Shown piece after piece: positions 1 through 64,000 of a stretch of 64,000 nt of DNA (within the stretch, counting starts at the first letter, position 1; each line of letters opens with the position of its first letter). The translations under genes and the position numbers were made by a program. Location of the stretch: the NCBI RefSeq assembly GCF_037996765.1, contig NZ_JBBNAD010000004.1:868001-932000 (forward strand), read 5' to 3'. The notes under the pieces were generated by a model. It had not been told where the DNA came from. It saw only the letters and a program-made list of their open reading frames with translations, and searched no databases. Source of the DNA: Bdellovibrio sp. GT3. Its GTDB lineage: Bacteria > Bdellovibrionota > Bdellovibrionia > Bdellovibrionales > Bdellovibrionaceae.

Positions 1-2
1 GT

Positions 3-3000
3 GAAACCTATTTCACAGAAATGGATTTTGGCTTTCTGATTGAAAAGGACCGCGAGGTTTTCTCTATCGGATTCAATGTCAGTGAGAATCGCCATGATAA
101 TTCATATTACGATTTGCTGGCTTCGGAATGCCGGTTGGCGAGCTTCGTGGCGATTGCGAAACGTGATGTTCCTGCCAAACACTGGTTTCGCCTGGGGCGG
201 CAGCTGGTTCCGGTGGAGGGAAAACGGGCCCTGGTATCCTGGTCAGCCTCCATGTTTGAGTATTTGATGCCCCATCTTGTGATGAAAAGTTATGACAACA
301 CTCTTATCGGTGAAACCCTTTATGCCGTGGTCGAGCGGCAGATCAGTTATGGTAAAAAATTAAATGTGCCGTGGGGGATATCTGAAGCTGGTTATAATGC
401 CCGGGATTTAAATTACAACTATCAGTATGGTCCTTTTGGTATTCCCGGCTTGGGACTAAAGCGCGGTTTGGGACATGATCTGGTTGTTTCGCCGTACTCC
501 AGTTTTCTGGCGGCCTTGGTGGAGCCGGTCATTGCCACCCGGAATCTGCGCAACATGCAGACGCCTGATATTCTGACGGAGTATGGATTTATTGAGGCTA
601 TCGACTACACACCTGAAAGAATAGCCCCAGAGCAGCCTTATGCTTTGGTTAAATCCTATATGGCTCATCATCAGGGGATGAGTCTTATCGCGATCGATAA
701 TATTTTAAATGCGGAAATCATGCAAAATCGCTTTCATGCCGAACCACGGGTGCGGGCTGCGCAAATGCTCTTGCAGGAACGAGTGCCGGAGTACATGGCA
801 TTGACGGAACCGAAAGCCGCCGAGATCGAATGGGAAAGTGCCGGCGATTCTTTGATGAAATCCTTTGTTCGGGTCTATGACGAATCTCCGCATCACAGTC
901 CTCGGGTGCAGATTCTTTCCAACGGAGAGTATTCGTTGATGCTTTCCACCGGTGGGTCGGGCTTCTCCAAATTCGGAAAACTTGCCGTCACTCGTTGGCG
1001 TGAGGATGCGACTCGCGATAATTGGGGACAGTATATTTATGTCCGGGATGTCGAAATGAACCAGGCCTGGTCAACGACATTCCTGCCGCAGTTGCGCAAA
1101 CCTGAATCTTATAAAGCGGTCTTCTCCGAGGATCAGGTGGAGTTCTTCCGAAAAGACCTGGATATCAAAACGGTCACGCGAGTGATCGTTGCTCCGGAAG
1201 ACAATCTGGAACTCCGTGAAGTGACTTTGACCAATATGTCAGGCGAGGAAAAAGTTCTGGAACTGACCAGTTATCTCGAACCGGTTCTGGCTACTTTGGC
1301 GGCGGATCATGCGCATCCGGGATTTAGTAATTTGTTTTTGCAAACAAACTATTTGGAACAAAAGCGCTGTCTCATCGTCAAAAGACGACCGCGTTCCAGT
1401 GCGCAAAGTGAAATCTATGGATTTCACGGCGTGGTGACGGATGCTGAATTCGTCGGGGAGATCGAATACGAAACCGATCGCTCGCGATTTATCGGTCGAG
1501 GCCGTGATGCCAGCAATCCAATTGCTCTGCGGGCTGGAAGTACATTATCCAACAGTATTGGTTCAGTGCTGGATCCGATTTTAAGCTTACGGGTTAAGTT
1601 GCGGGTGCCGCCGGGTGGAATTCGTAAGGTGACCTTTAAAACTGGTTTTGCCGCCATGTATGACGAACTTTTGCAACTGGTGGATCGCTATCAGGATGTG
1701 CATTCCTTTGATCGCGAATCCAAACTTGCCTGGACGAAATCAAGAATCGATCTGCGCCATCTGGGGATGGATGCCGAATCCGCATATTCATTTCAACGAT
1801 TGGCAGAGCGTCTGTATTTCTCGGATCCATCGATGCGCCAACCGGCCCACTTTCTGGCACAATACACCCGCGAACAGGCCAGTTTATGGCCTTTCGGGAT
1901 CAGTGGTGACGTGCCCATAGTGGCGGTGATGATCGGTGATAAGAAAGACATGGGCTTGGTGCGCAAGCTTCTGCGTGGTCACGAGTACCTGCGCTTAAAA
2001 GGTCTGGCGTTTGATCTTGTGATTATGAATGAATCCAAATCCACTTACCTGCAGGATCTGCAGGACGAGGTGCAGTGGCAAATACGCTACGCCGGACTTC
2101 AAGATTGGATGAACAAGCAAGGCGGTATCTTTAGTTTGAAACTGGACACTTTGCAGGAAGGTGATCGGTCTTTGATTCAGGCCATGGCGCGCGTGGTGAT
2201 TTCCAGTGACGCCGGCACTTTCAAAGAGCAGGTGTCGCGCAAGGTGCTGCCAATAAAGTATGCGGAAGCCTTTGCGCCGAAAGCGCAGCCTCATTCTTAT
2301 GATCATAAGAAATTCACTCCCACGAATCTGCAGTACTTTAACGGACTGGGTGGCTTTTCCGAAGACGGTCGCGAGTATATTATCAGCTTGCAAGAGGACC
2401 AATGGCCACCGGCACCTTGGATCAACGTCGTTGCCAATAGCAATGACTTTGGATTTCAAGTGAGCGAGTCCGGTTCTGGATTCACCTGGGCGGTCAATTC
2501 CCGTGAAAACAGAATCACTCCGTGGTCAAACGATTCTGTCTCAGATCCAAATACGGAAATCATCTATATACGCGATGATGATTCCGGCGAGATTTGGACT
2601 CCGACACCACTGCCGATTCGAAATCGGGAACAGTACCTTGTTCGTCATGGACAGGGGTATTCTGTATTCGAGCACAGCGCCTTTGGTTTAAGCCATGAGC
2701 TGACCATGTTTGTGCCGCCCTCCGATACTGTTAAGATCACTCGGTTGAAAATTAAAAATGTCAGTGGTCGCAATCGACGTTTGTCTTTTTGGGCCTACGT
2801 GGAATGGGTGTTGGGAAATCTGCGCGAAAAGTCCGCTCCCTACATCCTGTGCGAAGCAGATGACGATAAAACTCTTTATGCCACCAATGCCTACAATCAC
2901 GAGTTTGCAGAACGCGTTTCGTTCTTCCGTACCAGTGCCGAGGTCCAAACGTTCTCCTGCGATCGAAAAGAATTCTTGGGACGAAACAAATCTTATTCCT

Positions 3001-4724
3001 CTCCAGAGGCCCTGAAACGAAGAGGCCTCAGCGGATACACGGGTATCGGTCATGATCCTTGCGCTGCTTTGCAAGCCAGCTACTTTGTCCGGGATCAGGA
3101 GGAAATTGAGATTGTATTCCTGTTGGGACAGGCGCCCACCAAGGTCGCGGCCCAAAGTTTATCTGAAAAATATTTGCAGATGGATGCCGTGGAAGATGCT
3201 TTTCAGGAAGTTCACAAAATGTGGGATCACCATTTGGGGTCGATTCAGGTCTCGACACCAGAGCCTGCTTTGAATTTGATGGTGAATCGCTGGTCGCTTT
3301 ATCAATCTTTGGTCTGTCGGTTGTGGGCCCGTTCGGCTTTCTATCAATCGGGCGGAGCCTATGGCTTCCGCGATCAGCTGCAGGATTGTATGGCCTTTGT
3401 TTATTCCACCCCCGAGATCGCAAGAGAGCACATTCTAAGAGCCGCTTCCCGGCAGTTTCCGGAAGGGGATGTTCAGCACTGGTGGCATCCACCGACAGGG
3501 CGAGGTGTGCGCACTCATTTTTCGGATGATCTGTTGTGGCTGCCTTTTGTGGTGACTCACTATATTCGGGTCACCGGAGATCGCAGCATTCTGGATCAGG
3601 AAGTTTCATTCATTGAGGCTCCTTTGCTTACACCAGAACAAGAGGACTCCTATACTCAACCCAAAATTAGTGAGGAGAAGGCGACGTTACATAATCATTG
3701 TCTGCGAACGTTGGAGCATTCCATAAAAGTGGGTGCCCATGGCTTACCTTTGATCGGTTGCGGGGATTGGAATGATGGAATGAACCGCATCGGAGAAAAA
3801 GGAAAAGGCGAAAGTGTGTGGATGGGGTGGTTCCTTCATAAAGTCATGCATGACTATCTGCCGTACTGTGATGCTGAAACAACCCAGCGCTATGAGGAGC
3901 ACATGCAGCGATTGCGTGAAGCCATCGAAGCCAATGCGTGGGATGGGGAGTGGTATCGTCGCGCGTACTTTGATGACGGGACTCCACTGGGAACTTCTCA
4001 AGGTCAGGAGTGTCGCATTGATTCACTGTCGCAAACCTGGTCCATTCTTTCAGGGGTGGGGCAGCCAGAGCGACAACGGCTTGCCATGAGCAAGGTTGAA
4101 GAAAATCTGATTGTTAGGGATAAAGGCTTGATCAAACTTTTGATTCCGGCATTTGATAAAACGAATTTGGATCCGGGATATATCAAGGGATACGTTCCGG
4201 GAGTTCGTGAAAATGGTGGACAGTACACTCATGCGGCAATCTGGGTCGTGATGGCCTATGCAAAGCTGCAGGAGCGGGAGAAAGTACTGGAGCTGTACAA
4301 CATCATCAATCCGATACATCACGCTCGCACGCGGGCTGGAATGCAAAAATATAAAATTGAACCTTATGTGATTGCAGCTGACGTCTATGCGGTGGAGCCG
4401 CACGTGGGGCGTGGTGGTTGGAGTTGGTATACGGGTTCCGCAAGCTGGTTTTACCGTGCGGGGTTGGAATCTGTACTGGGCTTTAATATCGTGGATGGTG
4501 AAATAGTGATTGCTCCCTGTGTTCCGGAATCCTGGAGCAGCTTTGATATCACCTACAAATTTAAAAGCACAACCTATGTCATCAAGGTGCAAATCTCAAA
4601 GAAAGGGCCGCTCCCAGAAAAAAGAATTCCGTTGGAGGACAGCGGGGGACGCAAGGAGATTATTCTGGAGTATCGGGATGACCAGGCATCCCCGGTGAAA
4701 CGACTTAGCGATTCTCACCCTTAA
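3..4724 (+). CDS. ndvB: cyclic beta-1,2-glucan synthase-like protein, C-terminal part (5' end outside window)
   Basis: The reading frame is open to the left edge, so about 1,570 residues are only the C-terminal part of a protein that in NdvB/ChvB relatives is roughly 2,800 residues; the membrane GT84 glucosyltransferase half would lie upstream. Visible in order: a glycoamylase-like region (VPWGISEAGYNARDL near residue 120, YMAHHQGMSL near 215), beta-sandwich modules of the GH94/GT36 type, and a C-terminal GH94 phosphorylase domain with the catalytic-loop motif GCGDWNDGMNRIG near residue 1250. In NdvB this half controls ring size by phosphorolysis. The product is probably an inner-membrane enzyme making a periplasmic glucan. 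Family membership is strong; the exact glucan is inferred. The 3' end overlaps a small convergent gene by 20 bp. Confidence 0.88.
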   Translation, partial: ETYFTEMDFGFLIEKDREVFSIGFNVSENRHDNSYYDLLASECRLASFVAIAKRDVPAKHWFRLGRQLVPVEGKRALVSWSASMFEYLMPHLVMKSYDNTLIGETLYAVVERQISYGKKLNVPWGISEAGYNARDLNYNYQYGPFGIPGLGLKRGLGHDLVVSPYSSFLAALVEPVIATRNLRNMQTPDILTEYGFIEAIDYTPERIAPEQPYALVKSYMAHHQGMSLIAIDNILNAEIMQNRFHAEPRVRAAQMLLQERVPEYMALTEPKAAEIEWESAGDSLMKSFVRVYDESPHHSPRVQILSNGEYSLMLSTGGSGFSKFGKLAVTRWREDATRDNWGQYIYVRDVEMNQAWSTTFLPQLRKPESYKAVFSEDQVEFFRKDLDIKTVTRVIVAPEDNLELREVTLTNMSGEEKVLELTSYLEPVLATLAADHAHPGFSNLFLQTNYLEQKRCLIVKRRPRSSAQSEIYGFHGVVTDAEFVGEIEYETDRSRFIGRGRDASNPIALRAGSTLSNSIGSVLDPILSLRVKLRVPPGGIRKVTFKTGFAAMYDELLQLVDRYQDVHSFDRESKLAWTKSRIDLRHLGMDAESAYSFQRLAERLYFSDPSMRQPAHFLAQYTREQASLWPFGISGDVPIVAVMIGDKKDMGLVRKLLRGHEYLRLKGLAFDLVIMNESKSTYLQDLQDEVQWQIRYAGLQDWMNKQGGIFSLKLDTLQEGDRSLIQAMARVVISSDAGTFKEQVSRKVLPIKYAEAFAPKAQPHSYDHKKFTPTNLQYFNGLGGFSEDGREYIISLQEDQWPPAPWINVVANSNDFGFQVSESGSGFTWAVNSRENRITPWSNDSVSDPNTEIIYIRDDDSGEIWTPTPLPIRNREQYLVRHGQGYSVFEHSAFGLSHELTMFVPPSDTVKITRLKIKNVSGRNRRLSFWAYVEWVLGNLREKSAPYILCEADDDKTLYATNAYNHEFAERVSFFRTSAEVQTFSCDRKEFLGRNKSYSSPEALKRRGLSGYTGIGHDPCAALQASYFVRDQEEIEIVFLLGQAPTKVAAQSLSEKYLQMDAVEDAFQEVHKMWDHHLGSIQVSTPEPALNLMVNRWSLYQSLVCRLWARSAFYQSGGAYGFRDQLQDCMAFVYSTPEIAREHILRAASRQFPEGDVQHWWHPPTGRGVRTHFSDDLLWLPFVVTHYIRVTGDRSILDQEVSFIEAPLLTPEQEDSYTQPKISEEKATLHNHCLRTLEHSIKVGAHGLPLIGCGDWNDGMNRIGEKGKGESVWMGWFLHKVMHDYLPYCDAETTQRYEEHMQRLREAIEANAWDGEWYRRAYFDDGTPLGTSQGQECRIDSLSQTWSILSGVGQPERQRLAMSKVEENLIVRDKGLIKLLIPAFDKTNLDPGYIKGYVPGVRENGGQYTHAAIWVVMAYAKLQEREKVLELYNIINPIHHARTRAGMQKYKIEPYVIAADVYAVEPHVGRGGWSWYTGSASWFYRAGLESVLGFNIVDGEIVIAPCVPESWSSFDITYKFKSTTYVIKVQISKKGPLPEKRIPLEDSGGRKEIILEYRDDQASPVKRLSDSHP

Positions 4725-4890
4725 TCCGGGTGGGGGTCTTGGTAGTAATGACTTCGCGCTTGTAGTGATTGATCAGCAGTGTGAAGTTTTGCGTGAAAGA
4801 CAGGGAGTTCAGGGATTCGTAAAGGTTGTCCTTGGGAGTGGTTTCAACATTTGGTTGGCTTTTACTTTCAGGTTTCGGGGACTCCTTCAT
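4705..4890 (-). CDS. small hypothetical protein, 61 aa
   Basis: A 61-residue frame starts with ATG behind an excellent ribosome binding site (AAGGAGG, 6 nt before the start), which is the main reason to believe it. The product is hydrophilic: an acidic/polar N-terminus (MKESPKPESKSQPN), a short LYESLNSLSFTQNFTLLI segment, and a basic tail. No signal peptide, membrane segment or known domain is visible. Its last 20 bp overlap the end of the convergent glucan synthase gene. It lies downstream of the malic enzyme gene on the same strand but is separated from it by a terminator, so it probably has its own promoter. Function unknown. Confidence 0.55.
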   Translation of the reverse strand: MKESPKPESKSQPNVETTPKDNLYESLNSLSFTQNFTLLINHYKREVITTKTPTRIKGENR

Positions 4891-4935
4891 TCGTACCTCC
4901 TTGGTGGTTAGTATGAAAATTGTAAATGAAGAATG

Positions 4936-4968
4936 AAAAAAAAGGCCTGTGTTTTACCACAGGCCTTT
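4936..4968 (-). terminator. intrinsic terminator of the malic enzyme gene
   Basis: An 11-bp perfect stem (AAAGGCCTGTG with CACAGGCCTTT, 6-nt loop) is followed on the minus strand by a run of eight T. It lies 30 bp past the malic enzyme stop codon. Confidence 0.9.
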
Positions 4969-4997
4969 GTGTTCGGAATGTTAAAATCTGAACGAAC

Positions 4998-7358
4998 TTA
5001 TTGCTTATTGGCTTCGCGGGATTTCAAAACATCTTTGATGAATTGAGCTTCCAGCGCAGTGAATACCACGGAGTTCACGATGCCATCCACCGTTGTTGTT
5101 CTTTGCAGAACGTTGCAAGATCTGCGAACGCCGGTAAGGAAAGGTCCAATCACTTCCACTTTGCCGACCTGCTGGATAAGTTTGTAAGCGATGTTGGAAG
5201 CTTCCAAGTTAGGGAAGATCAGAACATTCGCGCCACCCTTAAGATCAGAGAATGGGAATAGTCTTTCCATGATTTCCGGATTTACAGCTGTGTCAGCTTG
5301 CATATCGCCATCCACCATCAGGCCTGGGCGCAGCTTTTTAACGATTTCTGCTGCATTCTTCATTTTGCAAGGAGTGCCTTCAGCTCCGCTGAAGTTCGAA
5401 TACGAAAGCATTGCGATCTTAGGCTCAATACCAAAATACTCGACAACTTTCGCGGCTTGCAGGGCAATTTGCGCGCACTGCTCAGCTGTTGGATTCAAAT
5501 TCACGGTGGTGTCTGCCAAAACCAGGAATTTGTCTTCAAGAAGGATGAAGTTCAAGCCCGCAGGAACGCCACCTTGGTAGACGCCCACAGTTTGCAGAAT
5601 AGGCTTCACCGCATCGGCATAGTTCACGGAAGCACCGTTCACCACACCATCAGCTTCACCCATCATCACCATCATCGCGGCAAAGTAATTCGGATCAGCC
5701 ATCAAGCGCTCGGCTTCGCGCATGTTGATGCCTTTACGCTGTCTTAAATTGTAAAGCTTCTCAACGTACTTAAAGAACTTCGGATAAGTTGCCGGATGAA
5801 TAACCGGGACGTCATGCAATGCCGGAATATCCAAGGCCTGAATTTTTTCTTTTACGCGGTCAGGGTAACCCAACAGGATCGGCTGACAGATTTTTTCTTC
5901 AACCAAAGTCGCAAGTGCCTTAAGCACTTTGGAGCTAGTTCCTTCCGGGAAAACGATACGTGGTAATTCGCCACCCATTGCCGTCGCATTCTGATGAACT
6001 CTGTTGATGGCAGAGCGAATGAATACTTTGGATGGGCCTTGCAAAGCCTCCAAAGTTTCACGGTAGTGATCCCAGTCTTCAATATTGCGAGTGGCAACGC
6101 CGGTTTTGATGGCGGCTTTCGCCACTTCCGGTGCGACCCACAAAAGAACACGAGTGTCGAATGGTTTCGGAATCAGGTACTCACGACCGAATTTGAATGT
6201 TTTGCCACCGTAAGTTGCAGAAACACGGTCAGGAACATCTTCACGCGCCAGTTTTGCCAAAGCATGAACTGCCGCAAGTTTCATTTCTTCGTTGATTTGT
6301 GTTGAACGAGTATCCAATGCTCCACGGAAGATGGACGGGAAGCCCAATACATTGTTCACTTGATTCGGATAATCAGAACGACCTGTCGCGATGATCGCAT
6401 CCGGGCGAGCCGTACGTGCTTCGTCAGGTGTGATTTCCGGAACCGGGTTGGCCATTGCGAAAATAATTGGATCCTTGGCCATGTCCTTCAGCATTTCCGG
6501 AGTCAGGGCGCCGGCCACAGAAAGACCTACGAATACATCCGCACCACGCAAAGCTTCGCTCAGCGTGCGCACTTCAGTGTCGGCGGCAAAGTATTCTTTG
6601 TATTTGTTCATACCGGCTGTACGGCCTTTGTAGATCACACCCTGAGAATCACACATGATGATGTTTTCACGGCGTGCACCCAGGGAGATGAAGATTTTTG
6701 CGCAGGAGTTTGCAGAGGCGCCGGCGCCGTTCACCACGATGCGCACGTTTTCCATTTTTCTGTTGGTGATGGAGACAGCATTTAACAACGCCGCTCCGGA
6801 AACGATCGCGGTTCCATGTTGGTCGTCATGGAATACCGGAATTTTCATTTCTTTTTTCAGGCGCTCTTCGATTTCAAAACATTCTGGTGCTTTGATGTCT
6901 TCCAGGTTGATGCCGCCAAAAGTGGGCTCCAAAGTTTTGATGGCGTTACAGAAAGTGTCGACATCGTTCGCGTCAACTTCGATATCGAAAACATCGATGC
7001 CGGCGAATTGTTTGAATAGAATTCCTTTACCTTCCATCACGGGTTTTGAAGCGTGCGGGCCAATGTTGCCCAAACCCAATACAGCTGTGCCGTTGGAGAT
7101 AACGCCAACCAGATTTCCTTTGGCTGTGTAGTCGTAAACTTTGGAAGGATCTTTTGCGATCACTTTACAAGGAGCCGCGACACCTGGAGAGTAGGCAAGA
7201 GAAAGATCTTTTTCAGACACGCAGGGCTTGGATGAGATAACCTCAATTTTTCCTGGCTTACCCATGCTATGATAAATCAAAGCCTCTTGGTCGAAGTTGT
7301 TTGTGGTGCCTTTAGTCTCAGGTGCTTTATCAGAGTTCTTATTCAAATTCTTTTCCAA
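4998..7358 (-). CDS. maeB: NADP-type malic enzyme with C-terminal phosphotransacetylase-like domain
   Basis: Decarboxylates malate to pyruvate, normally with NADP+, linking the TCA cycle to pyruvate and reducing power. The N-terminal half carries the malic enzyme signatures (LAYSPGVAAPC, FHDDQHGTAIV, NGAGASANSCAKI, FAMANPVPEI). The C-terminal ~330 residues are a phosphate acetyl/butyryltransferase-like domain (PRIVFPEG onward), as in E. coli MaeB (759 aa), where it is regulatory rather than a working transacetylase. No ATG precedes the conserved region. I chose the TTG at 7358 because AAAGGA lies 7 nt upstream; a longer frame from a TTG at 7412 has no ribosome binding site. Single-gene unit with its own terminator. 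Confidence 0.93.
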   Translation of the reverse strand: MEKNLNKNSDKAPETKGTTNNFDQEALIYHSMGKPGKIEVISSKPCVSEKDLSLAYSPGVAAPCKVIAKDPSKVYDYTAKGNLVGVISNGTAVLGLGNIGPHASKPVMEGKGILFKQFAGIDVFDIEVDANDVDTFCNAIKTLEPTFGGINLEDIKAPECFEIEERLKKEMKIPVFHDDQHGTAIVSGAALLNAVSITNRKMENVRIVVNGAGASANSCAKIFISLGARRENIIMCDSQGVIYKGRTAGMNKYKEYFAADTEVRTLSEALRGADVFVGLSVAGALTPEMLKDMAKDPIIFAMANPVPEITPDEARTARPDAIIATGRSDYPNQVNNVLGFPSIFRGALDTRSTQINEEMKLAAVHALAKLAREDVPDRVSATYGGKTFKFGREYLIPKPFDTRVLLWVAPEVAKAAIKTGVATRNIEDWDHYRETLEALQGPSKVFIRSAINRVHQNATAMGGELPRIVFPEGTSSKVLKALATLVEEKICQPILLGYPDRVKEKIQALDIPALHDVPVIHPATYPKFFKYVEKLYNLRQRKGINMREAERLMADPNYFAAMMVMMGEADGVVNGASVNYADAVKPILQTVGVYQGGVPAGLNFILLEDKFLVLADTTVNLNPTAEQCAQIALQAAKVVEYFGIEPKIAMLSYSNFSGAEGTPCKMKNAAEIVKKLRPGLMVDGDMQADTAVNPEIMERLFPFSDLKGGANVLIFPNLEASNIAYKLIQQVGKVEVIGPFLTGVRRSCNVLQRTTTVDGIVNSVVFTALEAQFIKDVLKSREANKQ

Positions 7359-7412
7359 GGATTTGTCCTTTCGTGCTTTTTTCGCGCGCGTGATTTTTCC
7401 AAAATTTTCCAA

Positions 7413-8022
7413 GGCTTTTAAGCCGTTAGCTCTTATGCGAAAGAAGTGCAGTTACTCTACAAATGCATCCTTAGGGGGTCAATAAAAGGGCTGATTGGCG
7501 CGGTAGGTAAAAGGGTATGACGCAGGTAGTTTTCGGTCGAAATTCCACTGCGTTCAGGTCTTGCCGGCATTTTTGGGTAACAGAGTGTTATTTAGGTCAG
7601 AAGTTGCGCGTAAATGAAGCAGCCCTGCGTCTTAGGTAAATCTTGGTGGCATATTTATTACTTTAGTTTCTCGAAGAAGAAATGTTGAAGTTCCAAAAAA
7701 CCGCAGGAAAAAACTTTCAAATTCGATGCTCGAATCCAGTTAGTTTTCGCGCAGCCCGGAAGAGCCGTGTCATTCTCCAAGTGTAATACTTAAATTATTG
7801 ACGGTGTTTTTGTGTTCTTCCTTTGGCTCAAATTAAAGAAATTAATTTCGTACACGCTCGGGAGTTCAGATCTTTTGATATCGGCTCCACGAGGCAATTA
7901 AGCCCGATAGAGTTGTCTTTAGGGTGAGTCTTGCAGAGCAGGTTTCGTTTTGAAAATCAGCAAAAATGAGTTTTTAAAACTCATGATACAAAGTTTCTAA
8001 TTATTTTACTCCGGAGGTGAAT
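7413..8022. other. 610-bp intergenic region without a recognised gene
   Basis: This is upstream of both the malic enzyme (minus) and the HNH gene (plus), so it should hold both promoters. Base composition drifts to AT-rich toward the HNH gene. I see no tRNA cloverleaf, no convincing coding frame and no insertion-sequence ends. The only distinct structure is a 17-bp palindrome at 7967-7983, listed separately. Confidence 0.5.
7967..7983. promoter_or_regulatory. 17-bp perfect palindrome upstream of the HNH gene
   Basis: TGAGTTTTTAAAACTCA has two 8-bp arms around one central base. It lies 39 bp before the chosen ATG of the HNH gene, where a repressor operator would sit. With no U-tract and such a small centre it is more likely a DNA-level operator than an RNA hairpin. 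The binding protein is unknown. Confidence 0.35.
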
Positions 8023-8940
8023 ATGGATTTGGCATCAATTTCAAATTTTGAGTTACTAAATCGTGTAGAGAAACTTGCGCTCAGTGAACGTAAGATTACG
8101 CATCTAATACTTTGGCATTTGGTTGAGATTGAGTCTCGTCGTTTGTATATCGATCTTGGATTCACTTCGCTCTATAAGTATTTGACGGGACATTTAAGAT
8201 ATTCTGAAGATGCTGCTTACCGCAGAATTCAGGCGGCACGTTTGCTGAAGAAGTTACCGAATATTGAGAAGTCAATCGAGGTCGGTGATTTGAGTTTGAC
8301 ACAATTGACTCAAGTCCAAAAGTGTCTTGCTAAATCCGCTGCTGATGGAATCGTAGTTACGAATGAAAAAGCTAAAGACGTGCTGGAATCCATACAAAGA
8401 AAATCAAGCTATGAAACTCAGAAGATTCTTGCTATTGAGTTCAATCACCCCATTCAAGATAAAGAGATATTGAAGCCTCAACGCAACGAAACAGTTCGCA
8501 TGGAGATTACATTTTCGGAAGAGCAAATGAACGAGTTGAATCAGCTCAAAGAAATGCTTTCGCACGTATTGCCAAATCCAACCTGGTCAGAACTCATCTC
8601 ATACCTGGTAAAGTCGAATATTAAGAAAAAGTTGGGAAAACAAGTTTCCAATGAGTCAGTTACTTCGCAATCTGAGTGTATTTTTACGGGCGCATCTAAA
8701 AACAAATCCAATAATAGAAAAGTCGTTTCAATAAAAAATCGAAGAAAGCTACTTGCACATGCGAATCATCAATGTGAATTCGAACATAACGGAGAGAAAT
8801 GTGTAAGTCGATATCAGCTTCAAGTGGATCATCGGATGCCGCTTGCGCTTGGTGGAACTAATGATCTTGCGAATCTTAGAATACTTTGCCGAACTCACAA
8901 CTTGTCGGAAGCAAGAAGGATGAATATTTCTAAATTTTAG
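8023..8940 (+). CDS. HNH endonuclease domain protein with DUF222-like N-terminus
   Basis: 305 residues. The N-terminal ~150 residues are helical (LLNRVEKLALSERKITHLIL, LGFTSLYKYLTGHLRYSE, AAYRRIQAARLLKKLP) and resemble the region preceding HNH domains in DUF222-type proteins. The C-terminal ~65 residues form an HNH/McrA-like nuclease domain: CEFEHNGEKC metal-site cysteines, QVDHRMPLALGGTNDLANL, then LRILCRTHN. The ATG at 8023 is chosen over a GTG at 8017 because GGAGG lies 5 nt before it. Codon use is clearly more AT-rich than in neighbouring genes, suggesting transfer. No mobile-element genes flank it. The target and biological role are unknown. Confidence 0.82.
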   Translation: MDLASISNFELLNRVEKLALSERKITHLILWHLVEIESRRLYIDLGFTSLYKYLTGHLRYSEDAAYRRIQAARLLKKLPNIEKSIEVGDLSLTQLTQVQKCLAKSAADGIVVTNEKAKDVLESIQRKSSYETQKILAIEFNHPIQDKEILKPQRNETVRMEITFSEEQMNELNQLKEMLSHVLPNPTWSELISYLVKSNIKKKLGKQVSNESVTSQSECIFTGASKNKSNNRKVVSIKNRRKLLAHANHQCEFEHNGEKCVSRYQLQVDHRMPLALGGTNDLANLRILCRTHNLSEARRMNISKF

Positions 8941-9233
8941 GAGCTCGAGATGACGCAGCTTTTCTGGGCTGCGCGAAGCGGGGGATGTGAAACATAACTC
9001 TTTTAGTTGCGGCCACAACTGGACCACGTCGTGATAAAATTTAGAGTTCAAGCTCTGTTTCTCCTCGAGAAAACTGAAGAAGTGTCTCTTTAAAGCCCCT
9101 CGACCTCCTTAGCAACGCGTGAAAGTTTGTTGAAACTGGACCTCGCTTCGCAATTCTGCGTTTGTGTTTGGTCCTCACATGAAAAACCTGTACGATTTTC
9201 AGTGGTTATTTGAATTACCAACAGGAGTTTTCT

Positions 9234-10577
9234 ATGAAGTCACCACGCGATGTGGTTCTCGTTGAAGGTGTGCGTACACCATTCGCTAAATCAGGTACAA
9301 AACTTAAAAAAGTTCATCCAGCACAGCTGGGGCAAATTGCGCTTCGACAACTGATTGCGCAAACGAACCTGGATGTAAATTCCGTTGATGAAGTGATCGT
9401 GGGTAATACGGGGAATCCGGCGGATGCTGTGAATATCTCCCGCGTGGTAGCATTGAATGCGGGTATCCCGATGAAAACTTCCGCTTACACAGTACACAGA
9501 AACTGTGCTTCTGCGATGGAATCCATTTCCAACGGTTTTGAAAAAATCAAATCCGGCACAATGGATGTGATTCTGGCAGGTGGTACTGAATCCATGTCGC
9601 AAATTCCGACATTGGCTCCGGCAAAATTCCAAGACATCTACGAAAAACTTTTCGCAGCAAAAGGTCCCAAACAAGCGCTTCCACTTTTGTGGCAATTGTT
9701 CAAAGCTGACGTGAATCAAATCAAAGCTCTTCTTCAGGGCAACATGAAAGATCCATATTTCCCGCAAATTGGTGTGATGTTGGGTCTGACAGATCCTTTC
9801 GTTGGGATCAATATGGGCCAAACAGCAGAAATCCTGGCAAAAGAGTGGGGCTTGAATCGTCAGATGCAAGATGCATTTGCACTGCGCTCTCACCAACTGG
9901 CTTCCAAGGCGATGAAAGAAGGTCGCATGAAGGAAGAATCCACTCCTGTTTATCTGGCACCTGAATACAAAGAAGTGGTTGCGGACGATATCGGACCTCG
10001 TGACACACAAACGATGGAAGCTTTGGCAAAACTTAAACCATTCTTCGATAAAGCAACTGGGACGATCACGGCGGGTAACTCTTGTCCGATCACAGACGGT
10101 GCTGCGATGGTTCTATTGATGTCTCGTGAAAAAGCGGAACAAGCTGGTTACAAACCACTTGCAACAATTCGTTCCTACGGATTTGCAGGTCTTGAGCCTG
10201 AGCGCATGGGATTGGGTCCTGCTTACGCAACGCCGTTGGCTCTAAAACGTGCGGGTCTTTCCATGAAGGACATCGGCTTGGTAGAGTTGAACGAAGCATT
10301 CGCTGCGCAAGTGATGGCATGTCAGAAGGCAATGGATTCCGATAAGTTTGCTCAAGAGAAACTTGGCTTGTCTGCAAAAGTGGGCGAGATTCGTGATGAA
10401 ATTCTGAACGTGAATGGTGGCGCGATTGCGTTGGGTCACCCCGTTGGCGCAACAGGCACACGTATCGTTTTGACTCTTGCAAAAGAGATGAAACGCAGAG
10501 GCGTGCAACATGGTCTGGCAACACTTTGTATCGGTGGCGGTCAAGGTGGAGCGATGATTCTTGAGAACGAAAACTAA
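9234..10577 (+). CDS. fadI: thiolase (acetyl-CoA C-acyltransferase, FadI type)
   Basis: Catalyses the last beta-oxidation step, thiolysis of 3-ketoacyl-CoA to acetyl-CoA and a shortened acyl-CoA. At 447 residues it has normal thiolase length, with the nucleophilic cysteine in TVHRNCASAMESI, the glycine-rich NVNGGAIALGHPVGATG segment (active-site His) and the C-terminal CIGGGQGGA (second active-site Cys). The insertion after GGTESMSQIPT and the sequence GLGPAYATPLALKRAG match the FadI/trifunctional-beta branch better than short-chain thiolases. The ATG at 9234 has AGGAG 6 nt upstream. It is followed after 31 bp by the FadJ-like partner, so the two form an operon and probably a complex. Confidence 0.93.
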   Translation: MKSPRDVVLVEGVRTPFAKSGTKLKKVHPAQLGQIALRQLIAQTNLDVNSVDEVIVGNTGNPADAVNISRVVALNAGIPMKTSAYTVHRNCASAMESISNGFEKIKSGTMDVILAGGTESMSQIPTLAPAKFQDIYEKLFAAKGPKQALPLLWQLFKADVNQIKALLQGNMKDPYFPQIGVMLGLTDPFVGINMGQTAEILAKEWGLNRQMQDAFALRSHQLASKAMKEGRMKEESTPVYLAPEYKEVVADDIGPRDTQTMEALAKLKPFFDKATGTITAGNSCPITDGAAMVLLMSREKAEQAGYKPLATIRSYGFAGLEPERMGLGPAYATPLALKRAGLSMKDIGLVELNEAFAAQVMACQKAMDSDKFAQEKLGLSAKVGEIRDEILNVNGGAIALGHPVGATGTRIVLTLAKEMKRRGVQHGLATLCIGGGQGGAMILENEN

Positions 10578-10608
10578 TTAAGCGATTTGCATCCAGGAGT
10601 ATACAAAA

Positions 10609-12759
10609 ATGTCTATGCTTGAAAGTATCAGAATTAAACCTCAAGGTGAGATCGCAGTTGTAGAGTTCGATCTTGTTGGTGAAAAAGTTAATAAATTCTC
10701 AACACCGGTGATGATGAGACTGAAAGACGTGGTTGAAGAGCTGCGTAAGTCTTCATATAAAGCGGTGATTTTTAAATCCATGAAACCGAAAATCTTTATC
10801 GCGGGTGCTGACATCGAAGAGATCAAAGGCATGACGACGCCGGATCAATTCAATAACGCGGTTAAAGCCGGTCAAGAGATCATGAACATGGTCGAAGATC
10901 TTCAAATGCCAACAATCGCGGCTGTGAACGGTGCGTGTATGGGTGGTGGTTGTGAATTCATCATGGCTTGCGACTACCGTATTGCCTCTGATGATTCCTC
11001 AACAAAAATTGGTCTTCCGGAAATTCAATTGGGTATCCTGCCGGGCTTCGGTGGTACGCAACGTATGCCGCGTATCATGGGGCTTCAGGCGTCTTTGGAT
11101 ATCATCCTTGCTGGAAAAGCGGTGAACTCCAAAAAAGCGCAGAAATCAGGCTTGGTTGATAAAGTGGTTCATCAAAATCTTTTGGATGAACAGGCGATCA
11201 AATGGGCCAAGGAAATCATCGCAGGTGGCGGTCAAAAACGTCGCAAAAAATTCCAGGCAAATGGAATGGTTAATAAAGTTCTAGAAGGACCTGCAAAAGG
11301 CGTTGTGTTTAAGAAAGCACGCGAAGGCGTGATGAAAGCAACGAAGGGTCATTATCCTGCGCCATTGAAAGCGTTGGACGTGATTCAAAAAACTTATGGC
11401 ATGAGTGATCGCGATGCGGGAATGCGCATTGAGCGTGAAGGCTTCTGTGAGTTGGGTATCACTGATATTTCCAAAAACCTTATACACGTGTTCTATTTGA
11501 CTGAAATGGTTAAAAAACAAACCGGCGTGTCTGGTGTGGATGTAAAACCAAAAGAAGTCAAAGGACTTGGCATCCTGGGTGCTGGTACGATGGGTGGCGG
11601 TATCGCTTACGTCGCGGCTGACAAAGGCATTCAAGTGCGCATGAAGGACTTGAGCCCGGAAGCATTGGGTAAAGGTTTGAAGCACGCCAGCGACTTGTGG
11701 ATGAAGTTGGTAAAACGTAAATCCATCGACAAATATCAGTTCCAGCAAAAAATGGATTCAGTATCTGTGACGACAGACTATTCCGGTTTCAAAAACCTGG
11801 ATGTTGTTGTTGAGGCCATCGTTGAAGATATGGGCATCAAGCAAAAGGTGATCGGCGAGTGTGCTGGTCAAATGCGCCCGGATGCAATCATCGCAACGAA
11901 TACTTCCTCATTGTCAGTGACAGAGATGGCAAAAGGTCATCCACGTCCTGAATACTTTGCGGGAATGCATTTCTTCAATCCGGTGAACAAAATGCCATTG
12001 GTTGAAGTTATTCGCGGCGCTCAAACGTCTGATGAAACTATCGCGACTATTTTTGAATTGACCAAAAAAATGGGCAAAATGCCTGTCGTGGTAAAAGACG
12101 GCCCGGGCTTCCTGGTGAATCGTCTTCTTCTTCCGTACATGGCAGAAGCTGCGTGGTTGATGCAAGAGGGTATGAGCATCGAAGTGGTTGATAAAGCCTA
12201 CGTGAAAGAGTTCGGCATGCCGATGGGGCCATTCGAGTTGATGGATGAAGTTGGTTTGGATGTATGTATTAAAGTTCTTAAAATCTTCAAGAAAGCCTTC
12301 GGCGAGCGCATTGAAATGGCGCCTTGTATGGAAGCTTTGGAGAAGTCAGGTCGCTTGGGTCGTAAGAATGGCAAGGGTTTCTACACCTACCAGGCTGACG
12401 GCAAACGTGGTGACGTCGATCAAACGGTTTACGGAGCATTGGGCTTGGGTACTCCAAGCAATCCTCACCAAACCAAAGAATGCATCGAGCGCGGTGTGTT
12501 TGCGATGGTGAACGAATGTTCTTTGGCATTGATTGAAGACCACATCGTGGAGCTTCCACATGAAGTAGACTTGGGCATGATCATGGGTACTGGCTTTCCG
12601 CCATTCCGTGGTGGATTGTTGAAGTACGCAGACAGCATTGGCTCACAGTATGTTGCTGATCAATTGGCAATGTACGCGTCCAGTCGAAATGCCAAACGTT
12701 TGAAGCCAGCGACGCCGTTGTCGAACATGGCTAAATCAAACGCTAAATTTTACAAGTAA
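10609..12759 (+). CDS. fadJ: fatty acid oxidation multifunctional protein: enoyl-CoA hydratase / 3-hydroxyacyl-CoA dehydrogenase (FadJ type)
   Basis: 716 residues, the usual length for FadJ/FadB alpha subunits. The N-terminal crotonase domain has the oxyanion-hole regions IAGADIEEIKG and NGACMGGGCEF and the acidic PEIQLGILPGFGGTQR. A linker leads to a Rossmann NAD+ domain (LGILGAGTMGGGIAYVAA near residue 320), the HFFNPVNKMPLVEVIRG catalytic segment, and the C-terminal dehydrogenase domains. It hydrates trans-2-enoyl-CoA and oxidises the 3-hydroxy product, passing it to the upstream thiolase. The ribosome binding site AGGAG is well placed. The unit ends at the terminator near 12847. Confidence 0.95.
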   Translation: MSMLESIRIKPQGEIAVVEFDLVGEKVNKFSTPVMMRLKDVVEELRKSSYKAVIFKSMKPKIFIAGADIEEIKGMTTPDQFNNAVKAGQEIMNMVEDLQMPTIAAVNGACMGGGCEFIMACDYRIASDDSSTKIGLPEIQLGILPGFGGTQRMPRIMGLQASLDIILAGKAVNSKKAQKSGLVDKVVHQNLLDEQAIKWAKEIIAGGGQKRRKKFQANGMVNKVLEGPAKGVVFKKAREGVMKATKGHYPAPLKALDVIQKTYGMSDRDAGMRIEREGFCELGITDISKNLIHVFYLTEMVKKQTGVSGVDVKPKEVKGLGILGAGTMGGGIAYVAADKGIQVRMKDLSPEALGKGLKHASDLWMKLVKRKSIDKYQFQQKMDSVSVTTDYSGFKNLDVVVEAIVEDMGIKQKVIGECAGQMRPDAIIATNTSSLSVTEMAKGHPRPEYFAGMHFFNPVNKMPLVEVIRGAQTSDETIATIFELTKKMGKMPVVVKDGPGFLVNRLLLPYMAEAAWLMQEGMSIEVVDKAYVKEFGMPMGPFELMDEVGLDVCIKVLKIFKKAFGERIEMAPCMEALEKSGRLGRKNGKGFYTYQADGKRGDVDQTVYGALGLGTPSNPHQTKECIERGVFAMVNECSLALIEDHIVELPHEVDLGMIMGTGFPPFRGGLLKYADSIGSQYVADQLAMYASSRNAKRLKPATPLSNMAKSNAKFYK

Positions 12760-12846
12760 TCGCCATTCAGAAGTAGGGTCCTATTGAGTTATCAAGGGAC
12801 CTGGTTGTGAATGTGACTATTTGAAAGACAACCTTACTAAACCGAA

Positions 12847-12882
12847 GCCGAAGCAGTAACCTGCTTCGGCTTTTGTTTTTTC
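12847..12882 (+). terminator. intrinsic terminator after fadIJ
   Basis: A 10-bp stem (GCCGAAGCAG / CTGCTTCGGC, 4-nt loop) is followed by TTTTGTTTTTT, 88 bp after the fadJ stop codon. Confidence 0.85.
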
Positions 12883-12928
12883 GGCACCCTTATTGGTTTT
12901 TACGGGACGTGATCAGACAATAAAGTTC

Positions 12929-13339
12929 ATGCAAATCTTTAAATGCAAAGCCACTTTGAAGTTGGTAGCGGCGCTTGCCGTCGTTATGACAGATTGTACG
13001 GTCTGGGCCCAGGCTTTATCCACGCACATAATCAATGTGGATCGGGTCTTCAGTGCGCGTCCTCGCTCTATTGGATACCGTTATCTGATACAGGTTTCCT
13101 GTCATCCCCAGGGTGAAAGCCTCGCTACCATCCCGGTGAAGCGAGTGGCGTTTAAATGGGAAGCGGGTCTTAACTCCGGCAATTCTGAAACGGACAACAA
13201 TGGACAGGTGGAGTTCACGCAAACAGCCTTTAATGGAAAACTCGAAGAGACTTTAAAAATTATTTACCATCAGCGGTTATTGATATTTTCAGCACCCAAA
13301 GGTGTGGTGGAGCTTTCACTGCCAACACCCTGCAAATAA
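12929..13339 (+). CDS. small secreted protein of unknown function
   Basis: 136 residues from the ATG at 12929. The N-terminus looks like a signal peptide: basic start MQIFKCK, hydrophobic core, likely cleavage after TVWAQA. The mature part has two cysteines (VSCHPQG and the final TPCK) and a central stretch with a fibronectin- or transthyretin-like flavour (NSGNSETDNNGQVEFTQTAFNG), a pattern seen in small periplasmic beta-sandwich proteins. The ribosome binding site is weak, and a TTG at 12893 would give a longer start, so the exact N-terminus is uncertain. It stands alone between the fadIJ terminator and the next gene. No family recognised. Confidence 0.55.
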   Translation: MQIFKCKATLKLVAALAVVMTDCTVWAQALSTHIINVDRVFSARPRSIGYRYLIQVSCHPQGESLATIPVKRVAFKWEAGLNSGNSETDNNGQVEFTQTAFNGKLEETLKIIYHQRLLIFSAPKGVVELSLPTPCK

Positions 13340-13388
13340 TAAACTAATTTGTTCAATGTAAAACATCATTATTCAGCAAGGAGTTTTT

Positions 13389-14045
13389 ATGAGCCGCAAT
13401 CGTGCCACTTGGGATGCCAGTGAGTGTGCTTTAATCCTGATCGACTACCAGCCGGAGATGTTCCGAGGCATCGGATCTGGTGATCCCCGGATGGTGGAAA
13501 CAAATATTTGTGAGCTGGCGAAAGCAGCAGTGGCGTTCGATATCCCCGTGGTATTAAGCTCGGTCGGAGTTAAGATGGGCGTGAATCAACCCACTATCAA
13601 AGCATTGAAAGGTGTTCTTCCAGGAGTCGTGGAAATCGATCGCTCTTCCATGAATGCCTGGGAGGATGAAAACTTCCTAAAAGCGGTGAAAGCAACCGGC
13701 AGAAAGCGTCTGGTGTTTTGTGCCTTGTGGACAGAGATCTGCCTGGCCTTCCCAGTGGTGGATGCATTGGAGGATGATTTTGAAGTGACCTTCGTGGTTG
13801 ATGCTGTCGGCGGTCAATCCAAGGAAGAACATGAAATGGCTATTCAACGACTGATCCAGGCTGGTGCTATTCCAAATACCAGTGTTGCCATGGTGGCAGA
13901 GTGGTTCCGCGATTGGAAGTCTCCGTTGGCGGCAAAAGGCCGTGAGGTCTTTAGATCCCTAGTGACTGAACATCGCGAGATGCATGCGAACTCGCGCTTT
14001 CAGGCGCCACCAGACGGGTACAGCAGTCAATCCGAAATGATGTAG
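13389..14045 (+). CDS. isochorismatase-like cysteine hydrolase (YcaC-type)
   Basis: 218 residues of the isochorismatase/cysteine-hydrolase fold. Seen: catalytic Asp19 in LILIDYQPEMF, the INAW-like strand SSMNAWEDENF near 86-96, and the nucleophile Cys118 in LWTEICLAFP, followed by a YcaC-like VVDAVGG segment. Where many family members carry the catalytic lysine there is an arginine (EIDRSS, R85), as in the YcaC branch. Substrate unknown; YcaC relatives are cytoplasmic hydrolases of uncertain physiological role. The ribosome binding site AAGGAG is clear. It converges on the DapB-like gene, with 12 bp between the two stops. Confidence 0.82.
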   Translation: MSRNRATWDASECALILIDYQPEMFRGIGSGDPRMVETNICELAKAAVAFDIPVVLSSVGVKMGVNQPTIKALKGVLPGVVEIDRSSMNAWEDENFLKAVKATGRKRLVFCALWTEICLAFPVVDALEDDFEVTFVVDAVGGQSKEEHEMAIQRLIQAGAIPNTSVAMVAEWFRDWKSPLAAKGREVFRSLVTEHREMHANSRFQAPPDGYSSQSEMM

Positions 14046-14057
14046 TCGGATCTCTGA

Positions 14058-14825
14058 CTACTGCATCTCGCGAAGTTTTTGTTTGAAGGATTGTTGCAAG
14101 ACTTGCTCCATGGAATAAAAACCATGGGGCTGGTCGCGCAACCATTTCGCCGCAAAGATGGCGCCGGTGCCAAAGGCCGCGCGATTGATGCTCTCGTGGG
14201 TCAGTCGGATGGTTTGGTAGGGAAGTCCAAAGATCACTTCGTGTTTGCCAACGATACCGCCCACACGAATGGAATTCACGTGTTCATTGGGATCCAGGTC
14301 CAAATGATGAGCCAGCTTCAGAGCTGTTCCTGAAATGTCTTTCTTCTGTCTAAAGTGTTCTTCCACCACTTCAACGTCCGCATGGGGAATCATGCTTTTC
14401 AAAATTTTCGAAGCCATTAGCAGCCAGTTAATACCCAGAGTGATATTTGGTGAATACAGAACCGAAGTGTTGTTGCTGATGCTTTTTACGCGATTGAGTT
14501 CTGAGTCATTGTAGTTTGAAATTGCGCTGACGATTTTAATTCCGTGCTGAGCCAGCTTTTCATACACCTGAGTTGTGGTGCCCGTGGAAAAATCAATGAC
14601 CAGATCCACCGGATGGGATTTGAAAAATTCCTCCGTCAGATGATCAGCAGTGATGAAGGGAGCAAAGTCAGAATCGTAACCCAGAACCCGGCTGGCAAAG
14701 TGTTGGGTGTTTTCGACGTTTCTGCGGCAGATCCATTGCAGTGACAAGTCCGGATCCTTGGCGATTTCGCCAGCAACGACAGCGCCTGTTCTTCCAAATC
14801 CAAATAGTCCGACTTTCAAAGACAT
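14058..14825 (-). CDS. dapB: 4-hydroxy-tetrahydrodipicolinate reductase-like protein
   Basis: 255 residues with a Rossmann N-terminus (VGLFGFGRTGAVVAGEI), the VIDFSTG strand, the SPNITLGINWLL segment, and the DapB substrate/catalytic region, here EEHFRQKKDISGTA in place of the usual E-H-H-x-x-K-D-x-P-S-G-T-A. IRVGGIVGKHEVIFG and THESINRAAFGTGA complete the C-terminal dimer domain. DapB reduces the dihydrodipicolinate precursor with NAD(P)H in lysine and diaminopimelate synthesis. The first position of the HH pair is kept as H-F, so this may be a divergent DapB or a paralogue; no other dap gene is nearby. Confidence 0.8.
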   Translation of the reverse strand: MSLKVGLFGFGRTGAVVAGEIAKDPDLSLQWICRRNVENTQHFASRVLGYDSDFAPFITADHLTEEFFKSHPVDLVIDFSTGTTTQVYEKLAQHGIKIVSAISNYNDSELNRVKSISNNTSVLYSPNITLGINWLLMASKILKSMIPHADVEVVEEHFRQKKDISGTALKLAHHLDLDPNEHVNSIRVGGIVGKHEVIFGLPYQTIRLTHESINRAAFGTGAIFAAKWLRDQPHGFYSMEQVLQQSFKQKLREMQ

Positions 14826-14939
14826 AGGTCTCCCTTGTAAAGAAAGTGACCCTACTCTCTTAGAAAATTACTATGGAAGATTCCACACCCTTTGAATGAA
14901 TTAACTTAATATTTTAGAAGCTTAGAATAGAAATATTAG

Positions 14940-14968
14940 AAAGGGTGCGCAATGCGCAGTGCGCACCC
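14940..14968 (-). terminator. probable terminator of the POT transporter gene
   Basis: GGGTGCGC and GCGCACCC pair around a 10-nt loop that can itself pair (TGCGCA). On the minus strand the stem is followed by TTTCTAATATTTC, an imperfect U-tract, 17 bp past the transporter stop codon. Confidence 0.6.
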
Positions 14969-14984
14969 CTGTATTATCAGTCAG

Positions 14985-16403
14985 TTAGACTGTTGCTTCG
15001 GCGTGCGATCCAAGAGTGGAACCGGCACTGCCTGACTTTTTTTCGTCAGCTGAGTTCAATGATTTTGTAAGAACTTTGTTACTTAAGAAGAACAATACAC
15101 CTGGAATTAATCCAAGAGCTGCCAGAAGCAGGAAGAATTGTTCCTTCGGCATTTTGTCGTACATGCTGCCGATCCAACCGGAAACAGTATTTCCGAAGAA
15201 GGAAGCCAGGAACCAAACACCCATCATCATCGAAACGATTTTCTTAGGGGAAACTTTAGTCACCAAAGACAAACCAATCGGAGAAAGATAAAGTTCACCA
15301 ATTGTCAGCATGAATGTTGAACCCAGAAGCCACAATGCCGTGCCTTTGCCAGGACCCACGGATTTTGCCGCAAAGAACATCAAGCCCAACGCGGCTGTGC
15401 CCATGAAGCAACCAATCGCCATTTTCATGGCTGTGGTGTTTTCCTTGCCACGACGAGCTTGCCACATCCAGACGCGATCCAAAATCGGTGCGAATAGGAA
15501 GATGATAAATGGATTGAAGGATTGGTACCAGGTGGAAGGCATTTCCCAACCAAAGAAATTCCAATCAGTGGATTGATCCGCCCACAACTGCAACGTGTTG
15601 CCTTGTTGCTCGTAAACGCCCCAGAAGAAAATCGTGATGGCACACATGAAGGTCAATGCCCATGTGCGAGTCCATTCGGATTTAGTCAGTGGTTTGTGTG
15701 CTTGGGCTTCCACTTCCTTGATGGAAACTTTGTGCTCAGAAGATGGCAGATGTTTGCCACCGAAGTGGTAAATCAACAGACCTGCAAGCATCCCGATGCC
15801 GGCAGCTCCGAAGCCCCAGTGCCAGCCCACTTTTTGTCCCAAGGTGCCACAAACCAATGGTGAGAAGAACGCACCCAGATTGATACCCATGTAGAAAATT
15901 GTAAAGGCACCATCGCGACGCTTGTCTTCCGGCGCATACAACTCGCCAACTTGGGTGGAGATGTTCGGTTTGAAAAAACCATTACCAGCGATAATGAACA
16001 ACAAAGCCAAAAAGAACATGCTTTCAATAGCCATCAGGAAGTGACCGATGGCCATCAAAATACCGCCCACGTAAACCGCGCGACGCTTGCCCCAGTATCT
16101 GTCCGCGATCATACCCCCGAAAAAGGGAGTAAAATATACAAGGCCCATATAGTAACCGTAGATATGGGAGGACAAAGCTTGCGGAGATTGCGGACCAAAA
16201 AAGTATTCAATCCCGGATTTCAAAGCTCCGTAGCCCCAAACATTTTTGCCCTGATCGGCCTCAAGAAAAAGATATTGGGCCATGTAAAGCACCAGGAGCG
16301 CTCTCATGCCGTAAAATGAGAATCGTTCCCACATTTCTGTGAAGAAAAGTGTAAACAGGGGACGTGGGTGTCCAAATAGTGTTTTCTCTGATGTTTGAGC
16401 CAT
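14985..16403 (-). CDS. proton-dependent oligopeptide symporter (POT/PTR family)
   Basis: 472 residues, about 12-14 membrane segments. The POT hallmark E-x-x-E-R-F appears as EMWERFSFYGMRA at residues 23-35, and the PTR2 signature FTIFYMGINLGAFFSPL near residue 165. It should import di- and tripeptides into the cytoplasm using the proton gradient, which fits an organism that digests proteins outside the cell; that link is inference. Close relatives in E. coli are DtpA/DtpB. The C-terminal tail is hydrophilic (SADEKKSGSAGSTLG). Single-gene unit, divergent from the large metalloprotease lipoprotein gene with 107 bp between the starts. Confidence 0.92.
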   Translation of the reverse strand: MAQTSEKTLFGHPRPLFTLFFTEMWERFSFYGMRALLVLYMAQYLFLEADQGKNVWGYGALKSGIEYFFGPQSPQALSSHIYGYYMGLVYFTPFFGGMIADRYWGKRRAVYVGGILMAIGHFLMAIESMFFLALLFIIAGNGFFKPNISTQVGELYAPEDKRRDGAFTIFYMGINLGAFFSPLVCGTLGQKVGWHWGFGAAGIGMLAGLLIYHFGGKHLPSSEHKVSIKEVEAQAHKPLTKSEWTRTWALTFMCAITIFFWGVYEQQGNTLQLWADQSTDWNFFGWEMPSTWYQSFNPFIIFLFAPILDRVWMWQARRGKENTTAMKMAIGCFMGTAALGLMFFAAKSVGPGKGTALWLLGSTFMLTIGELYLSPIGLSLVTKVSPKKIVSMMMGVWFLASFFGNTVSGWIGSMYDKMPKEQFFLLLAALGLIPGVLFFLSNKVLTKSLNSADEKKSGSAGSTLGSHAEATV

Positions 16404-16510
16404 AGGCCTCTCTGTACATAAGGTTGACGATTACTTCTTTTTTCTAATGAGACTTTTGATCTTGGCAAGTTTTTGAGATAAAGACACCTGAAAAATGGAG
16501 GGGCTCCACA

Positions 16511-19246
16511 ATGTCAGTTTTTAAGAGTGTATTTGCCTTCGGCGCGGTGCTTACAACTGTTCTTGTAACAGGCTGTACAAACGGCTTTGATGTGGGTCCT
16601 ATCATTGCGAAAAAGCAGGCACCCGAGCTTATCGTCGACTCTTTTGCTCTTCCAAAAACTCAGTCCACGGAAATTGCGGCTCGCTGCGAAAATGCCACGT
16701 GCCTGACAATCAATAAATCGTCCTTGGGAAGAATCTTTTTGCTGATCGCTTCCGGTAAAACCGGTGGTTCCACGCCGCAGTGGTATGATTTGAAACCGCA
16801 AGTGGTGAGTTTTGAAAAATACGGCAGCCGCATGGCTTTGTTGGGGCAAAACTACAACAGCATCTACGAAGAGCTGCAAACAGAAAACCTAATTCAGACT
16901 TTCGCCATCATTGGTGAGGACGAAAGCACGATCACTTTTGACTGGGGTCGTGGTCTTAAATCCCTGATTGCGCAAAATGCCTATGACGTGGATTTCGGCG
17001 AGGGAATGAATGACCCGTTGACGGAAAGCTCTGTGTCCGCCATTCCTGTGAAGGATTCCTTCACGCGTAATATCGCAATCACCAACAACGCCATTGAACT
17101 TGAGCAGGTTTCCAAAGTTCAAAGTCTGGTGGGCCAAGCGGCTGCTGGCAATAAACTTGCGGTCGAGACCCGCGAAGAGACTCTGGCGGTAAATATCCAG
17201 ATTCGTGCTTATCGTCTTGAATCCAAGTTTCAATCCAAAGAATTCGATAAATCCCGCTCTGTGGGTTTCTTCGTGACTCGCCTGGCGCGTCCTTCCATGA
17301 GTAAGGATGCGATTAAGTACATCGCGAAATGGGATGTCTCTGAGGGGCGTGAGCCGATCACTGTGCGTATTTCTGCAGCGGTGCCCGCTGATTATGTGAA
17401 CGCCGTTAAGGACGGCGCTCTGTACTGGAATAAAGTTTTCGGTAAAGACGTTATCCAGGTGGAGACAGGTGTGGACCCGCAATCAGCTCCCAAAGATCGT
17501 ACGATCATGGTTCGCTGGGTAACTTGGTTGGATGCCGGTGCTGCCTATGCGATCAGCCAGACAGATCCATTGACGGGTGAAATTTTGCGCGCGCAAGTGT
17601 TCATGCCTTCCGTATTCACGAAAGTGGGTTCCGGGGAGTTGGTTCAGTTGAATGGCGGTTCTCCAGTGGCAGCAGGTGCGGTGGCTTGTGACTTCTCTCA
17701 AAAGATTCAATCTTTGCAAAAACTGACTCGTGAGGCTCCGGACTCGCAACGTTTGCGTCTGGCTCAGGACAGTGTTCGCGCCACGGTTGCCCATGAATTG
17801 GGCCACGCGCTGGGGCTTCGTCATAATTTCGCAGGCTCATTCTCTGCGAAAGCGACGACTCAGGAAATCTATGACTCCTCCAAATCCTATCTGAAAGATC
17901 CAAATCATCCGGGCTTGGAGACTTCCACAAGTATCATGGACTACGTGAGTGGCGTGGATGATGTTTTGAACTCTGCGTTTATCAAGCACTCGGCATTGTC
18001 TTACGATAAGATGGCGATGGCTTGGGCTTACTCCTCTGATGACAGTGCTTTGGATCCTAAGATCTCTTTGTACTGCACAGACGAAGACATCAGTCTTGCG
18101 AATGTTCAAAAAATGTCGATCTATGGTTGCGAGCGTTTCGATAACGGCAATAATCCATTGCTGAGAAAATATTTGGACGGTCGTGATGAAAAAGAAAACC
18201 TGGTTAACGTTCTATTTGCATCGATCATGGGTCGTATGTACCCAGGGGATCAACCGGAAGTCGTGAATGATCTCGACACTGTGATCGGTGATACATTCAA
18301 ATGGGGCAAAGCTGCGATCGACTTGTCATTCGTAGGCAAGGTTCTGTTTGAAACGTCTGAGATGGCTGGTAACAACTCTCTTCGTGCTCAGAACCTGGTT
18401 TCTTTGGATGCAGCAAAAAGCGGTGGAATTCTGAATGCTCGTAAAGGGCAGGATCCAGCGTTTGATGCATTGAGATTGGCGCATCTGGCGGAAACAGCCA
18501 AGTTCCTTAAAACGAAAGACAATGTAACTTCAGAGTTTGGTGGGTATGCGGCCATGTTGAATGGTTTGCTACGTAATTCCAAGGGCGAAATGGACCTGGA
18601 TTGGTTTATCAAAGAAGTTGAGGCTTTGGCCCAAAGTGGTGTCCTTGCCAAGGGCAAAACGCTTTCCGGTCGTGAATATGAATTAACGGCAGAACAGCAA
18701 AAGAAAATTGTTAAGTTCTTCGTGATGATTGAAGCGCTTAATAAAAAGGTCATCTTTGAGGCGGCTCATGACATTCTTCCGGTTATCAAAGCTCAAGTGG
18801 AGACTGATAAAGGTGTGAAGGTCATCAGCAACATTCTGCCATCGGAAGTGGTTAAGCAAGCCGATACAGATGTCCTGGGTGACTTGGCTTTGGATATGGT
18901 CCTGGCTACGCAAAAACCATTGGATGTTAAAGTGGGTGAGCAGGGGGATAAGACGGTCACGGTTGGCGTGCCTTTCCTGACGTCTGCTGAGCGTATTGCG
19001 ATGATGAATATCCTGTCTTCTCAGGGCATGTCCTTCCCATTGGAAGTGAAGCGCGCGCACGTGCGTGGTTCCCTTGCGGAAACAATCAACAAACTTCTAC
19101 ATGTTGTTGATCCGTTGTTGTTCATTGATTCCCTGAACCGCGAAGAGCAAGTGGCTTTGGCAGATAAACTGCTTAAAGAAGGGAAAATCGATTCCAAGGC
19201 CTCTGGTTGGATTGCAGCTCAAGTGAAGGTCCTTCAGGCGCTATAA
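16511..19246 (+). CDS. large zinc metalloprotease lipoprotein (HExxHxxGxxH, DUF5117/DUF4953-like)
   Basis: 911 residues. An N-terminal lipoprotein signal ends in the lipobox VTGC (Cys22), so the protein should be anchored in a membrane on the periplasmic side or exposed outside. The N-terminal region (SLGRIFLLIASG, YDLKPQVVSFEKYG) resembles DUF5117, and the middle carries a metzincin-type zinc site, HELGHALGLRHNF at residues 428-440 (H428, H432, H438, base E429), as in DUF4953 zinc-dependent metalloproteases. The SIMDYVSG sequence supplies the methionine expected of a metzincin Met-turn. Substrate unknown; digestion of prey or external protein is inference. Strong GGAGGGG ribosome binding site. 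Followed by two tandem terminators. Confidence 0.88.
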   Translation: MSVFKSVFAFGAVLTTVLVTGCTNGFDVGPIIAKKQAPELIVDSFALPKTQSTEIAARCENATCLTINKSSLGRIFLLIASGKTGGSTPQWYDLKPQVVSFEKYGSRMALLGQNYNSIYEELQTENLIQTFAIIGEDESTITFDWGRGLKSLIAQNAYDVDFGEGMNDPLTESSVSAIPVKDSFTRNIAITNNAIELEQVSKVQSLVGQAAAGNKLAVETREETLAVNIQIRAYRLESKFQSKEFDKSRSVGFFVTRLARPSMSKDAIKYIAKWDVSEGREPITVRISAAVPADYVNAVKDGALYWNKVFGKDVIQVETGVDPQSAPKDRTIMVRWVTWLDAGAAYAISQTDPLTGEILRAQVFMPSVFTKVGSGELVQLNGGSPVAAGAVACDFSQKIQSLQKLTREAPDSQRLRLAQDSVRATVAHELGHALGLRHNFAGSFSAKATTQEIYDSSKSYLKDPNHPGLETSTSIMDYVSGVDDVLNSAFIKHSALSYDKMAMAWAYSSDDSALDPKISLYCTDEDISLANVQKMSIYGCERFDNGNNPLLRKYLDGRDEKENLVNVLFASIMGRMYPGDQPEVVNDLDTVIGDTFKWGKAAIDLSFVGKVLFETSEMAGNNSLRAQNLVSLDAAKSGGILNARKGQDPAFDALRLAHLAETAKFLKTKDNVTSEFGGYAAMLNGLLRNSKGEMDLDWFIKEVEALAQSGVLAKGKTLSGREYELTAEQQKKIVKFFVMIEALNKKVIFEAAHDILPVIKAQVETDKGVKVISNILPSEVVKQADTDVLGDLALDMVLATQKPLDVKVGEQGDKTVTVGVPFLTSAERIAMMNILSSQGMSFPLEVKRAHVRGSLAETINKLLHVVDPLLFIDSLNREEQVALADKLLKEGKIDSKASGWIAAQVKVLQAL

Positions 19247-19274
19247 AAAGGTGCCAGGACCTGGCACCCTTTTC
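19246..19274 (+). terminator. first terminator after the metalloprotease gene
   Basis: Stem GGTGCCAG/CTGGCACC with a 3-nt loop, flanked by A4 and T4, starts right at the stop codon. Confidence 0.8.
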
Positions 19275-19304
19275 GACAGTCGAATCCCTAAAATGTCAGT
19301 TTCT

Positions 19305-19335
19305 AAAAGGCGTCTCAGTGTGAGACGCCTTTTTC
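19305..19335. terminator. second, strong terminator hairpin
   Basis: A 12-bp stem (AAAGGCGTCTCA / TGAGACGCCTTT, GTG loop) with flanking A and T runs, 30 bp after the first terminator and before the next ribosome binding site. It could act in both directions and insulates the downstream lipoprotein gene. Confidence 0.85.
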
Positions 19336-19406
19336 GCTTCAGATCGAATATAAGCCTGGCATGGTTGGAACAAGGCTTGCCTCTATGTAAAAGCATTGGA
19401 GGCTTT

Positions 19407-20054
19407 ATGAAAACGTCTGTTCTTTCTAAACTTACGCTGGGTCTGGTGATGGCATTGGCCATGGGTCTTTCGGCTTGTGCAAAGAAAGGCGATTCAGCTG
19501 TGCGAGTGGCTAAACGTGGTGGTGAAATCACGACAAGCTCAACATGCTCAACTGGTGCTTCTTCAATCGGTCGAATTTACTATCCAAGCAATCAATCAGC
19601 TTTCGAAGCAGCGGTTAAATCCTTTGTTTCCACAAATTTGCCGGGATCTGCTTTCGGATCCATTGATGCTTCTGGCAGCGCTGCCAACGGTGTTTTCCTG
19701 ACAATGAATCTGCGTTTTGATTCCGCAGGTCAAATTGACAAGGCAAACTCAAAAGTTTTGGTTCAAATCAGAGACTCTTTGGTAGGCACAATCGATTCAT
19801 CAACACAAAAAGAGATTCCAGCATATGAAGTTCAGTTCACATCTGCCTATAATGGTGTGCTGAATAAATCGACTCGCAAGTTCACAGTGACTTTCGAAGA
19901 CCAGTACGGCTGGATTGGGTTTGATGGTTACTACGATAACAACAATGCCTACGGTACAGTTTACTTCAAAAACTACTCTTCTGTAGACGGTAGTTCCCTG
20001 CAGCAGCAAACAATGGGGTCATTCTGGGTTCCAACTTGTGGCCTCCTTAACTAA
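19407..20054 (+). CDS. lipoprotein of unknown function
   Basis: 215 residues. The ATG at 19407 is preceded by TTGGAGG, better than any upstream frame extension, which would run through the terminator. The signal sequence ends in the lipobox LSAC (Cys21). The mature part is rich in Ser, Thr, Asn and Tyr, with alternating strands (SSIGRIYYPSNQSAF, GWIGFDGYYDNNNAYG, YFKNYSSVDGSS) suggesting a beta-rich envelope protein. One pair of cysteines (TCSTGASS and PTCGLLN) could form a disulfide near the two ends. No family recognised. Monocistronic between terminators and the hairpin at 20074. Confidence 0.78.
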   Translation: MKTSVLSKLTLGLVMALAMGLSACAKKGDSAVRVAKRGGEITTSSTCSTGASSIGRIYYPSNQSAFEAAVKSFVSTNLPGSAFGSIDASGSAANGVFLTMNLRFDSAGQIDKANSKVLVQIRDSLVGTIDSSTQKEIPAYEVQFTSAYNGVLNKSTRKFTVTFEDQYGWIGFDGYYDNNNAYGTVYFKNYSSVDGSSLQQQTMGSFWVPTCGLLN

Positions 20055-20073
20055 GGCACTGCGTCTTGCCTGA

Positions 20074-20099
20074 GCCTCTATCCTAACTAAGATAGAGGC
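20074..20099 (+). promoter_or_regulatory. leader hairpin covering the ribosome binding site of the RelA/SpoT-like gene
   Basis: A 9-bp perfect stem, GCCTCTATC with GATAGAGGC around an 8-nt loop, ends 3 nt before the ATG at 20103. The only possible ribosome binding site (AGAGG) lies in the 3' arm, so the folded mRNA would hide it. There is no U-tract, so termination for the upstream lipoprotein is the weaker reading. Confidence 0.45.
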
Positions 20100-20102
20100 A
20101 TA

Positions 20103-21197
20103 ATGCCTCAACGTTTCTTATTCGATTCTTCTATTCTTGGTTCAGTTGTCGGCGGTGGCTCCGCTATCGATATCCCCAAACTTAGCATTCATACCTTGGA
20201 CGCAGCCTCTGCGTTTCTTTTGAGTTATGGTTTCGACACCAATCAACAGTCTGATGTGGAAAAGCTTTGGTACTATCATCGTCGCGCTTTGGTGTTGATG
20301 GTTGAAAAGCTGGGTTTCAACGACGCTGAAATTCCCGAGATCTTTCTGGATCCCAAAAAACTGGGAGACATCCGTCAGCTGCTTTTATATGCAAGTTCCA
20401 ATGATCCAGAACAGGCCATGATGCAACGCTGGGCCTGTGCCATCCTAAGAGGCATCCACGTCTTTGTGCATGCCGAGAATGACCTGTTCAGTACTTTCTC
20501 TGAAGAAATTCAGTCACAGATTCTGACGCCATTTCAGGATGCGATTTTTCATGACGGAACCACTCATCGCACTTTCCTAAAGGGGACGGGTGAGAATCCG
20601 GAGTCCTTGGAGCTTCTGGGTTTCGAAGTAAAACCGTTTAAGACCTCTTCCAGCACCGTTATCAAACTATTGGCAAAGCCCGATGCTTTGGCGATGAAGA
20701 TCTTTGATAAATTGGGTGTGCGTTTTATTACGCGCAATCTGTTTGATACCTTCCAGGTCGTGCGCTTCTTGGTCCGTGAAAATGTGATCAGCTTTCCGCA
20801 CATCATGCCGGATCAAAGTTCCAACAATCTGTTTCCGGTGGAATCGTTCATGCAGGTTTGCGATGAACTTGCCCAGCGACTGGATGTGATGGATGAGAAA
20901 AGCATCCAAGCTGCCTTTGATCAAAAACTGGAAGAGATGGGTGACAGTGCCAAGTTCCTGCGTAAGGAAAATTTCTTTTCTGGTTCCGATTATCGCTTTA
21001 TTAAATTTATTTCCCGTAAATTGATTCATATCAAACCCCAAGGGAGCAAAGAGGCATTCAGTTTCTTTTATCCATTCGAAGTGCAGATTATGGATCAGGC
21101 TGCTCATCAGAAAGTGCTATCGGGCCCTTCTGAACACGAGGCTTACAAAGAGCGCCAACGTGTGGCTGCTCGCAAACGTTTATTCCCTGAGAGTTAA
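20103..21197 (+). CDS. TIGR04552-like protein with a distant RelA/SpoT-like domain
   Basis: 364 residues, no signal peptide or membrane segment. From memory the sequence resembles the uncharacterised TIGR04552 family of delta-type bacteria. I also see RelA/SpoT-like features: a basic/serine strand SSSTVIKLLAK near 178-188, then KIFDKLGVRFITRNLFD at 193-209, which matches the synthetase pattern of an acidic residue before G-V-R; the C-terminal YPFEVQIMDQAAHQ matches the E-V-Q-I strand of that fold, followed by SEHEAYKERQR, which recalls the A-x-H-x-x-Y-K end. It stops 3 bp before plsC, so it is cotranscribed and possibly linked to lipid metabolism or stress. Function is inferred from motif order only. 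Confidence 0.7.
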   Translation: MPQRFLFDSSILGSVVGGGSAIDIPKLSIHTLDAASAFLLSYGFDTNQQSDVEKLWYYHRRALVLMVEKLGFNDAEIPEIFLDPKKLGDIRQLLLYASSNDPEQAMMQRWACAILRGIHVFVHAENDLFSTFSEEIQSQILTPFQDAIFHDGTTHRTFLKGTGENPESLELLGFEVKPFKTSSSTVIKLLAKPDALAMKIFDKLGVRFITRNLFDTFQVVRFLVRENVISFPHIMPDQSSNNLFPVESFMQVCDELAQRLDVMDEKSIQAAFDQKLEEMGDSAKFLRKENFFSGSDYRFIKFISRKLIHIKPQGSKEAFSFFYPFEVQIMDQAAHQKVLSGPSEHEAYKERQRVAARKRLFPES

Positions 21198-21200
21198 ATC

Positions 21201-21935
21201 ATGTTTCTAAAGTTGCTTTCTTATCCACGCACTCTTTTGGCTTCAGTACTGTTGCCAATTCACACAGTTTTTTGTTCTGCACTGATGATTTTGGTGACCT
21301 TCATTTATCCGAATCGTTGGCTGGAAGATCAGATTGTTTATTTCTGGACTCGCGGTTGCTGCTGGATGTTCGGTGTGAAAGTGGTCGTTAAAGGCTTTCA
21401 CAAAGAAGCCAAGGGTGGCTACCTGTACGTATTTAATCACACCAGCTTCTTTGATATCTTTGCGATGTCAGGCTACCTGGGGAGCTTCCGCTTCGGGGCA
21501 AAGATTGAACTCTTTAAAATTCCCGTGTTTGGTTGGGGCATGAAGCGCGCAGGAATTCTGCCGATTGCCCGCCATCGTCGTGAGGAAGTTTTTAAAGTTT
21601 ATAAAGAGGCGGAAAAACGCATCGCCAACGGTGAACGTTTTGCCTTGGCACCAGAAGGCACTCGCCAGCATAAAGAAACTTTGGGGCCGTTCAAGTCTGG
21701 CCCGTTTATTTTTGCAATCAACGCGAAAGCACCGATTGTTCCTGTTATCGTAAAAGGGGCGGCTGCCATCATGCCGAAAGGAAGCTTTCTGCCGAATTGG
21801 GGAGTATGGACTCACACCATCACTTTGGAAGTTTTGCCACCTGTTGATGCTACGAAATATACAATTGATCAGCGTCCTGAATTGCAGGAGCACGTTCGCA
21901 GTTTGATGCTGCCTTATTTTCCAGATGCGAAATAA
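21201..21935 (+). CDS. plsC: 1-acyl-sn-glycerol-3-phosphate acyltransferase
   Basis: 244 residues. Adds the second acyl chain to lysophosphatidic acid to make phosphatidic acid at the inner membrane. The acyltransferase motif I (H-x4-D) is NHTSFFD at 79-85, with motif III as APEGTR at 150-155, and a hydrophobic N-terminus (LLASVLLPIHTVFCSALMILV) gives membrane attachment. The substrate-binding KIPVFGWGMKRAGILPI region is also typical. It begins 3 bp after the RelA/SpoT-like gene, with only a weak ribosome binding site, so translation is probably coupled. A more specialised lysophospholipid acyltransferase is possible. Confidence 0.9.
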   Translation: MFLKLLSYPRTLLASVLLPIHTVFCSALMILVTFIYPNRWLEDQIVYFWTRGCCWMFGVKVVVKGFHKEAKGGYLYVFNHTSFFDIFAMSGYLGSFRFGAKIELFKIPVFGWGMKRAGILPIARHRREEVFKVYKEAEKRIANGERFALAPEGTRQHKETLGPFKSGPFIFAINAKAPIVPVIVKGAAAIMPKGSFLPNWGVWTHTITLEVLPPVDATKYTIDQRPELQEHVRSLMLPYFPDAK

Positions 21936-21943
21936 GGCCCAGG

Positions 21944-22069
21944 TTAAACAAGAATCCAAACCGCAATTAAAGTGATGATGATCGGAAGAACGAAGGTCAA
22001 ACCCAGAACTAGCATAGTCTTGGATTGGCCTGGTGAATCTTCTTGTGGAAGGTTTTGGTCAGAGTTCAT
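21944..22069 (-). CDS. 41-aa single-pass membrane protein
   Basis: Found by reading the minus strand between plsC and the CxxC gene. It encodes 41 residues: a polar N-terminus (MNSDQNLPQEDSPGQSK) and one long hydrophobic helix (MLVLGLTFVLPIIITLIAV) reaching almost to the C-terminus. A GGGGAA sequence 5 nt upstream of the ATG can serve as ribosome binding site. It reads in the same direction as, and lies 23 bp downstream of, the CxxC periplasmic protein gene, so it may be cotranscribed with it. Its size and shape resemble small inner-membrane subunits or regulators. Function unknown. Confidence 0.5.
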   Translation of the reverse strand: MNSDQNLPQEDSPGQSKTMLVLGLTFVLPIIITLIAVWILV

Positions 22070-22092
22070 CTAAATTCCCCGTGTTGCAAAGA

Positions 22093-22518
22093 CTAAAGCA
22101 GTTTTTTAAGTTCCTCGCAAGTCAGTCGTCCCACTTTTTGAATATCTTTGATTTTTGTAGTGGGTGTGCTTGTGTATGCCTTTGCTGCGCTCGGATCTTT
22201 TAGGATAAACAGCGGCAGTCTTTTAGGGAGCGTGCGGGCCATGGTTTTGGTTTGTGCCGGCGTGCTAAGAGAAACAAGTTGGATGTTCTTTTTGATATCA
22301 TCCTCACATCTATTAATGTCGAACACATAGATCCGGCAGGGCGCGCAGTCTTTTTCGATATAGATCAGAGTTTTTCCCTGGGCCAATAAGTCTTCGGATT
22401 TCAATTGGGTTCCATCTGAAAAATCCACCAAAGTCTCAGCAAAAGCGGGCCAACCCATGAGATTCATAAGTAAAACCAAAAAAATATTCATGCTTCGTAG
22501 GCGCAGCTTTTGGGGCAT
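22093..22518 (-). CDS. periplasmic CxxC protein, possibly thioredoxin-like
   Basis: About 141 residues. I chose the ATG at 22518 because it gives a complete signal peptide (basic KLRLR, hydrophobic NIFLVLLMNLMGWPAFA); an ATG at 22491 would lose the positive region, and a TTG at 22563 would run through the palindrome. No strong ribosome binding site is visible for any of these. The mature protein has a redox-type motif IEKDCAPCRIYVF near residue 60 followed by another cysteine (INRC), a strand-helix layout, and LPLFILKDPSA (a cis-proline position is possible), all compatible with a small thioredoxin fold. It is divergent from the His-rich/TonB genes and shares their control region. Confidence 0.65.
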   Translation of the reverse strand: MPQKLRLRSMNIFLVLLMNLMGWPAFAETLVDFSDGTQLKSEDLLAQGKTLIYIEKDCAPCRIYVFDINRCEDDIKKNIQLVSLSTPAQTKTMARTLPKRLPLFILKDPSAAKAYTSTPTTKIKDIQKVGRLTCEELKKLL

Positions 22519-22545
22519 AAGGATTTTTAGGACAAAACCTTTGCA

Positions 22546-22564
22546 ATTGCAAGTAACTTGCAAT
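22546..22564. promoter_or_regulatory. 19-bp palindromic operator between divergent metal-cluster genes
   Basis: ATTGCAAGTAACTTGCAAT is a perfect palindrome (9-bp arms, one central base), preceded by another TTGCAA so that the hexamer occurs three times in 23 bp. It lies between the divergent CxxC gene and the His-rich protein gene, 26 bp from the latter's start. Length and symmetry fit a Fur-family (Fur or Zur) operator; this is inferred from form and neighbours, not from a matched consensus. Confidence 0.55.
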
Positions 22565-22589
22565 AAAAGTCAGTTCATTGGGAGGTTTT

Positions 22590-23045
22590 ATGTTTAAAAT
22601 CGCATTAGGCTCAGCAGTTTTGGTGTTTTCGCTTTTGGCAAATACAGCGATTGCTCACGGTGATGATCACGATCACGGTGGATTCCCAGAAGGAACTCTT
22701 CTTGCTCTTGAGGGTGTGGATGCCATCTCCAAATCAGAATGCATGCTCTTCGTTACTGACGTTGGTTATACAGGTCCTGAGCAAACCCCAGATCAGTGGT
22801 ACGCGGTTATTTCAACTAGCTACAGCCACGGTCACGCAGCTCCAACTCCAATCACTGTTAAGATCCATCCTGAAAAAGCAGGTGTGCTGTACGGTACGGC
22901 GGCAAACGGCCAAGATCAAATCGCCGTGTTTTTGAATCCCCAGGAAATTGACCTTAGAAACATCAACTCTTTCAATTTGAAATGGCTTCATGGCGATCAT
23001 TTTCACACAAATCGCTGTGTAAACATGCAGGTTCACGCACACTAA
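22590..23045 (+). CDS. secreted histidine-rich protein, probable metal binding
   Basis: 151 residues from the ATG at 22590, which has GGGAGG just upstream. A signal peptide (MFKIALGSAVLVFSLLANTAIA) is followed immediately by a histidine/aspartate cluster HGDDHDHGG. More His sits in SYSHGHAAP and in the C-terminal WLHGDHFHTNRC...HAH. Two cysteines (SECMLF, NRCVN) may form a disulfide. The pattern suggests a periplasmic metal-binding protein (zinc or copper are the obvious candidates). It is 10 bp upstream of a TonB-dependent receptor gene and so in one operon with it, behind the palindrome at 22546. No named family recognised. Confidence 0.75.
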   Translation: MFKIALGSAVLVFSLLANTAIAHGDDHDHGGFPEGTLLALEGVDAISKSECMLFVTDVGYTGPEQTPDQWYAVISTSYSHGHAAPTPITVKIHPEKAGVLYGTAANGQDQIAVFLNPQEIDLRNINSFNLKWLHGDHFHTNRCVNMQVHAH

Positions 23046-23055
23046 TCAGGATTCC

Positions 23056-25224
23056 ATGAGTTATTCGATTCTTTTAAAGCGCCAAGTGTTTTTTTCGACT
23101 CTGGCGCTTTTATTTACGACATCAAGTTTTGCTCAAAGTACGTCAGCGGGCGAGTCAGTCACTCAGCTGCCTGAAGTTATTATCACCGACAAGTCTGAAA
23201 ATGACCTTAGAATCAAAAAAGACGAAATCAATCGTGTCGAAACTTTAAAAGCCAGTGATATTCGAAAAAAGCAGGCGCAAACCTTTGCGCAAGCAGTGGC
23301 AAACGTTCGCGGCATCGATATGCAAACAGCCTGTGCGTTTTGCGGAGCGAAGCGCGTAACCATCAATGGTATGAAGGGTGAGCACACCACGATCCTGATC
23401 GATGGTCTGCCTTTGCATTCTACAGTTTCCGGCTTTTATGGCGTCGAAGCTATTCCATTGGGTGGAGTGGATTCCATTGATATTTATCGTGGCACCGGGG
23501 CGGCTTTGACCGCGCCAGAGTCCATTGGTGGTGCCATTAATGTTGTGACCAAAGAGATCGTCACAAACAGTGCCGAAGGTGCGGTTTCTTTAGCCAATGA
23601 CGGGCAAAAGAATATTTCAGTTTTGGGCACAAGAAAGCTCACCGAAAAAACGGGTCTGTTGCTGGGTGTGCAATATGGCGAAATCAAGCCCATTGATATT
23701 GATGATAACGGCGTTTCAGAACTGCCAAGTCAGAAAACCTTCACAGCCCTCACGAAACTTTCCCACAAAATAAACGAAACCGATGAAGTGAGCCTCCGTC
23801 TTAGTTACGGAAAGCTTAAGACCATCGGAGGTTCGATGAATGATCTGGAACTAAGTGCGCCGCCGACAACACTTGCGAACTCAGACGATTTTGTGGATCG
23901 TGATGTTCGTAAAAAATATATCGGTGCGGAAAATAAAATCACAGAGAATGTATTTCTGGATCGTTACGAAATCGCTTCTGTTTATCGCAAACAGATCGAT
24001 CAGGACTCCAGTCTGAAAGTCAGTCTGGGTGGGGCTCACCAGACCTCCCATGCAATTTACTCCCACGGCTATGACTATGACAACGATGACAAATTATGGG
24101 TCGGGATGGTTGAGTATCAAAAGCTTGCATCCGACAGTCATCTGCTGACGTTTGGGGTGGATTCCAAAAATCAGTTCATGGATTCGTTTTCACAGACTTT
24201 ATATGTGGACCGTGTTCCATCGTTGACTCAAGATGATTTGAACTACCACTCCTTTGGTGGTTTTGCCCAGGACACCTGGTTCATAGATGAAGCCAATGAA
24301 TTGTCGATGGTTTTGCGTCTGGATAACGTAAAAACCCATTGGGTGGATTTTGATAAGAAAATTGATAAAACAGTCTTCGCACCTCGTGCGATGTATAAGC
24401 ATGTGCATGACTCTGTTTTGACGTCCCGTTTGTCGGCAGGAGTCGGGTATCGCTCGCCATTGACACTTTTTGAAAGTCAGCACGGAATGTATCACGATGG
24501 TTTTGTGATCGACGTTGATGATTTGGAAATTGCCCAAAGCTTTGTCTATTCTCTCTCAGGACAACGGCTTGATGATTTCTTTGAATTCAGCACTCACGTA
24601 ACCCGCATTGAAAACATGGCCTATGGGTTGGATCGTGCGGATCAGGAGCTTCCGACATTGTTTATCAGCTCCAAGGAGCCGTACACGGTTTCGGTCGTGG
24701 ATTTCAGTTATGGTCGTCGTATCACGCATGATTGGACTGTCGAAGGTTTGGTTGAGTCTTTCCATTATCCGGCAGGATATAAGGAAAAACTGCAAGTGGC
24801 AGCTGTGGAGCAGCGCTTGTCAGTGATGTCCAACGTGACTTGGGGCAAATGGACGGCTTCTCAGCGCGTAACTGTTGTGGGCGAGAGAGATCTTTCGGCT
24901 TATGGTTACGGAGATCACTATAACGTTGCTTATACTGACACCGATCCGTTGAGCCCCACATTCGGTCAGACCTTTACTTCCGATCAAAAGTTTCAAAAGT
25001 CACCGACCTTCTTTACAGTGGATCTGAATTTCGAGCGGCAACTGAGTGAAAACCTGTATGCAGGTTTCGCGATCTTAAATGCCTTCGATTATACCCAAAC
25101 GGGCGCCGGCGACAGTCCAACGACATGGCACGTGCACGGAGATCACTATCACCTGGACAACTTTCATATCTGGGGCCCGCTGCGCGGACGCCAGTTCTTG
25201 TTGTCTCTTCGCGGAAATCTCTAA
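23056..25224 (+). CDS. TonB-dependent outer-membrane receptor, candidate metal importer
   Basis: 722 residues: signal peptide ending near SSFAQS, TonB-box-like LPEVIITDKS, plug domain to about residue 170 (RVTINGMKGEHTTILIDGLPL, GSIDIYRG-type strand, ESIGGAINVVTKE), then a 22-strand barrel ending in the expected C-terminal strand. An unusual CxxC (C93-A-F-C96) sits in the plug just before the RVTINGM strand, and the C-terminal region is His-rich (HVHGDHYHLDNFHIW). With the upstream His-rich secreted protein, this points to uptake of a metal ion or metal complex rather than a classic siderophore, but the substrate is inferred. The energy would come from TonB-ExbBD encoded elsewhere. Confidence 0.88.
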   Translation: MSYSILLKRQVFFSTLALLFTTSSFAQSTSAGESVTQLPEVIITDKSENDLRIKKDEINRVETLKASDIRKKQAQTFAQAVANVRGIDMQTACAFCGAKRVTINGMKGEHTTILIDGLPLHSTVSGFYGVEAIPLGGVDSIDIYRGTGAALTAPESIGGAINVVTKEIVTNSAEGAVSLANDGQKNISVLGTRKLTEKTGLLLGVQYGEIKPIDIDDNGVSELPSQKTFTALTKLSHKINETDEVSLRLSYGKLKTIGGSMNDLELSAPPTTLANSDDFVDRDVRKKYIGAENKITENVFLDRYEIASVYRKQIDQDSSLKVSLGGAHQTSHAIYSHGYDYDNDDKLWVGMVEYQKLASDSHLLTFGVDSKNQFMDSFSQTLYVDRVPSLTQDDLNYHSFGGFAQDTWFIDEANELSMVLRLDNVKTHWVDFDKKIDKTVFAPRAMYKHVHDSVLTSRLSAGVGYRSPLTLFESQHGMYHDGFVIDVDDLEIAQSFVYSLSGQRLDDFFEFSTHVTRIENMAYGLDRADQELPTLFISSKEPYTVSVVDFSYGRRITHDWTVEGLVESFHYPAGYKEKLQVAAVEQRLSVMSNVTWGKWTASQRVTVVGERDLSAYGYGDHYNVAYTDTDPLSPTFGQTFTSDQKFQKSPTFFTVDLNFERQLSENLYAGFAILNAFDYTQTGAGDSPTTWHVHGDHYHLDNFHIWGPLRGRQFLLSLRGNL

Positions 25225-25260
25225 CATCTTGATTTGATCATTTTGCATTTGTTGGCTCCA

Positions 25261-25284
25261 TGCAGAACCGATATCGGTTCTGCA
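25261..25284. repeat. 24-bp perfect palindrome
   Basis: Twelve-base arms starting TGCAGAACCGAT, mirrored exactly with no spacer. It lies 37 bp after the TonB receptor stop and 30 bp before the decayed LysR sequence. No U-tract follows, so it is a poor terminator. It could be an operator, an mRNA-end hairpin or the scar of a rearrangement. Confidence 0.6.
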
Positions 25285-25313
25285 GAGCAGTACGAAAAGG
25301 GAACTGGGTTACC

Positions 25314-25874
25314 CCGAAAGAAGTTCCGAAATTACTGCAGCTCCAGCTTTGACTCCTGAAGCATCTTCATTCTGGGAAATTTGATATTGGATTTATGGAA
25401 GGGGTCGCTTCTCATCCCGAATTAGACAGTCATGATGTTCTGAAGGAAAATCTGGGCGTGTTGCTGCCAGTTGATCATCCGTTGGCAAAACGTAAAGAGG
25501 TCTCGTTGCGCGATTTGAAAGATGAAACCATCATTCTGCACAGTCGTAAAGAGGCCGAGGAGTTTCACGACCGCATAGTGCATCTGATGAAGGGTTTGAA
25601 TAAGAAAGCTAAAATATATATTAAGAACGATGAGGAGAGTTGTCCTATTCTCGTAGCTATGGGGAAAGGTGTTTCCCTGACGATAGCTGGAAGTGGCAAC
25701 TTCGTACCTGAGCACACTCGCTTTGTTCCTATCAAGGATATGTTTTTGCCGGTCAGGGTCTTTTGGCGTCGAGCTGACGAAGATTCAGCATTGAAGACTT
25801 TTATTAGTTTTATTCTTGAAAGTAAGTCGGTTCTCTCGAGGAGTACTCATTGTCTGTACTTGGTAAATGAATAA
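25314..25874 (+). pseudogene. decayed LysR-family regulator, effector-domain fragment
   Basis: The intact frame from 25395 (about 160 residues) reads like the second half of a LysR effector domain: LGVLLPVDHPLAKRKEVSLR, then DETIILHSRKEAEEFHD, then VAMGKGVSLTIAGSG, then PVRVFWRRADED. Upstream in the same frame the reading continues with typical LysR sequence (LLKHLHSGKFDIGF) but is broken by TGA at 25350-25352; before that PKEVPKLLQLQL still looks LysR-like. The winged-helix DNA-binding domain and first third are missing. The start at 25395 has no ribosome binding site. So this is a remnant, probably not making a working regulator. A functional truncated protein cannot be excluded. Confidence 0.75.
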
Positions 25875-25910
25875 AAAAAAGGCACGGACTCATCGTCAGT
25901 GCCTTTTTTG
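25873..25910. terminator. bidirectional terminator
   Basis: AAAAAAAAGGCAC pairs with GTGCCTTTTTT, with an inner GAC/GTC pair around the loop. A run on one side and T run on the other let it serve both the LysR remnant and the minus-strand secreted protein gene. Confidence 0.85.
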
Positions 25911-25931
25911 TTTTCGCTGTAAAACTAAAAA

Positions 25932-26312
25932 CTAGTTTTTAGTGATTACGCAAGTGCCTTCAACAGCTGTCTTGTTGATAACAAGAGTTTGGTTGAATGC
26001 GCCTTTTTCGCCACGAACAGATTTGTAAGCTACAGAGTCTTTACCAGAAACACCCCAGAATTCGATCACTTCAAGATCGTCGAATTTGTAGTAAGAACCA
26101 GCTGGGTAGAAAATGTAGTTGCCAGTTGCAGTGGCTTTGAAATCTTCGATGCCAGAACCGTTAGCTTCGATGTTGCCAGTGACAGCTTTGCCATCGATGT
26201 TAAGCGCAGCAGTTACAACAGCGTCGCCAGAAGTACAGTGAACATCCAAAGTAGAAGCTTGAGCTGCAGTTGCAGACAATGCGATCAAAGAAGCGAAAAT
26301 TAGAGATTTCAT
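25932..26312 (-). CDS. small secreted protein of unknown function
   Basis: 126 residues. The ATG at 26312 has AAAGG 7 nt upstream. A textbook signal peptide (MKSLIFASLIALSATAAQA) leads to a mature protein of about 107 residues with alternating strands (VVTAALNIDGKAVTGNIEANG, GNYIFYPAGSYYKFDDL) and one cysteine near each end (VHCTSGD and GTCVITKN), probably disulfide linked. It looks like a small periplasmic or secreted beta-barrel/sandwich protein. No family recognised. Monocistronic, with a possible promoter at 26350-26379 and a shared terminator. Confidence 0.78.
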   Translation of the reverse strand: MKSLIFASLIALSATAAQASTLDVHCTSGDAVVTAALNIDGKAVTGNIEANGSGIEDFKATATGNYIFYPAGSYYKFDDLEVIEFWGVSGKDSVAYKSVRGEKGAFNQTLVINKTAVEGTCVITKN

Positions 26313-26349
26313 AAACACACCTTTCGATTAAAGACTAGATGACGCAACG

Positions 26350-26379
26350 ACTATGCTCTCTATTGTGAAAATGAGTCAA
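26350..26379 (-). promoter_or_regulatory. candidate sigma-70-type promoter for the secreted protein gene
   Basis: On the minus strand TTGACT (26379-26374) and CATAGT (26355-26350) are separated by 18 bp. The -35 matches the consensus at five of six positions and the -10 at four. The distance to the ATG at 26312 leaves a short leader. Confidence 0.4.
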
Positions 26380-26391
26380 GAGCAAAACAGA

Positions 26392-27159
26392 TCAGGATTT
26401 CAGGCGGTCGCGCAGGGTTTTCATGTAAGCCCGAACTTCAGTTTTTTGGGCTTCAGACATCCCGCCAAAGTCTTTGTTCTCAAGGGCGGTGATGATTGTA
26501 TAGGCATACATGGAGTGATTGGTCTTCGGATGGACTTTGACCAGCTTCACCATGGTTTTCTGCCAGCCAAGCTTGTGCATTTGCTGCGGTGTCTTGATTC
26601 CGGCATCCTGCAGCAAAGCCTCTAGTGTGGGGCCGATATTTTTTAGATCGGATAGTTTTTTGGCCTTTTGCAGCAATTCTACGGGGTCCTCATCCGAGAA
26701 CATCCGTGGTCGGCGGGTATCCAGATTTTTGGGAATGGGTGGCTCGGTCTTGGCGGACTTTCCTTTGCGGGTTTTGCTGGCGGTTTTTTTCTCTTTGGGA
26801 AAGCTGCCCCAGATGCTGTGGGGGCGAAGGGCGACCTTAAGGATATCGGAAACCCACTCTTCAAAGCCTTCGGTTTCAAGCGGCAGATAAAGCCACTTGG
26901 GTAAAATCTTGTGAGGTTTAAGAATGGGAAATTGAGCCAAGGCGCGCGCTTGATTCTCGTGTTCCACCGGAAACATGCAGCCGTTCCAGTTTATTTTGTC
27001 CTTGGGCTTGTCGGTAGTTTTGTCGGTGGCTTCAAATGTGATCAGGATGATTTTCTCATCCAAATAATAGGCAAATCCGCCAAACATGGCTTTACGGCGA
27101 TAACCTTCTGCAGGTAGCAGATTTTCAATCCATTTGAGCTCTAATGGTTCCTTCGCCAT
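26392..27159 (-). CDS. TfoX-like two-domain protein
   Basis: 255 residues. The N-terminal ~105 residues resemble the TfoX N-terminal domain (RRKAMFGGFAYYLDEKIILI, then PKWLYLPLE); the C-terminal ~85 residues resemble the TfoX C-terminal domain (LSDLKNIGPTLEALLQDAGI, then LGWQKTMVKL), a helix-hairpin-helix-like module. Between them lies a basic, lysine- and proline-rich linker of about 40 residues (KEKKTASKTRKGKSAKTEPP) that is not usual in TfoX. TfoX/Sxy activates competence genes with CRP in gamma-proteobacteria, but most homologues elsewhere are untested, so a competence role is only a possibility. No strong ribosome binding site. Cytoplasmic. Confidence 0.75.
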   Translation of the reverse strand: MAKEPLELKWIENLLPAEGYRRKAMFGGFAYYLDEKIILITFEATDKTTDKPKDKINWNGCMFPVEHENQARALAQFPILKPHKILPKWLYLPLETEGFEEWVSDILKVALRPHSIWGSFPKEKKTASKTRKGKSAKTEPPIPKNLDTRRPRMFSDEDPVELLQKAKKLSDLKNIGPTLEALLQDAGIKTPQQMHKLGWQKTMVKLVKVHPKTNHSMYAYTIITALENKDFGGMSEAQKTEVRAYMKTLRDRLKS

Positions 27160-27228
27160 GACTGGTTTCTAGGGGCCTTCTTTGCTTTAATCAAGCAAAG
27201 AAAGCCGCTATTGAAAATCAGTATGTGC

Positions 27229-27495
27229 CTATGGAGATTCTACTGGAACGCGTTTGCCTGGATCGCGATAACGAGGCTCAATAACACGCTCCTCGATATA
27301 AATCCGCTCTGACGGCTCGTGCTGGCGCAGGTATTCAGCGGCGCTGGCTTGTCGCGCCCGGCGAGACTCGTTGGTTGTATCCATTTTGGATGGACTTGAG
27401 TTTCTATCCTGCATCACTGTTTCAAGTAGCGTTTTTTCAGCGTGAGCAAAACTGAACGACATTAAGATCACACCGAAGGCGATAAGTTTTTTCAT
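27229..27495 (-). CDS. small secreted protein, 88 aa
   Basis: A strong ribosome binding site (AAGGAGG) precedes the ATG at 27495. The signal peptide (MKKLIAFGVILMSFSFAHA) is clear. The remaining ~69 residues are highly charged and probably disordered (RRARQASAAEYLRQHEP, then EERVIEPRYRDPGKRVP). No cysteine and no known domain. Monocistronic between the TfoX-like gene and the hybrid kinase. Function unknown. Confidence 0.7.
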   Translation of the reverse strand: MKKLIAFGVILMSFSFAHAEKTLLETVMQDRNSSPSKMDTTNESRRARQASAAEYLRQHEPSERIYIEERVIEPRYRDPGKRVPVESP

Positions 27496-27729
27496 GGACT
27501 TCCTCCTTGAACTTATAACGCCATCATCTCGCCGGCGGGAAGTCCGCGTACAGTCCGGTTTTTAGGGAACAGTTAGAAGTCATGAGGCTGCTAAATACCG
27601 TAGGTCTTTGGGCGGTAAAAGATTCATTTTTCGTGGGAGGTTATATTGCGTCTTGGTAAGAAATCAAACACTTGGTCATTTATACTTGAGTTGTAGGACG
27701 AACATTCGTTACAAGAAGGCACTGGAATT

Positions 27730-29760
27730 TTGAACGTGTTTAATTTTTGGAAAAACCTCTCAGTAGTTAAAAAGCTGTACGCAGTTGTTGGCGGTATGGC
27801 CTTGTTGATCGTCCTCGAATTGGGGACGTTGGTTTTTGCGTTGTCGACGTTGTCGTCAGTGCGTGCCTTCGTGGGCGGTGAGGGTATGTGGTCCAAGGCG
27901 CAAAAGAACGCGATTCACAGTCTGACATCTTATATTTTCACCAAAGATCAAAACTACTATGATGATTTTCATCGCAATATGACCGTTCCCTTGGGGGATC
28001 GTAAAGCTCGTCTGGAGCTGGAAAAAGCAAATCCGGATATTAAAGTGGTTTATGAGGGATTCCTTCAAGGTGGCGTACATCCTGATGATATCCCAGGGGT
28101 GGTTCGCATCCTTCGCAGTTGGGGGTCGGTAAGTTATATTCAGCGTGCAGTGGCTGCATGGACTGCCGCTGACGAGAAATTGAATGTCCTAATTCAAAAA
28201 GCAGAAGAACTGCATGGTATTTTCTCCCAGTCCAATGTGGATCAGAATGAAGTAAAACGGATTCTTACTGAAATCGATGTGCTGAATGAACAACTCACAG
28301 CCTATGAGATGGAGTTTTCAAGTGTCCTGGCAGAAGGATCGCGCTGGCTGGAAAACCTGTTGATGTTATTATTGGTTCTGGCAGTCGTGACGATAGAAGG
28401 AACCGGCCTTTATTTGACCTTCTCATTTGCAAAGGGTCTGAATCGAAGCTTGATGGAATTGAACTATGCCACCAAAGAAATCGGCCGAGGTAATTTGGGA
28501 GTGACCGTGCCGGTGCACTCGCAAGACGAGCTGGGGGAGCTGGCGGTATCGATCAATCGAATGAGTGCAGATCTGGAATCAAATATTTCTCAAAGACTGC
28601 TGGCGGAAAACGCAAACCAGGTCAAAACTTTGTTCCTGGCTAACATGAGTCACGAGATTCGCACTCCGCTGGGAATCATTCTGGGTATGACTGAAATTTT
28701 AAAGGATCCCCAGGTGAGTACTGAGGAAAAACTTAAGTATCTGGAAGTGATGGAGAGCACAGGTCACAACCTGTCACGCTTAATCAATGATATTCTGGAT
28801 ATCACCAAGGTGGAATCCGGGCACATTGATGTGGAGCTGGCTGCGGTTCAGATTGATCCGTTCATCGAGGAAATTGGCAGCATGATGCAGGTCAAGGCTG
28901 GTAAATCCAATGTCACTTTAAGTTTTAAAGTGGCGGCGGTTTTGCACGGTATGGAGTTCATGACGGATCGAAATCGTTTAAAGCAAATTCTTGTCAATCT
29001 GATCAATAACGCTCTTAAATTCACGGTCGGAGGAACTGTTCGGTTGTCTGTTGAATCTGCAGGTCATGATCTGGTGTTTGATATCAGTGACACGGGGATA
29101 GGTATTCCTGAGGATCAGCAGGGACGGCTGTTTCAAAATTTCTTTCAGGTGGATGCTTCCAGCACTCGTCAATATGAAGGAACCGGATTGGGATTGGTGC
29201 TATCAAGAAAGCTCGCCCGGTCACTGGGTGGGGACGTGGTGCTGGTGAAAAGTGCGCCAGGTGTGGGCTCGGTTTTTCGTTTATCTGTTCCGAAAATGGG
29301 AATGGTTAGAACTGACAGTCTGGACGTCACTGCCACTCAAAAAAAGATTAAGACCGAAGTGGATCTGCGTGGTTTGACTGTTTTGGTGACAGATGATTCA
29401 GAGGACAATCAGGTTTTGATAAAACACTATTTAAATAAAAAAGGTGTGATATCAGAGTCAGCACTTGATGGTGTTGAAGCTGTGGAGAAGGCTTCTAAAA
29501 ATGCTTATGATGTGATTTTGATGGACATGCAAATGCCACGTATGGATGGTTATACCGCGACTCGCGAGCTGCGTGCCCGAGGTTATCAGGGCCCCATCGT
29601 CGCTCTCACAGCCCATGCTATGAAAGAGGATCGCGATCGCTGCCTGAGTGTTGGATGTAATGACTATCTAACCAAGCCGCTGTCATCGGATTTACTGTAT
29701 GCCGTGCTTGCGAAGCATGCTCAGGTACAGATTGCTGAAGTCCTTGGCAAGCCTAAGTAA
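27730..29760 (+). CDS. membrane hybrid sensor histidine kinase with receiver domain
   Basis: 676 residues. Two membrane helices (about 17-40 and 208-233) flank a ~170-residue periplasmic helical sensor region. A HAMP linker (about 234-285) leads to the HisKA domain with phospho-acceptor H308 in ANMSHEIRTPLG, then the HATPase domain (N box LVNLINNALKF, G1 DISDTGIGIP, G2 EGTGLGLVLSRKLA), and a C-terminal receiver with acidic D555/D556, phospho-acceptor D599 in VILMDMQMPRMDG, Thr and Lys (ALTAH, LTKPL). It should autophosphorylate and relay to its own receiver, and then probably to a separate phosphotransfer protein. The start is TTG with AAGG about 10 nt upstream. The signal sensed is unknown; no partner gene adjoins. 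Confidence 0.92.
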   Translation: MNVFNFWKNLSVVKKLYAVVGGMALLIVLELGTLVFALSTLSSVRAFVGGEGMWSKAQKNAIHSLTSYIFTKDQNYYDDFHRNMTVPLGDRKARLELEKANPDIKVVYEGFLQGGVHPDDIPGVVRILRSWGSVSYIQRAVAAWTAADEKLNVLIQKAEELHGIFSQSNVDQNEVKRILTEIDVLNEQLTAYEMEFSSVLAEGSRWLENLLMLLLVLAVVTIEGTGLYLTFSFAKGLNRSLMELNYATKEIGRGNLGVTVPVHSQDELGELAVSINRMSADLESNISQRLLAENANQVKTLFLANMSHEIRTPLGIILGMTEILKDPQVSTEEKLKYLEVMESTGHNLSRLINDILDITKVESGHIDVELAAVQIDPFIEEIGSMMQVKAGKSNVTLSFKVAAVLHGMEFMTDRNRLKQILVNLINNALKFTVGGTVRLSVESAGHDLVFDISDTGIGIPEDQQGRLFQNFFQVDASSTRQYEGTGLGLVLSRKLARSLGGDVVLVKSAPGVGSVFRLSVPKMGMVRTDSLDVTATQKKIKTEVDLRGLTVLVTDDSEDNQVLIKHYLNKKGVISESALDGVEAVEKASKNAYDVILMDMQMPRMDGYTATRELRARGYQGPIVALTAHAMKEDRDRCLSVGCNDYLTKPLSSDLLYAVLAKHAQVQIAEVLGKPK

Positions 29761-29891
29761 CCCAGTTAACAGCTGCCACTTAAATAGACACTCACTCGTT
29801 TTCAGGTCCAATTTAACACCAAAGACTCATGGTAAGGTCCTTGCATTCCGAAAAGATGGTATCATTTAGGAAGACCGTTAGGAGTACAAAG

Positions 29892-30113
29892 ATGAGACAG
29901 TCACTTAAAATCCTTACAGCAGCAATCGCGATGAGTTCCCTTGCAGCATGCGCATCAAGCCCGGCTAAAACAGCAGAGGGTGAACATGTGACGGTTTGGG
30001 AAGTCACAGAAACTCCATTCTTGCGTGCGGTGAAGAAAAGTATCACGGGCGAAAAGGCTCAGGATATCACGGTGCAAATGCCAGCTAAAGGCAAAGAGAC
30101 CAAGACAAGATAG
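29892..30113 (+). CDS. small lipoprotein, 73 aa
   Basis: The ATG at 29892 has GGAG 7 nt upstream; the frame is open further back but the signal sequence fits this start: MRQSLKILTAAIAMSSLAAC with lipobox LAAC (Cys20). About 53 mature residues follow (EGEHVTVWEVTETPFLRAVKK, then a Lys-rich tail). Probably a short membrane-anchored periplasmic peptide. No family recognised. Ends before a bidirectional terminator. Confidence 0.72.
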   Translation: MRQSLKILTAAIAMSSLAACASSPAKTAEGEHVTVWEVTETPFLRAVKKSITGEKAQDITVQMPAKGKETKTR

Positions 30114-30138
30114 TGGTTTGCAGAAAAATTTGAAGCGG

Positions 30139-30169
30139 AAAAAAGCGGGTCTGAAACCCGCTTTTTTTA
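30139..30169. terminator. bidirectional terminator
   Basis: Stem GCGGGT/ACCCGC with flanking AAAAAA and TTTTTTT around a 5-nt loop, between the convergent small lipoprotein and subtilase genes. Confidence 0.88.
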
Positions 30170-30173
30170 TTTC

Positions 30174-33100
30174 TTAGTTACCATATTTTGGAGAGATGAT
30201 TTGCGATTGAGTGTCCTCGGCAAGAGGATCGCGAACTGATTTATTCTGTGGAGAATAAATCACCAGATTCGCAGCGCTATAACCTTTCTTAAGGTTGATT
30301 GTAGTGCTGGATTTTCCTTCCAGTGACACCACCTCCGGAATATCAGTATAAGCCTGTCCCAGATCGTTCAAAGAAATCTTGGACCAGGTTTTATCGTTGG
30401 ACAGATAATCGTCATACTCCAGGGCATAGTTGTCCTGATGAGTGGTGGAGACTTTAATGTTCAATTCCCCGGTAGCCGAGGTCGCCAATAAGGAGGCATC
30501 AGCTGTGATGATTGCCAGGGTTGAACCATCAAATGTCGTCATCGGCAAGGCATCTAGCAGCGCTGATGAATAGTCCTCTTCGTAAGCCGTACCTGCCGTA
30601 ATTGCCGTATCATAGAATTTGCGAAGCTCGCGTGCGCGATTTCCATCCAGAAGCAGACTTACAAATTTCCCTGTCGCAAGACCGGGAAGACTGCTGCCGA
30701 CAAGGCCCGCCAATTCCTGATCAGCCAGTCCATCGCCATCGGAGTCGATCTGCACATTCACTTCGCAGCGATGCCATGTGGTCATGCCCTCGTACAGTTT
30801 CAATGCCACTTGCAAAGAGCGTTTCCCAGTGGAGTCCGTAATCAGGCGATAGCCAGCGGATTGCAAGTCGCAATTCTTATTGTGAATCAGGTCTGCTTTC
30901 TTTTCCGCTTTGCGCGCATCCTGTCCCAACAAAGTAAACAGATAAGCGTCACCTGGATTTGCCGATGTGTTCTCGATCTTCAATGTCGCAACACTGCCGG
31001 TGGCGTCGTCTTCAGACGTCGCTTTTACTTCCAGTGCCGTTGCTTTAATTCGGGAAATCTTGCGGGCGACAACCAATGCTGGCATTTGCAGCAATTGTTC
31101 GTCGCCTTGAGAGAATTTCAAGAAGCCATCAAGCTCCTCGTTGGTATTCATAATCAGGGAGGCATTGAGTGCCGCCGTGATTTCAACTGTTTTCTCCTGA
31201 CCTGGTTCCAGAGTCAAAACAGGGGCCGTGATCTGCATCGCTGCAGAGCCCTTCCATTGTGGATTCAAGGTCACGGTCTTGTCAGAAATATTTTTGAATG
31301 TGACTTTATTGGAAAGGACTTTGCCCTTTTCAATATCCGTGATCCCAAACGAAAGCGTTGCAGGAGTCGTCACGACCTGGGCCTTTAAGCTTTCAGCTAC
31401 TTGCACGCGACCAGCACCCTGACGGGCGATAGAGTATGTTTTCTTGTTTTCATCAGAGATCACTTTGCCATGACCCAATAGAACTGATTTCAACTCAAGG
31501 GGAGTCAAAGTCGGGAACTTTTGTTTCAACAAACCCATCACACCGGCAATATGAGGACCTGACATGGAGGTTCCTGACATATTCACGCCTTTATCGCCAG
31601 AGCCGCGGGCCGCTGAGATAATATTCGTTCCTGGGCCGGTGATTTCTGGCTTGATCAAACCATCGTCTGATCTTGGGCCACGGGAAGAGAACGGGGAGAT
31701 CGTGTCTGCAAGCCATGACTTTTCAATTTTTGAAGCCGATTTCAAGTTCACGATAACTGTGTCTTTGGCCAACAGCGCTTTCACTTGTTTTCCGGAATCC
31801 TGGGAGATCATAACGGCTGGAATCTTTGCGCTATCCAGGCCCGACATTCCCGCAGCTTCGCCAGGGGCATTGTTGGCAATGATAACACCCAATGCACCGG
31901 CTGCTTGCGCGCGTTTAACCTTGTCAGCAAAAGACACTCCACCACGATCAATCAAGGCGTATTTTCCCTGGATCTGGGCTGCGGTGACGCTGTCGAAGTC
32001 CTTATCAGCCAAACCTGCGAAAACCAGTTCACCTTGCGCCTCCGGCATTTTTGCCAAAGGGGAGGACGTGACGGATTCACTGATTTCAAGAGTCAGCTTT
32101 TCCTGGTCATTGATTGAAAAATCAGCGGCCGGGAATGAGGTGTTATGTGTAGAGTCATCAATACTGGAGCCCACTGAAATCGCATCGTCTGCGATGGAAG
32201 GTGCACCCACGATGTAGGGAGCATCGCCAGAGTTTCCGGCGGAAGCCACCACCACAGTACCGCCGCGAACCAGGTTTCTAACTGCGTGCCCGTACATCAC
32301 ATGGCGACTGCCATAAGTGGAGCCCAAGGAAAGGTTCACAACGTCCATTTGTTTTGCAAAACTCAAGTCACCCGTAGGGTCAGCAGAATACTCAAGGGCT
32401 GCGATCACGACTTCGTCGCTGGTGCCCCCTGAGCGGCCAAATACTTTCACGGCATAAAGATCTGCGTCGGGTGCAACACCGTCATAAGTGTTCACGCCGT
32501 CACCAATACCGGCGACACTGCCAGCCACGTGGGTTCCGTGCGTGGCTTCATCCAAAGGATTTACGTCAGGAAGAGGGATGCGCTTTTTTGGGTCGTCTGA
32601 TCCGGGTTGGTAGTCTGAGCCCACCAAGTCGATCCCGCCCACAACTTTGCGATTCGGGAACGCCGAGGTTTCAGCCGAAGGATTGATGGCTTTATAAGCA
32701 TCAGGAGTGCCCGGGCCGCCCAACATTTTGTGAGTATAGTCGATACCCGTATCGATCACGGCAATGCGTTTACCCTGACCGCGAATGTTTTGTGCATAAG
32801 CCGCCTCGCTGCCAATGAATTTCACAGAGGTCTTTGCACCCACCATGCCGATTTCGTTGAATTCGGATTTCTCATCTTGAGGTCTTGCAAATTGGGCTGA
32901 CTTTTCCGTCATGACGACGTTTGGAATTTGTTTGATTTTTTCCAAAGCATCAGCCGGGGCCCATACTACCATTCCGTTTAGAACCAGGCGGTAACGAATT
33001 AGAACTCTGATGTCGGGGGAAATCTTATGCAGTTCCGCGAATGTTTTTTCCTGCTCGTTTTGGATGGCTTTCACCAAATCCGGATCGATTTGTGGTTTTC

Positions 33101-33323
33101 CATCTTTCATTTCAGCAGTCTCCAACAGCGCCGGTGACGACAGTTTGATGATGAAAATGGAGGGTTCCGCAATCGTGGATCTGGTGCTGTAAAGGCCGTC
33201 TAACAGGTCCGATTTGAAGATCGGGGAATCAGGCTGGGAGGGGCTGCAGCCCGCAAGGACCAACAGCGAAATTAACAGCGTTGAAATATTTCTTTGGCGT
33301 GTATTCAATTTAAACATCTTCAT
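30174..33323 (-). CDS. subtilisin-like serine protease lipoprotein with PA domain
   Basis: 1,049 residues. A lipoprotein signal ends at LAGC (Cys26). An inhibitor-I9-like propeptide (about 50-150) precedes the S8 domain: Asp191 in VIDTGIDYTH, His262 in HGTHVAGS, oxyanion Asn in ASAGNSGD, and Ser586 in MSGTSMSGPH. A protease-associated (PA) insert lies at about 430-530 (KYALIDRGGVSFADKV), as in many extracellular subtilases, and the ~400-residue C-terminus has Fn3-like beta domains plus a calcium-type loop DSDGDGLAD. It is probably exported, self-processed and anchored at the cell surface, degrading external proteins. The ribosome binding site GAGAGGG supports the ATG at 33323. Confidence 0.94.
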   Translation of the reverse strand: MKMFKLNTRQRNISTLLISLLVLAGCSPSQPDSPIFKSDLLDGLYSTRSTIAEPSIFIIKLSSPALLETAEMKDGKPQIDPDLVKAIQNEQEKTFAELHKISPDIRVLIRYRLVLNGMVVWAPADALEKIKQIPNVVMTEKSAQFARPQDEKSEFNEIGMVGAKTSVKFIGSEAAYAQNIRGQGKRIAVIDTGIDYTHKMLGGPGTPDAYKAINPSAETSAFPNRKVVGGIDLVGSDYQPGSDDPKKRIPLPDVNPLDEATHGTHVAGSVAGIGDGVNTYDGVAPDADLYAVKVFGRSGGTSDEVVIAALEYSADPTGDLSFAKQMDVVNLSLGSTYGSRHVMYGHAVRNLVRGGTVVVASAGNSGDAPYIVGAPSIADDAISVGSSIDDSTHNTSFPAADFSINDQEKLTLEISESVTSSPLAKMPEAQGELVFAGLADKDFDSVTAAQIQGKYALIDRGGVSFADKVKRAQAAGALGVIIANNAPGEAAGMSGLDSAKIPAVMISQDSGKQVKALLAKDTVIVNLKSASKIEKSWLADTISPFSSRGPRSDDGLIKPEITGPGTNIISAARGSGDKGVNMSGTSMSGPHIAGVMGLLKQKFPTLTPLELKSVLLGHGKVISDENKKTYSIARQGAGRVQVAESLKAQVVTTPATLSFGITDIEKGKVLSNKVTFKNISDKTVTLNPQWKGSAAMQITAPVLTLEPGQEKTVEITAALNASLIMNTNEELDGFLKFSQGDEQLLQMPALVVARKISRIKATALEVKATSEDDATGSVATLKIENTSANPGDAYLFTLLGQDARKAEKKADLIHNKNCDLQSAGYRLITDSTGKRSLQVALKLYEGMTTWHRCEVNVQIDSDGDGLADQELAGLVGSSLPGLATGKFVSLLLDGNRARELRKFYDTAITAGTAYEEDYSSALLDALPMTTFDGSTLAIITADASLLATSATGELNIKVSTTHQDNYALEYDDYLSNDKTWSKISLNDLGQAYTDIPEVVSLEGKSSTTINLKKGYSAANLVIYSPQNKSVRDPLAEDTQSQIISPKYGN

Positions 33324-33463
33324 AGGGCCCTCTCACGTTCCAGGTGCCATATAGACACCGTTGACCTGGAAATCAAATTACCGTTCTGGAGTAATCCAAA
33401 ATCCGTGCCTAAGAAGCGGCGCCTTTTTGGCTCTAATTTGAACGCCTAAGGACCCCCGAGATG

Positions 33464-33940
33464 CTACTCCCAAGGGCAGTCAAAGCTCTCCTGGCCGTTC
33501 ACCAGCGTGATGTTCTGATCGCGATTCATTGCAACCAGTTGGCCCATTGCAGAAAACACCAGGCTGTAAGGGTTGTCGCCAGGATATGATTTCACTTCAT
33601 GATAGACAGCGCCGCTTGTTTTCGAAGTCATCGTGATCAGGTATAGGTCGTTATATTGTTGGTCACCCGTCGTGAACAGTGCTTGAACTTCTGCAAGATT
33701 TTTCAGAGGTGCCGTTACATATTCCTGCTCCAAGAGATGCTGATTGATCAATTTAAGTTGAACAGCAGAGACAGCCTTTGCCTTGTTGATATAAATTGAA
33801 GTTTCAGAAAAAGCCTGGTGGTAGGCTTCCTCGTCTGAACTGCTTTGCAAAGCGCAAAGTTCCATGGTTTTAGAAAAATCGCTGCCCGCAAATGCATTCG
33901 CGGAGATCATAAATGACAGAGCAAAAACAAATTGTTTCAT
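33464..33940 (-). CDS. secreted protein of unknown function
   Basis: 158 residues with a signal peptide (MKQFVFALSFMISANAFA) and AAAGGG upstream of the ATG. Two cysteines in the mature part (MELCALQSS near the start and SFDCPWE at the end) may pair. The body alternates helices and strands (AVQLKLINQHLLEQEY, YNDLYLITMTS). No known domain. It precedes a periplasmic binding protein gene on the same strand but 98 bp away. Function unknown. Confidence 0.75.
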   Translation of the reverse strand: MKQFVFALSFMISANAFAGSDFSKTMELCALQSSSDEEAYHQAFSETSIYINKAKAVSAVQLKLINQHLLEQEYVTAPLKNLAEVQALFTTGDQQYNDLYLITMTSKTSGAVYHEVKSYPGDNPYSLVFSAMGQLVAMNRDQNITLVNGQESFDCPWE

Positions 33941-34038
33941 GGTTATTCCCTTTGGTTGATGCCAGAGGAAATATACTGAGAGCCGCCCTCAGGATAGTGA
34001 ATATTAAAAATCTTAATATGCATCCGGGGTATATTTGC

Positions 34039-34794
34039 CTACATCGCGTCTTTGATGTAGAACGAGCGCAGGATCTCGCTTAGCTTGCCGTTACGAATGA
34101 TGGTGGCGATGGCTTTATTGACGTCGCTTAGCTTTAATTTTGATTTTTTAGAGATCGCACATTTCGTCATGAGTGACGAACCCTGGAGTTCAAAAAAACG
34201 AAGTCGAGGATAGGGGTTGCTGTAGTAGGCGAATTCGATATTGGACATGACGACGTATTTCAGGCGTTTTTTTAAAAGCTTCTGAATATTGGCTTGGTTG
34301 TTGGGGCCGTCTTCACGTTTTAGTGTTCCTTGCGTGAAGTATGGATCCAGTGCCGGATAGACAAAGTTCAATACCGAGCCAATCGACTCGCCCTTTAAAT
34401 CCTCAATGGATGTGACTGGATTTTCGCGGAAGTAAACGATGCCATTGGAGCTGCGATAGATTTCATCCGTCCACCAGACATCTTTGACAATGGCTTTCTG
34501 CCAGACTTCGTTCAAGTGACAGAGAATATCGATTTTCCCCTGTACCAGGCTCGGGGCGACCCTTTGTTTGGGGACCAGAAACCATTTTTCAGTCACACCT
34601 AGTTCTTCTGCCAATGCCTCGCCCAGCTGCTTCAAAATTCCATCTTCCAATGTCGGAACCGCGGTGATTCGGTTTATTTTTACCAACGGCATGGCATAGT
34701 CAGAATTCACGCCAAAAATGAAGGTTGGATTTGCGTCAGCAAATACCTCTGTGTGGGTGAATAAAATTAGCAGGACCAGAAAGATGTTCTTCAC
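34039..34794 (-). CDS. periplasmic solute-binding protein, family 3 type
   Basis: 251 residues with a signal peptide (MKNIFLVLLILFTHTEVFA). The fold pattern matches SBP_bac_3 proteins: lobe 1 start FIFGVNSDYAMPL, GILKQLGEALAEELGV, the LVQGKIDIL strand, lobe 2 VTSIEDLKGESIGSV, and a closing helix GKLSEILRSFYI. Such proteins bind amino acids or similar small solutes, for ABC importers or sensors. No permease or ATPase is adjacent, so it may be an orphan receptor, as is frequent in this type of genome. Ligand unknown. It is 66 bp downstream of the SH3 protein gene on the same strand. Confidence 0.8.
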   Translation of the reverse strand: MKNIFLVLLILFTHTEVFADANPTFIFGVNSDYAMPLVKINRITAVPTLEDGILKQLGEALAEELGVTEKWFLVPKQRVAPSLVQGKIDILCHLNEVWQKAIVKDVWWTDEIYRSSNGIVYFRENPVTSIEDLKGESIGSVLNFVYPALDPYFTQGTLKREDGPNNQANIQKLLKKRLKYVVMSNIEFAYYSNPYPRLRFFELQGSSLMTKCAISKKSKLKLSDVNKAIATIIRNGKLSEILRSFYIKDAM

Positions 34795-34860
34795 ACCTCC
34801 AGCATATCGAACGGGTTCGTGATGTCATATGATTTTTGTGCTACTTCTTGCGACTTGGCA

Positions 34861-36264
34861 TTAGTTTTTGACAACGGACCAGCTGGATGGAGTGCTCAAA
34901 GAGCTGCTCAGCTTGATTTTGGAAGATCCAGTGTCGACGTTAATGATGATTTGTGAGTTTGAAACAGCCTCTATCTGTGTCAGGCGCATCAGCTTTGGAT
35001 TTTTAAGATGTGCGCCCTGAATGGCGTCGGCAACTTGTTCCCAGCGAATGAAGGGCTCAAAGCTTTGACCTTGATTGACACTTTTAAAGGCCCCCACGAA
35101 CCACTGACCTTTGGGGTGAATATAAACGGGATAGTTTTGTTTGCCGAATTGGGGGATCTGCTTCCAGTTCAATCCATCTTCAGTGGTGTAAACGCCCTCC
35201 GAGGAGACAATTCCACGCACTGACGATTTGCTTTCAAAAGCGATGGAGTAGATTTCGCGCTTCATCAGTTGCTCGGTCGTTAGGGTGTTGCTGGAGGTCG
35301 CAGGTGTGGTCTCAAATGATACCGCATTTCTTTTCCACCAGACTTCACCGTGTCCATTGATTTTACTTAATGCCCAGATGTTGGCTTCGGGCTTGGTGAT
35401 CTCCACTCGGGAAAGCAATTGCGGGCCCCCAGGAGCTGCGCGAGTCACCACGCCGCGGAGTTGATTGGTCACGAAACCTTTGGCTCTTTGTAAGGGGATT
35501 TGCGCGCGTTGTGCGGAAACCAGAAACTCGCCGTTGCGATGAGTGACGGGAATCCATTTGCCATCAATGAAAGCCAAATTTGAAAAGTCAGCACGGGAGG
35601 CGAAGTGATTGATATCCACATAGCCTATGATTCCGTTGCGATTGATTTTCATAAAGCCTTTTTCAAATCCCAATGGTTCCACGCGACTCAGGCGGGGAAG
35701 TGTGGTTAAGACGGCTGCAAGGCTGGAGGGGGTTTTGCGCAAGTATGTATCCAGGATGTTTACGAAGACACCCGCGTCATCATGGCGGTTTTTCAGCATG
35801 GATAACGGCACCCAGCCGATCACTTGATCGCGGTAGGTTTTTACCTTGGCCCAATAGTCATCAGTTTCCAAAATTTCCAAAGTGGCATTGGGGCCTAATA
35901 CTTTGATGGTGCCGGAGTCATTGCGATTCAATGACAAAAGCTGGCAGGCTGATTTTGTATCCACCAGGCGTGCGACCTGAATGTCTTTAAGGATCTGTTT
36001 TGCTTCAAGTTCGAATTCTTTACGGTCCCAGCGAACGCGGTAGGTGCTTTCAATCTGCGTGGAAATCAGGCGTTCTTCCAGGGCGCTGCGGTTGGCTTGA
36101 CCAGACGCAAAAGGACTTTCTTTGGTGCGATAAAATGAGATGGCAGCACTCGCATCGGTCGCTAAAGCGGCGTGGGCGGAGGGGACTGCCAAAAGAATAG
36201 GAAAAACGGCCAAAAAAATTGGATACATTCGTCTATTGTGCGTGCCGTTAGTAGGGGGCCTCAA
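34861..36264 (-). CDS. secreted protein with bacterial SH3-like domains
   Basis: 467 residues from a TTG at 36264, or 455 from an ATG at 36228. Neither has a clear ribosome binding site; the longer form supplies the positive charges (HNRR) expected before the hydrophobic signal MYPIFLAVFPILLAVPSAHA. The middle has two SH3-like repeats (ILETDDYWAKVKTYRDQVIGWVP and its counterpart GFMKINRNGIIGYVDINHF), which in other proteins bind cell-wall peptides. The last third has a WKQI strand after TTEDGLN, recalling Asp-box/BNR propeller loops. A periplasmic or cell-wall role is plausible; the function is unknown. Confidence 0.75.
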   Translation of the reverse strand: MRPPTNGTHNRRMYPIFLAVFPILLAVPSAHAALATDASAAISFYRTKESPFASGQANRSALEERLISTQIESTYRVRWDRKEFELEAKQILKDIQVARLVDTKSACQLLSLNRNDSGTIKVLGPNATLEILETDDYWAKVKTYRDQVIGWVPLSMLKNRHDDAGVFVNILDTYLRKTPSSLAAVLTTLPRLSRVEPLGFEKGFMKINRNGIIGYVDINHFASRADFSNLAFIDGKWIPVTHRNGEFLVSAQRAQIPLQRAKGFVTNQLRGVVTRAAPGGPQLLSRVEITKPEANIWALSKINGHGEVWWKRNAVSFETTPATSSNTLTTEQLMKREIYSIAFESKSSVRGIVSSEGVYTTEDGLNWKQIPQFGKQNYPVYIHPKGQWFVGAFKSVNQGQSFEPFIRWEQVADAIQGAHLKNPKLMRLTQIEAVSNSQIIINVDTGSSKIKLSSSLSTPSSWSVVKN

Positions 36265-36346
36265 GGCCAGAAGAGGGTTGAACTGGCCTAAAGGGGAGTG
36301 GTATCTATACCTGCTTTGTTAAAAGAAACATAACACGGAGTGGTAT

Positions 36347-37207
36347 ATGGATATCAAATTGATCGGTATTGTAGGCGCAGGACAAATGGGGAACGGGATT
36401 GCTCAAGTGGCAGCAAACTTCGGTTTCAACGTCGTTATGATGGACGTTTCTGGCGCTTCACTTGAAAAAGGTATGGCGACAATAGCTGGCAGCTGCGATC
36501 GCTTGATCAAAAAAGCGACGATGACTGAAGCAGACAAAGCTGCTTTGCTTGGTCGTATCAAAACAACTCAAGAAACTGCAGGTCTTAAAGATTGCGACAT
36601 CGTGATCGAAGCTGCGACAGAAAACATTGATCTTAAACTTAAAATTTTCAAAGACCTGGACGCGACTGTTAAACCAGGTGCTTTGTTGGTTTCTAACACA
36701 TCTTCGATCTCTATCACTAAAATTGCGGCCGTGACAAAACGTCCGGAAAAAGTTGCTGGTATGCATTTCATGAATCCAGTTCCTTTGATGAAACTTGTTG
36801 AAGGTATCCGCGGTCTTCAAACTTCTGATGAAACTTTCAAAGCTGTGAAAGCTTTGGCAGAAAAAATGGATAAAGTTTTCGTTGAATCAGTCAAAGACAT
36901 GCCCGGCTTCATCGTAAACCGCATCTTGATGCCAATGATCAACGAAGCTGTTTACACTTTGCACGAAGGAATTGCTTCTGTAGAGAGCATCGACTCTGCA
37001 ATGAAACTGGGAACAAATCAGCCAATGGGCCCTTTGACTTTGGCAGACTTCATCGGTTTGGACACATGCCTTGCCATCATGAACGTGCTTCATGACGGTT
37101 TGGGTGATTCTAAATACCGTCCATGCCCACTTCTTGTTAAATACGTGGAAGCAGGTTGGATGGGTCGTAAATCAGGTCGTGGTTTCTACGACTACTCTCA
37201 AAAATAG
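36347..37207 (+). CDS. hbd: 3-hydroxybutyryl-CoA dehydrogenase
   Basis: 286 residues, the usual length. Rossmann NAD+ site [18 protein letters not shown] at 6-23, the catalytic segment [16 protein letters not shown] (His with the downstream Glu), SSISITKIA, and the C-terminal [10 protein letters not shown]. Interconverts acetoacetyl-CoA and 3-hydroxybutyryl-CoA. It is the first gene of an operon with an enoyl-CoA hydratase (12-bp gap) and icmF (1-bp overlap). The operon would process short-chain acyl-CoA, feeding butyryl/isobutyryl-CoA in or out of central metabolism. The ribosome binding site CGGAG precedes the ATG. Confidence 0.94.
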
Positions 37208-37219
37208 GATTTAAAAACA

Positions 37220-38020
37220 ATGGCAGGCTTTAATTATAAAACACTTCTACTAGAGCAAAAAGCAAACGGCGTATGGGTGCTTACCATCAATCGTCCGGAT
37301 GCTTTGAATGCATTGAACTCCACAGTTCTTGAGGAGATGGGCGAGGCGCTTCGTCAAATCGGCGAAATGCCTTATGTCGATGCGCGCGCTTTGATCATCA
37401 CAGGTTCTGGTGAAAAAGCTTTTGTCGCGGGCGCTGATATCAAAGAGATCAATGCATTGGACGAAGATAAAGGCATGATCTTCGCGCAACGTGGTCAGTC
37501 TGTATTTCATGAACTGACTCTTTTGAAGATTCCGGTGATCGCAGCAGTTAACGGTTTTGCATTGGGTGGCGGGTGTGAATTGGCACTGGGTTGCGATTTC
37601 ATTTACGCGTCTGAAAATGCAAAATTCGGTTTGCCAGAAGTAAGCCTTGGATTGATCCCAGGCTTCGGCGGTACAGTACGTATGGCTCGCGCCGTGGGTC
37701 AGCGTAAAGCGCGTGAACTGACTTACACAGGCAACATGATCACGGCTCAAGAAGCTCTTGGGTATGGTCTTGTGAACAAAGTGGTTCCACAGGCTGAATT
37801 GATGGCGACAGTGATGAAAACTGTTGAGGCAATTCTTTCCAAAGCTCCTATTGCCGTTGGTATGGCGAAACGCTCCATCAATCAGGCATGGGATATGGAT
37901 GTTGAAGAAGCTCAGAAAAACGAAGCTAGAATCTTCGCTGAACTTTTCAACACAGAAGACGTTAAAGAAGGCACTGGTGCCTTTATCGAAAAACGCAAAG
38001 CAGCTTTTAAAGGTCAATAA
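37220..38020 (+). CDS. crt: enoyl-CoA hydratase (crotonase)
   Basis: 266 residues with the crotonase landmarks: oxyanion segments FVAGADIKEIN and NGFALGGGCELALGCD, catalytic acids in GLPEVSLGLIPGFGGT, and the C-terminal trimer helices. Hydrates crotonyl-CoA and similar short 2-enoyl-CoA to 3-hydroxyacyl-CoA, the neighbouring step to the upstream dehydrogenase. Its stop codon overlaps the start of icmF (TAATG), so translation is coupled. Confidence 0.93.
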   Translation: MAGFNYKTLLLEQKANGVWVLTINRPDALNALNSTVLEEMGEALRQIGEMPYVDARALIITGSGEKAFVAGADIKEINALDEDKGMIFAQRGQSVFHELTLLKIPVIAAVNGFALGGGCELALGCDFIYASENAKFGLPEVSLGLIPGFGGTVRMARAVGQRKARELTYTGNMITAQEALGYGLVNKVVPQAELMATVMKTVEAILSKAPIAVGMAKRSINQAWDMDVEEAQKNEARIFAELFNTEDVKEGTGAFIEKRKAAFKGQ

Positions 38021-41000
38021 TGGCGTACACTCCAAAGCATCCAGTTAGAATTGTCACGGCCGCGGCATTGTTCGACGGCCACGACGCCAGCATCAACATC
38101 ATGAGACGTATCCTTCAGGATATGGGCGCGGAAGTGATCCATTTGGGTCACAACCGTTCAGTCAGCGATGTGGTTAAAGCCGTTCTTCAAGAAGGCGCGC
38201 AAGGCGTGTGCATTAGCTCTTATCAGGGCGGTCACATGGAATACTTCAAATACATGCGTGATCTTTTGAATGAAGCAGGCGCGGGCTACGTACAAATCTA
38301 CGGCGGTGGCGGCGGAGTTATCGTTTACGACGAAAAGAAAGAACTTGAAGCCTACGGCATTTCACAAATCTTTCATCCAGACGACGGTCGTCGTTTAGGT
38401 TTGGAAGGCATGATCGAAATGATCGTAAAAGGTTGCGACTTCGATCTTTTGGAAAAACAAAAAGAATTTAAAACTAAGAAAGTCACTACTCCGACGAAGT
38501 CGGAGGGTAAATCAGCCTTCACGGGTGATCCGGTTCCTTCTGTAGAGCTGGGTGTGGCGTTGACCGCGATTGAAAACGGCAACAAAGATGTTTCCTTGGC
38601 TTCTTACGGTCTTGAATCTTTCAAGGCCAAACAAGCTCCCTTGGTTTTGGGTATCACAGGTACTGGTGGTGCTGGTAAGTCATCTTTGATTGACGAATTG
38701 GTTCAGCGTTACCTGAACGCTTACCCGGATAAAAAAATCGCAGTTGTCTGCGTGGACCCATCAAAACGTAAAACGGGTGGTTCATTGCTGGGCGACCGTA
38801 TCCGTATGAATTCTTTGTCTCGTACTAAAGTGTTCATGCGTTCTGTGGCGTCCCGTGGTTCAGGCCGTGAGATCGCTTCCAGTTTGCCAGAAATTTTGAA
38901 ATTCGTTCGCCAGCTAGATTTTGATTTCATCATCGCTGAAACCTCCGGTATCGGTCAGGGCAACATGGCGATCACTGAAGTTTCCGACATGTCTATGTAC
39001 GTGATGACTTCAGATTTCGGTGCTCAATCTCAGCTGGAAAAAATCGACATGATCGACTTCGCGGATTTGATTGCCGTGAATAAAGCCGATCGTCGTGGTG
39101 CTTTGGATGCTCTTCGTGACGTATCTAAGCAGTACAAACGTTCTCGCAAGATCTTCGACAATGCAGTTGAGGTTCCGGTTTATTTAACTCAAGCTTCTCA
39201 GTTCAATGATGGCGGCGTTAATAAATTGTTCTTTAGAATTGCCGACGTTCTGGAGGAAAAACAAAAAGGCCGTTGGGTAGTTGATCCTGCCTTCCGCGCA
39301 AACATTTTGTCTGCGGAAGAACACGGGATCATCTCGGCAGATCGCCAAAGCTATTTGGCAGAGATCGTATCTACTATTCATAAGTATAAAAAACGCACGG
39401 AAGACCTTGCTGAAGAGGCCTCCAAACTTGGCAGCTTGCAAAAGCTTGCTCCGATGTTGGGAACTCCTGCGGAAACCGTTTCTAAAGTTCAATCTCAACT
39501 GGAAGCTGAATTCACAGCTGAAGAGTTGGAGTCCCTTAAAAACTTTGACCAGTTGATTGAGCGCTATTCTGGTGACGAATTGGTGTTCCAGGTTCGTGAC
39601 AAGGAAATCCGTCAACGCCTGACTCGTGAATCATTAAGCGGTACAAAAATCCGTAAAGTCGTGGTTCCGAAAATGAAGGACTGGGGCGATAGATTCCGTT
39701 ACTTAAAACTTGAAAACGTTCCTGGTGAATTCCCATTCACTGGCGGCGTATTCCCTCTTAAACGCGCCGATGAAGATCCTAAGCGTATGTTCGCAGGGGA
39801 AGGTACTCCTGAAAGAACGAACCGTCGTTTCCATTACCTGACCAAGGGTGAAACGGCTCATCGTCTTTCTACAGCTTTTGACTCTGTGACATTGTACGGA
39901 CAGGATCCTGATCAGCGTCCGGATATCTTCGGTAAAGTCGGGGAGTCCGGTGTAAGCATCTGTACTTTGAATGATATGAAAAAGCTTTTCGCAGGCTTTG
40001 ATCTTATCAATCCAAATACGTCTGTATCCATGACGATCAACGGTCCAGCGCCGATGATCCTGGCTTTCTATTTCAACACGGCGATTGATCAGCAGGTTGA
40101 AAAGAAAGAAAAAGAGCTAGGTCGTAAGGTCACTCCTGAAGAGTACAATGATCTTGCTATCTGGACGCTTCAACAGGTGCGTGGAACGGTTCAAGCAGAT
40201 ATTTTAAAGGAAGACCAAGGGCAAAACACTTGCATCTTCTCCATTAACTTTGCTTTGAAGATGATGGGCGATATTGCGGAATACTTTGTTAAGCAAAAAA
40301 TCCGTAACTTCTATTCAGTTTCTATTTCCGGTTACCACATTGCAGAAGCGGGTGCGAATCCGATCTCTCAATTGGCATTCACTCTTTCAAATGGTTTCAC
40401 GTTTGTAGAGTACTACCTGTCGCGAGGCCTTAAGGTCGATGACTTCGCTCCGAATTTGTCGTTCTTCTTCTCGAATGGTCTTGATCCTGAATACTCAGTG
40501 CTAGGCCGTGTGGCTCGTCGTATCTGGGCTGTGGCGATGCGTGACCTGTATAAGGCGAATGATCGTTCTCAGAAATTGAAATACCACATCCAAACTTCCG
40601 GTCGTTCATTGCATGCTCAAGAGATTGACTTCAATGACATCCGCACGACTTTGCAGGCATTGCTAGCGATCTATGATAACTGCAACAGCTTGCACACGAA
40701 TGCCTATGATGAAGCGATCACGACTCCGACAGAGGAATCTGTACGTCGTGCGATGGCCATCCAAATGATCATCAACCGCGAGTTCGGCATGACCATGAAT
40801 GAAAACCCTATGCAGGGTTCTTACTTTATGGACGAGTTGACGGATTTGGTTGAAGAAGCTGTTTTGGCTGAATTCAAGAAAATCAGCGAACGTGGTGGCG
40901 TATTGGGTGCAATGGAAACTCAATACCAACGCTCTAAAATCCAGGAAGAGTCTTTGTACTATGAGCGCCTAAAACATGATGGAACATTGCCAATCATCGG

Positions 41001-41289
41001 TGTGAATACGTTCATCGACCCAAAAACAATGGCGGCGGACTACGTTCCACCAAAAATCGAACTGGCGCGTGCTTCCTACGAAGAGAAAAACCAACAGCTC
41101 GACAATGTGCACGCCTACCAGGCTGATCACAAAGCTCAGGGCGATGCTGCTTTAAGCAAGCTAAAGGAAACCGTCCTCAACGGCGGGAACATCTTCGGTG
41201 CATTGATGAATGCGGCAAGATTCTGCAGCTTGTATCAAATGACCACGGCCCTTTATGAAGTAGGCGGCCAATACCGTCGCAATCTGTAA
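38020..41289 (+). CDS. icmF: fused isobutyryl-CoA mutase with G-protein chaperone domain
   Basis: 1,089 residues, normal for IcmF. Domains in order: B12-binding (about 1-140; ligand motif LFDGHDASINIMRR, supplying the lower His, and YGGGGGVIV), a MeaI-type GTPase (about 205-480; P-loop GITGTGGAGKSSLI), a linker, and the TIM-barrel mutase domain (about 560-1089; FAGEGTPERTNRRFH, SGYHIAEAGANPISQLAF). It isomerises isobutyryl-CoA and n-butyryl-CoA by adenosylcobalamin radical chemistry, the GTPase part loading and repairing the cofactor. Motif details agree with IcmF rather than methylmalonyl-CoA mutase. It ends the hbd-crt-icmF operon before a strong terminator. Confidence 0.96.
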   Translation: MAYTPKHPVRIVTAAALFDGHDASINIMRRILQDMGAEVIHLGHNRSVSDVVKAVLQEGAQGVCISSYQGGHMEYFKYMRDLLNEAGAGYVQIYGGGGGVIVYDEKKELEAYGISQIFHPDDGRRLGLEGMIEMIVKGCDFDLLEKQKEFKTKKVTTPTKSEGKSAFTGDPVPSVELGVALTAIENGNKDVSLASYGLESFKAKQAPLVLGITGTGGAGKSSLIDELVQRYLNAYPDKKIAVVCVDPSKRKTGGSLLGDRIRMNSLSRTKVFMRSVASRGSGREIASSLPEILKFVRQLDFDFIIAETSGIGQGNMAITEVSDMSMYVMTSDFGAQSQLEKIDMIDFADLIAVNKADRRGALDALRDVSKQYKRSRKIFDNAVEVPVYLTQASQFNDGGVNKLFFRIADVLEEKQKGRWVVDPAFRANILSAEEHGIISADRQSYLAEIVSTIHKYKKRTEDLAEEASKLGSLQKLAPMLGTPAETVSKVQSQLEAEFTAEELESLKNFDQLIERYSGDELVFQVRDKEIRQRLTRESLSGTKIRKVVVPKMKDWGDRFRYLKLENVPGEFPFTGGVFPLKRADEDPKRMFAGEGTPERTNRRFHYLTKGETAHRLSTAFDSVTLYGQDPDQRPDIFGKVGESGVSICTLNDMKKLFAGFDLINPNTSVSMTINGPAPMILAFYFNTAIDQQVEKKEKELGRKVTPEEYNDLAIWTLQQVRGTVQADILKEDQGQNTCIFSINFALKMMGDIAEYFVKQKIRNFYSVSISGYHIAEAGANPISQLAFTLSNGFTFVEYYLSRGLKVDDFAPNLSFFFSNGLDPEYSVLGRVARRIWAVAMRDLYKANDRSQKLKYHIQTSGRSLHAQEIDFNDIRTTLQALLAIYDNCNSLHTNAYDEAITTPTEESVRRAMAIQMIINREFGMTMNENPMQGSYFMDELTDLVEEAVLAEFKKISERGGVLGAMETQYQRSKIQEESLYYERLKHDGTLPIIGVNTFIDPKTMAADYVPPKIELARASYEEKNQQLDNVHAYQADHKAQGDAALSKLKETVLNGGNIFGALMNAARFCSLYQMTTALYEVGGQYRRNL

Positions 41290-41294
41290 AATTT

Positions 41295-41327
41295 AAAAGG
41301 GAGCTCTCTTCGAGCTCCCTTTTTTTA
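41295..41327 (+). terminator. intrinsic terminator of hbd-crt-icmF
   Basis: AAAAGGGAGCTC pairs with GAGCTCCCTTTT around TCTTC, followed by more T, 5 bp after the icmF stop codon. Confidence 0.92.
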
Positions 41328-41386
41328 TGTCTCATAGTGAGAATTTTGGTTTTGAGATAGGCCCGGCGATTGCATTGCTATTCTGT

Positions 41387-41542
41387 ATGCAAAACAAAAC
41401 AGCCAAACTCAAAAAATCAGTGGTTTACGTGACTATCATTTTAACAGGCGTCAATGTTCTTCTGACAGCCGCTCAAGCGGTCTCTGGGGAACAGGAGACG
41501 AAAGCCCGTTCCTTCCATAATATCGCATGGGAAAAAAGATAA
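41387..41542 (+). CDS. possible small exported protein, 51 aa (weak call)
   Basis: A short frame with a plausible signal peptide (MQNKTAKLKK, hydrophobic VVYVTIILTGVNVLLTAAQA) and a short polar tail (SGEQETKARSFHNIAW). No ribosome binding site, and it ends one base before the convergent GlsB-like gene. It may be chance; the signal-like N-terminus is the only support. Confidence 0.3.
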   Translation: MQNKTAKLKKSVVYVTIILTGVNVLLTAAQAVSGEQETKARSFHNIAWEKR

Positions 41543-41543
41543 A

Positions 41544-41786
41544 TTACTTGGCGAAGATCCTCGCTAGAAATAATACGATCATCGCACCAAACACTGAGGC
41601 GATAAATCCCGCAGGTTGACCTGCGGCATACCATCCCAGCAGTTGTCCAATATAAGTGCCGACAACGGCACCGATGATTCCAAGGATTGTTGTAAAGATA
41701 ATACCAAGCTTGTTATTGCCAGGCATGAAGAAGCGCGCCACAAGTCCCACCAGGAAACCAATCAGAATTGTACCTAGAATTTGCAT
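41544..41786 (-). CDS. GlsB/YeaQ/YmgE family small membrane protein
   Basis: 80 residues from the ATG at 41786, which has GGGAGG 6 nt upstream; a longer frame to 41834 lacks this. Three hydrophobic segments fit the transglycosylase-associated family: MQILGTILIGFLVGLVARF, MPGNNKLGIIFTTILGIIGA, and FIASVFGAMIVLFLARI with the conserved glycines. Inner-membrane protein; relatives in many bacteria are stress induced, but the biochemical role is unknown. Monocistronic. Confidence 0.88.
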   Translation of the reverse strand: MQILGTILIGFLVGLVARFFMPGNNKLGIIFTTILGIIGAVVGTYIGQLLGWYAAGQPAGFIASVFGAMIVLFLARIFAK

Positions 41787-41868
41787 CCAATACCTCCCAT
41801 AGGGAAGTATTGGGGAGCATCCAAATATAATCAAGTATCACTGTGGTCTAACAACATTTTGAAATTGT

Positions 41869-42384
41869 TTAGTCGAAAAGGCCCAAAGTAAAAGCCACAG
41901 CTCCGCGATTGGCGTGCAGAAGTTCATTGGCGGAGGCGTTGTTCTGTTCTTCGACTGATGCGGCATCTTCAAATGAAGGCATTTCGGCCATGTTTTTTTC
42001 TAACTGTTTTTCGATCATGGTTAAGTTGTTCTTAAACTCAACGTCGTAGTCAGGGTGTACGCCGGTATCGGTTATCATCTTAGTCAAACACACGGCTTTT
42101 TTGATAAACTCTTGTTGCTCGACTTCAAAAAGACGACCGCTGATTTTCTTGTCGTTTAATAAATCCAGTAGGTTTTTACGAAGTACGATTCCTGAAGCAA
42201 CGAGGCCTTCTTTGAAATTTTCTTTTCCGCTTTCAGCGACAAAGTTTAACACCACACGGTCCACTTCGTTTTCTTCATTACATTCGATGCGGTTTTCGGT
42301 CCCGACGAACCAATCTACTTCCTCTGCAAAAGCGGGAATTGTGGCTGCGATAATTACGGCAAAAGTTATGATTTGTTTTTTCAT
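41869..42384 (-). CDS. secreted protein of unknown function
   Basis: 171 residues from the ATG at 42384, chosen because the signal peptide MKKQIITFAVIIAATIPAFA starts there; the ribosome binding site is poor. The mature protein is acidic and helical (VDRVVLNFVAESGKENFKEG, then MIEKQLEKNMAEMPSFEDAA), with two cysteines (RIECNEEN and KAVCLTK). No known domain. The 5' leader contains an 8-bp stem (CAAGCCAC/GTGGCTTG, 42400-42428). Function unknown. Confidence 0.72.
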   Translation of the reverse strand: MKKQIITFAVIIAATIPAFAEEVDWFVGTENRIECNEENEVDRVVLNFVAESGKENFKEGLVASGIVLRKNLLDLLNDKKISGRLFEVEQQEFIKKAVCLTKMITDTGVHPDYDVEFKNNLTMIEKQLEKNMAEMPSFEDAASVEEQNNASANELLHANRGAVAFTLGLFD

Positions 42385-42533
42385 GAGGAAGGCGAATTGC
42401 AAGCCACATACCAAAAGTAAGTGGCTTGAGCAGCAATATAACCATAGCTGGGGCTATGGCTAAGCCCGAGTTACGTAATTTGCTTTACACCCCAAAAAGA
42501 ATGGCCAAAGCAAGCAACCCGGTCGCGATTTTA

Positions 42534-44078
42534 CTATTGAAGCTTTTCAATGATCTTTTCAGCGATCTTAATGCCGTCACAAGCTGCAGAAGTGATCCCG
42601 CCAGCGTAACCCGCACCTTCGCCTGCAGGATAAAGCCCTGCGTGGGAGATGCTCTCTAAGGAGTCATTATCGCGAGTCACCCGGACCGGGCAGCTCGTGC
42701 GGGACTCGATCCCGTAAAGCTGAGCGTCTTCGACCACAAATCCCTTCATATTGCGATTGAACTTGTTCAAGCCTTCTTGAATACGTTTGGTCATGTGCGC
42801 AGGCAGAATCTCATCCAGGCGAATGTTGATCGCACCTGACGGCGAAGAACCTGCACGTAGATTGCGGGGTCCTTTTTTTGAAGTGCCACCCAAGAAATCC
42901 AAAAGATTTTGCGCTGGTAATTCTTTAGTTCCGCCAGACGCGCGAACCTCTTTTAAAGCCTGAGTTTCAAGCTGACGACGAAGTTTCATGCCGCCGAAGA
43001 TGTCATTGCCAAAAAGTTTGCCGTGATCGATGGAAACCACGATCGCTGCATTCGCAAACGGGGAGTTACGGTTGTAGTTACTCATCCCATTACAAACAAT
43101 GCCATCAGCCTCTGTACCCGCTGACAATACATAACCGCCCGGGCACATACAGAATGAATAAACGCCGATACCGGTTTTATCGTCATGGTCAGCGAGCTTA
43201 TAGTTCGCAGCACCCAATTTTGGATGCTCTGAAAACTGACGGTATTGGATTTTGTTGATTTCCGCCTGGGAGTGCTCAATACGCAAGCCCATCGCAAAGG
43301 ATTTTCCATCCAGGTGCACGCCGATATCGTGAAGATGATTGATCATGTCTTCAGCCGAGTGGCCTGTCGCCAGGATCACATGCGGAGATTTAAACTCAGT
43401 CCCATGTTCAGTGCGAACTCCGACGGTCTGTTTTCCTTCCATCAGGATTTCAGTCACTTGAGTATCAAAATGGATTTCGCAACCGTTGGCTTTTAAAAAC
43501 TCACGCAGTTTCGGGATCACACGACGAATACGATCAGAACCCACGTGTGGATTCGACAACCATTGGATTTCCGCAGGCGCACCGAATTGTACCAGGCGGT
43601 TCATCACATAGGGAATGTGCGGAGATTTAATACGCGTGATCAGTTTACCATCGGAATATAAACCTGCTCCACCTTCGCCGTAACAAACGTTATTGCGAGT
43701 GTCGAGTTTGCCATGACGCCAGTATTGATTAATGCCCTTCATGCGGTTGCCGGAATCAGAACCACGTTCAAATAAAACGCAGGGAACTCCGCGCTCAACA
43801 AATCTTAAAGCGGCAAACAACCCAGCCGGGCCCGTGCCCACAATCAGGGGCTTTTCTTTCGGGATCGCGATTTTTTCTAAATTGAATTCAGGAATGTTAA
43901 GGGTTTCGCCCTTTTCAGCGACCTCAACGGAATAAACGAAATGCGGGGAGTGAGCGCGTCGGGCGTCGACGCTTTGTCTCAGGATGCGGTAGGGGCCATG
44001 TTCTGGCATCATCCACTGAAGTTTTTCTTCCAGGTCCTGATCAATAGGAATTTCGATATTGTTGAATATCTTCGCCAT
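42534..44078 (-). CDS. FAD-dependent oxidoreductase (COG2509-like)
   Basis: 514 residues. The ATG at 44078 follows GAGG by 6 nt; the frame upstream to 44162 has no such site. An N-terminal ~75-residue domain precedes the dinucleotide-binding motif IVGTGPAGLFAALRFVERG, then CYGEGGAGLYSDGKL, a second substrate-like region (VILATGHSAEDM, FAMGLRIEH) and the terminal FAD motif GLYPAGEGAGYAGGI. This layout matches uncharacterised FAD/NAD(P) dehydrogenases of the COG2509 type. The substrate is unknown. A hairpin CCATAGC/GCTATGG at 42442-42459 lies downstream on the same strand but lacks a U-tract. Confidence 0.86.
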   Translation of the reverse strand: MAKIFNNIEIPIDQDLEEKLQWMMPEHGPYRILRQSVDARRAHSPHFVYSVEVAEKGETLNIPEFNLEKIAIPKEKPLIVGTGPAGLFAALRFVERGVPCVLFERGSDSGNRMKGINQYWRHGKLDTRNNVCYGEGGAGLYSDGKLITRIKSPHIPYVMNRLVQFGAPAEIQWLSNPHVGSDRIRRVIPKLREFLKANGCEIHFDTQVTEILMEGKQTVGVRTEHGTEFKSPHVILATGHSAEDMINHLHDIGVHLDGKSFAMGLRIEHSQAEINKIQYRQFSEHPKLGAANYKLADHDDKTGIGVYSFCMCPGGYVLSAGTEADGIVCNGMSNYNRNSPFANAAIVVSIDHGKLFGNDIFGGMKLRRQLETQALKEVRASGGTKELPAQNLLDFLGGTSKKGPRNLRAGSSPSGAINIRLDEILPAHMTKRIQEGLNKFNRNMKGFVVEDAQLYGIESRTSCPVRVTRDNDSLESISHAGLYPAGEGAGYAGGITSAACDGIKIAEKIIEKLQ

Positions 44079-44192
44079 TTTTACCTCGCGGGCACCTGTT
44101 AAGCGCCAAGCCGATGAATTATTTGAGGACCAACGTATAACAGATTGTTCCGCCCGTGACAAAGGGGGCAGGGTCAGATAGATAATTTATAT

Positions 44193-45023
44193 ATGTCAGC
44201 AATCACTCGTATTTTACCTAAAAGAAGCCTCAGCCGACTTGTCGGAAAAATCATGCACTTTCAAGGGCCTAAATGGTGGGCACACCTCTCAGTTAAAGCC
44301 TTCGCCGGGTGGTATAATATCGCTCTGGATGAGGCTGAAAAGGCTTATACCGAATACCCAAGCATTGGGGAGTTCTTCATCCGTAAATTAAAACCCGGGA
44401 TTCGCCCGATCGCTAACACCTGGGCCGTACATCCGGCCGACAGTGTGATCACCCAGGCTCAGACAATTGAGAAGGGAACTCTGATTCAGGCAAAGGGCCA
44501 TACCTATGAGCTTAAAGAGTTCACCATGGATCCAGACGCCTATAAAAAATGGGATGGCGGGTTCTTTATGACCTATTACCTTTGCCCGACGGACTATCAC
44601 CGCATGCACTCGCCAGTGGATGGTGGCATCAGCGACGTTCGTTATATGCCGGGTGAGTTGTGGCCGGTGAACGAATGGTCCACGACAAATGTAAAAGATT
44701 TGTTTTCGATCAATGAGCGTGTTTTGGTGGAAATCCAAACGGACATGGGACCTGTGGGAGTGGTTTTTGTTGGAGCCACCAACGTCGGTCACATTGTTCT
44801 TAGTTTCGATGAAACGATCCGCGGAAACCAAGCCGGAGTTCCTGAATATCAACACAAAAAATACTCGCCAGCATTGACGGTCAAGCGCGGTGATGAACTG
44901 GGAATGTTCCGCATGGGTTCCACAGTTGTGATGTTGTATCCGCCATCATTCAATCAAAAATTCAAAGGCCAGATGAATCTCGGCCCAACTGTGCGAGTGA
45001 ACGCTGCACTGACACAAAATTAG
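44193..45023 (+). CDS. psd: phosphatidylserine decarboxylase proenzyme
   Basis: 276 residues. Converts phosphatidylserine to phosphatidylethanolamine at the inner membrane. Features: VHPADSV near 79-85 (Asp83), the YHRMHSPVDGG segment at 135-145 with the two histidines, and the self-cleavage site as MGST at 241-244, where Ser243 becomes the pyruvoyl group; most bacteria have LGST. Length and start agree with the type-I family (E. coli 322 aa). It is divergent from the FAD oxidoreductase, with starts 115 bp apart. The ribosome binding site is weak. Confidence 0.92.
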   Translation: MSAITRILPKRSLSRLVGKIMHFQGPKWWAHLSVKAFAGWYNIALDEAEKAYTEYPSIGEFFIRKLKPGIRPIANTWAVHPADSVITQAQTIEKGTLIQAKGHTYELKEFTMDPDAYKKWDGGFFMTYYLCPTDYHRMHSPVDGGISDVRYMPGELWPVNEWSTTNVKDLFSINERVLVEIQTDMGPVGVVFVGATNVGHIVLSFDETIRGNQAGVPEYQHKKYSPALTVKRGDELGMFRMGSTVVMLYPPSFNQKFKGQMNLGPTVRVNAALTQN

Positions 45024-45054
45024 TAGTATTAAAAGCGCGAGCTGATGTTTCGCG

Positions 45055-46086
45055 CTAAAAGCGCGAGCCCACATACAGACCGGCGGCTTGCGAAAAGAAC
45101 GACATATCCATCGTACGCAGATCCACATTCACGGGCTGCGTGTGACCGATGATCGTCATGTACCAAGGGCCCCAGTCATAACCGACAGCCATCTTCGCCT
45201 GCACCCACCACGTGTACTTTAAATTATCCCAGCGAGTAGTGGTGGTTTCGTAGAGTTGCTTTTGTGGACCTGCCTGGGCACTGCCAAACATCGCAATATA
45301 AAAACGTTTCCACTGCCACACGTAAGAGGTTCCCAGTCCCAGCGCCATACTCTGATAGTTGCCTTTTACCAAAGTCGCATCCTCGCCGTAATCCGAAGGA
45401 TTTCCCTGTGGTAAAAACGGCGTGGGATTTTCAATTTCGACCTGTGACAGACCCAGTAAAGTGTAAAATGCAAGTCCGTCAGAGGAAGGCTTTTTCCAAT
45501 TCGGTCCAAAGGCTTCCAAGGCACTGACGCCATAATAAGCCCACTCGAACTGCGCCTGCACCATGGAAATTTTTAAATCCGGCAAAGAGTACTCATCGGT
45601 GGTGATGAAGCCATCGTTGTTGGCACTGGCTGTGGGGCCCTGATTGAAACCCTTGTAGCGTTGATAAATAAATTCAGCACCGAAGCGGCCGTTGAAGTAG
45701 CGCAACTGATAGTCTTCGGCAGAGGTGGCTACCTTATCGTTCTTGGCCGCCCCGTTGGCAACGTTTGCCTCAAGAGAAATCCCTAAAGGACGATTGGACC
45801 AACCCAAGGCAAAACCGGGAGGTGTGTTGGGCTCCAAAGCCACGTTGTGATCATTGCCCGCACCCGACGTGGTGGCTTTCAATGTTTTGATGATCATCCC
45901 GGCTTGGATGGAGTTTTCGTACTCTTCTTTTTCGATTTTTCTGGGAGTTTTTTCAGTGGGTGTTGTTGCTACAGGGGAAGGCTTTGGTTGAGGGCGTGCG
46001 CGGCGGTTGGCTTGGGCCGACACCGGGCCTGCGGCAAGGAGAATCAAGGTAAAGGCTGTAAAGAAAAGCGATATCTTAATAAGCAA
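45055..46086 (-). CDS. predicted outer-membrane beta-barrel protein (DUF4421-like)
   Basis: 343 residues. Signal peptide (MLIKISLFFTAFTLILLAAGPVSAQA), then a proline/arginine-rich spacer (RRARPQPKPSPVATTPTEK), then amphipathic strands rich in aromatic residues ending in ...GLYVGSRF with a C-terminal Phe, typical of barrels recognised by BamA. The layout reminds me of DUF4421 proteins. The start must be TTG at 46086: the next ATG would lose the signal peptide, and GGAG lies 7 nt upstream. That ribosome binding site is inside a 12-bp leader stem (46087-46145). Function unknown. Confidence 0.78.
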   Translation of the reverse strand: MLIKISLFFTAFTLILLAAGPVSAQANRRARPQPKPSPVATTPTEKTPRKIEKEEYENSIQAGMIIKTLKATTSGAGNDHNVALEPNTPPGFALGWSNRPLGISLEANVANGAAKNDKVATSAEDYQLRYFNGRFGAEFIYQRYKGFNQGPTASANNDGFITTDEYSLPDLKISMVQAQFEWAYYGVSALEAFGPNWKKPSSDGLAFYTLLGLSQVEIENPTPFLPQGNPSDYGEDATLVKGNYQSMALGLGTSYVWQWKRFYIAMFGSAQAGPQKQLYETTTTRWDNLKYTWWVQAKMAVGYDWGPWYMTIIGHTQPVNVDLRTMDMSFFSQAAGLYVGSRF

Positions 46087-46145
46087 AAACTCACTCCGTT
46101 AAGACCTTATTCTACAAGGTGAGCGGAGTGAGTTTAAAGATAAAA
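46087..46145 (-). promoter_or_regulatory. leader hairpin sequestering the outer-membrane protein ribosome binding site
   Basis: On the minus strand AAACTCACTCCG pairs perfectly with CGGAGTGAGTTT (12 bp) 35 bp apart, with an inner 5-bp stem (ACCTT/AAGGT). The 3' arm contains GGAG and touches the TTG start codon. A T run follows the stem, so the same fold could also act as a terminator for the upstream queD. Either way, expression of the outer-membrane protein should depend on this structure. Confidence 0.65.
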
Positions 46146-46174
46146 TCTGTCAACAGTCGTAACTGGACCAGTCT

Positions 46175-46534
46175 TTATGCGGGGTAAGCGCATTCCGTCA
46201 GTGGAGTCTCTGCCACGGAAACGCGGGTTAGGATCGGTAGTACTTTCTTGGCATGATCATAAAGCCATTTTGCCAGAAGCTCAGAGGTTGGATTCTCAAG
46301 GCCCGGCACTTCATTCAGCACGCGATGGTCGATCTGTTGAAGGATCGGTTTCATGGCGGCTTGGATGTCGTTGTAGTCTATGACCCAACCGACTTTTCCA
46401 TCCAAGGGGCCCACCAATGTCAGCACGATTTTAAAGCTGTGCCCATGCATGCGAGAGCACGGATGGCTTTCTGGCAAATGGGGCAGGAAACGGGCGGATT
46501 CGATTTGAAAATGCTGCTTCAGTTCAAAATTCAT
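46175..46534 (-). CDS. queD: 6-carboxy-5,6,7,8-tetrahydropterin synthase (QueD-like)
   Basis: 119 residues, the size of short QueD enzymes. Zinc and catalytic residues are in place: His19 in ARFLPHLPE, the Cys26 nucleophile and HGH (30-32) in HPCSRMHGHSF, YNDIQ, IDHRVLNE, the NPTSELLAKWLY acidic segment and the terminal VAETPLTECAY Glu. QueD makes 6-carboxytetrahydropterin from dihydroneopterin triphosphate in queuosine/7-deazaguanine synthesis. The ATG at 46534 is chosen from the conserved N-terminus. It lies head to head with a second family member, 28 bp apart. Other queuosine genes are not in the window. Confidence 0.88.
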   Translation of the reverse strand: MNFELKQHFQIESARFLPHLPESHPCSRMHGHSFKIVLTLVGPLDGKVGWVIDYNDIQAAMKPILQQIDHRVLNEVPGLENPTSELLAKWLYDHAKKVLPILTRVSVAETPLTECAYPA

Positions 46535-46562
46535 GTTATGGATATTACCACTAGGGAGAAAT

Positions 46563-47051
46563 ATGTCCACGACCACCTTGCATTTGGCCAAACAAAATTT
46601 CAAATTTTCAGCCGCGCATTTTCTTATCTTTGATGAAAAGCATGCTGAAAAGCTCCATGGCCACAACTATCAGGTCAAAGTGGATATCAAGGCTCCTGCG
46701 GACGAGGCTCAGCATTCAGAAGGCTACTTTATGGACTTTAATGTATTTAAAAAATACATCAAGGCGGCCTTGGATCGCTGGGATGAAATCGTTTTGCTGC
46801 CTGCGAAACATCCCGACATGAAGTTTAAAAAAAACGATAAATCGCTGGAAGTGACTTTCCGCGATCGTTTTTATGTTTTCCCATTAAATGAAGTGATTCT
46901 TTTGCCGGTCACCAATACCAGCGTGGAAAACCTGTCACGTCTTCTGGCAGAGGATTTTCATAAGGAATTTACCAAGTACGGTGTGCAAGCTGTGTCGGTG
47001 ACGGTTGAAGAAACTGCGGGGCAGGGTGCCTCAACAACAGTTCCCCGTTAA
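46563..47051 (+). CDS. 6-pyruvoyl-tetrahydropterin synthase-like protein
   Basis: 162 residues from the ATG at 46563 (AGGGAG just upstream). A PTPS/QueD-fold protein: the zinc site appears as NFKFSAAHFLIF and KLHGHNYQVKV, then YFMDFNVFK and the NTSVENLSRLLAEDF acidic helix, ending VSVTVEETAGQGAS. The catalytic cysteine seen before HGH in QueD is absent (HAEKLHGH), so the chemistry probably differs. Longer than the QueD neighbour, with an inserted RDRFYVFPLNEVILLP. The role could be in another pterin-derived pathway. Its stop overlaps the convergent BP74-like gene by 3 bp. Confidence 0.82.
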   Translation: MSTTTLHLAKQNFKFSAAHFLIFDEKHAEKLHGHNYQVKVDIKAPADEAQHSEGYFMDFNVFKKYIKAALDRWDEIVLLPAKHPDMKFKKNDKSLEVTFRDRFYVFPLNEVILLPVTNTSVENLSRLLAEDFHKEFTKYGVQAVSVTVEETAGQGASTTVPR

Positions 47052-48091
47052 GGGTTCAGCAGGCCTGAACTTACTTCCAATGGCGTGAGTTCACGCACCA
47101 CTCGGTAACGCCAAAAACAAATACGTCCACCTTCACTCAGGCGCTGTTGCAGGCGCTCCTCGACCAGATCCGGATTGCCGTCGCAGTCCAAATGGGCAAA
47201 GTCCCCAAAAGAATCCACGTGTGTCACATTCCAGGAGTAAGGTGATTTGTCGCGGGCTTGGAAGTTTCGGTTTACACTCAGACCCGGGCTCAAAGCGATT
47301 CGCGCCACGACGATTTTCTCAAGGTCGGGGTTTTGAATTTGCTCGCGGGCGGTCGCGATCGTTTCGCTGTCGTCGAGGCCAATAACATAAGAACCGTTCT
47401 CGCTCGGGGACTTGGTCGAAATCATGAAGTACTTTTTGCCCGCATCCACTTCCAGAGGTATCGGCGTCAGGGCCAGGGGCGGACTTTGTTTAAGATCATC
47501 ACCATAAAAGACTTCACTGTGCAGTCGGCCCGATGAAGCAATCTCGATGCGAGCAACGCTGCGGTTAAAGCTCCACTTTAAGTTTGCAGTGTCATAGTGA
47601 GTGCTGATGCGCAGGGATTTTTCTTCAAGTTGAACACCGGCAAGGTCATAAGACTTCAATGTTACATCAATGGACTTCAAGTAAAGGTTTAACAGGGACA
47701 TTTTGACTGAGGTTTGTCCCGCAGGAAGGTAATGTGTAACTTGAGGTGAGGTGACGGAACTGAGCAATATCTTTTGTTCTTCGCAAATCGCCGTGAACTT
47801 AAGAGCTCCGGCCGTGGCTGCCTTGAGCGAGAAACCCCGGTCGTCCGACAAGAACGCAGAGCCCGCGATTTTCATTTCAGAGTGGGCTTCTATTTCCTGA
47901 TAGCGTTCTTTGACCCCGCCGTTCATATGAACTTGAGTCCACCATTTTTCAGGTTCCTGGGATTTATTTTGCACCAAAATTTTTATGTCTTCGCGAGGGC
48001 AGAATCCCGGCACATAAAACGTTTCCGCAGCAAGGGCTGCGTGGTTGAAAAGCAAGGCTCCGATGATGAGGCTCAGTGGTTTGATTTGCAT
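47048..48091 (-). CDS. secreted protein with BP74-like C-terminal domain
   Basis: 347 residues, signal peptide MQIKPLSLIIGALLFNHAALA. Two beta-rich N-terminal domains have CPREDIKILVQNKSQEPEKW and an LPAGQTSVKMSLLN strand; they resemble bacterial immunoglobulin-like or DUF-type envelope domains without a clear match. The C-terminal ~115 residues look like the BP74 N-terminal domain of calmodulin-binding adhesion proteins: YVIGLDDSETIATAREQI, then RNFQARDKSPYSWNV, then HLDCDGNPDLVEERL, then GGRICFWRYRVV. BP74 was found in Dictyostelium and bacterial relatives are uncharacterised. Probably periplasmic or surface exposed, perhaps adhesive. The family match is from memory of the motif pattern. 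Confidence 0.65.
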   Translation of the reverse strand: MQIKPLSLIIGALLFNHAALAAETFYVPGFCPREDIKILVQNKSQEPEKWWTQVHMNGGVKERYQEIEAHSEMKIAGSAFLSDDRGFSLKAATAGALKFTAICEEQKILLSSVTSPQVTHYLPAGQTSVKMSLLNLYLKSIDVTLKSYDLAGVQLEEKSLRISTHYDTANLKWSFNRSVARIEIASSGRLHSEVFYGDDLKQSPPLALTPIPLEVDAGKKYFMISTKSPSENGSYVIGLDDSETIATAREQIQNPDLEKIVVARIALSPGLSVNRNFQARDKSPYSWNVTHVDSFGDFAHLDCDGNPDLVEERLQQRLSEGGRICFWRYRVVRELTPLEVSSGLLNP

Positions 48092-48176
48092 CTAAAATTA
48101 GATCGGAGTTAGGGGTCTAAACTTGATCTAACCTATTAAAATCACGACCATTGTCTTCGATTTCGCCTCACGTTTG

Positions 48177-48202
48177 TGAAAACCATTATCAACTGGTTTT
48201 CA
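48177..48202. promoter_or_regulatory. inverted repeat upstream of feoAB, candidate Fur site
   Basis: TGAAAACCA and TGGTTTTCA form perfect 9-bp arms around 8 nt, 80 bp before the feoA start. The AT-rich symmetric pattern resembles Fur-family sites, and feoAB is a usual Fur target. The match to the classical 19-bp Fur box is only partial. Confidence 0.45.
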
Positions 48203-48282
48203 ATGGTCTGGGTCGGGGGTAAAGAGCTTCCTTTTACGCCTCTAAAAACTTAACTAATAAAGCACCATTTCAGAGGGAAAAG

Positions 48283-48516
48283 ATGACTTTGTTAGATGCC
48301 AAATTGAAGCCCGGTCAGACCGTTGAAATCCTAAAGATCGCGGGAGAGGACTCTTTGCGCGAACGCCTTCATGAAATGGGTTTGTCTGCGGGGATGGAAG
48401 TCACGATTTTAGGGCGAGCACCGTTTGGTGGCCCGTTGTTGATCCGATTCAAAACCAGTTTTATGGCTCTACGAAGTGAGGAGGCCGCATGCGCCCAAGT
48501 AACGCTGAAGCCATAG
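48283..48516 (+). CDS. feoA: ferrous iron transport protein A
   Basis: 77 residues, a small SH3-like cytoplasmic protein that works with FeoB. Seen: the N-terminal GQTVEILKIAG strand, SLRERLHEMGLSAGMEVTIL typical of FeoA, and APFGGPLLIRF. It has a good ribosome binding site (AGAGGGAAAAG). Its last 28 bp overlap the feoB start, so the genes are translationally coupled. No feoC gene follows. Confidence 0.92.
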   Translation: MTLLDAKLKPGQTVEILKIAGEDSLRERLHEMGLSAGMEVTILGRAPFGGPLLIRFKTSFMALRSEEAACAQVTLKP

Positions 48517-50423
48517 ATTCCACCACAACCAACCGCGAACAACGCATTGTCGCCTTGGTCGGAGCTCCCAATTCCGGCAAAACAACTCTGTACAACTGGC
48601 TGACTGGATCACGTTTTAAAACTGTGAACTATCCAGGAGCCACGGTCGAGTACTCGCTGGGTAAACTTGCGCCTCACTTGGGGCAAGGTGTGTTGGCGAT
48701 GGATACGCCGGGCACGTACAGTCTGCATCCAAAAAGTGCCGACGAAATCGTAACGATTAAATCCATCTATGAAAATCCTGAATTCGGTGAAGCCACCGGC
48801 GTGATTGTGGTTCTGGACGGAACTCAGTTGTCCCGTCATTTGCAACTGGCATTACAGGTGAAAGAAACCGGCTTCCCAATGATCGTGGTTATTACCATGT
48901 CAGATCTGCTTCGTCGTGAAGGCATTGAGCTTGATCTGGAATACTTGCGCAAAACTCTGGGTTGTCCAGTATTGCAGTTTGATGGTTTGTTGGCTGGCGG
49001 CTTGTTGGAAGTTGTTGCAGAGGTGCAAAAGCTTCCGTTGAATGTGAAGCCACAGCGTCCGCAAGTTTGGAATTTTGATCTTATGGATCAAAAAATGAAA
49101 GAGTGCGATCGCATCGCCAAAGAGGCTCTTTCTCATAAAACAGAAAAACCCGAGGTTCGACTGAACCGCATTGTGGCCACGACTGAGAAGCTGGATCGTG
49201 TGCTTTTGCATCCATGGTTTGGTTTGTTAATTTTTATCGCTGTGATGAGTACTCTGTTTTCTTCGATCTTCTGGGCGGCGGCACCGTTCATGGATTGGAT
49301 CGATGGCGGATTTAGCTTTGTAAATGAATGGGTGGCAGGCTTGGGGCCTGGGACATTGTGGGCGGACTTCCTGGCAAACGGCGTGGTTTCCAGTTTCGCA
49401 GCTTTCATGGTTTTCGTGCCGCAGATTTTTATTTTGTTTCTGGGGATCGGATTGCTGGAAAGCTCCGGTTATCTGGCCCGTGCAGCGACTTTGATTGATC
49501 GTCCGTTTTCAGCACTGGGTATGAGTGGTCGTTCGTTTGTTCCGATTTTGTCAGGTTTTGCCTGTGCGATTCCGGCCATTATCGCGACTCGCAATATCTC
49601 CTCCAGTCGGGATCGTTGGATTACGTCCTTCATCATTCCACTGATGACGTGTTCCGCGCGTCTTCCGGTGTATGCGTTGTTGATTGCCTTCCTATTTCAC
49701 GGGGAGTCTCCGTGGCTCGCGGGATTGACTCTGGCCCTGCTTTATCTGGGCTCCATCATTGTCGGTGGTATCGCTGCGGGAATTGTGAATAAGTTCCTGC
49801 CTAAAAAAGACAACTCGTTCTTTATGATGGAACTGCCGATTTATCGTCGTCCAAAAATGCGTGTGCTTGTGCATCACGCCGTCACGCGCACGTTGAACTA
49901 TGTGAAGCGTGCCGGGCCGATTATTTTCGTATTTGCCGTGCTTATCTGGTTTGGAACGAATTTCCCGAATTACCAAATGGAAGACGCCCATCAAAAGCTT
50001 GAGCAGTCCTACGTGGGGCAGCTGGGGAAAGTGATTGAACCCGTGGTTCATCCGATGGGTGTGGACTGGCGCGTGGGTGTGGGGATGATTTCTGCCTTCG
50101 CAGCCCGTGAGGTGTTTGTTTCTTCGTTGGCGGTGACTTTTAATATTACCGATGAAAACGAAGACTCCATGCAGGATTCCTTGCTGACTCAGATGAGTAC
50201 GGCGGTGAACAGTGCCGGGGAGAAAATATTTACGGTCAGCAGTTCGATAGGTTTGATGATCTTCTTTATGATCGCTTTACAATGTATGACCACTGTTGCC
50301 GTGCAAATGCGCGAAAGTGGTTCTGCTAAAATGGCCATCGGGCAATTGATTGTATTTAACGTTGCCGCCTATGTGTTAGTCGTTATTGTCGTTCAAGGGT
50401 TGCGCGCTCTCGGAGTTCCGTAA
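48489..50423 (+). CDS. feoB: ferrous iron transporter FeoB
   Basis: 644 residues, shorter than E. coli FeoB (773) but within family range. An N-terminal cytoplasmic G domain: G1 GAPNSGKTTLYNW, G2 region YPGATVEYS, G3 DTPGTYSL, G4 VITMSDLL (degenerate NKxD); a helical spacer; then membrane domain with Gate segments (VPILSGFACAIPAI and SARLPVYALLIAFLF). Imports Fe2+ across the inner membrane. The ribosome binding site GAGGAGG supports the ATG. G4 has Ser instead of Asn at the N of NKxD, which may lower guanine selectivity. Upstream repeat suggests Fur control. Confidence 0.94.
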   Translation: MRPSNAEAIDSTTTNREQRIVALVGAPNSGKTTLYNWLTGSRFKTVNYPGATVEYSLGKLAPHLGQGVLAMDTPGTYSLHPKSADEIVTIKSIYENPEFGEATGVIVVLDGTQLSRHLQLALQVKETGFPMIVVITMSDLLRREGIELDLEYLRKTLGCPVLQFDGLLAGGLLEVVAEVQKLPLNVKPQRPQVWNFDLMDQKMKECDRIAKEALSHKTEKPEVRLNRIVATTEKLDRVLLHPWFGLLIFIAVMSTLFSSIFWAAAPFMDWIDGGFSFVNEWVAGLGPGTLWADFLANGVVSSFAAFMVFVPQIFILFLGIGLLESSGYLARAATLIDRPFSALGMSGRSFVPILSGFACAIPAIIATRNISSSRDRWITSFIIPLMTCSARLPVYALLIAFLFHGESPWLAGLTLALLYLGSIIVGGIAAGIVNKFLPKKDNSFFMMELPIYRRPKMRVLVHHAVTRTLNYVKRAGPIIFVFAVLIWFGTNFPNYQMEDAHQKLEQSYVGQLGKVIEPVVHPMGVDWRVGVGMISAFAAREVFVSSLAVTFNITDENEDSMQDSLLTQMSTAVNSAGEKIFTVSSSIGLMIFFMIALQCMTTVAVQMRESGSAKMAIGQLIVFNVAAYVLVVIVVQGLRALGVP

Positions 50424-50513
50424 CGATTCAAACTCTGCCTGTTGCGTGCTTTGTTGGTGCGCAATAGGTACAGAACGTCTTGTCAAAATCTTAAATTGCG
50501 CTATCGTTTAGAT

Positions 50514-51314
50514 ATGAAAAAATCAAATCTACTTCTGTGTGCATTAGCTTTTTGTATGTTCGGTTGTTCTACGTTTAAGCCTAAGGTGAACGAGGCGGAT
50601 ATCAATGCGGAAGCTGCCAAATCCTATGCTGAAGTCAAAGCCAAATCAAAAATATCCACCAATAAAGAATGGACAGCGATGGTGCAACGAGTGGCAGATC
50701 GTATCGCAAAAGCTTCCGGAGAAAACTTCCAATGGGAAGTGGTCTTGATTGAAAGCCCCGAGGTGAATGCATGGTGTATGCCGGGGGGGAAGATGGCCGT
50801 TTATACGGGAATCATGCCAGTCCTAAAAACAGAAGGGGCTTTGGCCGCTGTCATGGGCCATGAGGTTGCGCATGCAACTCTTCGCCATGGAATGGAAGGC
50901 TATATTCGTGCAAAACAACAAAGCTACGCCGGTGTGATTATCGCAGGAGCAACTGTTATCGGTGGTCAGATGATGTGTAAAACAGATGATTGCCGCCGTA
51001 CGACTGCTCTTGCTGGTGTCGCCGCCGGTTTTGCATTGACGTTCCTAGAAAGAAAATTCAGTCGGGGAGATGAATCGGAAGCCGATAAGCAAGGTCAGAT
51101 CTACATGGCCAAAGCAGGCTATGATCCTGCTGAAAACCTGCAACTCTGGGATCGTATGAATGCCGCACAAAAAGGCTCCGCACCGCCGGAATTTATGTCG
51201 ACGCATCCTTCAGATCAGACTCGCAAAGGAAATCTGACAAAATGGCTGCCTGAGGCAGAGTCTGTCTATGCGCAGTCGCCACAAAAATACGGCGTCGGCG
51301 CCTCGATCCGCTAG
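50514..51314 (+). CDS. M48-family zinc metalloprotease lipoprotein
   Basis: 266 residues from the ATG at 50514, where the lipoprotein signal begins (MKKSNLLLCALAFCMFGC, Cys18). Zinc site HEVAH at 116-120 with the third ligand in GDESEADKQG, matching M48 peptidases of the LoiP/BepA/Oma1 type, which act in envelope protein quality control. Other family marks: NAWCMPGGKMAVYTG and a STHPSDQTRKGNL segment. A short membrane-like stretch follows the HEVAH helix (GVIIAGATVIGGQMM). Membrane-anchored, periplasmic. Its stop overlaps the convergent glycosyltransferase gene. No clear ribosome binding site. Confidence 0.88.
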   Translation: MKKSNLLLCALAFCMFGCSTFKPKVNEADINAEAAKSYAEVKAKSKISTNKEWTAMVQRVADRIAKASGENFQWEVVLIESPEVNAWCMPGGKMAVYTGIMPVLKTEGALAAVMGHEVAHATLRHGMEGYIRAKQQSYAGVIIAGATVIGGQMMCKTDDCRRTTALAGVAAGFALTFLERKFSRGDESEADKQGQIYMAKAGYDPAENLQLWDRMNAAQKGSAPPEFMSTHPSDQTRKGNLTKWLPEAESVYAQSPQKYGVGASIR

Positions 51315-52462
51315 ATTCGTTGATATAAGTCAGTGAAGTGTTTCAAGGTGTTGGGCCAATTGTGATTATGCAGGGCCCAGTCACGGCCTTTGTCGCCGTG
51401 TTTTTTCGCCTTATCCGGATTCTTTAAGTAATAGCGAATGCAATCAGCCAGGGCCTGGCCAGAACGTGGTTCTGCCAGAATGCCGCGCTCAGTACCGCCG
51501 ACTTGTTCAGGGGTGCCGCCCGCATTGGTGCCGATCACAGCTTTTCCCATCATCATCGCATCAATCACACTCAATGAATAAGTCTCGTTATAGGAAGCCA
51601 AAGAGAACACATCCAAGGCGTCGATGTAGGGAATGTATTCGCGCTGAAAAGGAATCTGCTGCAAGTGTCCCTGCAAGCGACCGCTGGAAGAGCGGGACTG
51701 AATCCATTCATAAAGTGCCTGGGATTCTTCTTCGTAAGTGGTTTCGCCACTTTCATTGTGGCCCACGATGGTGCGATCCCCAATGATCCAAATTTGCACC
51801 TTCTTAAGTTCTTCATCTGACAGATAGTCCAAGGCCTCAGCCAATTCGCGCACGCCTTTTTGGGCGTCAATACGGCAGAGAGTGCCGACCACCATCTGGT
51901 CCGCTTGCACGCCATACTGGGCGCGAATAGCATCACGCTTTTCCGGGTGTGGAATGAATTTTTCGGTGTCCCGGCCATAGCGAATCAGTTTTAACTTCTT
52001 CGGATCAATCGGAAAATTCTTTTTAACGTCCTTCAGAATGTCCTCTGAGGAACTGCATAAAGCATCAACGCGCTTAAAAAGAGCGCGGTGAACGAAGTCC
52101 CTTTTGGGAAGGGCATTCATATACAGATTATAAATATGTCGGACGTCCTGATTAAACCAGCGAGCCAGGCACGAGGACCACATGTCCAGACGTGTGTGCG
52201 AGTGCAGGTGAGTGATCTCGTGCTCACGCATTGCCTTGCGAATAAGTTTTGCTTTCGCAAGTTTGGAAAGTTTTGCCTGAGAAACGGGGAGCACGCGAAC
52301 GCCTGCAGCCCGCAGTTCCTTGATGATCCGGGAGTCCTCAAAGCATAACACCCATTGCTCCACCGATGTTTTTTGCAGTTTGCAAATCAGCTCTGTGGAG
52401 TAGAGTTCAAGTCCACCCCAGGAATATGAATGTATAACGTGCAAAAGACGAATCGGTTTCAT
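51311..52462 (-). CDS. glycosyltransferase, GT4 (group 1) family
   Basis: 383 residues with two Rossmann-like lobes of the GT-B fold. N-terminal lobe begins LLHVIHSYSWGGLELYS; the C-terminal lobe starts GTLCRIDAQKGVRELAEAL and holds the donor-binding E-x7-E region (YNETYSLSVIDAMMMGKAVI). It transfers a nucleotide-activated sugar to an acceptor, probably in surface polysaccharide or lipopolysaccharide assembly. It is 15 bp downstream of the WecE-like aminotransferase gene on the same strand, so the two form an operon for making and attaching an amino sugar. Sugar and acceptor unknown. Confidence 0.87.
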   Translation of the reverse strand: MKPIRLLHVIHSYSWGGLELYSTELICKLQKTSVEQWVLCFEDSRIIKELRAAGVRVLPVSQAKLSKLAKAKLIRKAMREHEITHLHSHTRLDMWSSCLARWFNQDVRHIYNLYMNALPKRDFVHRALFKRVDALCSSSEDILKDVKKNFPIDPKKLKLIRYGRDTEKFIPHPEKRDAIRAQYGVQADQMVVGTLCRIDAQKGVRELAEALDYLSDEELKKVQIWIIGDRTIVGHNESGETTYEEESQALYEWIQSRSSSGRLQGHLQQIPFQREYIPYIDALDVFSLASYNETYSLSVIDAMMMGKAVIGTNAGGTPEQVGGTERGILAEPRSGQALADCIRYYLKNPDKAKKHGDKGRDWALHNHNWPNTLKHFTDLYQRI

Positions 52463-52477
52463 GGCAGAGCTCTTTGC

Positions 52478-53614
52478 TTACAGGTTTTTGTAAAATGCGT
52501 GCACTTTATCCAAAACGAAAGAAACTTCTTCCTTGGTCAGATCCGCATACATCGGCATGCGTAGCAGGCGATTGGCCAAATCATCAGTGACCTTCATGGA
52601 GCCCGCCACGCGACCGAATTTCATTCCCGCCGGAGCAGAGTGCAAAGGCACGTAGTGAGTCGTTGACTGGATTTCATTTTCTTTCAAATAAGCCCACAGT
52701 TTCCCGCGCTCTTCAGGTGATTTACAAATGAAATAGTAAATATGTGCATTGCCTTGGCAATCAGCCGGTACATGCATGCGAGTCAAATGACCTTGTTTTT
52801 CCAGATCGGCCAAGCCCTGATGGTACTGATTCCAGTGGGCCAGGCGCTGAGCTGTGATTTTTTCGCCATCTTCAAGTTGCGAATACAGGAAAGCCACAGC
52901 CAATTCAGATTGCAGGTAAGATGAACCCTTATCCTGCCAGGTGTATTTATCCACTTGGCCGTTTAAGAACTGCTGACGGTTGGTGCCTTTGTCGCGCACG
53001 ACTTCGGCGCGGGCTACGAAGCGCTTGTCATTGATGACCAAAGCTCCGCCTTCGCCGCAAACGATATTCTTGGTTTCATGGAAGCTGTAGGCGGCCATGT
53101 GCCCCCAGGCTCCTGTGGGTTTTCCCTTAAAAGAGGAAAAGATCGCCTGTGCGGCATCCGCCACCACGATGAAACCGTGCTTTTCAGACAAAGCCATGAT
53201 GCGATCCATTTCGCAGGCAACACCTGCGTAGTGAACCGGCATTACCACTTTGGTTTTTGCGGTGATGGCTTTTTCCATGGCATCGACATCCATATTCAAA
53301 GTCTTAGGATCGACATCCACGAAAACGGGTGTAGCTCCATAGAGTGCGATTACGTTGGCCGTGGAAGTAAATGTAAATGAAGGCAGTATCACTTCGTCGC
53401 CAGGACCGATGTCGGTCAAAACCATGGCCATCTCCAAAGCGGATGTGCAGCTTGGCGTGATGACGGCCATTTCGCATTTCAGGTGATTTTTAAACCATTC
53501 GACAACTTTTTTGTTGAAAGCGCCTTCGCCGGAAAGTTTGCGATTGGCAATGGCTTGCGCGATGTATTTTTCTTCGTTGTGACTATGTGGGGGCAGATTA
53601 AATGGAATTTTCAT
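52478..53614 (-). CDS. wecE: dTDP-4-amino-4,6-dideoxygalactose transaminase-like (DegT/DnrJ/EryC1/StrS)
   Basis: 378 residues. A PLP-dependent sugar aminotransferase with Lys182 in SFHETKN as the cofactor lysine, PSCTSALEMA and VHYAGVACEMD in agreement with E. coli WecE (RffA), which makes dTDP-4-amino-4,6-dideoxy-D-galactose (Fuc4N precursor) for enterobacterial common antigen. QVDKYTWQDKGSSYLQSE also matches closely. The ATG at 53614 is chosen by the N-terminal match (MKIPFNLPP). The other ECA genes are not in the window; the adjacent GT4 gene is a likely partner, so a different Fuc4N-type glycan is possible. Confidence 0.9.
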   Translation of the reverse strand: MKIPFNLPPHSHNEEKYIAQAIANRKLSGEGAFNKKVVEWFKNHLKCEMAVITPSCTSALEMAMVLTDIGPGDEVILPSFTFTSTANVIALYGATPVFVDVDPKTLNMDVDAMEKAITAKTKVVMPVHYAGVACEMDRIMALSEKHGFIVVADAAQAIFSSFKGKPTGAWGHMAAYSFHETKNIVCGEGGALVINDKRFVARAEVVRDKGTNRQQFLNGQVDKYTWQDKGSSYLQSELAVAFLYSQLEDGEKITAQRLAHWNQYHQGLADLEKQGHLTRMHVPADCQGNAHIYYFICKSPEERGKLWAYLKENEIQSTTHYVPLHSAPAGMKFGRVAGSMKVTDDLANRLLRMPMYADLTKEEVSFVLDKVHAFYKNL

Positions 53615-53641
53615 GCCCCACAATATTAGTACTAATTCTAA

Positions 53642-53671
53642 ACGGACGGCAACCGATTAAAAGCCGTCCGT
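53642..53671 (-). terminator. probable terminator overlapping the chemoreceptor stop codon
   Basis: A 9-bp stem (ACGGACGGC / GCCGTCCGT, 12-nt loop) includes the last codons and stop of the chemoreceptor gene; only TTTAG follows, so the U-tract is weak. Confidence 0.5.
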
Positions 53672-55321
53672 GGTGCCTACTTTGCGTGGACCATCGTCAT
53701 CAAAAGGAATCATGTCAGCTGCGGTGCTGCTCTGCGCCTTTTTTGCGACAACCGGAGTGGCTGCTTTCGTCACATGTTTCTGAGCAGGTTTTGCCTTGAA
53801 TGCCACCACATTGTTGACCGGTTTCTGAGGGCGATCGTCGAAGCGGGTTGGAGCCTCGGATTGTTCTTCATGGGCGCCGGTGACAACCTGATTCAGGTTA
53901 TCCACCAGACGACGCATCAGTTCCGCTTGCGCCGAAATCTCTTCTGAAGAGGCTGCGATTTCTTCAGAAGAAGCCGCATTGCCTTGAACGCTGGCATCCA
54001 GTTGGTTCATGGCCTGGGAGATCTGGGAAATGCCTGTGGTTTGCTCAGAGCTTGCCGCAGATATTTCGGTATTCAGATCAGAGACCTTCTTAACTGATGT
54101 CACGATAGTGTTTAGAACTTCGGCAGAGCGGTCGGCGACTTTGGCACCGTTTTCCACTTGTCCAACGCTCTCCTTGATTAATGAGGAGATGTCTTTTGCT
54201 GCCACCGCAGAACGTTGTGCCAGGGCACGAACGGCCTCAGCCACCACGGCGAAACCTTTACCTTGTTCTCCGGCGCGGGCTGCTTCAACAGCCGCATTCA
54301 ATGCCAAAAGATTCGTTTGGAAGGCGATATCGTCGATCACACCAATGATCTCTTCGATCTTTTTTGAAGACTGAGAGATGCCTTGCATGGATTGAATAAG
54401 CGCGGCCATTTCTTTTTGACCGTCTTCAGCAGAGTCTTTTGATGTTTGCGACAAAGTGGCTGCCTGTTTTGCGTTGTCGGAATTCATTTTGACCATGGAA
54501 GACATTTCCTCCAGGGACGCAACAGTTTCCTCAAGTGAAGCTGCAGATTCAGTGGAAGCCGTGGAGAGTGTTTGACCCGCCATGGAAAGCTGGGAAATCG
54601 CTGACACCACCTGGCCACCGGATTCTGTCAATTTCGACGCAATATCACTGACAGTGTTGGAAACACGGTAGGCGATCCACATTAGAATACCAAAAAGGGC
54701 AAAGGCACTGAACGCGGAGATTAAGATCAACATCTGAGTGAGCGCTTTGCGATCCTTCATCTGTTGTTCATTTTGTGCGGTGGCTTGTTCCTGGTAGTGC
54801 TTGAAGTTCTTTTCAGACATCTTTTGAACTTCCTGAGCCATGATGTGCCACTCGCCACCATTTAAAGAGGTGCGGGCTTTTTCGTCATCTTCGGGAGTTT
54901 GCTTTGTCAGCAAGCCCATCAAAGTCTCAGTGGTTGCATAGAACTTGTCTTTGTTGGATTTTACGCCTGAATAGTTTTTTGCTTCAGTTTCATCGAATGG
55001 AGTTTTTTCGTAGTAGGCTTGCGCCTCTTTAAAGTCATCCCAGGCTGCGGTGGTTTTTTTGATAAACACTTCGCGCGAAGGGCCATGGGTACCAAGTGAT
55101 GCCCAGAAGAAGTAACCCACGCGTGCTCTTTGCATCGCAAGCTGTCCTAGTGAATCCATATTAGGAACCATGTCTGTATATGCAGAGTTCAACATTGTTC
55201 CCAATTTGTTTGTACTATTGAGTGCGATCACAGTGATCACTGCAAATGCGGCGACAGGTAAAAATGCTGAGAACAACAATTTTCCACGCAGACCACGAAA
55301 CCAAGATTTCAAACTATTCAT
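53657..55321 (-). CDS. methyl-accepting chemotaxis protein
   Basis: 554 residues. Two membrane helices (about 13-34 and 198-218) border a ~165-residue periplasmic four-helix-bundle-like sensor domain. A long signalling coiled coil follows, with the hairpin tip IDDIAFQTNLLALNAAVEAARAGEQGKGFAVVA (given in part), ending in a flexible tail (residues about 490-554: KAKPAQKHVTKAATPVVAKK). The tip contacts CheA/CheW. No HAMP domain is obvious. The ligand is unknown. A sigma-28-like promoter upstream would place it in the flagellar/chemotaxis regulon. Confidence 0.94.
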   Translation of the reverse strand: MNSLKSWFRGLRGKLLFSAFLPVAAFAVITVIALNSTNKLGTMLNSAYTDMVPNMDSLGQLAMQRARVGYFFWASLGTHGPSREVFIKKTTAAWDDFKEAQAYYEKTPFDETEAKNYSGVKSNKDKFYATTETLMGLLTKQTPEDDEKARTSLNGGEWHIMAQEVQKMSEKNFKHYQEQATAQNEQQMKDRKALTQMLILISAFSAFALFGILMWIAYRVSNTVSDIASKLTESGGQVVSAISQLSMAGQTLSTASTESAASLEETVASLEEMSSMVKMNSDNAKQAATLSQTSKDSAEDGQKEMAALIQSMQGISQSSKKIEEIIGVIDDIAFQTNLLALNAAVEAARAGEQGKGFAVVAEAVRALAQRSAVAAKDISSLIKESVGQVENGAKVADRSAEVLNTIVTSVKKVSDLNTEISAASSEQTTGISQISQAMNQLDASVQGNAASSEEIAASSEEISAQAELMRRLVDNLNQVVTGAHEEQSEAPTRFDDRPQKPVNNVVAFKAKPAQKHVTKAATPVVAKKAQSSTAADMIPFDDDGPRKVGTTDGF

Positions 55322-55347
55322 AAACTAGGCTCTCCATCGATACTTCT

Positions 55348-55374
55348 TTATCGAATTTTTACTGGATTCACTTA
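55348..55374 (-). promoter_or_regulatory. candidate sigma-28 promoter of the chemoreceptor gene
   Basis: On the minus strand TAAGTGAA (55374-55367), 11 nt, then TTCGATAA (55355-55348). The second box matches the sigma-28 -10 (GCCGATAA) at six of eight positions; the first keeps only the TAA core of the -35. It lies 26 bp upstream of the chemoreceptor ATG. Confidence 0.4.
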
Positions 55375-55533
55375 ACTCGTGTTTTTGTGAGACGAAGGAT
55401 TCAGACTTTGGTGTTGCGGTGTGACTAACAAAAGTTACTGCCGTGCGACAGGACTAAAGTTTTATATTTGTAATTGTCCCCAAAGTAAGGGTAGCATTTT
55501 TTTCAACGTCTAGACTCAAGGAGGGGAGTAGTC

Positions 55534-56418
55534 ATGACAAATAAGGTATTGCTACGCGGTTTGGCTGCAGTTGCATTGATCGCAACAGTTGGTTTCACGA
55601 CTCAGCATTCACATTCAGAAGGTTGCCACGGATTCGTTCCTGAAAACAGCATGTACATTCCAGTTGGAATGTTCGCTACAGGTGGTATCACTCAAGAACA
55701 ATTTAACGATGTGATGGATCGTATTGAAAAGATCTACACTCCAGAAGTAGAAGCTGCCGGTGATAAACTGCGCGTTAATCGCTTGTGGACTGATGGAACT
55801 GTAAATGCGTCTGCGCAACGTTCTGGTAACACACGCATCCTTAATATGTACGGCGGTTTGGCTCGTCACCAAGCAATTGGTTACGAAGGTATGGCTTTGG
55901 TTGCCTGCCACGAAATGGGTCACCACAATGCTGGCGCTCCAAAAATCGACAGCTGGTACGGTGGTTCATGGGCGTCTAACGAAGGTGCTTCTGACTATTT
56001 CGCATCTTTGAAATGTCTACGTTTGTTGTTCGCACAAGACGACAACGCAGCTATCGTTTCTACTATGACTATTCACCCAACGGCTAAAGCTGGTTGTGAA
56101 GCTCAATACAGCAACATCAACGATCAGTTGATCTGCATGAGAATCACTGAAGCTGGTCAACAAGTTGCAAACTTGTTCGCGGCTCTTGGTAAAGACAAAG
56201 TTCCAGCGCAATTCGATACTCCAGATAAAACTGTAGTTCGTCGCACTGACAACGCTCACCCGAAAACTCAATGCCGCTTGGATACATACTTCCAAGGTGC
56301 TTTGTGCCCGGTTGCGATTGGCGACAAATTGTCTGACACTGACTACAAAGCGGGTTCTTGCTATAGCCCACGCGATGCAGTTGGTACACGTCCACTTTGC
56401 TGGTTCGCACCAAACTAG
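55534..56418 (+). CDS. secreted HExxH zinc metallopeptidase-like protein
   Basis: 294 residues with a signal peptide (MTNKVLLRGLAAVALIATVG, cleavage before about residue 24) and a strong AAGGAGGGG ribosome binding site. Zinc motif HEMGHH at 126-131 (ALVACHEMGHHNAG), with NEGASDYFA about 22 residues later as a possible third ligand (glutamate) and acidic site as in gluzincins. Eight or more cysteines (for example EGCHGF, LKCLRL, AGCEAQ, ICMRI, QCRLD, LCPVA, SCYSP, LCWFA) suggest an extracellular, disulfide-stabilised protein. I do not know the family. Degradation of external protein or peptide is inferred. Monocistronic with strong terminator. Confidence 0.82.
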   Translation: MTNKVLLRGLAAVALIATVGFTTQHSHSEGCHGFVPENSMYIPVGMFATGGITQEQFNDVMDRIEKIYTPEVEAAGDKLRVNRLWTDGTVNASAQRSGNTRILNMYGGLARHQAIGYEGMALVACHEMGHHNAGAPKIDSWYGGSWASNEGASDYFASLKCLRLLFAQDDNAAIVSTMTIHPTAKAGCEAQYSNINDQLICMRITEAGQQVANLFAALGKDKVPAQFDTPDKTVVRRTDNAHPKTQCRLDTYFQGALCPVAIGDKLSDTDYKAGSCYSPRDAVGTRPLCWFAPN

Positions 56419-56442
56419 TTGTTAATAACAGCTTAGTTAAAC

Positions 56443-56476
56443 GAAGCCGATGTTCTTGTAACATCGGCTTTTTTTA
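56443..56476 (+). terminator. intrinsic terminator of the HExxH protein gene
   Basis: An 11-bp stem (AAGCCGATGTT / AACATCGGCTT, 5-nt loop) followed by T7, 25 bp after the stop codon. Confidence 0.92.
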
Positions 56477-56519
56477 TTTCTTTCATTGAGTTCATATGCA
56501 GAGCTGCTAGCCTTTTGAT

Positions 56520-57245
56520 ATGAACAAAAAGAAGATTCTTCCAGTCGTAGTCATTCTTATTCTTCTCGTCGCAGCCTTTTTGATTCGCCAATATTTATTT
56601 GCCAATAGTTTTCGTTATGCGGGGACAGTCGAAGTCACCAAAGTCGATATTCCAGCCCGGGTACAGGCCGTGATTGATTCTCTTCCGGTCAAGGAAGGTA
56701 TGATCGTCGAAAAAGGACAGAAGATCATGTCTCTGTCCTGTGAGGAATTAAAAATCAGCTACAATCTGGCGCTGAGTACATTCAACCGCAGTTCCAGTCT
56801 TTATCGCGGCGGAAATATTTCGGCAGAGGCTTACGACCAATCCCGCAGTAAAAAAGAAGATCTTCAAACCCGGGTTTCCTGGTGTGAAGTCGTTTCTCCA
56901 CTAAAGGGCACGGTGCTGACCAAATATTTCGAGCAAGGCGAGATGGTGAATCCGGGGGCAAAGCTGGTCACGGTCGGGAATCTGGAAGAGGTCTATGCTT
57001 ACTTCTATCTTCCCCATGACGAGATCGCTTCGTTGAAAATAGAACAGAAAGTTGAAGCCACACTGCCGGAGATGGATAACAAATCCTTTCCAGGCATTAT
57101 TGAATTTATTAATCCCGATGCGGAATTCACACCAAAAAATGTTCAGACCCGCGAAGAAAGAACGCGCCTGGTTTATGGCGTAAAAATCAGATTTGCAAAT
57201 CCCGAAGGCATTCTTAAGCCGGGAATGACTCTGGAATGGAAATAG
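56520..57245 (+). CDS. HlyD-family membrane fusion protein
   Basis: 241 residues: one N-terminal membrane helix (ILPVVVILILLVAAFLI), a biotinyl-lipoyl-like half (GTVEVTKVDIPARVQAVID), a short helical hairpin (STFNRSSSLYRGGNISAEAY), the second lipoyl half (VVSPLKGTVLTKYFEQGEMV) and a beta-barrel domain (VYAYFYLPHDEIASLK). The short hairpin implies a compact periplasmic adaptor. It is the first gene of an efflux operon whose ATPase start overlaps its end by 10 bp, in the same layout as E. coli yhiI-rbbA-yhhJ. No ribosome binding site of note. Confidence 0.9.
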   Translation: MNKKKILPVVVILILLVAAFLIRQYLFANSFRYAGTVEVTKVDIPARVQAVIDSLPVKEGMIVEKGQKIMSLSCEELKISYNLALSTFNRSSSLYRGGNISAEAYDQSRSKKEDLQTRVSWCEVVSPLKGTVLTKYFEQGEMVNPGAKLVTVGNLEEVYAYFYLPHDEIASLKIEQKVEATLPEMDNKSFPGIIEFINPDAEFTPKNVQTREERTRLVYGVKIRFANPEGILKPGMTLEWK

Positions 57246-57979
57246 TCGTCCGCGAACTTTTTAAAAGAATGAAAAAGGTGGAGGCTTTAAAGGGTCTCTC
57301 CATGCAGTTCGCCGATGGCAAAGTTCACGGTATTATCGGTCCCGAAGGCGCTGGCAAAACCACATTAATGCGACACCTAATGGGGTTGCTGAAGGCCGAT
57401 CAGGGCTCAATTCAGTACTTCAAGGAAGGCCAGGAGCAGAACTTTACTGATGTTCGCCGGGGGTTGGCATATATGCCGCAGACACAAAGTCTGTACGGCG
57501 AACTGAGCATTCACGAACATCTGGAGTTCTTTAAAACTTTGTACGGCCTTCAGGATGCAGACTACAAAATCCGCCGGCAAAAGTTGCTGGAGATGACACG
57601 TCTGGATCGATTTCAGGATCGTCTGGCTTCGCAGTTATCCGGTGGAATGTACAAAAAACTGGGGCTGATTTGCGCGCTGCTGGCTTCACCGGAGGTTTTA
57701 TTTCTGGATGAGCCGACAAATGGCGTGGACCCATTAAGTCGTCGTGATTTCTGGAAACTTTTGTATGAGTTTCGCGAACAGGAAAATATCACGATTCTGG
57801 TGACGACCTCTTATATGGACGAAGCCCTTAAATGCGAGGACGTTCATCTGCTCTTTGATGGGAAAACATTGCTGGAGGGACCTCCAGATGAAATTCTAAA
57901 AAAAGAAAAATGCGAAACCTTTGATGAGGTTTTCCTGCGCTATGACTCCTCGCTGGATGCCCATGCGGAGGTGTTGTGA
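57236..57979 (+). CDS. ABC transporter ATP-binding protein
   Basis: 247 residues, one nucleotide-binding domain. Walker A GPEGAGKTTLM, Q-loop ...YMPQTQSLYG, signature LSGGMYKKLGL, Walker B VLFLDEPTNGVDP. The first of two ATPases in this operon; in the RbbA type they are fused, here they are separate polypeptides. It powers ABC-2 type export. Starts 10 bp inside the HlyD gene and its stop overlaps the next start by 4 bp. Confidence 0.93.
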   Translation: MEIVVRELFKRMKKVEALKGLSMQFADGKVHGIIGPEGAGKTTLMRHLMGLLKADQGSIQYFKEGQEQNFTDVRRGLAYMPQTQSLYGELSIHEHLEFFKTLYGLQDADYKIRRQKLLEMTRLDRFQDRLASQLSGGMYKKLGLICALLASPEVLFLDEPTNGVDPLSRRDFWKLLYEFREQENITILVTTSYMDEALKCEDVHLLFDGKTLLEGPPDEILKKEKCETFDEVFLRYDSSLDAHAEVL

Positions 57980-58725
57980 GTTCATCAGTTGAGGTGAAAG
58001 CCCTTTCCGTCAAATTTGGAGAATTCTACGCTGTAAAAAATGTTTCCTTCGCAGTGAGTCCCGGAGAGATCTTTGGTTTTCTGGGAGCCAATGGCGCAGG
58101 CAAAACAACCACCATTCGTGTACTGTGTGGATTGCTGACGCCGTCAGAGGGTGATGCCCACGTTTGCGGAATTGATGTGCGCACCCATGCACTGGATGTA
58201 AAAAAGATCGTGGGCTACATGTCACAAAAGTTCACGCTTTATGACGATATGACCGTGGCCGAGAACCTGTCCTTCACGGCCTCTTTGCGCAAGCTGGATG
58301 AAGCTCATTTCAAGTCGCAAAAAGAAAAGCTTCTGCATTTTATTAAATTCCAACGCAGTGAAAGCACCATGGTTCGTGACTTGCCCGGGGGAATCAAACA
58401 ACAGGTCAGTCTGGTGGCATCTGTACTTCATGACCCCCAGGTGGTTTTTCTGGATGAGCCCACGGCAGGGGTAAGTCCCGCATTTCGGCAGCGCTTTTGG
58501 GGTTTGATTCGGGAACTAGCTGCAGATGGAAAAACCGTTTTTGTCACGACCCATTACATGGACGAAGCCGAACAGTGCGGGCGCATTGCCTTGATGAAAG
58601 ACGGCCAACTGATTGCCCTGGATTCACCACTGCAACTTAAGAAGCATTCCTTTCCCCATAAGAACCCCAAGCATGTCAGTCTGGAGGATGTTTTCATCGC
58701 CCAGGTTGAAGGCGGTGCTTCGTGA
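57976..58725 (+). CDS. ABC transporter ATP-binding protein with atypical signature
   Basis: 249 residues. Walker A GANGAGKTTTIRVL, Q-loop MSQKFTLYDD, Walker B VVFLDEPTAGVSP, H-loop TTHYMDEAE. The signature motif is LPGGIKQQ instead of LSGGQ, losing the serine that normally contacts ATP, so one of the two composite sites of the heterodimer may be inactive or slow. It starts at GTG overlapping the previous stop (GTGA) and is coupled to it. Partner of the upstream ATPase. Confidence 0.92.
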   Translation: MSSSVEVKALSVKFGEFYAVKNVSFAVSPGEIFGFLGANGAGKTTTIRVLCGLLTPSEGDAHVCGIDVRTHALDVKKIVGYMSQKFTLYDDMTVAENLSFTASLRKLDEAHFKSQKEKLLHFIKFQRSESTMVRDLPGGIKQQVSLVASVLHDPQVVFLDEPTAGVSPAFRQRFWGLIRELAADGKTVFVTTHYMDEAEQCGRIALMKDGQLIALDSPLQLKKHSFPHKNPKHVSLEDVFIAQVEGGAS

Positions 58726-59837
58726 AAATGAAGGGTTCTGTTTGGGCTGTGGCGGTAAAAGAAGTGTTTCAGATCGTTCGGGATCCATTCACCATGGCGG
58801 TCGCAATCGTGATGCCGATTGTGATGGTTCTTTTTTTTGGTTTTGCGATTGAATTTAACATGGATAAAATTCCCTTGGCTATTTTCGATGGCAGTAAGAC
58901 GACTGAATCACGGGTCTTGATGGATTCATTCGTAAGCTCCAGGTATTTTATTCCGGTTTCTGTTTACAGTCCCTCGCACGCTATTGACACTTTGGATGGA
59001 GGACGTTCCAAAACGGCGCTGATTATCAAACCGGAATTTGCGCGCGATCTGACGCCTTATCGTCAGGCCAAAGTACAAATACTGATTGATGGCGCGGATA
59101 ATTCCTCGGCGGCTTCAGTGGTCGGTTACCTGGCGGGTGTGCAGCAGTTGGCGATGGCAAGACTTTTTCCTGAAATGACTTTTAGAACGCCTGTGGAAAT
59201 TCATTCGCGGTTTTTATTCAATCCCGAATTGAACAGTCAGTGGTTCGTGGTTCCGGGGCTGGCGGCGGTGATCATCGCAGTTCTTTCCATACTTTTAACG
59301 GCACTGACAGTGGCCCGTGAGTGGGAAAATGGTTCCATGGAATTGCTTTTGGGGACGCCCGTGCGGCCATTTGATATTATTCTGGGTAAGCTTTTGCCCT
59401 ATGCCGTGATGGGTGTCGTATCCATTGTCTTTGTGTTCATGATGTCAAAGCTGGTTTTCAATGTTCCGTTTCGGGGAAGCTTTATCCTTTACATGCTTTC
59501 GGCTTTGATTTTTCTGTGCACTTATCTGGCGCAAGGCTTGTTGATATCAGTTCTGACCCGCAGCCAGCAGCTCAGCATGCAGTTTGCGATGCTATCCGGG
59601 CTTTTGCCTTCGATGCTGCTTTCCGGATTTATTTTTCCGACCGAGCACATGCCTCCGTTTTTTTATTATTTCACCATGATACTTCCGGCCAGATGGTTTA
59701 TCGAAATCAGTCGCCAGTTGTTTTTGCAGGGCAGTGGTTTCATGCAGATTCTACCGTCCTTTGGAATGCTCTGTTTGCTGCTGTTGGTGCTGCTGGGGAT
59801 TGCGACCAAAAAATTTAAAAAGGATGTGGAACCGTGA
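58722..59837 (+). CDS. ABC-2 type transporter permease (first)
   Basis: 371 residues: N-terminal membrane helix (FTMAVAIVMPIVMVLFFGFAI), a large extracytoplasmic domain of about 130 residues, then five hydrophobic segments (GLAAVIIAVLSILLTALTVA, then the conserved REWENGSMELLLGTPVRP cytoplasmic loop, and more). Matches YhhJ-type permeases. Works with the two ATPases to export an unknown substrate, perhaps a drug or lipid. Start GTG in a GTGA overlap with the upstream gene. Confidence 0.92.
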   Translation: MKMKGSVWAVAVKEVFQIVRDPFTMAVAIVMPIVMVLFFGFAIEFNMDKIPLAIFDGSKTTESRVLMDSFVSSRYFIPVSVYSPSHAIDTLDGGRSKTALIIKPEFARDLTPYRQAKVQILIDGADNSSAASVVGYLAGVQQLAMARLFPEMTFRTPVEIHSRFLFNPELNSQWFVVPGLAAVIIAVLSILLTALTVAREWENGSMELLLGTPVRPFDIILGKLLPYAVMGVVSIVFVFMMSKLVFNVPFRGSFILYMLSALIFLCTYLAQGLLISVLTRSQQLSMQFAMLSGLLPSMLLSGFIFPTEHMPPFFYYFTMILPARWFIEISRQLFLQGSGFMQILPSFGMLCLLLLVLLGIATKKFKKDVEP

Positions 59838-60919
59838 AGACACTTTGGGGTTTCATGAAAAAAGAAATGCGCCAGACTCTGCGCGATCCACGCATGAGAA
59901 TCCTGTTATTTCTGGCTCCTTGTATTCAGCTCACCATTTTTGCCACAGCTCTGTCGACAGAGGCCCGTAACATAAGACTTAGTGTGTTTGGTTCCCCCAC
60001 GGATTCCGCCTTGATGAATTTGTACCGGGATTGTCTGGCGTCAGGATGGTTTATTCCGGCCAAGGTGAGCTCTTCCGATCCGTTCACGCAAGTGCAAGGG
60101 GGCGAGGCTGATGCGGTCCTGGTGGCGCCCGAGGGCGGTTTGGATAAGAGTATCGGGCGTGGCGAGGGGAGGTTGCAGCTTTTGATTAACGCGACCAATG
60201 TCACCCGTGGGCAAAGTATTGAACGCTACGTGAATACTATCCAGCTTAAACGCTCACAAAGCGACATCCAGATTCAAATGCCTTTGCAGTTTGACGTGCG
60301 GGTTCTTTACAACCCGGCGATGCGTACGGCTTTGTTTTTGGTGCCCGGGGTGATGAGTATGCTTGTGTGTTTGATCACAGTTCTACTGACCAGCATGTCT
60401 ATCACCAAGGAAAAGGAACTGGGGACCTTTGAAACCCTGATCGCAGCACCGGTGGAGCCCGAGGAAGTGATCATGGGTAAAACCATTCCTTATGTGTTGC
60501 TGGGGATGAGTAATATTCCTTTGATTCTGGCGGTGGCCGTCTTTGTCTTTGGGGTTCCGATGCGTGGCAATTTATTGGTACTGATGTTTGCTTCTATGAT
60601 GTTTGTGTTTTGCACGGTGGGCATCGGTTTGTTGATTTCGACGCTGGCGAAAAATCAGCAGCAATCAATGATGGGTGGGTTTTTATTTTTGCTGCCCGCC
60701 ATGTTGCTATCGGGGCTCGCGTTTCCGATTGAAAACATGCCTTGGGCAATGCGGGTGTTTTCGTACTTCAATCCCATCACGTACTACATTGACCTGCTTA
60801 GAAATATCATGTTGAAAGGCGGCGACACCAGTTTGATTTTATTCAATGTTCTGATTCTCGCAGCCATGGCCATTGCGGCGATCGGATTTAGCTGGCAGCG
60901 ATTTAAAACGACGCTCTAA
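59834..60919 (+). CDS. ABC-2 type transporter permease (second)
   Basis: 361 residues with the same layout as the preceding permease: N-terminal helix (ILLFLAPCIQLTIFATAL), extracytoplasmic domain, then membrane segments with the family loop KEKELGTFETLIAAPVEPEE and a P-rich end (LSGLAFPIENMPWAM). The two permeases are paralogues and probably form a heterodimer. GTG start in a GTGA overlap. It ends the operon at a terminator. Confidence 0.92.
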   Translation: MKTLWGFMKKEMRQTLRDPRMRILLFLAPCIQLTIFATALSTEARNIRLSVFGSPTDSALMNLYRDCLASGWFIPAKVSSSDPFTQVQGGEADAVLVAPEGGLDKSIGRGEGRLQLLINATNVTRGQSIERYVNTIQLKRSQSDIQIQMPLQFDVRVLYNPAMRTALFLVPGVMSMLVCLITVLLTSMSITKEKELGTFETLIAAPVEPEEVIMGKTIPYVLLGMSNIPLILAVAVFVFGVPMRGNLLVLMFASMMFVFCTVGIGLLISTLAKNQQQSMMGGFLFLLPAMLLSGLAFPIENMPWAMRVFSYFNPITYYIDLLRNIMLKGGDTSLILFNVLILAAMAIAAIGFSWQRFKTTL

Positions 60920-60920
60920 T

Positions 60921-60955
60921 AAAAAAAGGCAGACTTTTAAGGTCTGCCTTTTCGT
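60921..60955. terminator. bidirectional terminator
   Basis: AAAGGCAGAC pairs with GTCTGCCTTT around a short loop, with A and T runs on both sides, between the convergent permease and PCuAC genes. Confidence 0.9.
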
Positions 60956-60963
60956 TTCACCAT

Positions 60964-61434
60964 TTAGTGGTGGTGATGACCTTCATCTTTTTTCTCTTCT
61001 TTTTTAGTCTCTTTCGTCAAGCGACTGATCACCGGGAAATTCACAGTTTGTTCTTTATCATTAACCATCAACTTGATGGCGATTGTTTGTTTTTCTTCAA
61101 CCGGCTTGGTTGCATCGAAAAGCATGATGTGGTTGCCACCTGGTTTTAGTTCCAAAGCTTGACCCGCAGGGATTTTGTACATGTCCATTTTAGACATCGT
61201 CATGCGGCCATTCTTTTCAGACGACTCGTGCAGTTCAACTGCTTTAAATGGTTTTGCTTCAACGATTTTAACTGTCACTTCGTTTTTGGAAGTGTTTTTG
61301 ATTGTACCAAAACCCGCCGTCGTGTTCGTGCCTTTTAGTGGAACGAATACATGGGGATTGGAAATTTCAATGTCCGCTGCCAAAGCTGCAGAGGAAACCA
61401 AAACCATCATTGCTGACAAGATCATAGACTTCAT
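60964..61434 (-). CDS. periplasmic copper chaperone PCuAC
   Basis: 156 residues with a signal peptide (MKSMILSAMMVLVSSAALA). The copper motif H-x10-M-x21-H-x-M fits exactly: His69, Met80, His102, Met104. PCuAC delivers Cu(I) to the CuA site of cytochrome c oxidase together with Sco. An unusual C-terminal extension is lysine/glutamate rich and ends in four histidines (EGHHHH), a possible extra metal site. Its start overlaps the end of the Sco gene by 4 bp, so the two are one operon. Confidence 0.93.
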   Translation of the reverse strand: MKSMILSAMMVLVSSAALAADIEISNPHVFVPLKGTNTTAGFGTIKNTSKNEVTVKIVEAKPFKAVELHESSEKNGRMTMSKMDMYKIPAGQALELKPGGNHIMLFDATKPVEEKQTIAIKLMVNDKEQTVNFPVISRLTKETKKEEKKDEGHHHH

Positions 61435-62060
61435 AGGTTCTCCTTGATTTTTTCAATAATAGATTCTGCGGAACGGGGATTGGGCAAAGTATCCAGTACA
61501 ATGCCTTTTTTATTCAAGAAATAAATACGGTCGGTGTGGGAGATGGAATAGCCCAGATACGACTTCGGATCTTTTTCTTCGATATAGGAAGCGGCAAACT
61601 GATGAACGGCGGTGTCTATGTTTTCCTTGGTGCCACTAAGGCCCACGAATGAAGGATCAAACTGTTGGGCATATACGGCGACGTTTGCTGGCGTGTCGTT
61701 GGCAACATCGACGCTGACGAAAATCAGACGGATATTCTGGCGCTCCTGGTCAGTCAGTGATTTCATGGCCTGGCTTGCATACGTCAGCGCCATCGGGCAG
61801 ACGTCGGGGCACTTGGCATAACCGAAATAAAGCAGGTTCAATTTTTTAGCGTCGTCCGAGAATTTCCAGGAAGTGCCGTTGTGGTTGGCTTGAAAGTCTC
61901 CGCCCAATTCGGGTTGCAGATTTTGATAGTAGTTCAGCGCAAACAGCAAGCCGACGGCCAGTGCAGCAGAAATAATCGATGCAATAAGAATGTGCTTTTT
62001 TATAAGAGCCCCCAGGATGCTATGAGTTAAACTTATAGCACCCGGGGAGTCACGAACCAA
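61431..62060 (-). CDS. SCO1/SenC family copper-binding protein
   Basis: 209 residues. An N-terminal membrane anchor (IASIISAALAVGLLFALNY) and a thioredoxin-fold domain with the copper ligands C84 and C88 in YAKCPDVCPM and His175 in SISHTDRIYFL. It acts in the periplasm in CuA assembly of cytochrome oxidase, as partner of PCuAC, whose gene overlaps its stop. The start is the TTG at 62060 by default; no ribosome binding site is visible, and a start nearer the membrane helix would be possible. Confidence 0.92.
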   Translation of the reverse strand: MVRDSPGAISLTHSILGALIKKHILIASIISAALAVGLLFALNYYQNLQPELGGDFQANHNGTSWKFSDDAKKLNLLYFGYAKCPDVCPMALTYASQAMKSLTDQERQNIRLIFVSVDVANDTPANVAVYAQQFDPSFVGLSGTKENIDTAVHQFAASYIEEKDPKSYLGYSISHTDRIYFLNKKGIVLDTLPNPRSAESIIEKIKENL

Positions 62061-62082
62061 CGCAACAAAACGCTGCTGTTTG

Positions 62083-63306
62083 CTAGTTAACGTTGCTGAA
62101 GGCTTCTAAATAAGGCGCTGGCAGGCGGCGCGTGAGTTCCGGGTTGGATTGGATATCTTTGCGCACGGCTTTTCTGAACTCAGCAAATATCTCCGGCATG
62201 GCATTCAAGGAGCGTCCCAGGTCATGACGAACCACGTGTGTGGCTTTGACCAAAGGAATATCCCGGAAAAATGAATTCACGAAATCCATTTTGCTCATAT
62301 GCTGGTATTCAGCTGAAAACTTCACGTGAAAAGGAATATCTGTGCTAAAGGGAACCAGCCAAGTGGCTGCGAAGATTCCTTTTGGCGCCTGTCCATAGAG
62401 TGCAGCAAACAGAACCTCTTTAACGGATTCGCGAACAGCGTTTTCGGGTTGCAGTCGCACTGGGTCCAGCGGATTCGAATCGATATGGAGGTGTCCATCT
62501 CCACGAGTCATCCAGATATGCCCATAAGAGTTGGCCACCGGAAGACCTATTTCGCGACCTGTGCGCAAGTCAATACTTTCATTGTCATGCAAAAGCATCG
62601 TGACCAGGTCGCCGCGGTTCTTTTTTAGCAAACCTTTAAAATTCGCTTTTCCCCACATCGCCGTTTGCACACGTGGTACGCGCACATGTCCCGATGAAAA
62701 GGCATCCGTCAGATAGTGATCGGCGAAAGCATTCAGAATCATAGCCTGTTGATACAGTTGCAGACTTTTTTGTGGGGCTGAGTCGCGAAGTTCAAAAGAC
62801 TTCAATGCCTTGTCAATCGCCTCTTGGTGGTAGCGGACATAGTCTTTCATGTTGTACCAACCGAAGTGATTGTAGTTTTTCGTTACAACACCCAGATATT
62901 TTGGCATCGAGAAAAATGTCGCAATACTGTTGCAGGTTTTTGGTTTGTTGCCGTGAATTTCGGCATGCGTGCATTTGATGACATGCTTGATGCCTTTGCG
63001 TTTGTCGGCATACAGCTCGCCGGGACCATTGTAAAAGTCAGCGGCCATAAGAATTTCGCCGTAAGCAAATTTGATTTTGCCATCACCACGCGGGATATTT
63101 GAAATCGGACAATCCGCTTTGCTGATTCCCAAATCACGACATGCATTCAGTGCACCGCTTTCACCCAGAGACAGATGCTCGCTGCCTGCCCACAAGATTT
63201 CAACGGTTTGATTTTCAGTGCTGTGATCATGAGCTTGTGCTGGCGGCACCAAAGCCGTCATAGAAGCGGAAAATACCAGAGCTGTCATCCAAAAGCCGAT
63301 TTTCAT
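62083..63306 (-). CDS. secreted protein with phospholipase C/P1-nuclease-like fold (predicted)
   Basis: 407 residues, signal peptide MKIGFWMTALVFSASMTALVPPAQA, then a His-containing start (HDHSTEN). A helical region looks like the zinc phospholipase C/S1-P1 nuclease superfamily: YNHFGWYNMKDYVRYHQEAI, then MILNAFADHYLTDAFSSGH, whose H-x3-D and Ser-Gly-His layout resembles the zinc ligands. Other conserved-looking parts are FAYGEILMAADFYNGPG and SYGHIWMTRGDGHLHID. It may be a secreted lipase, perhaps acting on prey membranes, but the enzyme class is an inference from the fold-like motif. Separate from the Sco operon by 22 bp. Confidence 0.65.
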   Translation of the reverse strand: MKIGFWMTALVFSASMTALVPPAQAHDHSTENQTVEILWAGSEHLSLGESGALNACRDLGISKADCPISNIPRGDGKIKFAYGEILMAADFYNGPGELYADKRKGIKHVIKCTHAEIHGNKPKTCNSIATFFSMPKYLGVVTKNYNHFGWYNMKDYVRYHQEAIDKALKSFELRDSAPQKSLQLYQQAMILNAFADHYLTDAFSSGHVRVPRVQTAMWGKANFKGLLKKNRGDLVTMLLHDNESIDLRTGREIGLPVANSYGHIWMTRGDGHLHIDSNPLDPVRLQPENAVRESVKEVLFAALYGQAPKGIFAATWLVPFSTDIPFHVKFSAEYQHMSKMDFVNSFFRDIPLVKATHVVRHDLGRSLNAMPEIFAEFRKAVRKDIQSNPELTRRLPAPYLEAFSNVN

Positions 63307-63392
63307 AACGTCCTACCTTTTGAAAGATTCAGGTAGAAGATCGGCTTTTCAGAGGAGTGGATAAAATTTTGGGGTAAAAATTAGACTTAGAG

Positions 63393-64000
63393 CTAAAAGA
63401 CCTTCGAACAGCTCATCGGCATCATGCGCACCTTTTGTTCGACTACGCGCTTTAGGATGCGGGAGCCCAGTTCGTTCTCCATCAGTTCCGGATGAAACTG
63501 CAACAGCAGTCCACGGCCATTCTTGAATTCCGTGGCTTCGGTGACTCCGTCTGCCGCTGTGGCAGCCAATTCCAGCATTCCGCCAGGTTTGAATTGAACG
63601 GCCTGATGGTGCAGGGAGTTTACAAAAAGTTTATTCGAATCCACCGGCAAAAGGGACGCTAAGATTCCATGTGAAGTTTTTTTGACCTCGATGTCATGCC
63701 AGTCATCGCCATGAGGCAGCTCTGGTCCCACTTGAATGGGTACGTCCTGTATCATTTTGTAACCCAGGGCTACGGAGGAGATTTGTGATCCTCTACAAAC
63801 TCCCAATAAGAATCCGCGCTCGCTTGCAACATAATTCTTGATCAGCGAGATCTCGAATTGATCGCGAGTGGGGATGGTGTTGCGGGAGTGATAGTTTTCC
63901 TTTTTATAGAATGACGGATCCACGTCATCGCCACCCATGGCCACGAGCAGTGGAAACTGTGCAGAGATTTTCTCAAATAGAATTCTGGTCTCACTCAATG
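63393..64000 (-). CDS. class I glutamine amidotransferase-like hydrolase (PuuD/peptidase C26 type), partial
   Basis: The frame runs off the right edge; about 201 residues of a ~250-residue protein are present, so roughly the first 40-50 are missing (the TTG at 63998 is not a convincing start). The catalytic nucleophile is in LLGVCRGSQ, and the His-Glu pair in LLLQFHPELM. The motif AMGGDDVDPSFY and the NSLHHQAV strand match gamma-glutamyl-gamma-aminobutyrate hydrolase-like proteins of the PuuD type. It probably hydrolyses a gamma-glutamyl amide in the cytoplasm; the substrate is unknown. Confidence 0.88.
   Translation of the reverse strand, partial: LSETRILFEKISAQFPLLVAMGGDDVDPSFYKKENYHSRNTIPTRDQFEISLIKNYVASERGFLLGVCRGSQISSVALGYKMIQDVPIQVGPELPHGDDWHDIEVKKTSHGILASLLPVDSNKLFVNSLHHQAVQFKPGGMLELAATAADGVTEATEFKNGRGLLLQFHPELMENELGSRILKRVVEQKVRMMPMSCSKVF

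Follow-up and report, generated by a model that had tools for sequence, protein, structure and literature searches.

A probable Fur/Zur-type-controlled zinc-acquisition module with a CxxC-plug TonB-dependent receptor in Bdellovibrio sp. GT3

Outer-membrane receptors for ionic metals that carry cysteines in the plug are barely known, with one copper structure and one manganese-linked family from 2026. In the copper receptor OprC, the metal is held by Cys143 and Met147 of the plug and His323 and Met325 of the barrel, and the cysteine is needed for Cu(II) (PMC8610252). In Stenotrophomonas maltophilia, a receptor with a CQNC motif is paired with a CAPC protein (pTFP) under the control of MntR, and a reductase role has been proposed for pTFP (PMC13217887). 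Zinc is handled differently by ZnuD of Neisseria, which clamps the ion between the plug apex and extracellular loop 6 (PMC4557270). The locus described here adds a broad, probably zinc-linked branch in the Bdellovibrionota, a new family of small beta-barrel partners, and a well-defined regulator box; consequently, the ideas of a plug reductase and a co-receptor become directly testable.

The locus lies in a stretch of 64,000 nucleotides (the window) from the 3.58-Mb genome of Bdellovibrio sp. GT3 (G000). Three genes surround one intergenic region (22093–25224) and form two divergent units, P0001 on the minus strand and P0002 with P0003 on the plus strand, the latter two separated by 10 bp and one palindrome being common to both units. 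An initial annotation had proposed a metal-acquisition system made of a CxxC periplasmic protein, a secreted His-rich protein, and a TonB receptor with a plug CxxC and a His-rich C-terminus, arranged around a single control region, and each of these parts was recovered in our analysis. The G+C content of the module is unremarkable, and a sigma-70 promoter scan gave no match above threshold. Because the flanking genes are near each other without the module in the three closest species (with a gap of 92 bp in G019), gain or loss of the module has been patchy. Directly 3' of the receptor, a plus-strand frame at 25395–25874 resembles LysR-type regulators in their C-terminal half; it has no DNA-binding part and appears to be a relic left where insertions vary.

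P0003 (23056–25224, plus strand; 722 amino acids) belongs to the TonB-dependent receptors, with both plug domain and beta-barrel present according to Pfam (Plug, PF07715, E 6.9e-17), an AlphaFold2 model built on a 43-sequence alignment (pLDDT 89, pTM 0.86), and Foldseek, which placed BtuB and OprC best, with FecA and others at similar scores. The only cysteines of P0003 are those of the plug motif CAFC (residues 93–96; 23332–23343), the plug CxxC of the initial annotation. Relatives carry CANC, CSNC, CVNC, CATC, CSIC, or CSMC at this place, and the CxxC is invariant across all 43 aligned receptors, together with H476, H704, and W706. The cysteine pair is missing from the solved receptors aligned with P0003. 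The C-terminus is His-rich (TWHVHGDHYHLDNFHIWGP), and the His-rich last loop, WHVHGDHYHLDNFHIW, occupies residues 691–706 (25126–25173, plus strand), ahead of the final strand. A plasmid tblastn search returned distant receptors only. P0003 shares with the CQNC receptor a single CxxC in the plug, but the motif is CAFC here and CxNC in some relatives, not CQNC. The combination of a plug thiol and a barrel histidine as a putative ionic metal site recalls OprC and NosA, which are among the nearest folds; those receptors differ in having a CxxxM-HxM site, a methionine track, and copper as substrate (PMC8610252). ZnuD is similar in TonB dependence, in the Zur-type control and ionic receptor logic proposed for P0003, and in loops rich in metal ligands (His/Asp-rich and extracellular in ZnuD), but it has no thioredoxin-fold or His-rich partner, and the text of the ZnuD paper mentions no cysteine (PMC4557270). 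No ZnuD chain was found among the PDB profile matches to P0003 at E<=1e-10 or among the 50 best folds.

On the other side of the intergenic region, P0001 (22093–22518, minus strand) has a signal-like N-terminus and a CAPC motif at residues 58–61, with codons at about 22336–22347. The TTG start given in the open reading frame list, at 22563, falls within the palindrome; the candidate ATG starts are 22518 and 22491, of which the shape of the signal peptide favors the second. In an alignment with 14 relatives, C58, C61, and P119 (in a cis-Pro-type TP motif) are invariant, and C71 and C134 are nearly so. Since Pfam scores stay below the thioredoxin thresholds despite the CxxC and TP motifs, we treat the thioredoxin fold as predicted. 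A secreted CAPC protein beside the receptor gene, its fold here being suggested by the motif and weak Pfam matches, and a metal-regulator box at the promoter are further features in common with the CQNC/pTFP module (PMC13217887), and by motifs and gene arrangement the receptor/thioredoxin core would belong with that kind. The box and the neighboring regulators are of Fur-family or Zur-like type here, however, and not MntR beside mntR/mntH; the relatives have a TonB gene of their own, the phylum is different, and a His-rich beta-barrel partner and a His-rich last loop are present. The initial annotation had called the combination of a His-rich soluble partner with a redox-type CxxC protein unfamiliar. 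That view has to be divided: a thioredoxin-fold protein alongside a receptor with a plug CxxC is not new, as a locus of this type under manganese regulation has been published (PMC13217887), while the small beta-barrel His-rich partner, the Fur-type box, and the dedicated TonB are.

The partner, P0002 (22590–23045, plus strand), has 151 amino acids, a signal peptide ending in AIA, and 11 histidines, which cluster in two places, the start of the mature chain (HGDDHDHGG) and the C-terminal end (KWLHGDHFHTNRC..HAH). Its family has two invariant cysteines (51 and 143) and a terminal KWxHxxHxHxxxC motif. AlphaFold2 modeled P0002 as a small eight-stranded barrel (pLDDT 88), and it has no Pfam or NCBIfam family and no PDB relative by sequence or fold searches. 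A lipocalin/avidin label was considered and dropped because TM-scores were no higher than 0.3–0.4, and a copper histidine brace was likewise rejected, as relatives do not conserve the histidine that begins the mature protein. At least 6 of 28 P0002-type partner proteins carry a lipobox, and going by the model these small beta-barrel proteins appear to form a new family, putatively lipid-anchored in several relatives. Lipoprotein co-receptors of the TbpB/HpuB type are beta-barrel partners encoded directly beside the gene for a TonB receptor. P0002 has the same arrangement, and some of its relatives have the lipobox; unlike those co-receptors, P0002 itself lacks a lipobox and has no significant fold match. 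ZepA (PMC10957091) is also secreted and is linked to zinc and Zur, as P0002 would be, and its motif H-x(2-9)-H-[FY]-H is seen in P0002 as HGDHFH, but ZepA is larger, with two domains and a PEP-CTERM C-terminus that P0002 lacks, and no homology between the two was detected with NCBIfam. In another genome of the genus (G005, L045 8653–9102), a P0002-like gene has lost the His motif and has no receptor adjoining it.

Within the order, homologues of P0002 were found in 6 of 141 genomes and homologues of the receptor in 17 of 141. A first P0002 scan of genome contigs gave no match; a scan of 84,980 genomes yielded 67 loci. Synteny of the module is conserved over the Bdellovibrionota, and in G064, G037, G032, and other genomes the receptor has as its neighbors the His-rich gene, the CxxC protein, a TonB C-terminal protein (PF03544), and a Fur-family gene. 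In a tree of 43 receptors, most from metagenome-assembled loci and partly dependent on one another, 26 with the His loop are separate from 17 loopless ones, for which no His-rich gene was detected. Nearly all of the 26 adjoin a His-rich gene, so that loop and partner co-segregate on the receptor tree. Remote partners in the loopless clade may be missed, since genes at these loci were called with a simple script and classified by phmmer against seeds from the His-loop clade. The 17 loopless receptors come from Campylobacterota, Thiomicrorhabdus, Rhodocyclaceae, and others (L080, L106–L148; e.g., L109, L120, L136, and L141) and have plug motifs of the CSIC/CSMC type. At some of these loci the neighbors include TonB/ExbB/ExbD, a TlpA-like protein, or a Fur-family gene, as well as a small upstream protein bearing His/Cys.

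The shared palindrome of the initial annotation proved to be a perfect 9-1-9 repeat, ATTGCAAGTAACTTGCAAT, at 22546–22564, with the core TTGCAA-N5-TTGCAA, and the predicted operator between the divergent starts reads TTGCAA-T-TGCAA-GTAAC-TTGCAA-T (22541–22564, no strand assigned). The exact TTGCAAGTNACTTGCAA has a single copy within the window, at the palindrome. Genome-wide, one other exact TTGCAA-N5-TTGCAA exists in GT3 and is intragenic; near-exact copies sit within genes or rRNA and were rejected as further sites. The box was not found upstream of the ZnuA gene or the two Fur genes of GT3. In the 141 genomes, the long arrangement TTGCAA-n-TGCAA-n5-TTGCA has 5 matches, 4 of them at the module locus, compared with 0 for the reversed control pattern, and its presence there is more than chance. 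In the His-loop clade (26 upstream regions), TTGCAA-N5-TTGCAA was found in 13 regions with <=1 mismatch (0.13 expected from shuffles) and in 17 with <=2 mismatches (1.2 expected), as against 0 of 27 upstream regions of a sister receptor clade with <=2 mismatches. Among the rest of the 26, L082 was measured from the wrong start and does bear the box. The sequence TGCAACNNNGTTGCA is unique to the module locus genome-wide in G064, G032, and G037, as TTGCAA-N5-TTGCAA is in G120; in G112, a second perfect box lies 5' of a MerC-domain gene. In G064, the box precedes the receptor unit, a Trx-Zur-COG0523 unit, and, as ATGCAACACTGTTGCGT, a second COG0523 gene. By sequence, the geometry seen here is that of the Fur family; for Zur, palindromic boxes of the 7-1-7 and 9-1-9 forms are described (PMC6103462).

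The genes next to the box in relatives point to zinc. The locus-linked Fur-family regulator of G064 best matches the Zur structures 2o03 (M. tuberculosis) and 7dh7 (Zur-type), and also 4mtd (E. coli). COG0523 GTPases are found within the G064 and L084 loci, and FolE2 with an ArsR-type gene within L084; COG0523 thus adjoins the module at two loci only, and FolE2 at one. Both COG0523 and folE2 are counted among the standard members of the Zur regulon (PMC6103462). In GT3 itself, neither the Zur gene nor the TonB gene that accompanies the module in relatives is present, and there are two Fur-family proteins only. One Fur gene follows folE2 and has a Fur-box-like sequence upstream. At L046 in this genome, folE2 (4308–5219) stands directly before the general Fur gene (5300–5800), and the interval contains a TGATAATGATTGTCA-type sequence. 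The other paralogue, C6:27913–28359, is core in the genus. As GT3 has no Zur gene linked to the module, we propose this paralogue as the repressor; it is probably the reader of the box, since G071 and G119 have its counterpart at the module. The second Fur protein of GT3 is, by sequence, closest to PerR/Fur. Two PF02492 matches in GT3 were considered as COG0523 proteins; one is weak and falls in a frame of 1092 residues, the other is short and partial, and neither is a clear COG0523 protein. These features of GT3, and the small number of loci with COG0523 or FolE2, weigh against the zinc reading.

With these data, the metal-acquisition reading of the initial annotation gains support from synteny, the Zur-like Fur-family neighbor, COG0523/FolE2, the Fur-type box, and the co-occurrence of loop and partner. 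We interpret the locus as a Fur/Zur-type-controlled outer-membrane module for zinc, in which the CAPC protein would keep the plug cysteines reduced (probability about 0.6). Zinc is favored because of the Zur-like regulator of G064, the COG0523/FolE2 neighbors, and the box before a COG0523 gene, and the estimate goes no higher because the published system closest to this one is regulated by manganese (PMC13217887). That system, the only published case found in which a CAPC thioredoxin-fold protein accompanies a CxxC-plug receptor, is controlled by MntR and induced by manganese plus iron limitation (PMC13217887), which would fit the same machinery importing manganese, or manganese plus iron. GT3 has one ZnuA-family ABC system, which includes two permeases and lacks a long His-rich loop. 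We take this arrangement to be that of Mn/Fe-type systems, and it would suit manganese as well. Yet the locus regulators are of the Fur family, with Zur as the best structural matches, COG0523 and FolE2 suggest zinc, and His-rich partners would be unusual for Mn2+, so we consider a manganese module quite unlikely.

Copper, nickel, or cobalt must also be weighed. Because the form of the box equals the consensus of the Streptomyces nickel regulator Nur, tTGCaa-N5-ttGCAA (PMC3919588), DNA alone cannot name zinc. In addition, OprC is among the Foldseek neighbors, sites of Cys plus His and a histidine at the N-terminus after the signal peptide would fit copper, a MerC domain is encoded in two relatives, and a SCO1-type gene lies farther off in G064. 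However, P0003 scored 19.8 bits with the TonB-dependent copper receptor model TIGR01778, for which the cut-off is 472, the mature N-terminal histidine of P0002 varies, and the Zur-type regulator and zinc-regulon neighbors argue against all three metals, any of which is an unlikely substrate. An organic ligand, metallophore, or haem, with the His-rich protein as an incidental neighbor, is very unlikely. The receptor fold is admittedly generic (BtuB, FecA, and OprC have similar TM-scores), NCBIfam matches to haem and siderophore receptors exist but are weak, and H476 is near what we take to be the position of the FRAP/NPNL histidine of haem receptors. No synthase genes were found near the locus, though, and the partner and His loop co-segregate; ZnuD, too, was initially misassigned to haem (PMC4557270).

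If zinc is the substrate, the module could work as follows. When zinc is scarce, a repressor of the Fur family, which is Zur-like in relatives, would leave the box at 22546–22564, allowing both units to be expressed. The small P0002 barrel and the His loop of the receptor would capture Zn2+ on the outer membrane or close to it, and the ion would then be held within the receptor by the plug CxxC and barrel histidines, for which the invariant H476 is a candidate. This proposed site is modeled on the way OprC holds copper between Cys/Met of the plug and His/Met of the barrel, and by analogy a zinc site intermediate between the OprC and ZnuD types is plausible. TonB would move the plug and release the ion into the periplasm, where the CAPC thioredoxin-like protein may keep the plug cysteines reduced, or free the ion from them; a reductase role is proposed, as it was for pTFP (PMC13217887), because a plug disulfide would block metal binding. 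The inner-membrane step could be served by a general ABC importer, such as the one ZnuA-family system of GT3; a MerC-type membrane protein may take this role in some relatives. A more elaborate version, in which the plug cysteines form a redox gate maintained by a periplasmic reductase and the P0002-type protein hands zinc to the His loop as TbpB serves TbpA, is a tentative possibility that we consider doubtful.

Small membrane proteins with a MerC domain, box-linked or 3' of the receptor, are encoded at L177 (site 1501, gene 1582–1968) and L076 (8323–8748), and these are candidates for the inner-membrane step. Elsewhere in the window, at 16511–19246 on the plus strand, a large lipoprotein-like protein carries the motif HExxHxxGxxH of the zinc metalloprotease type.
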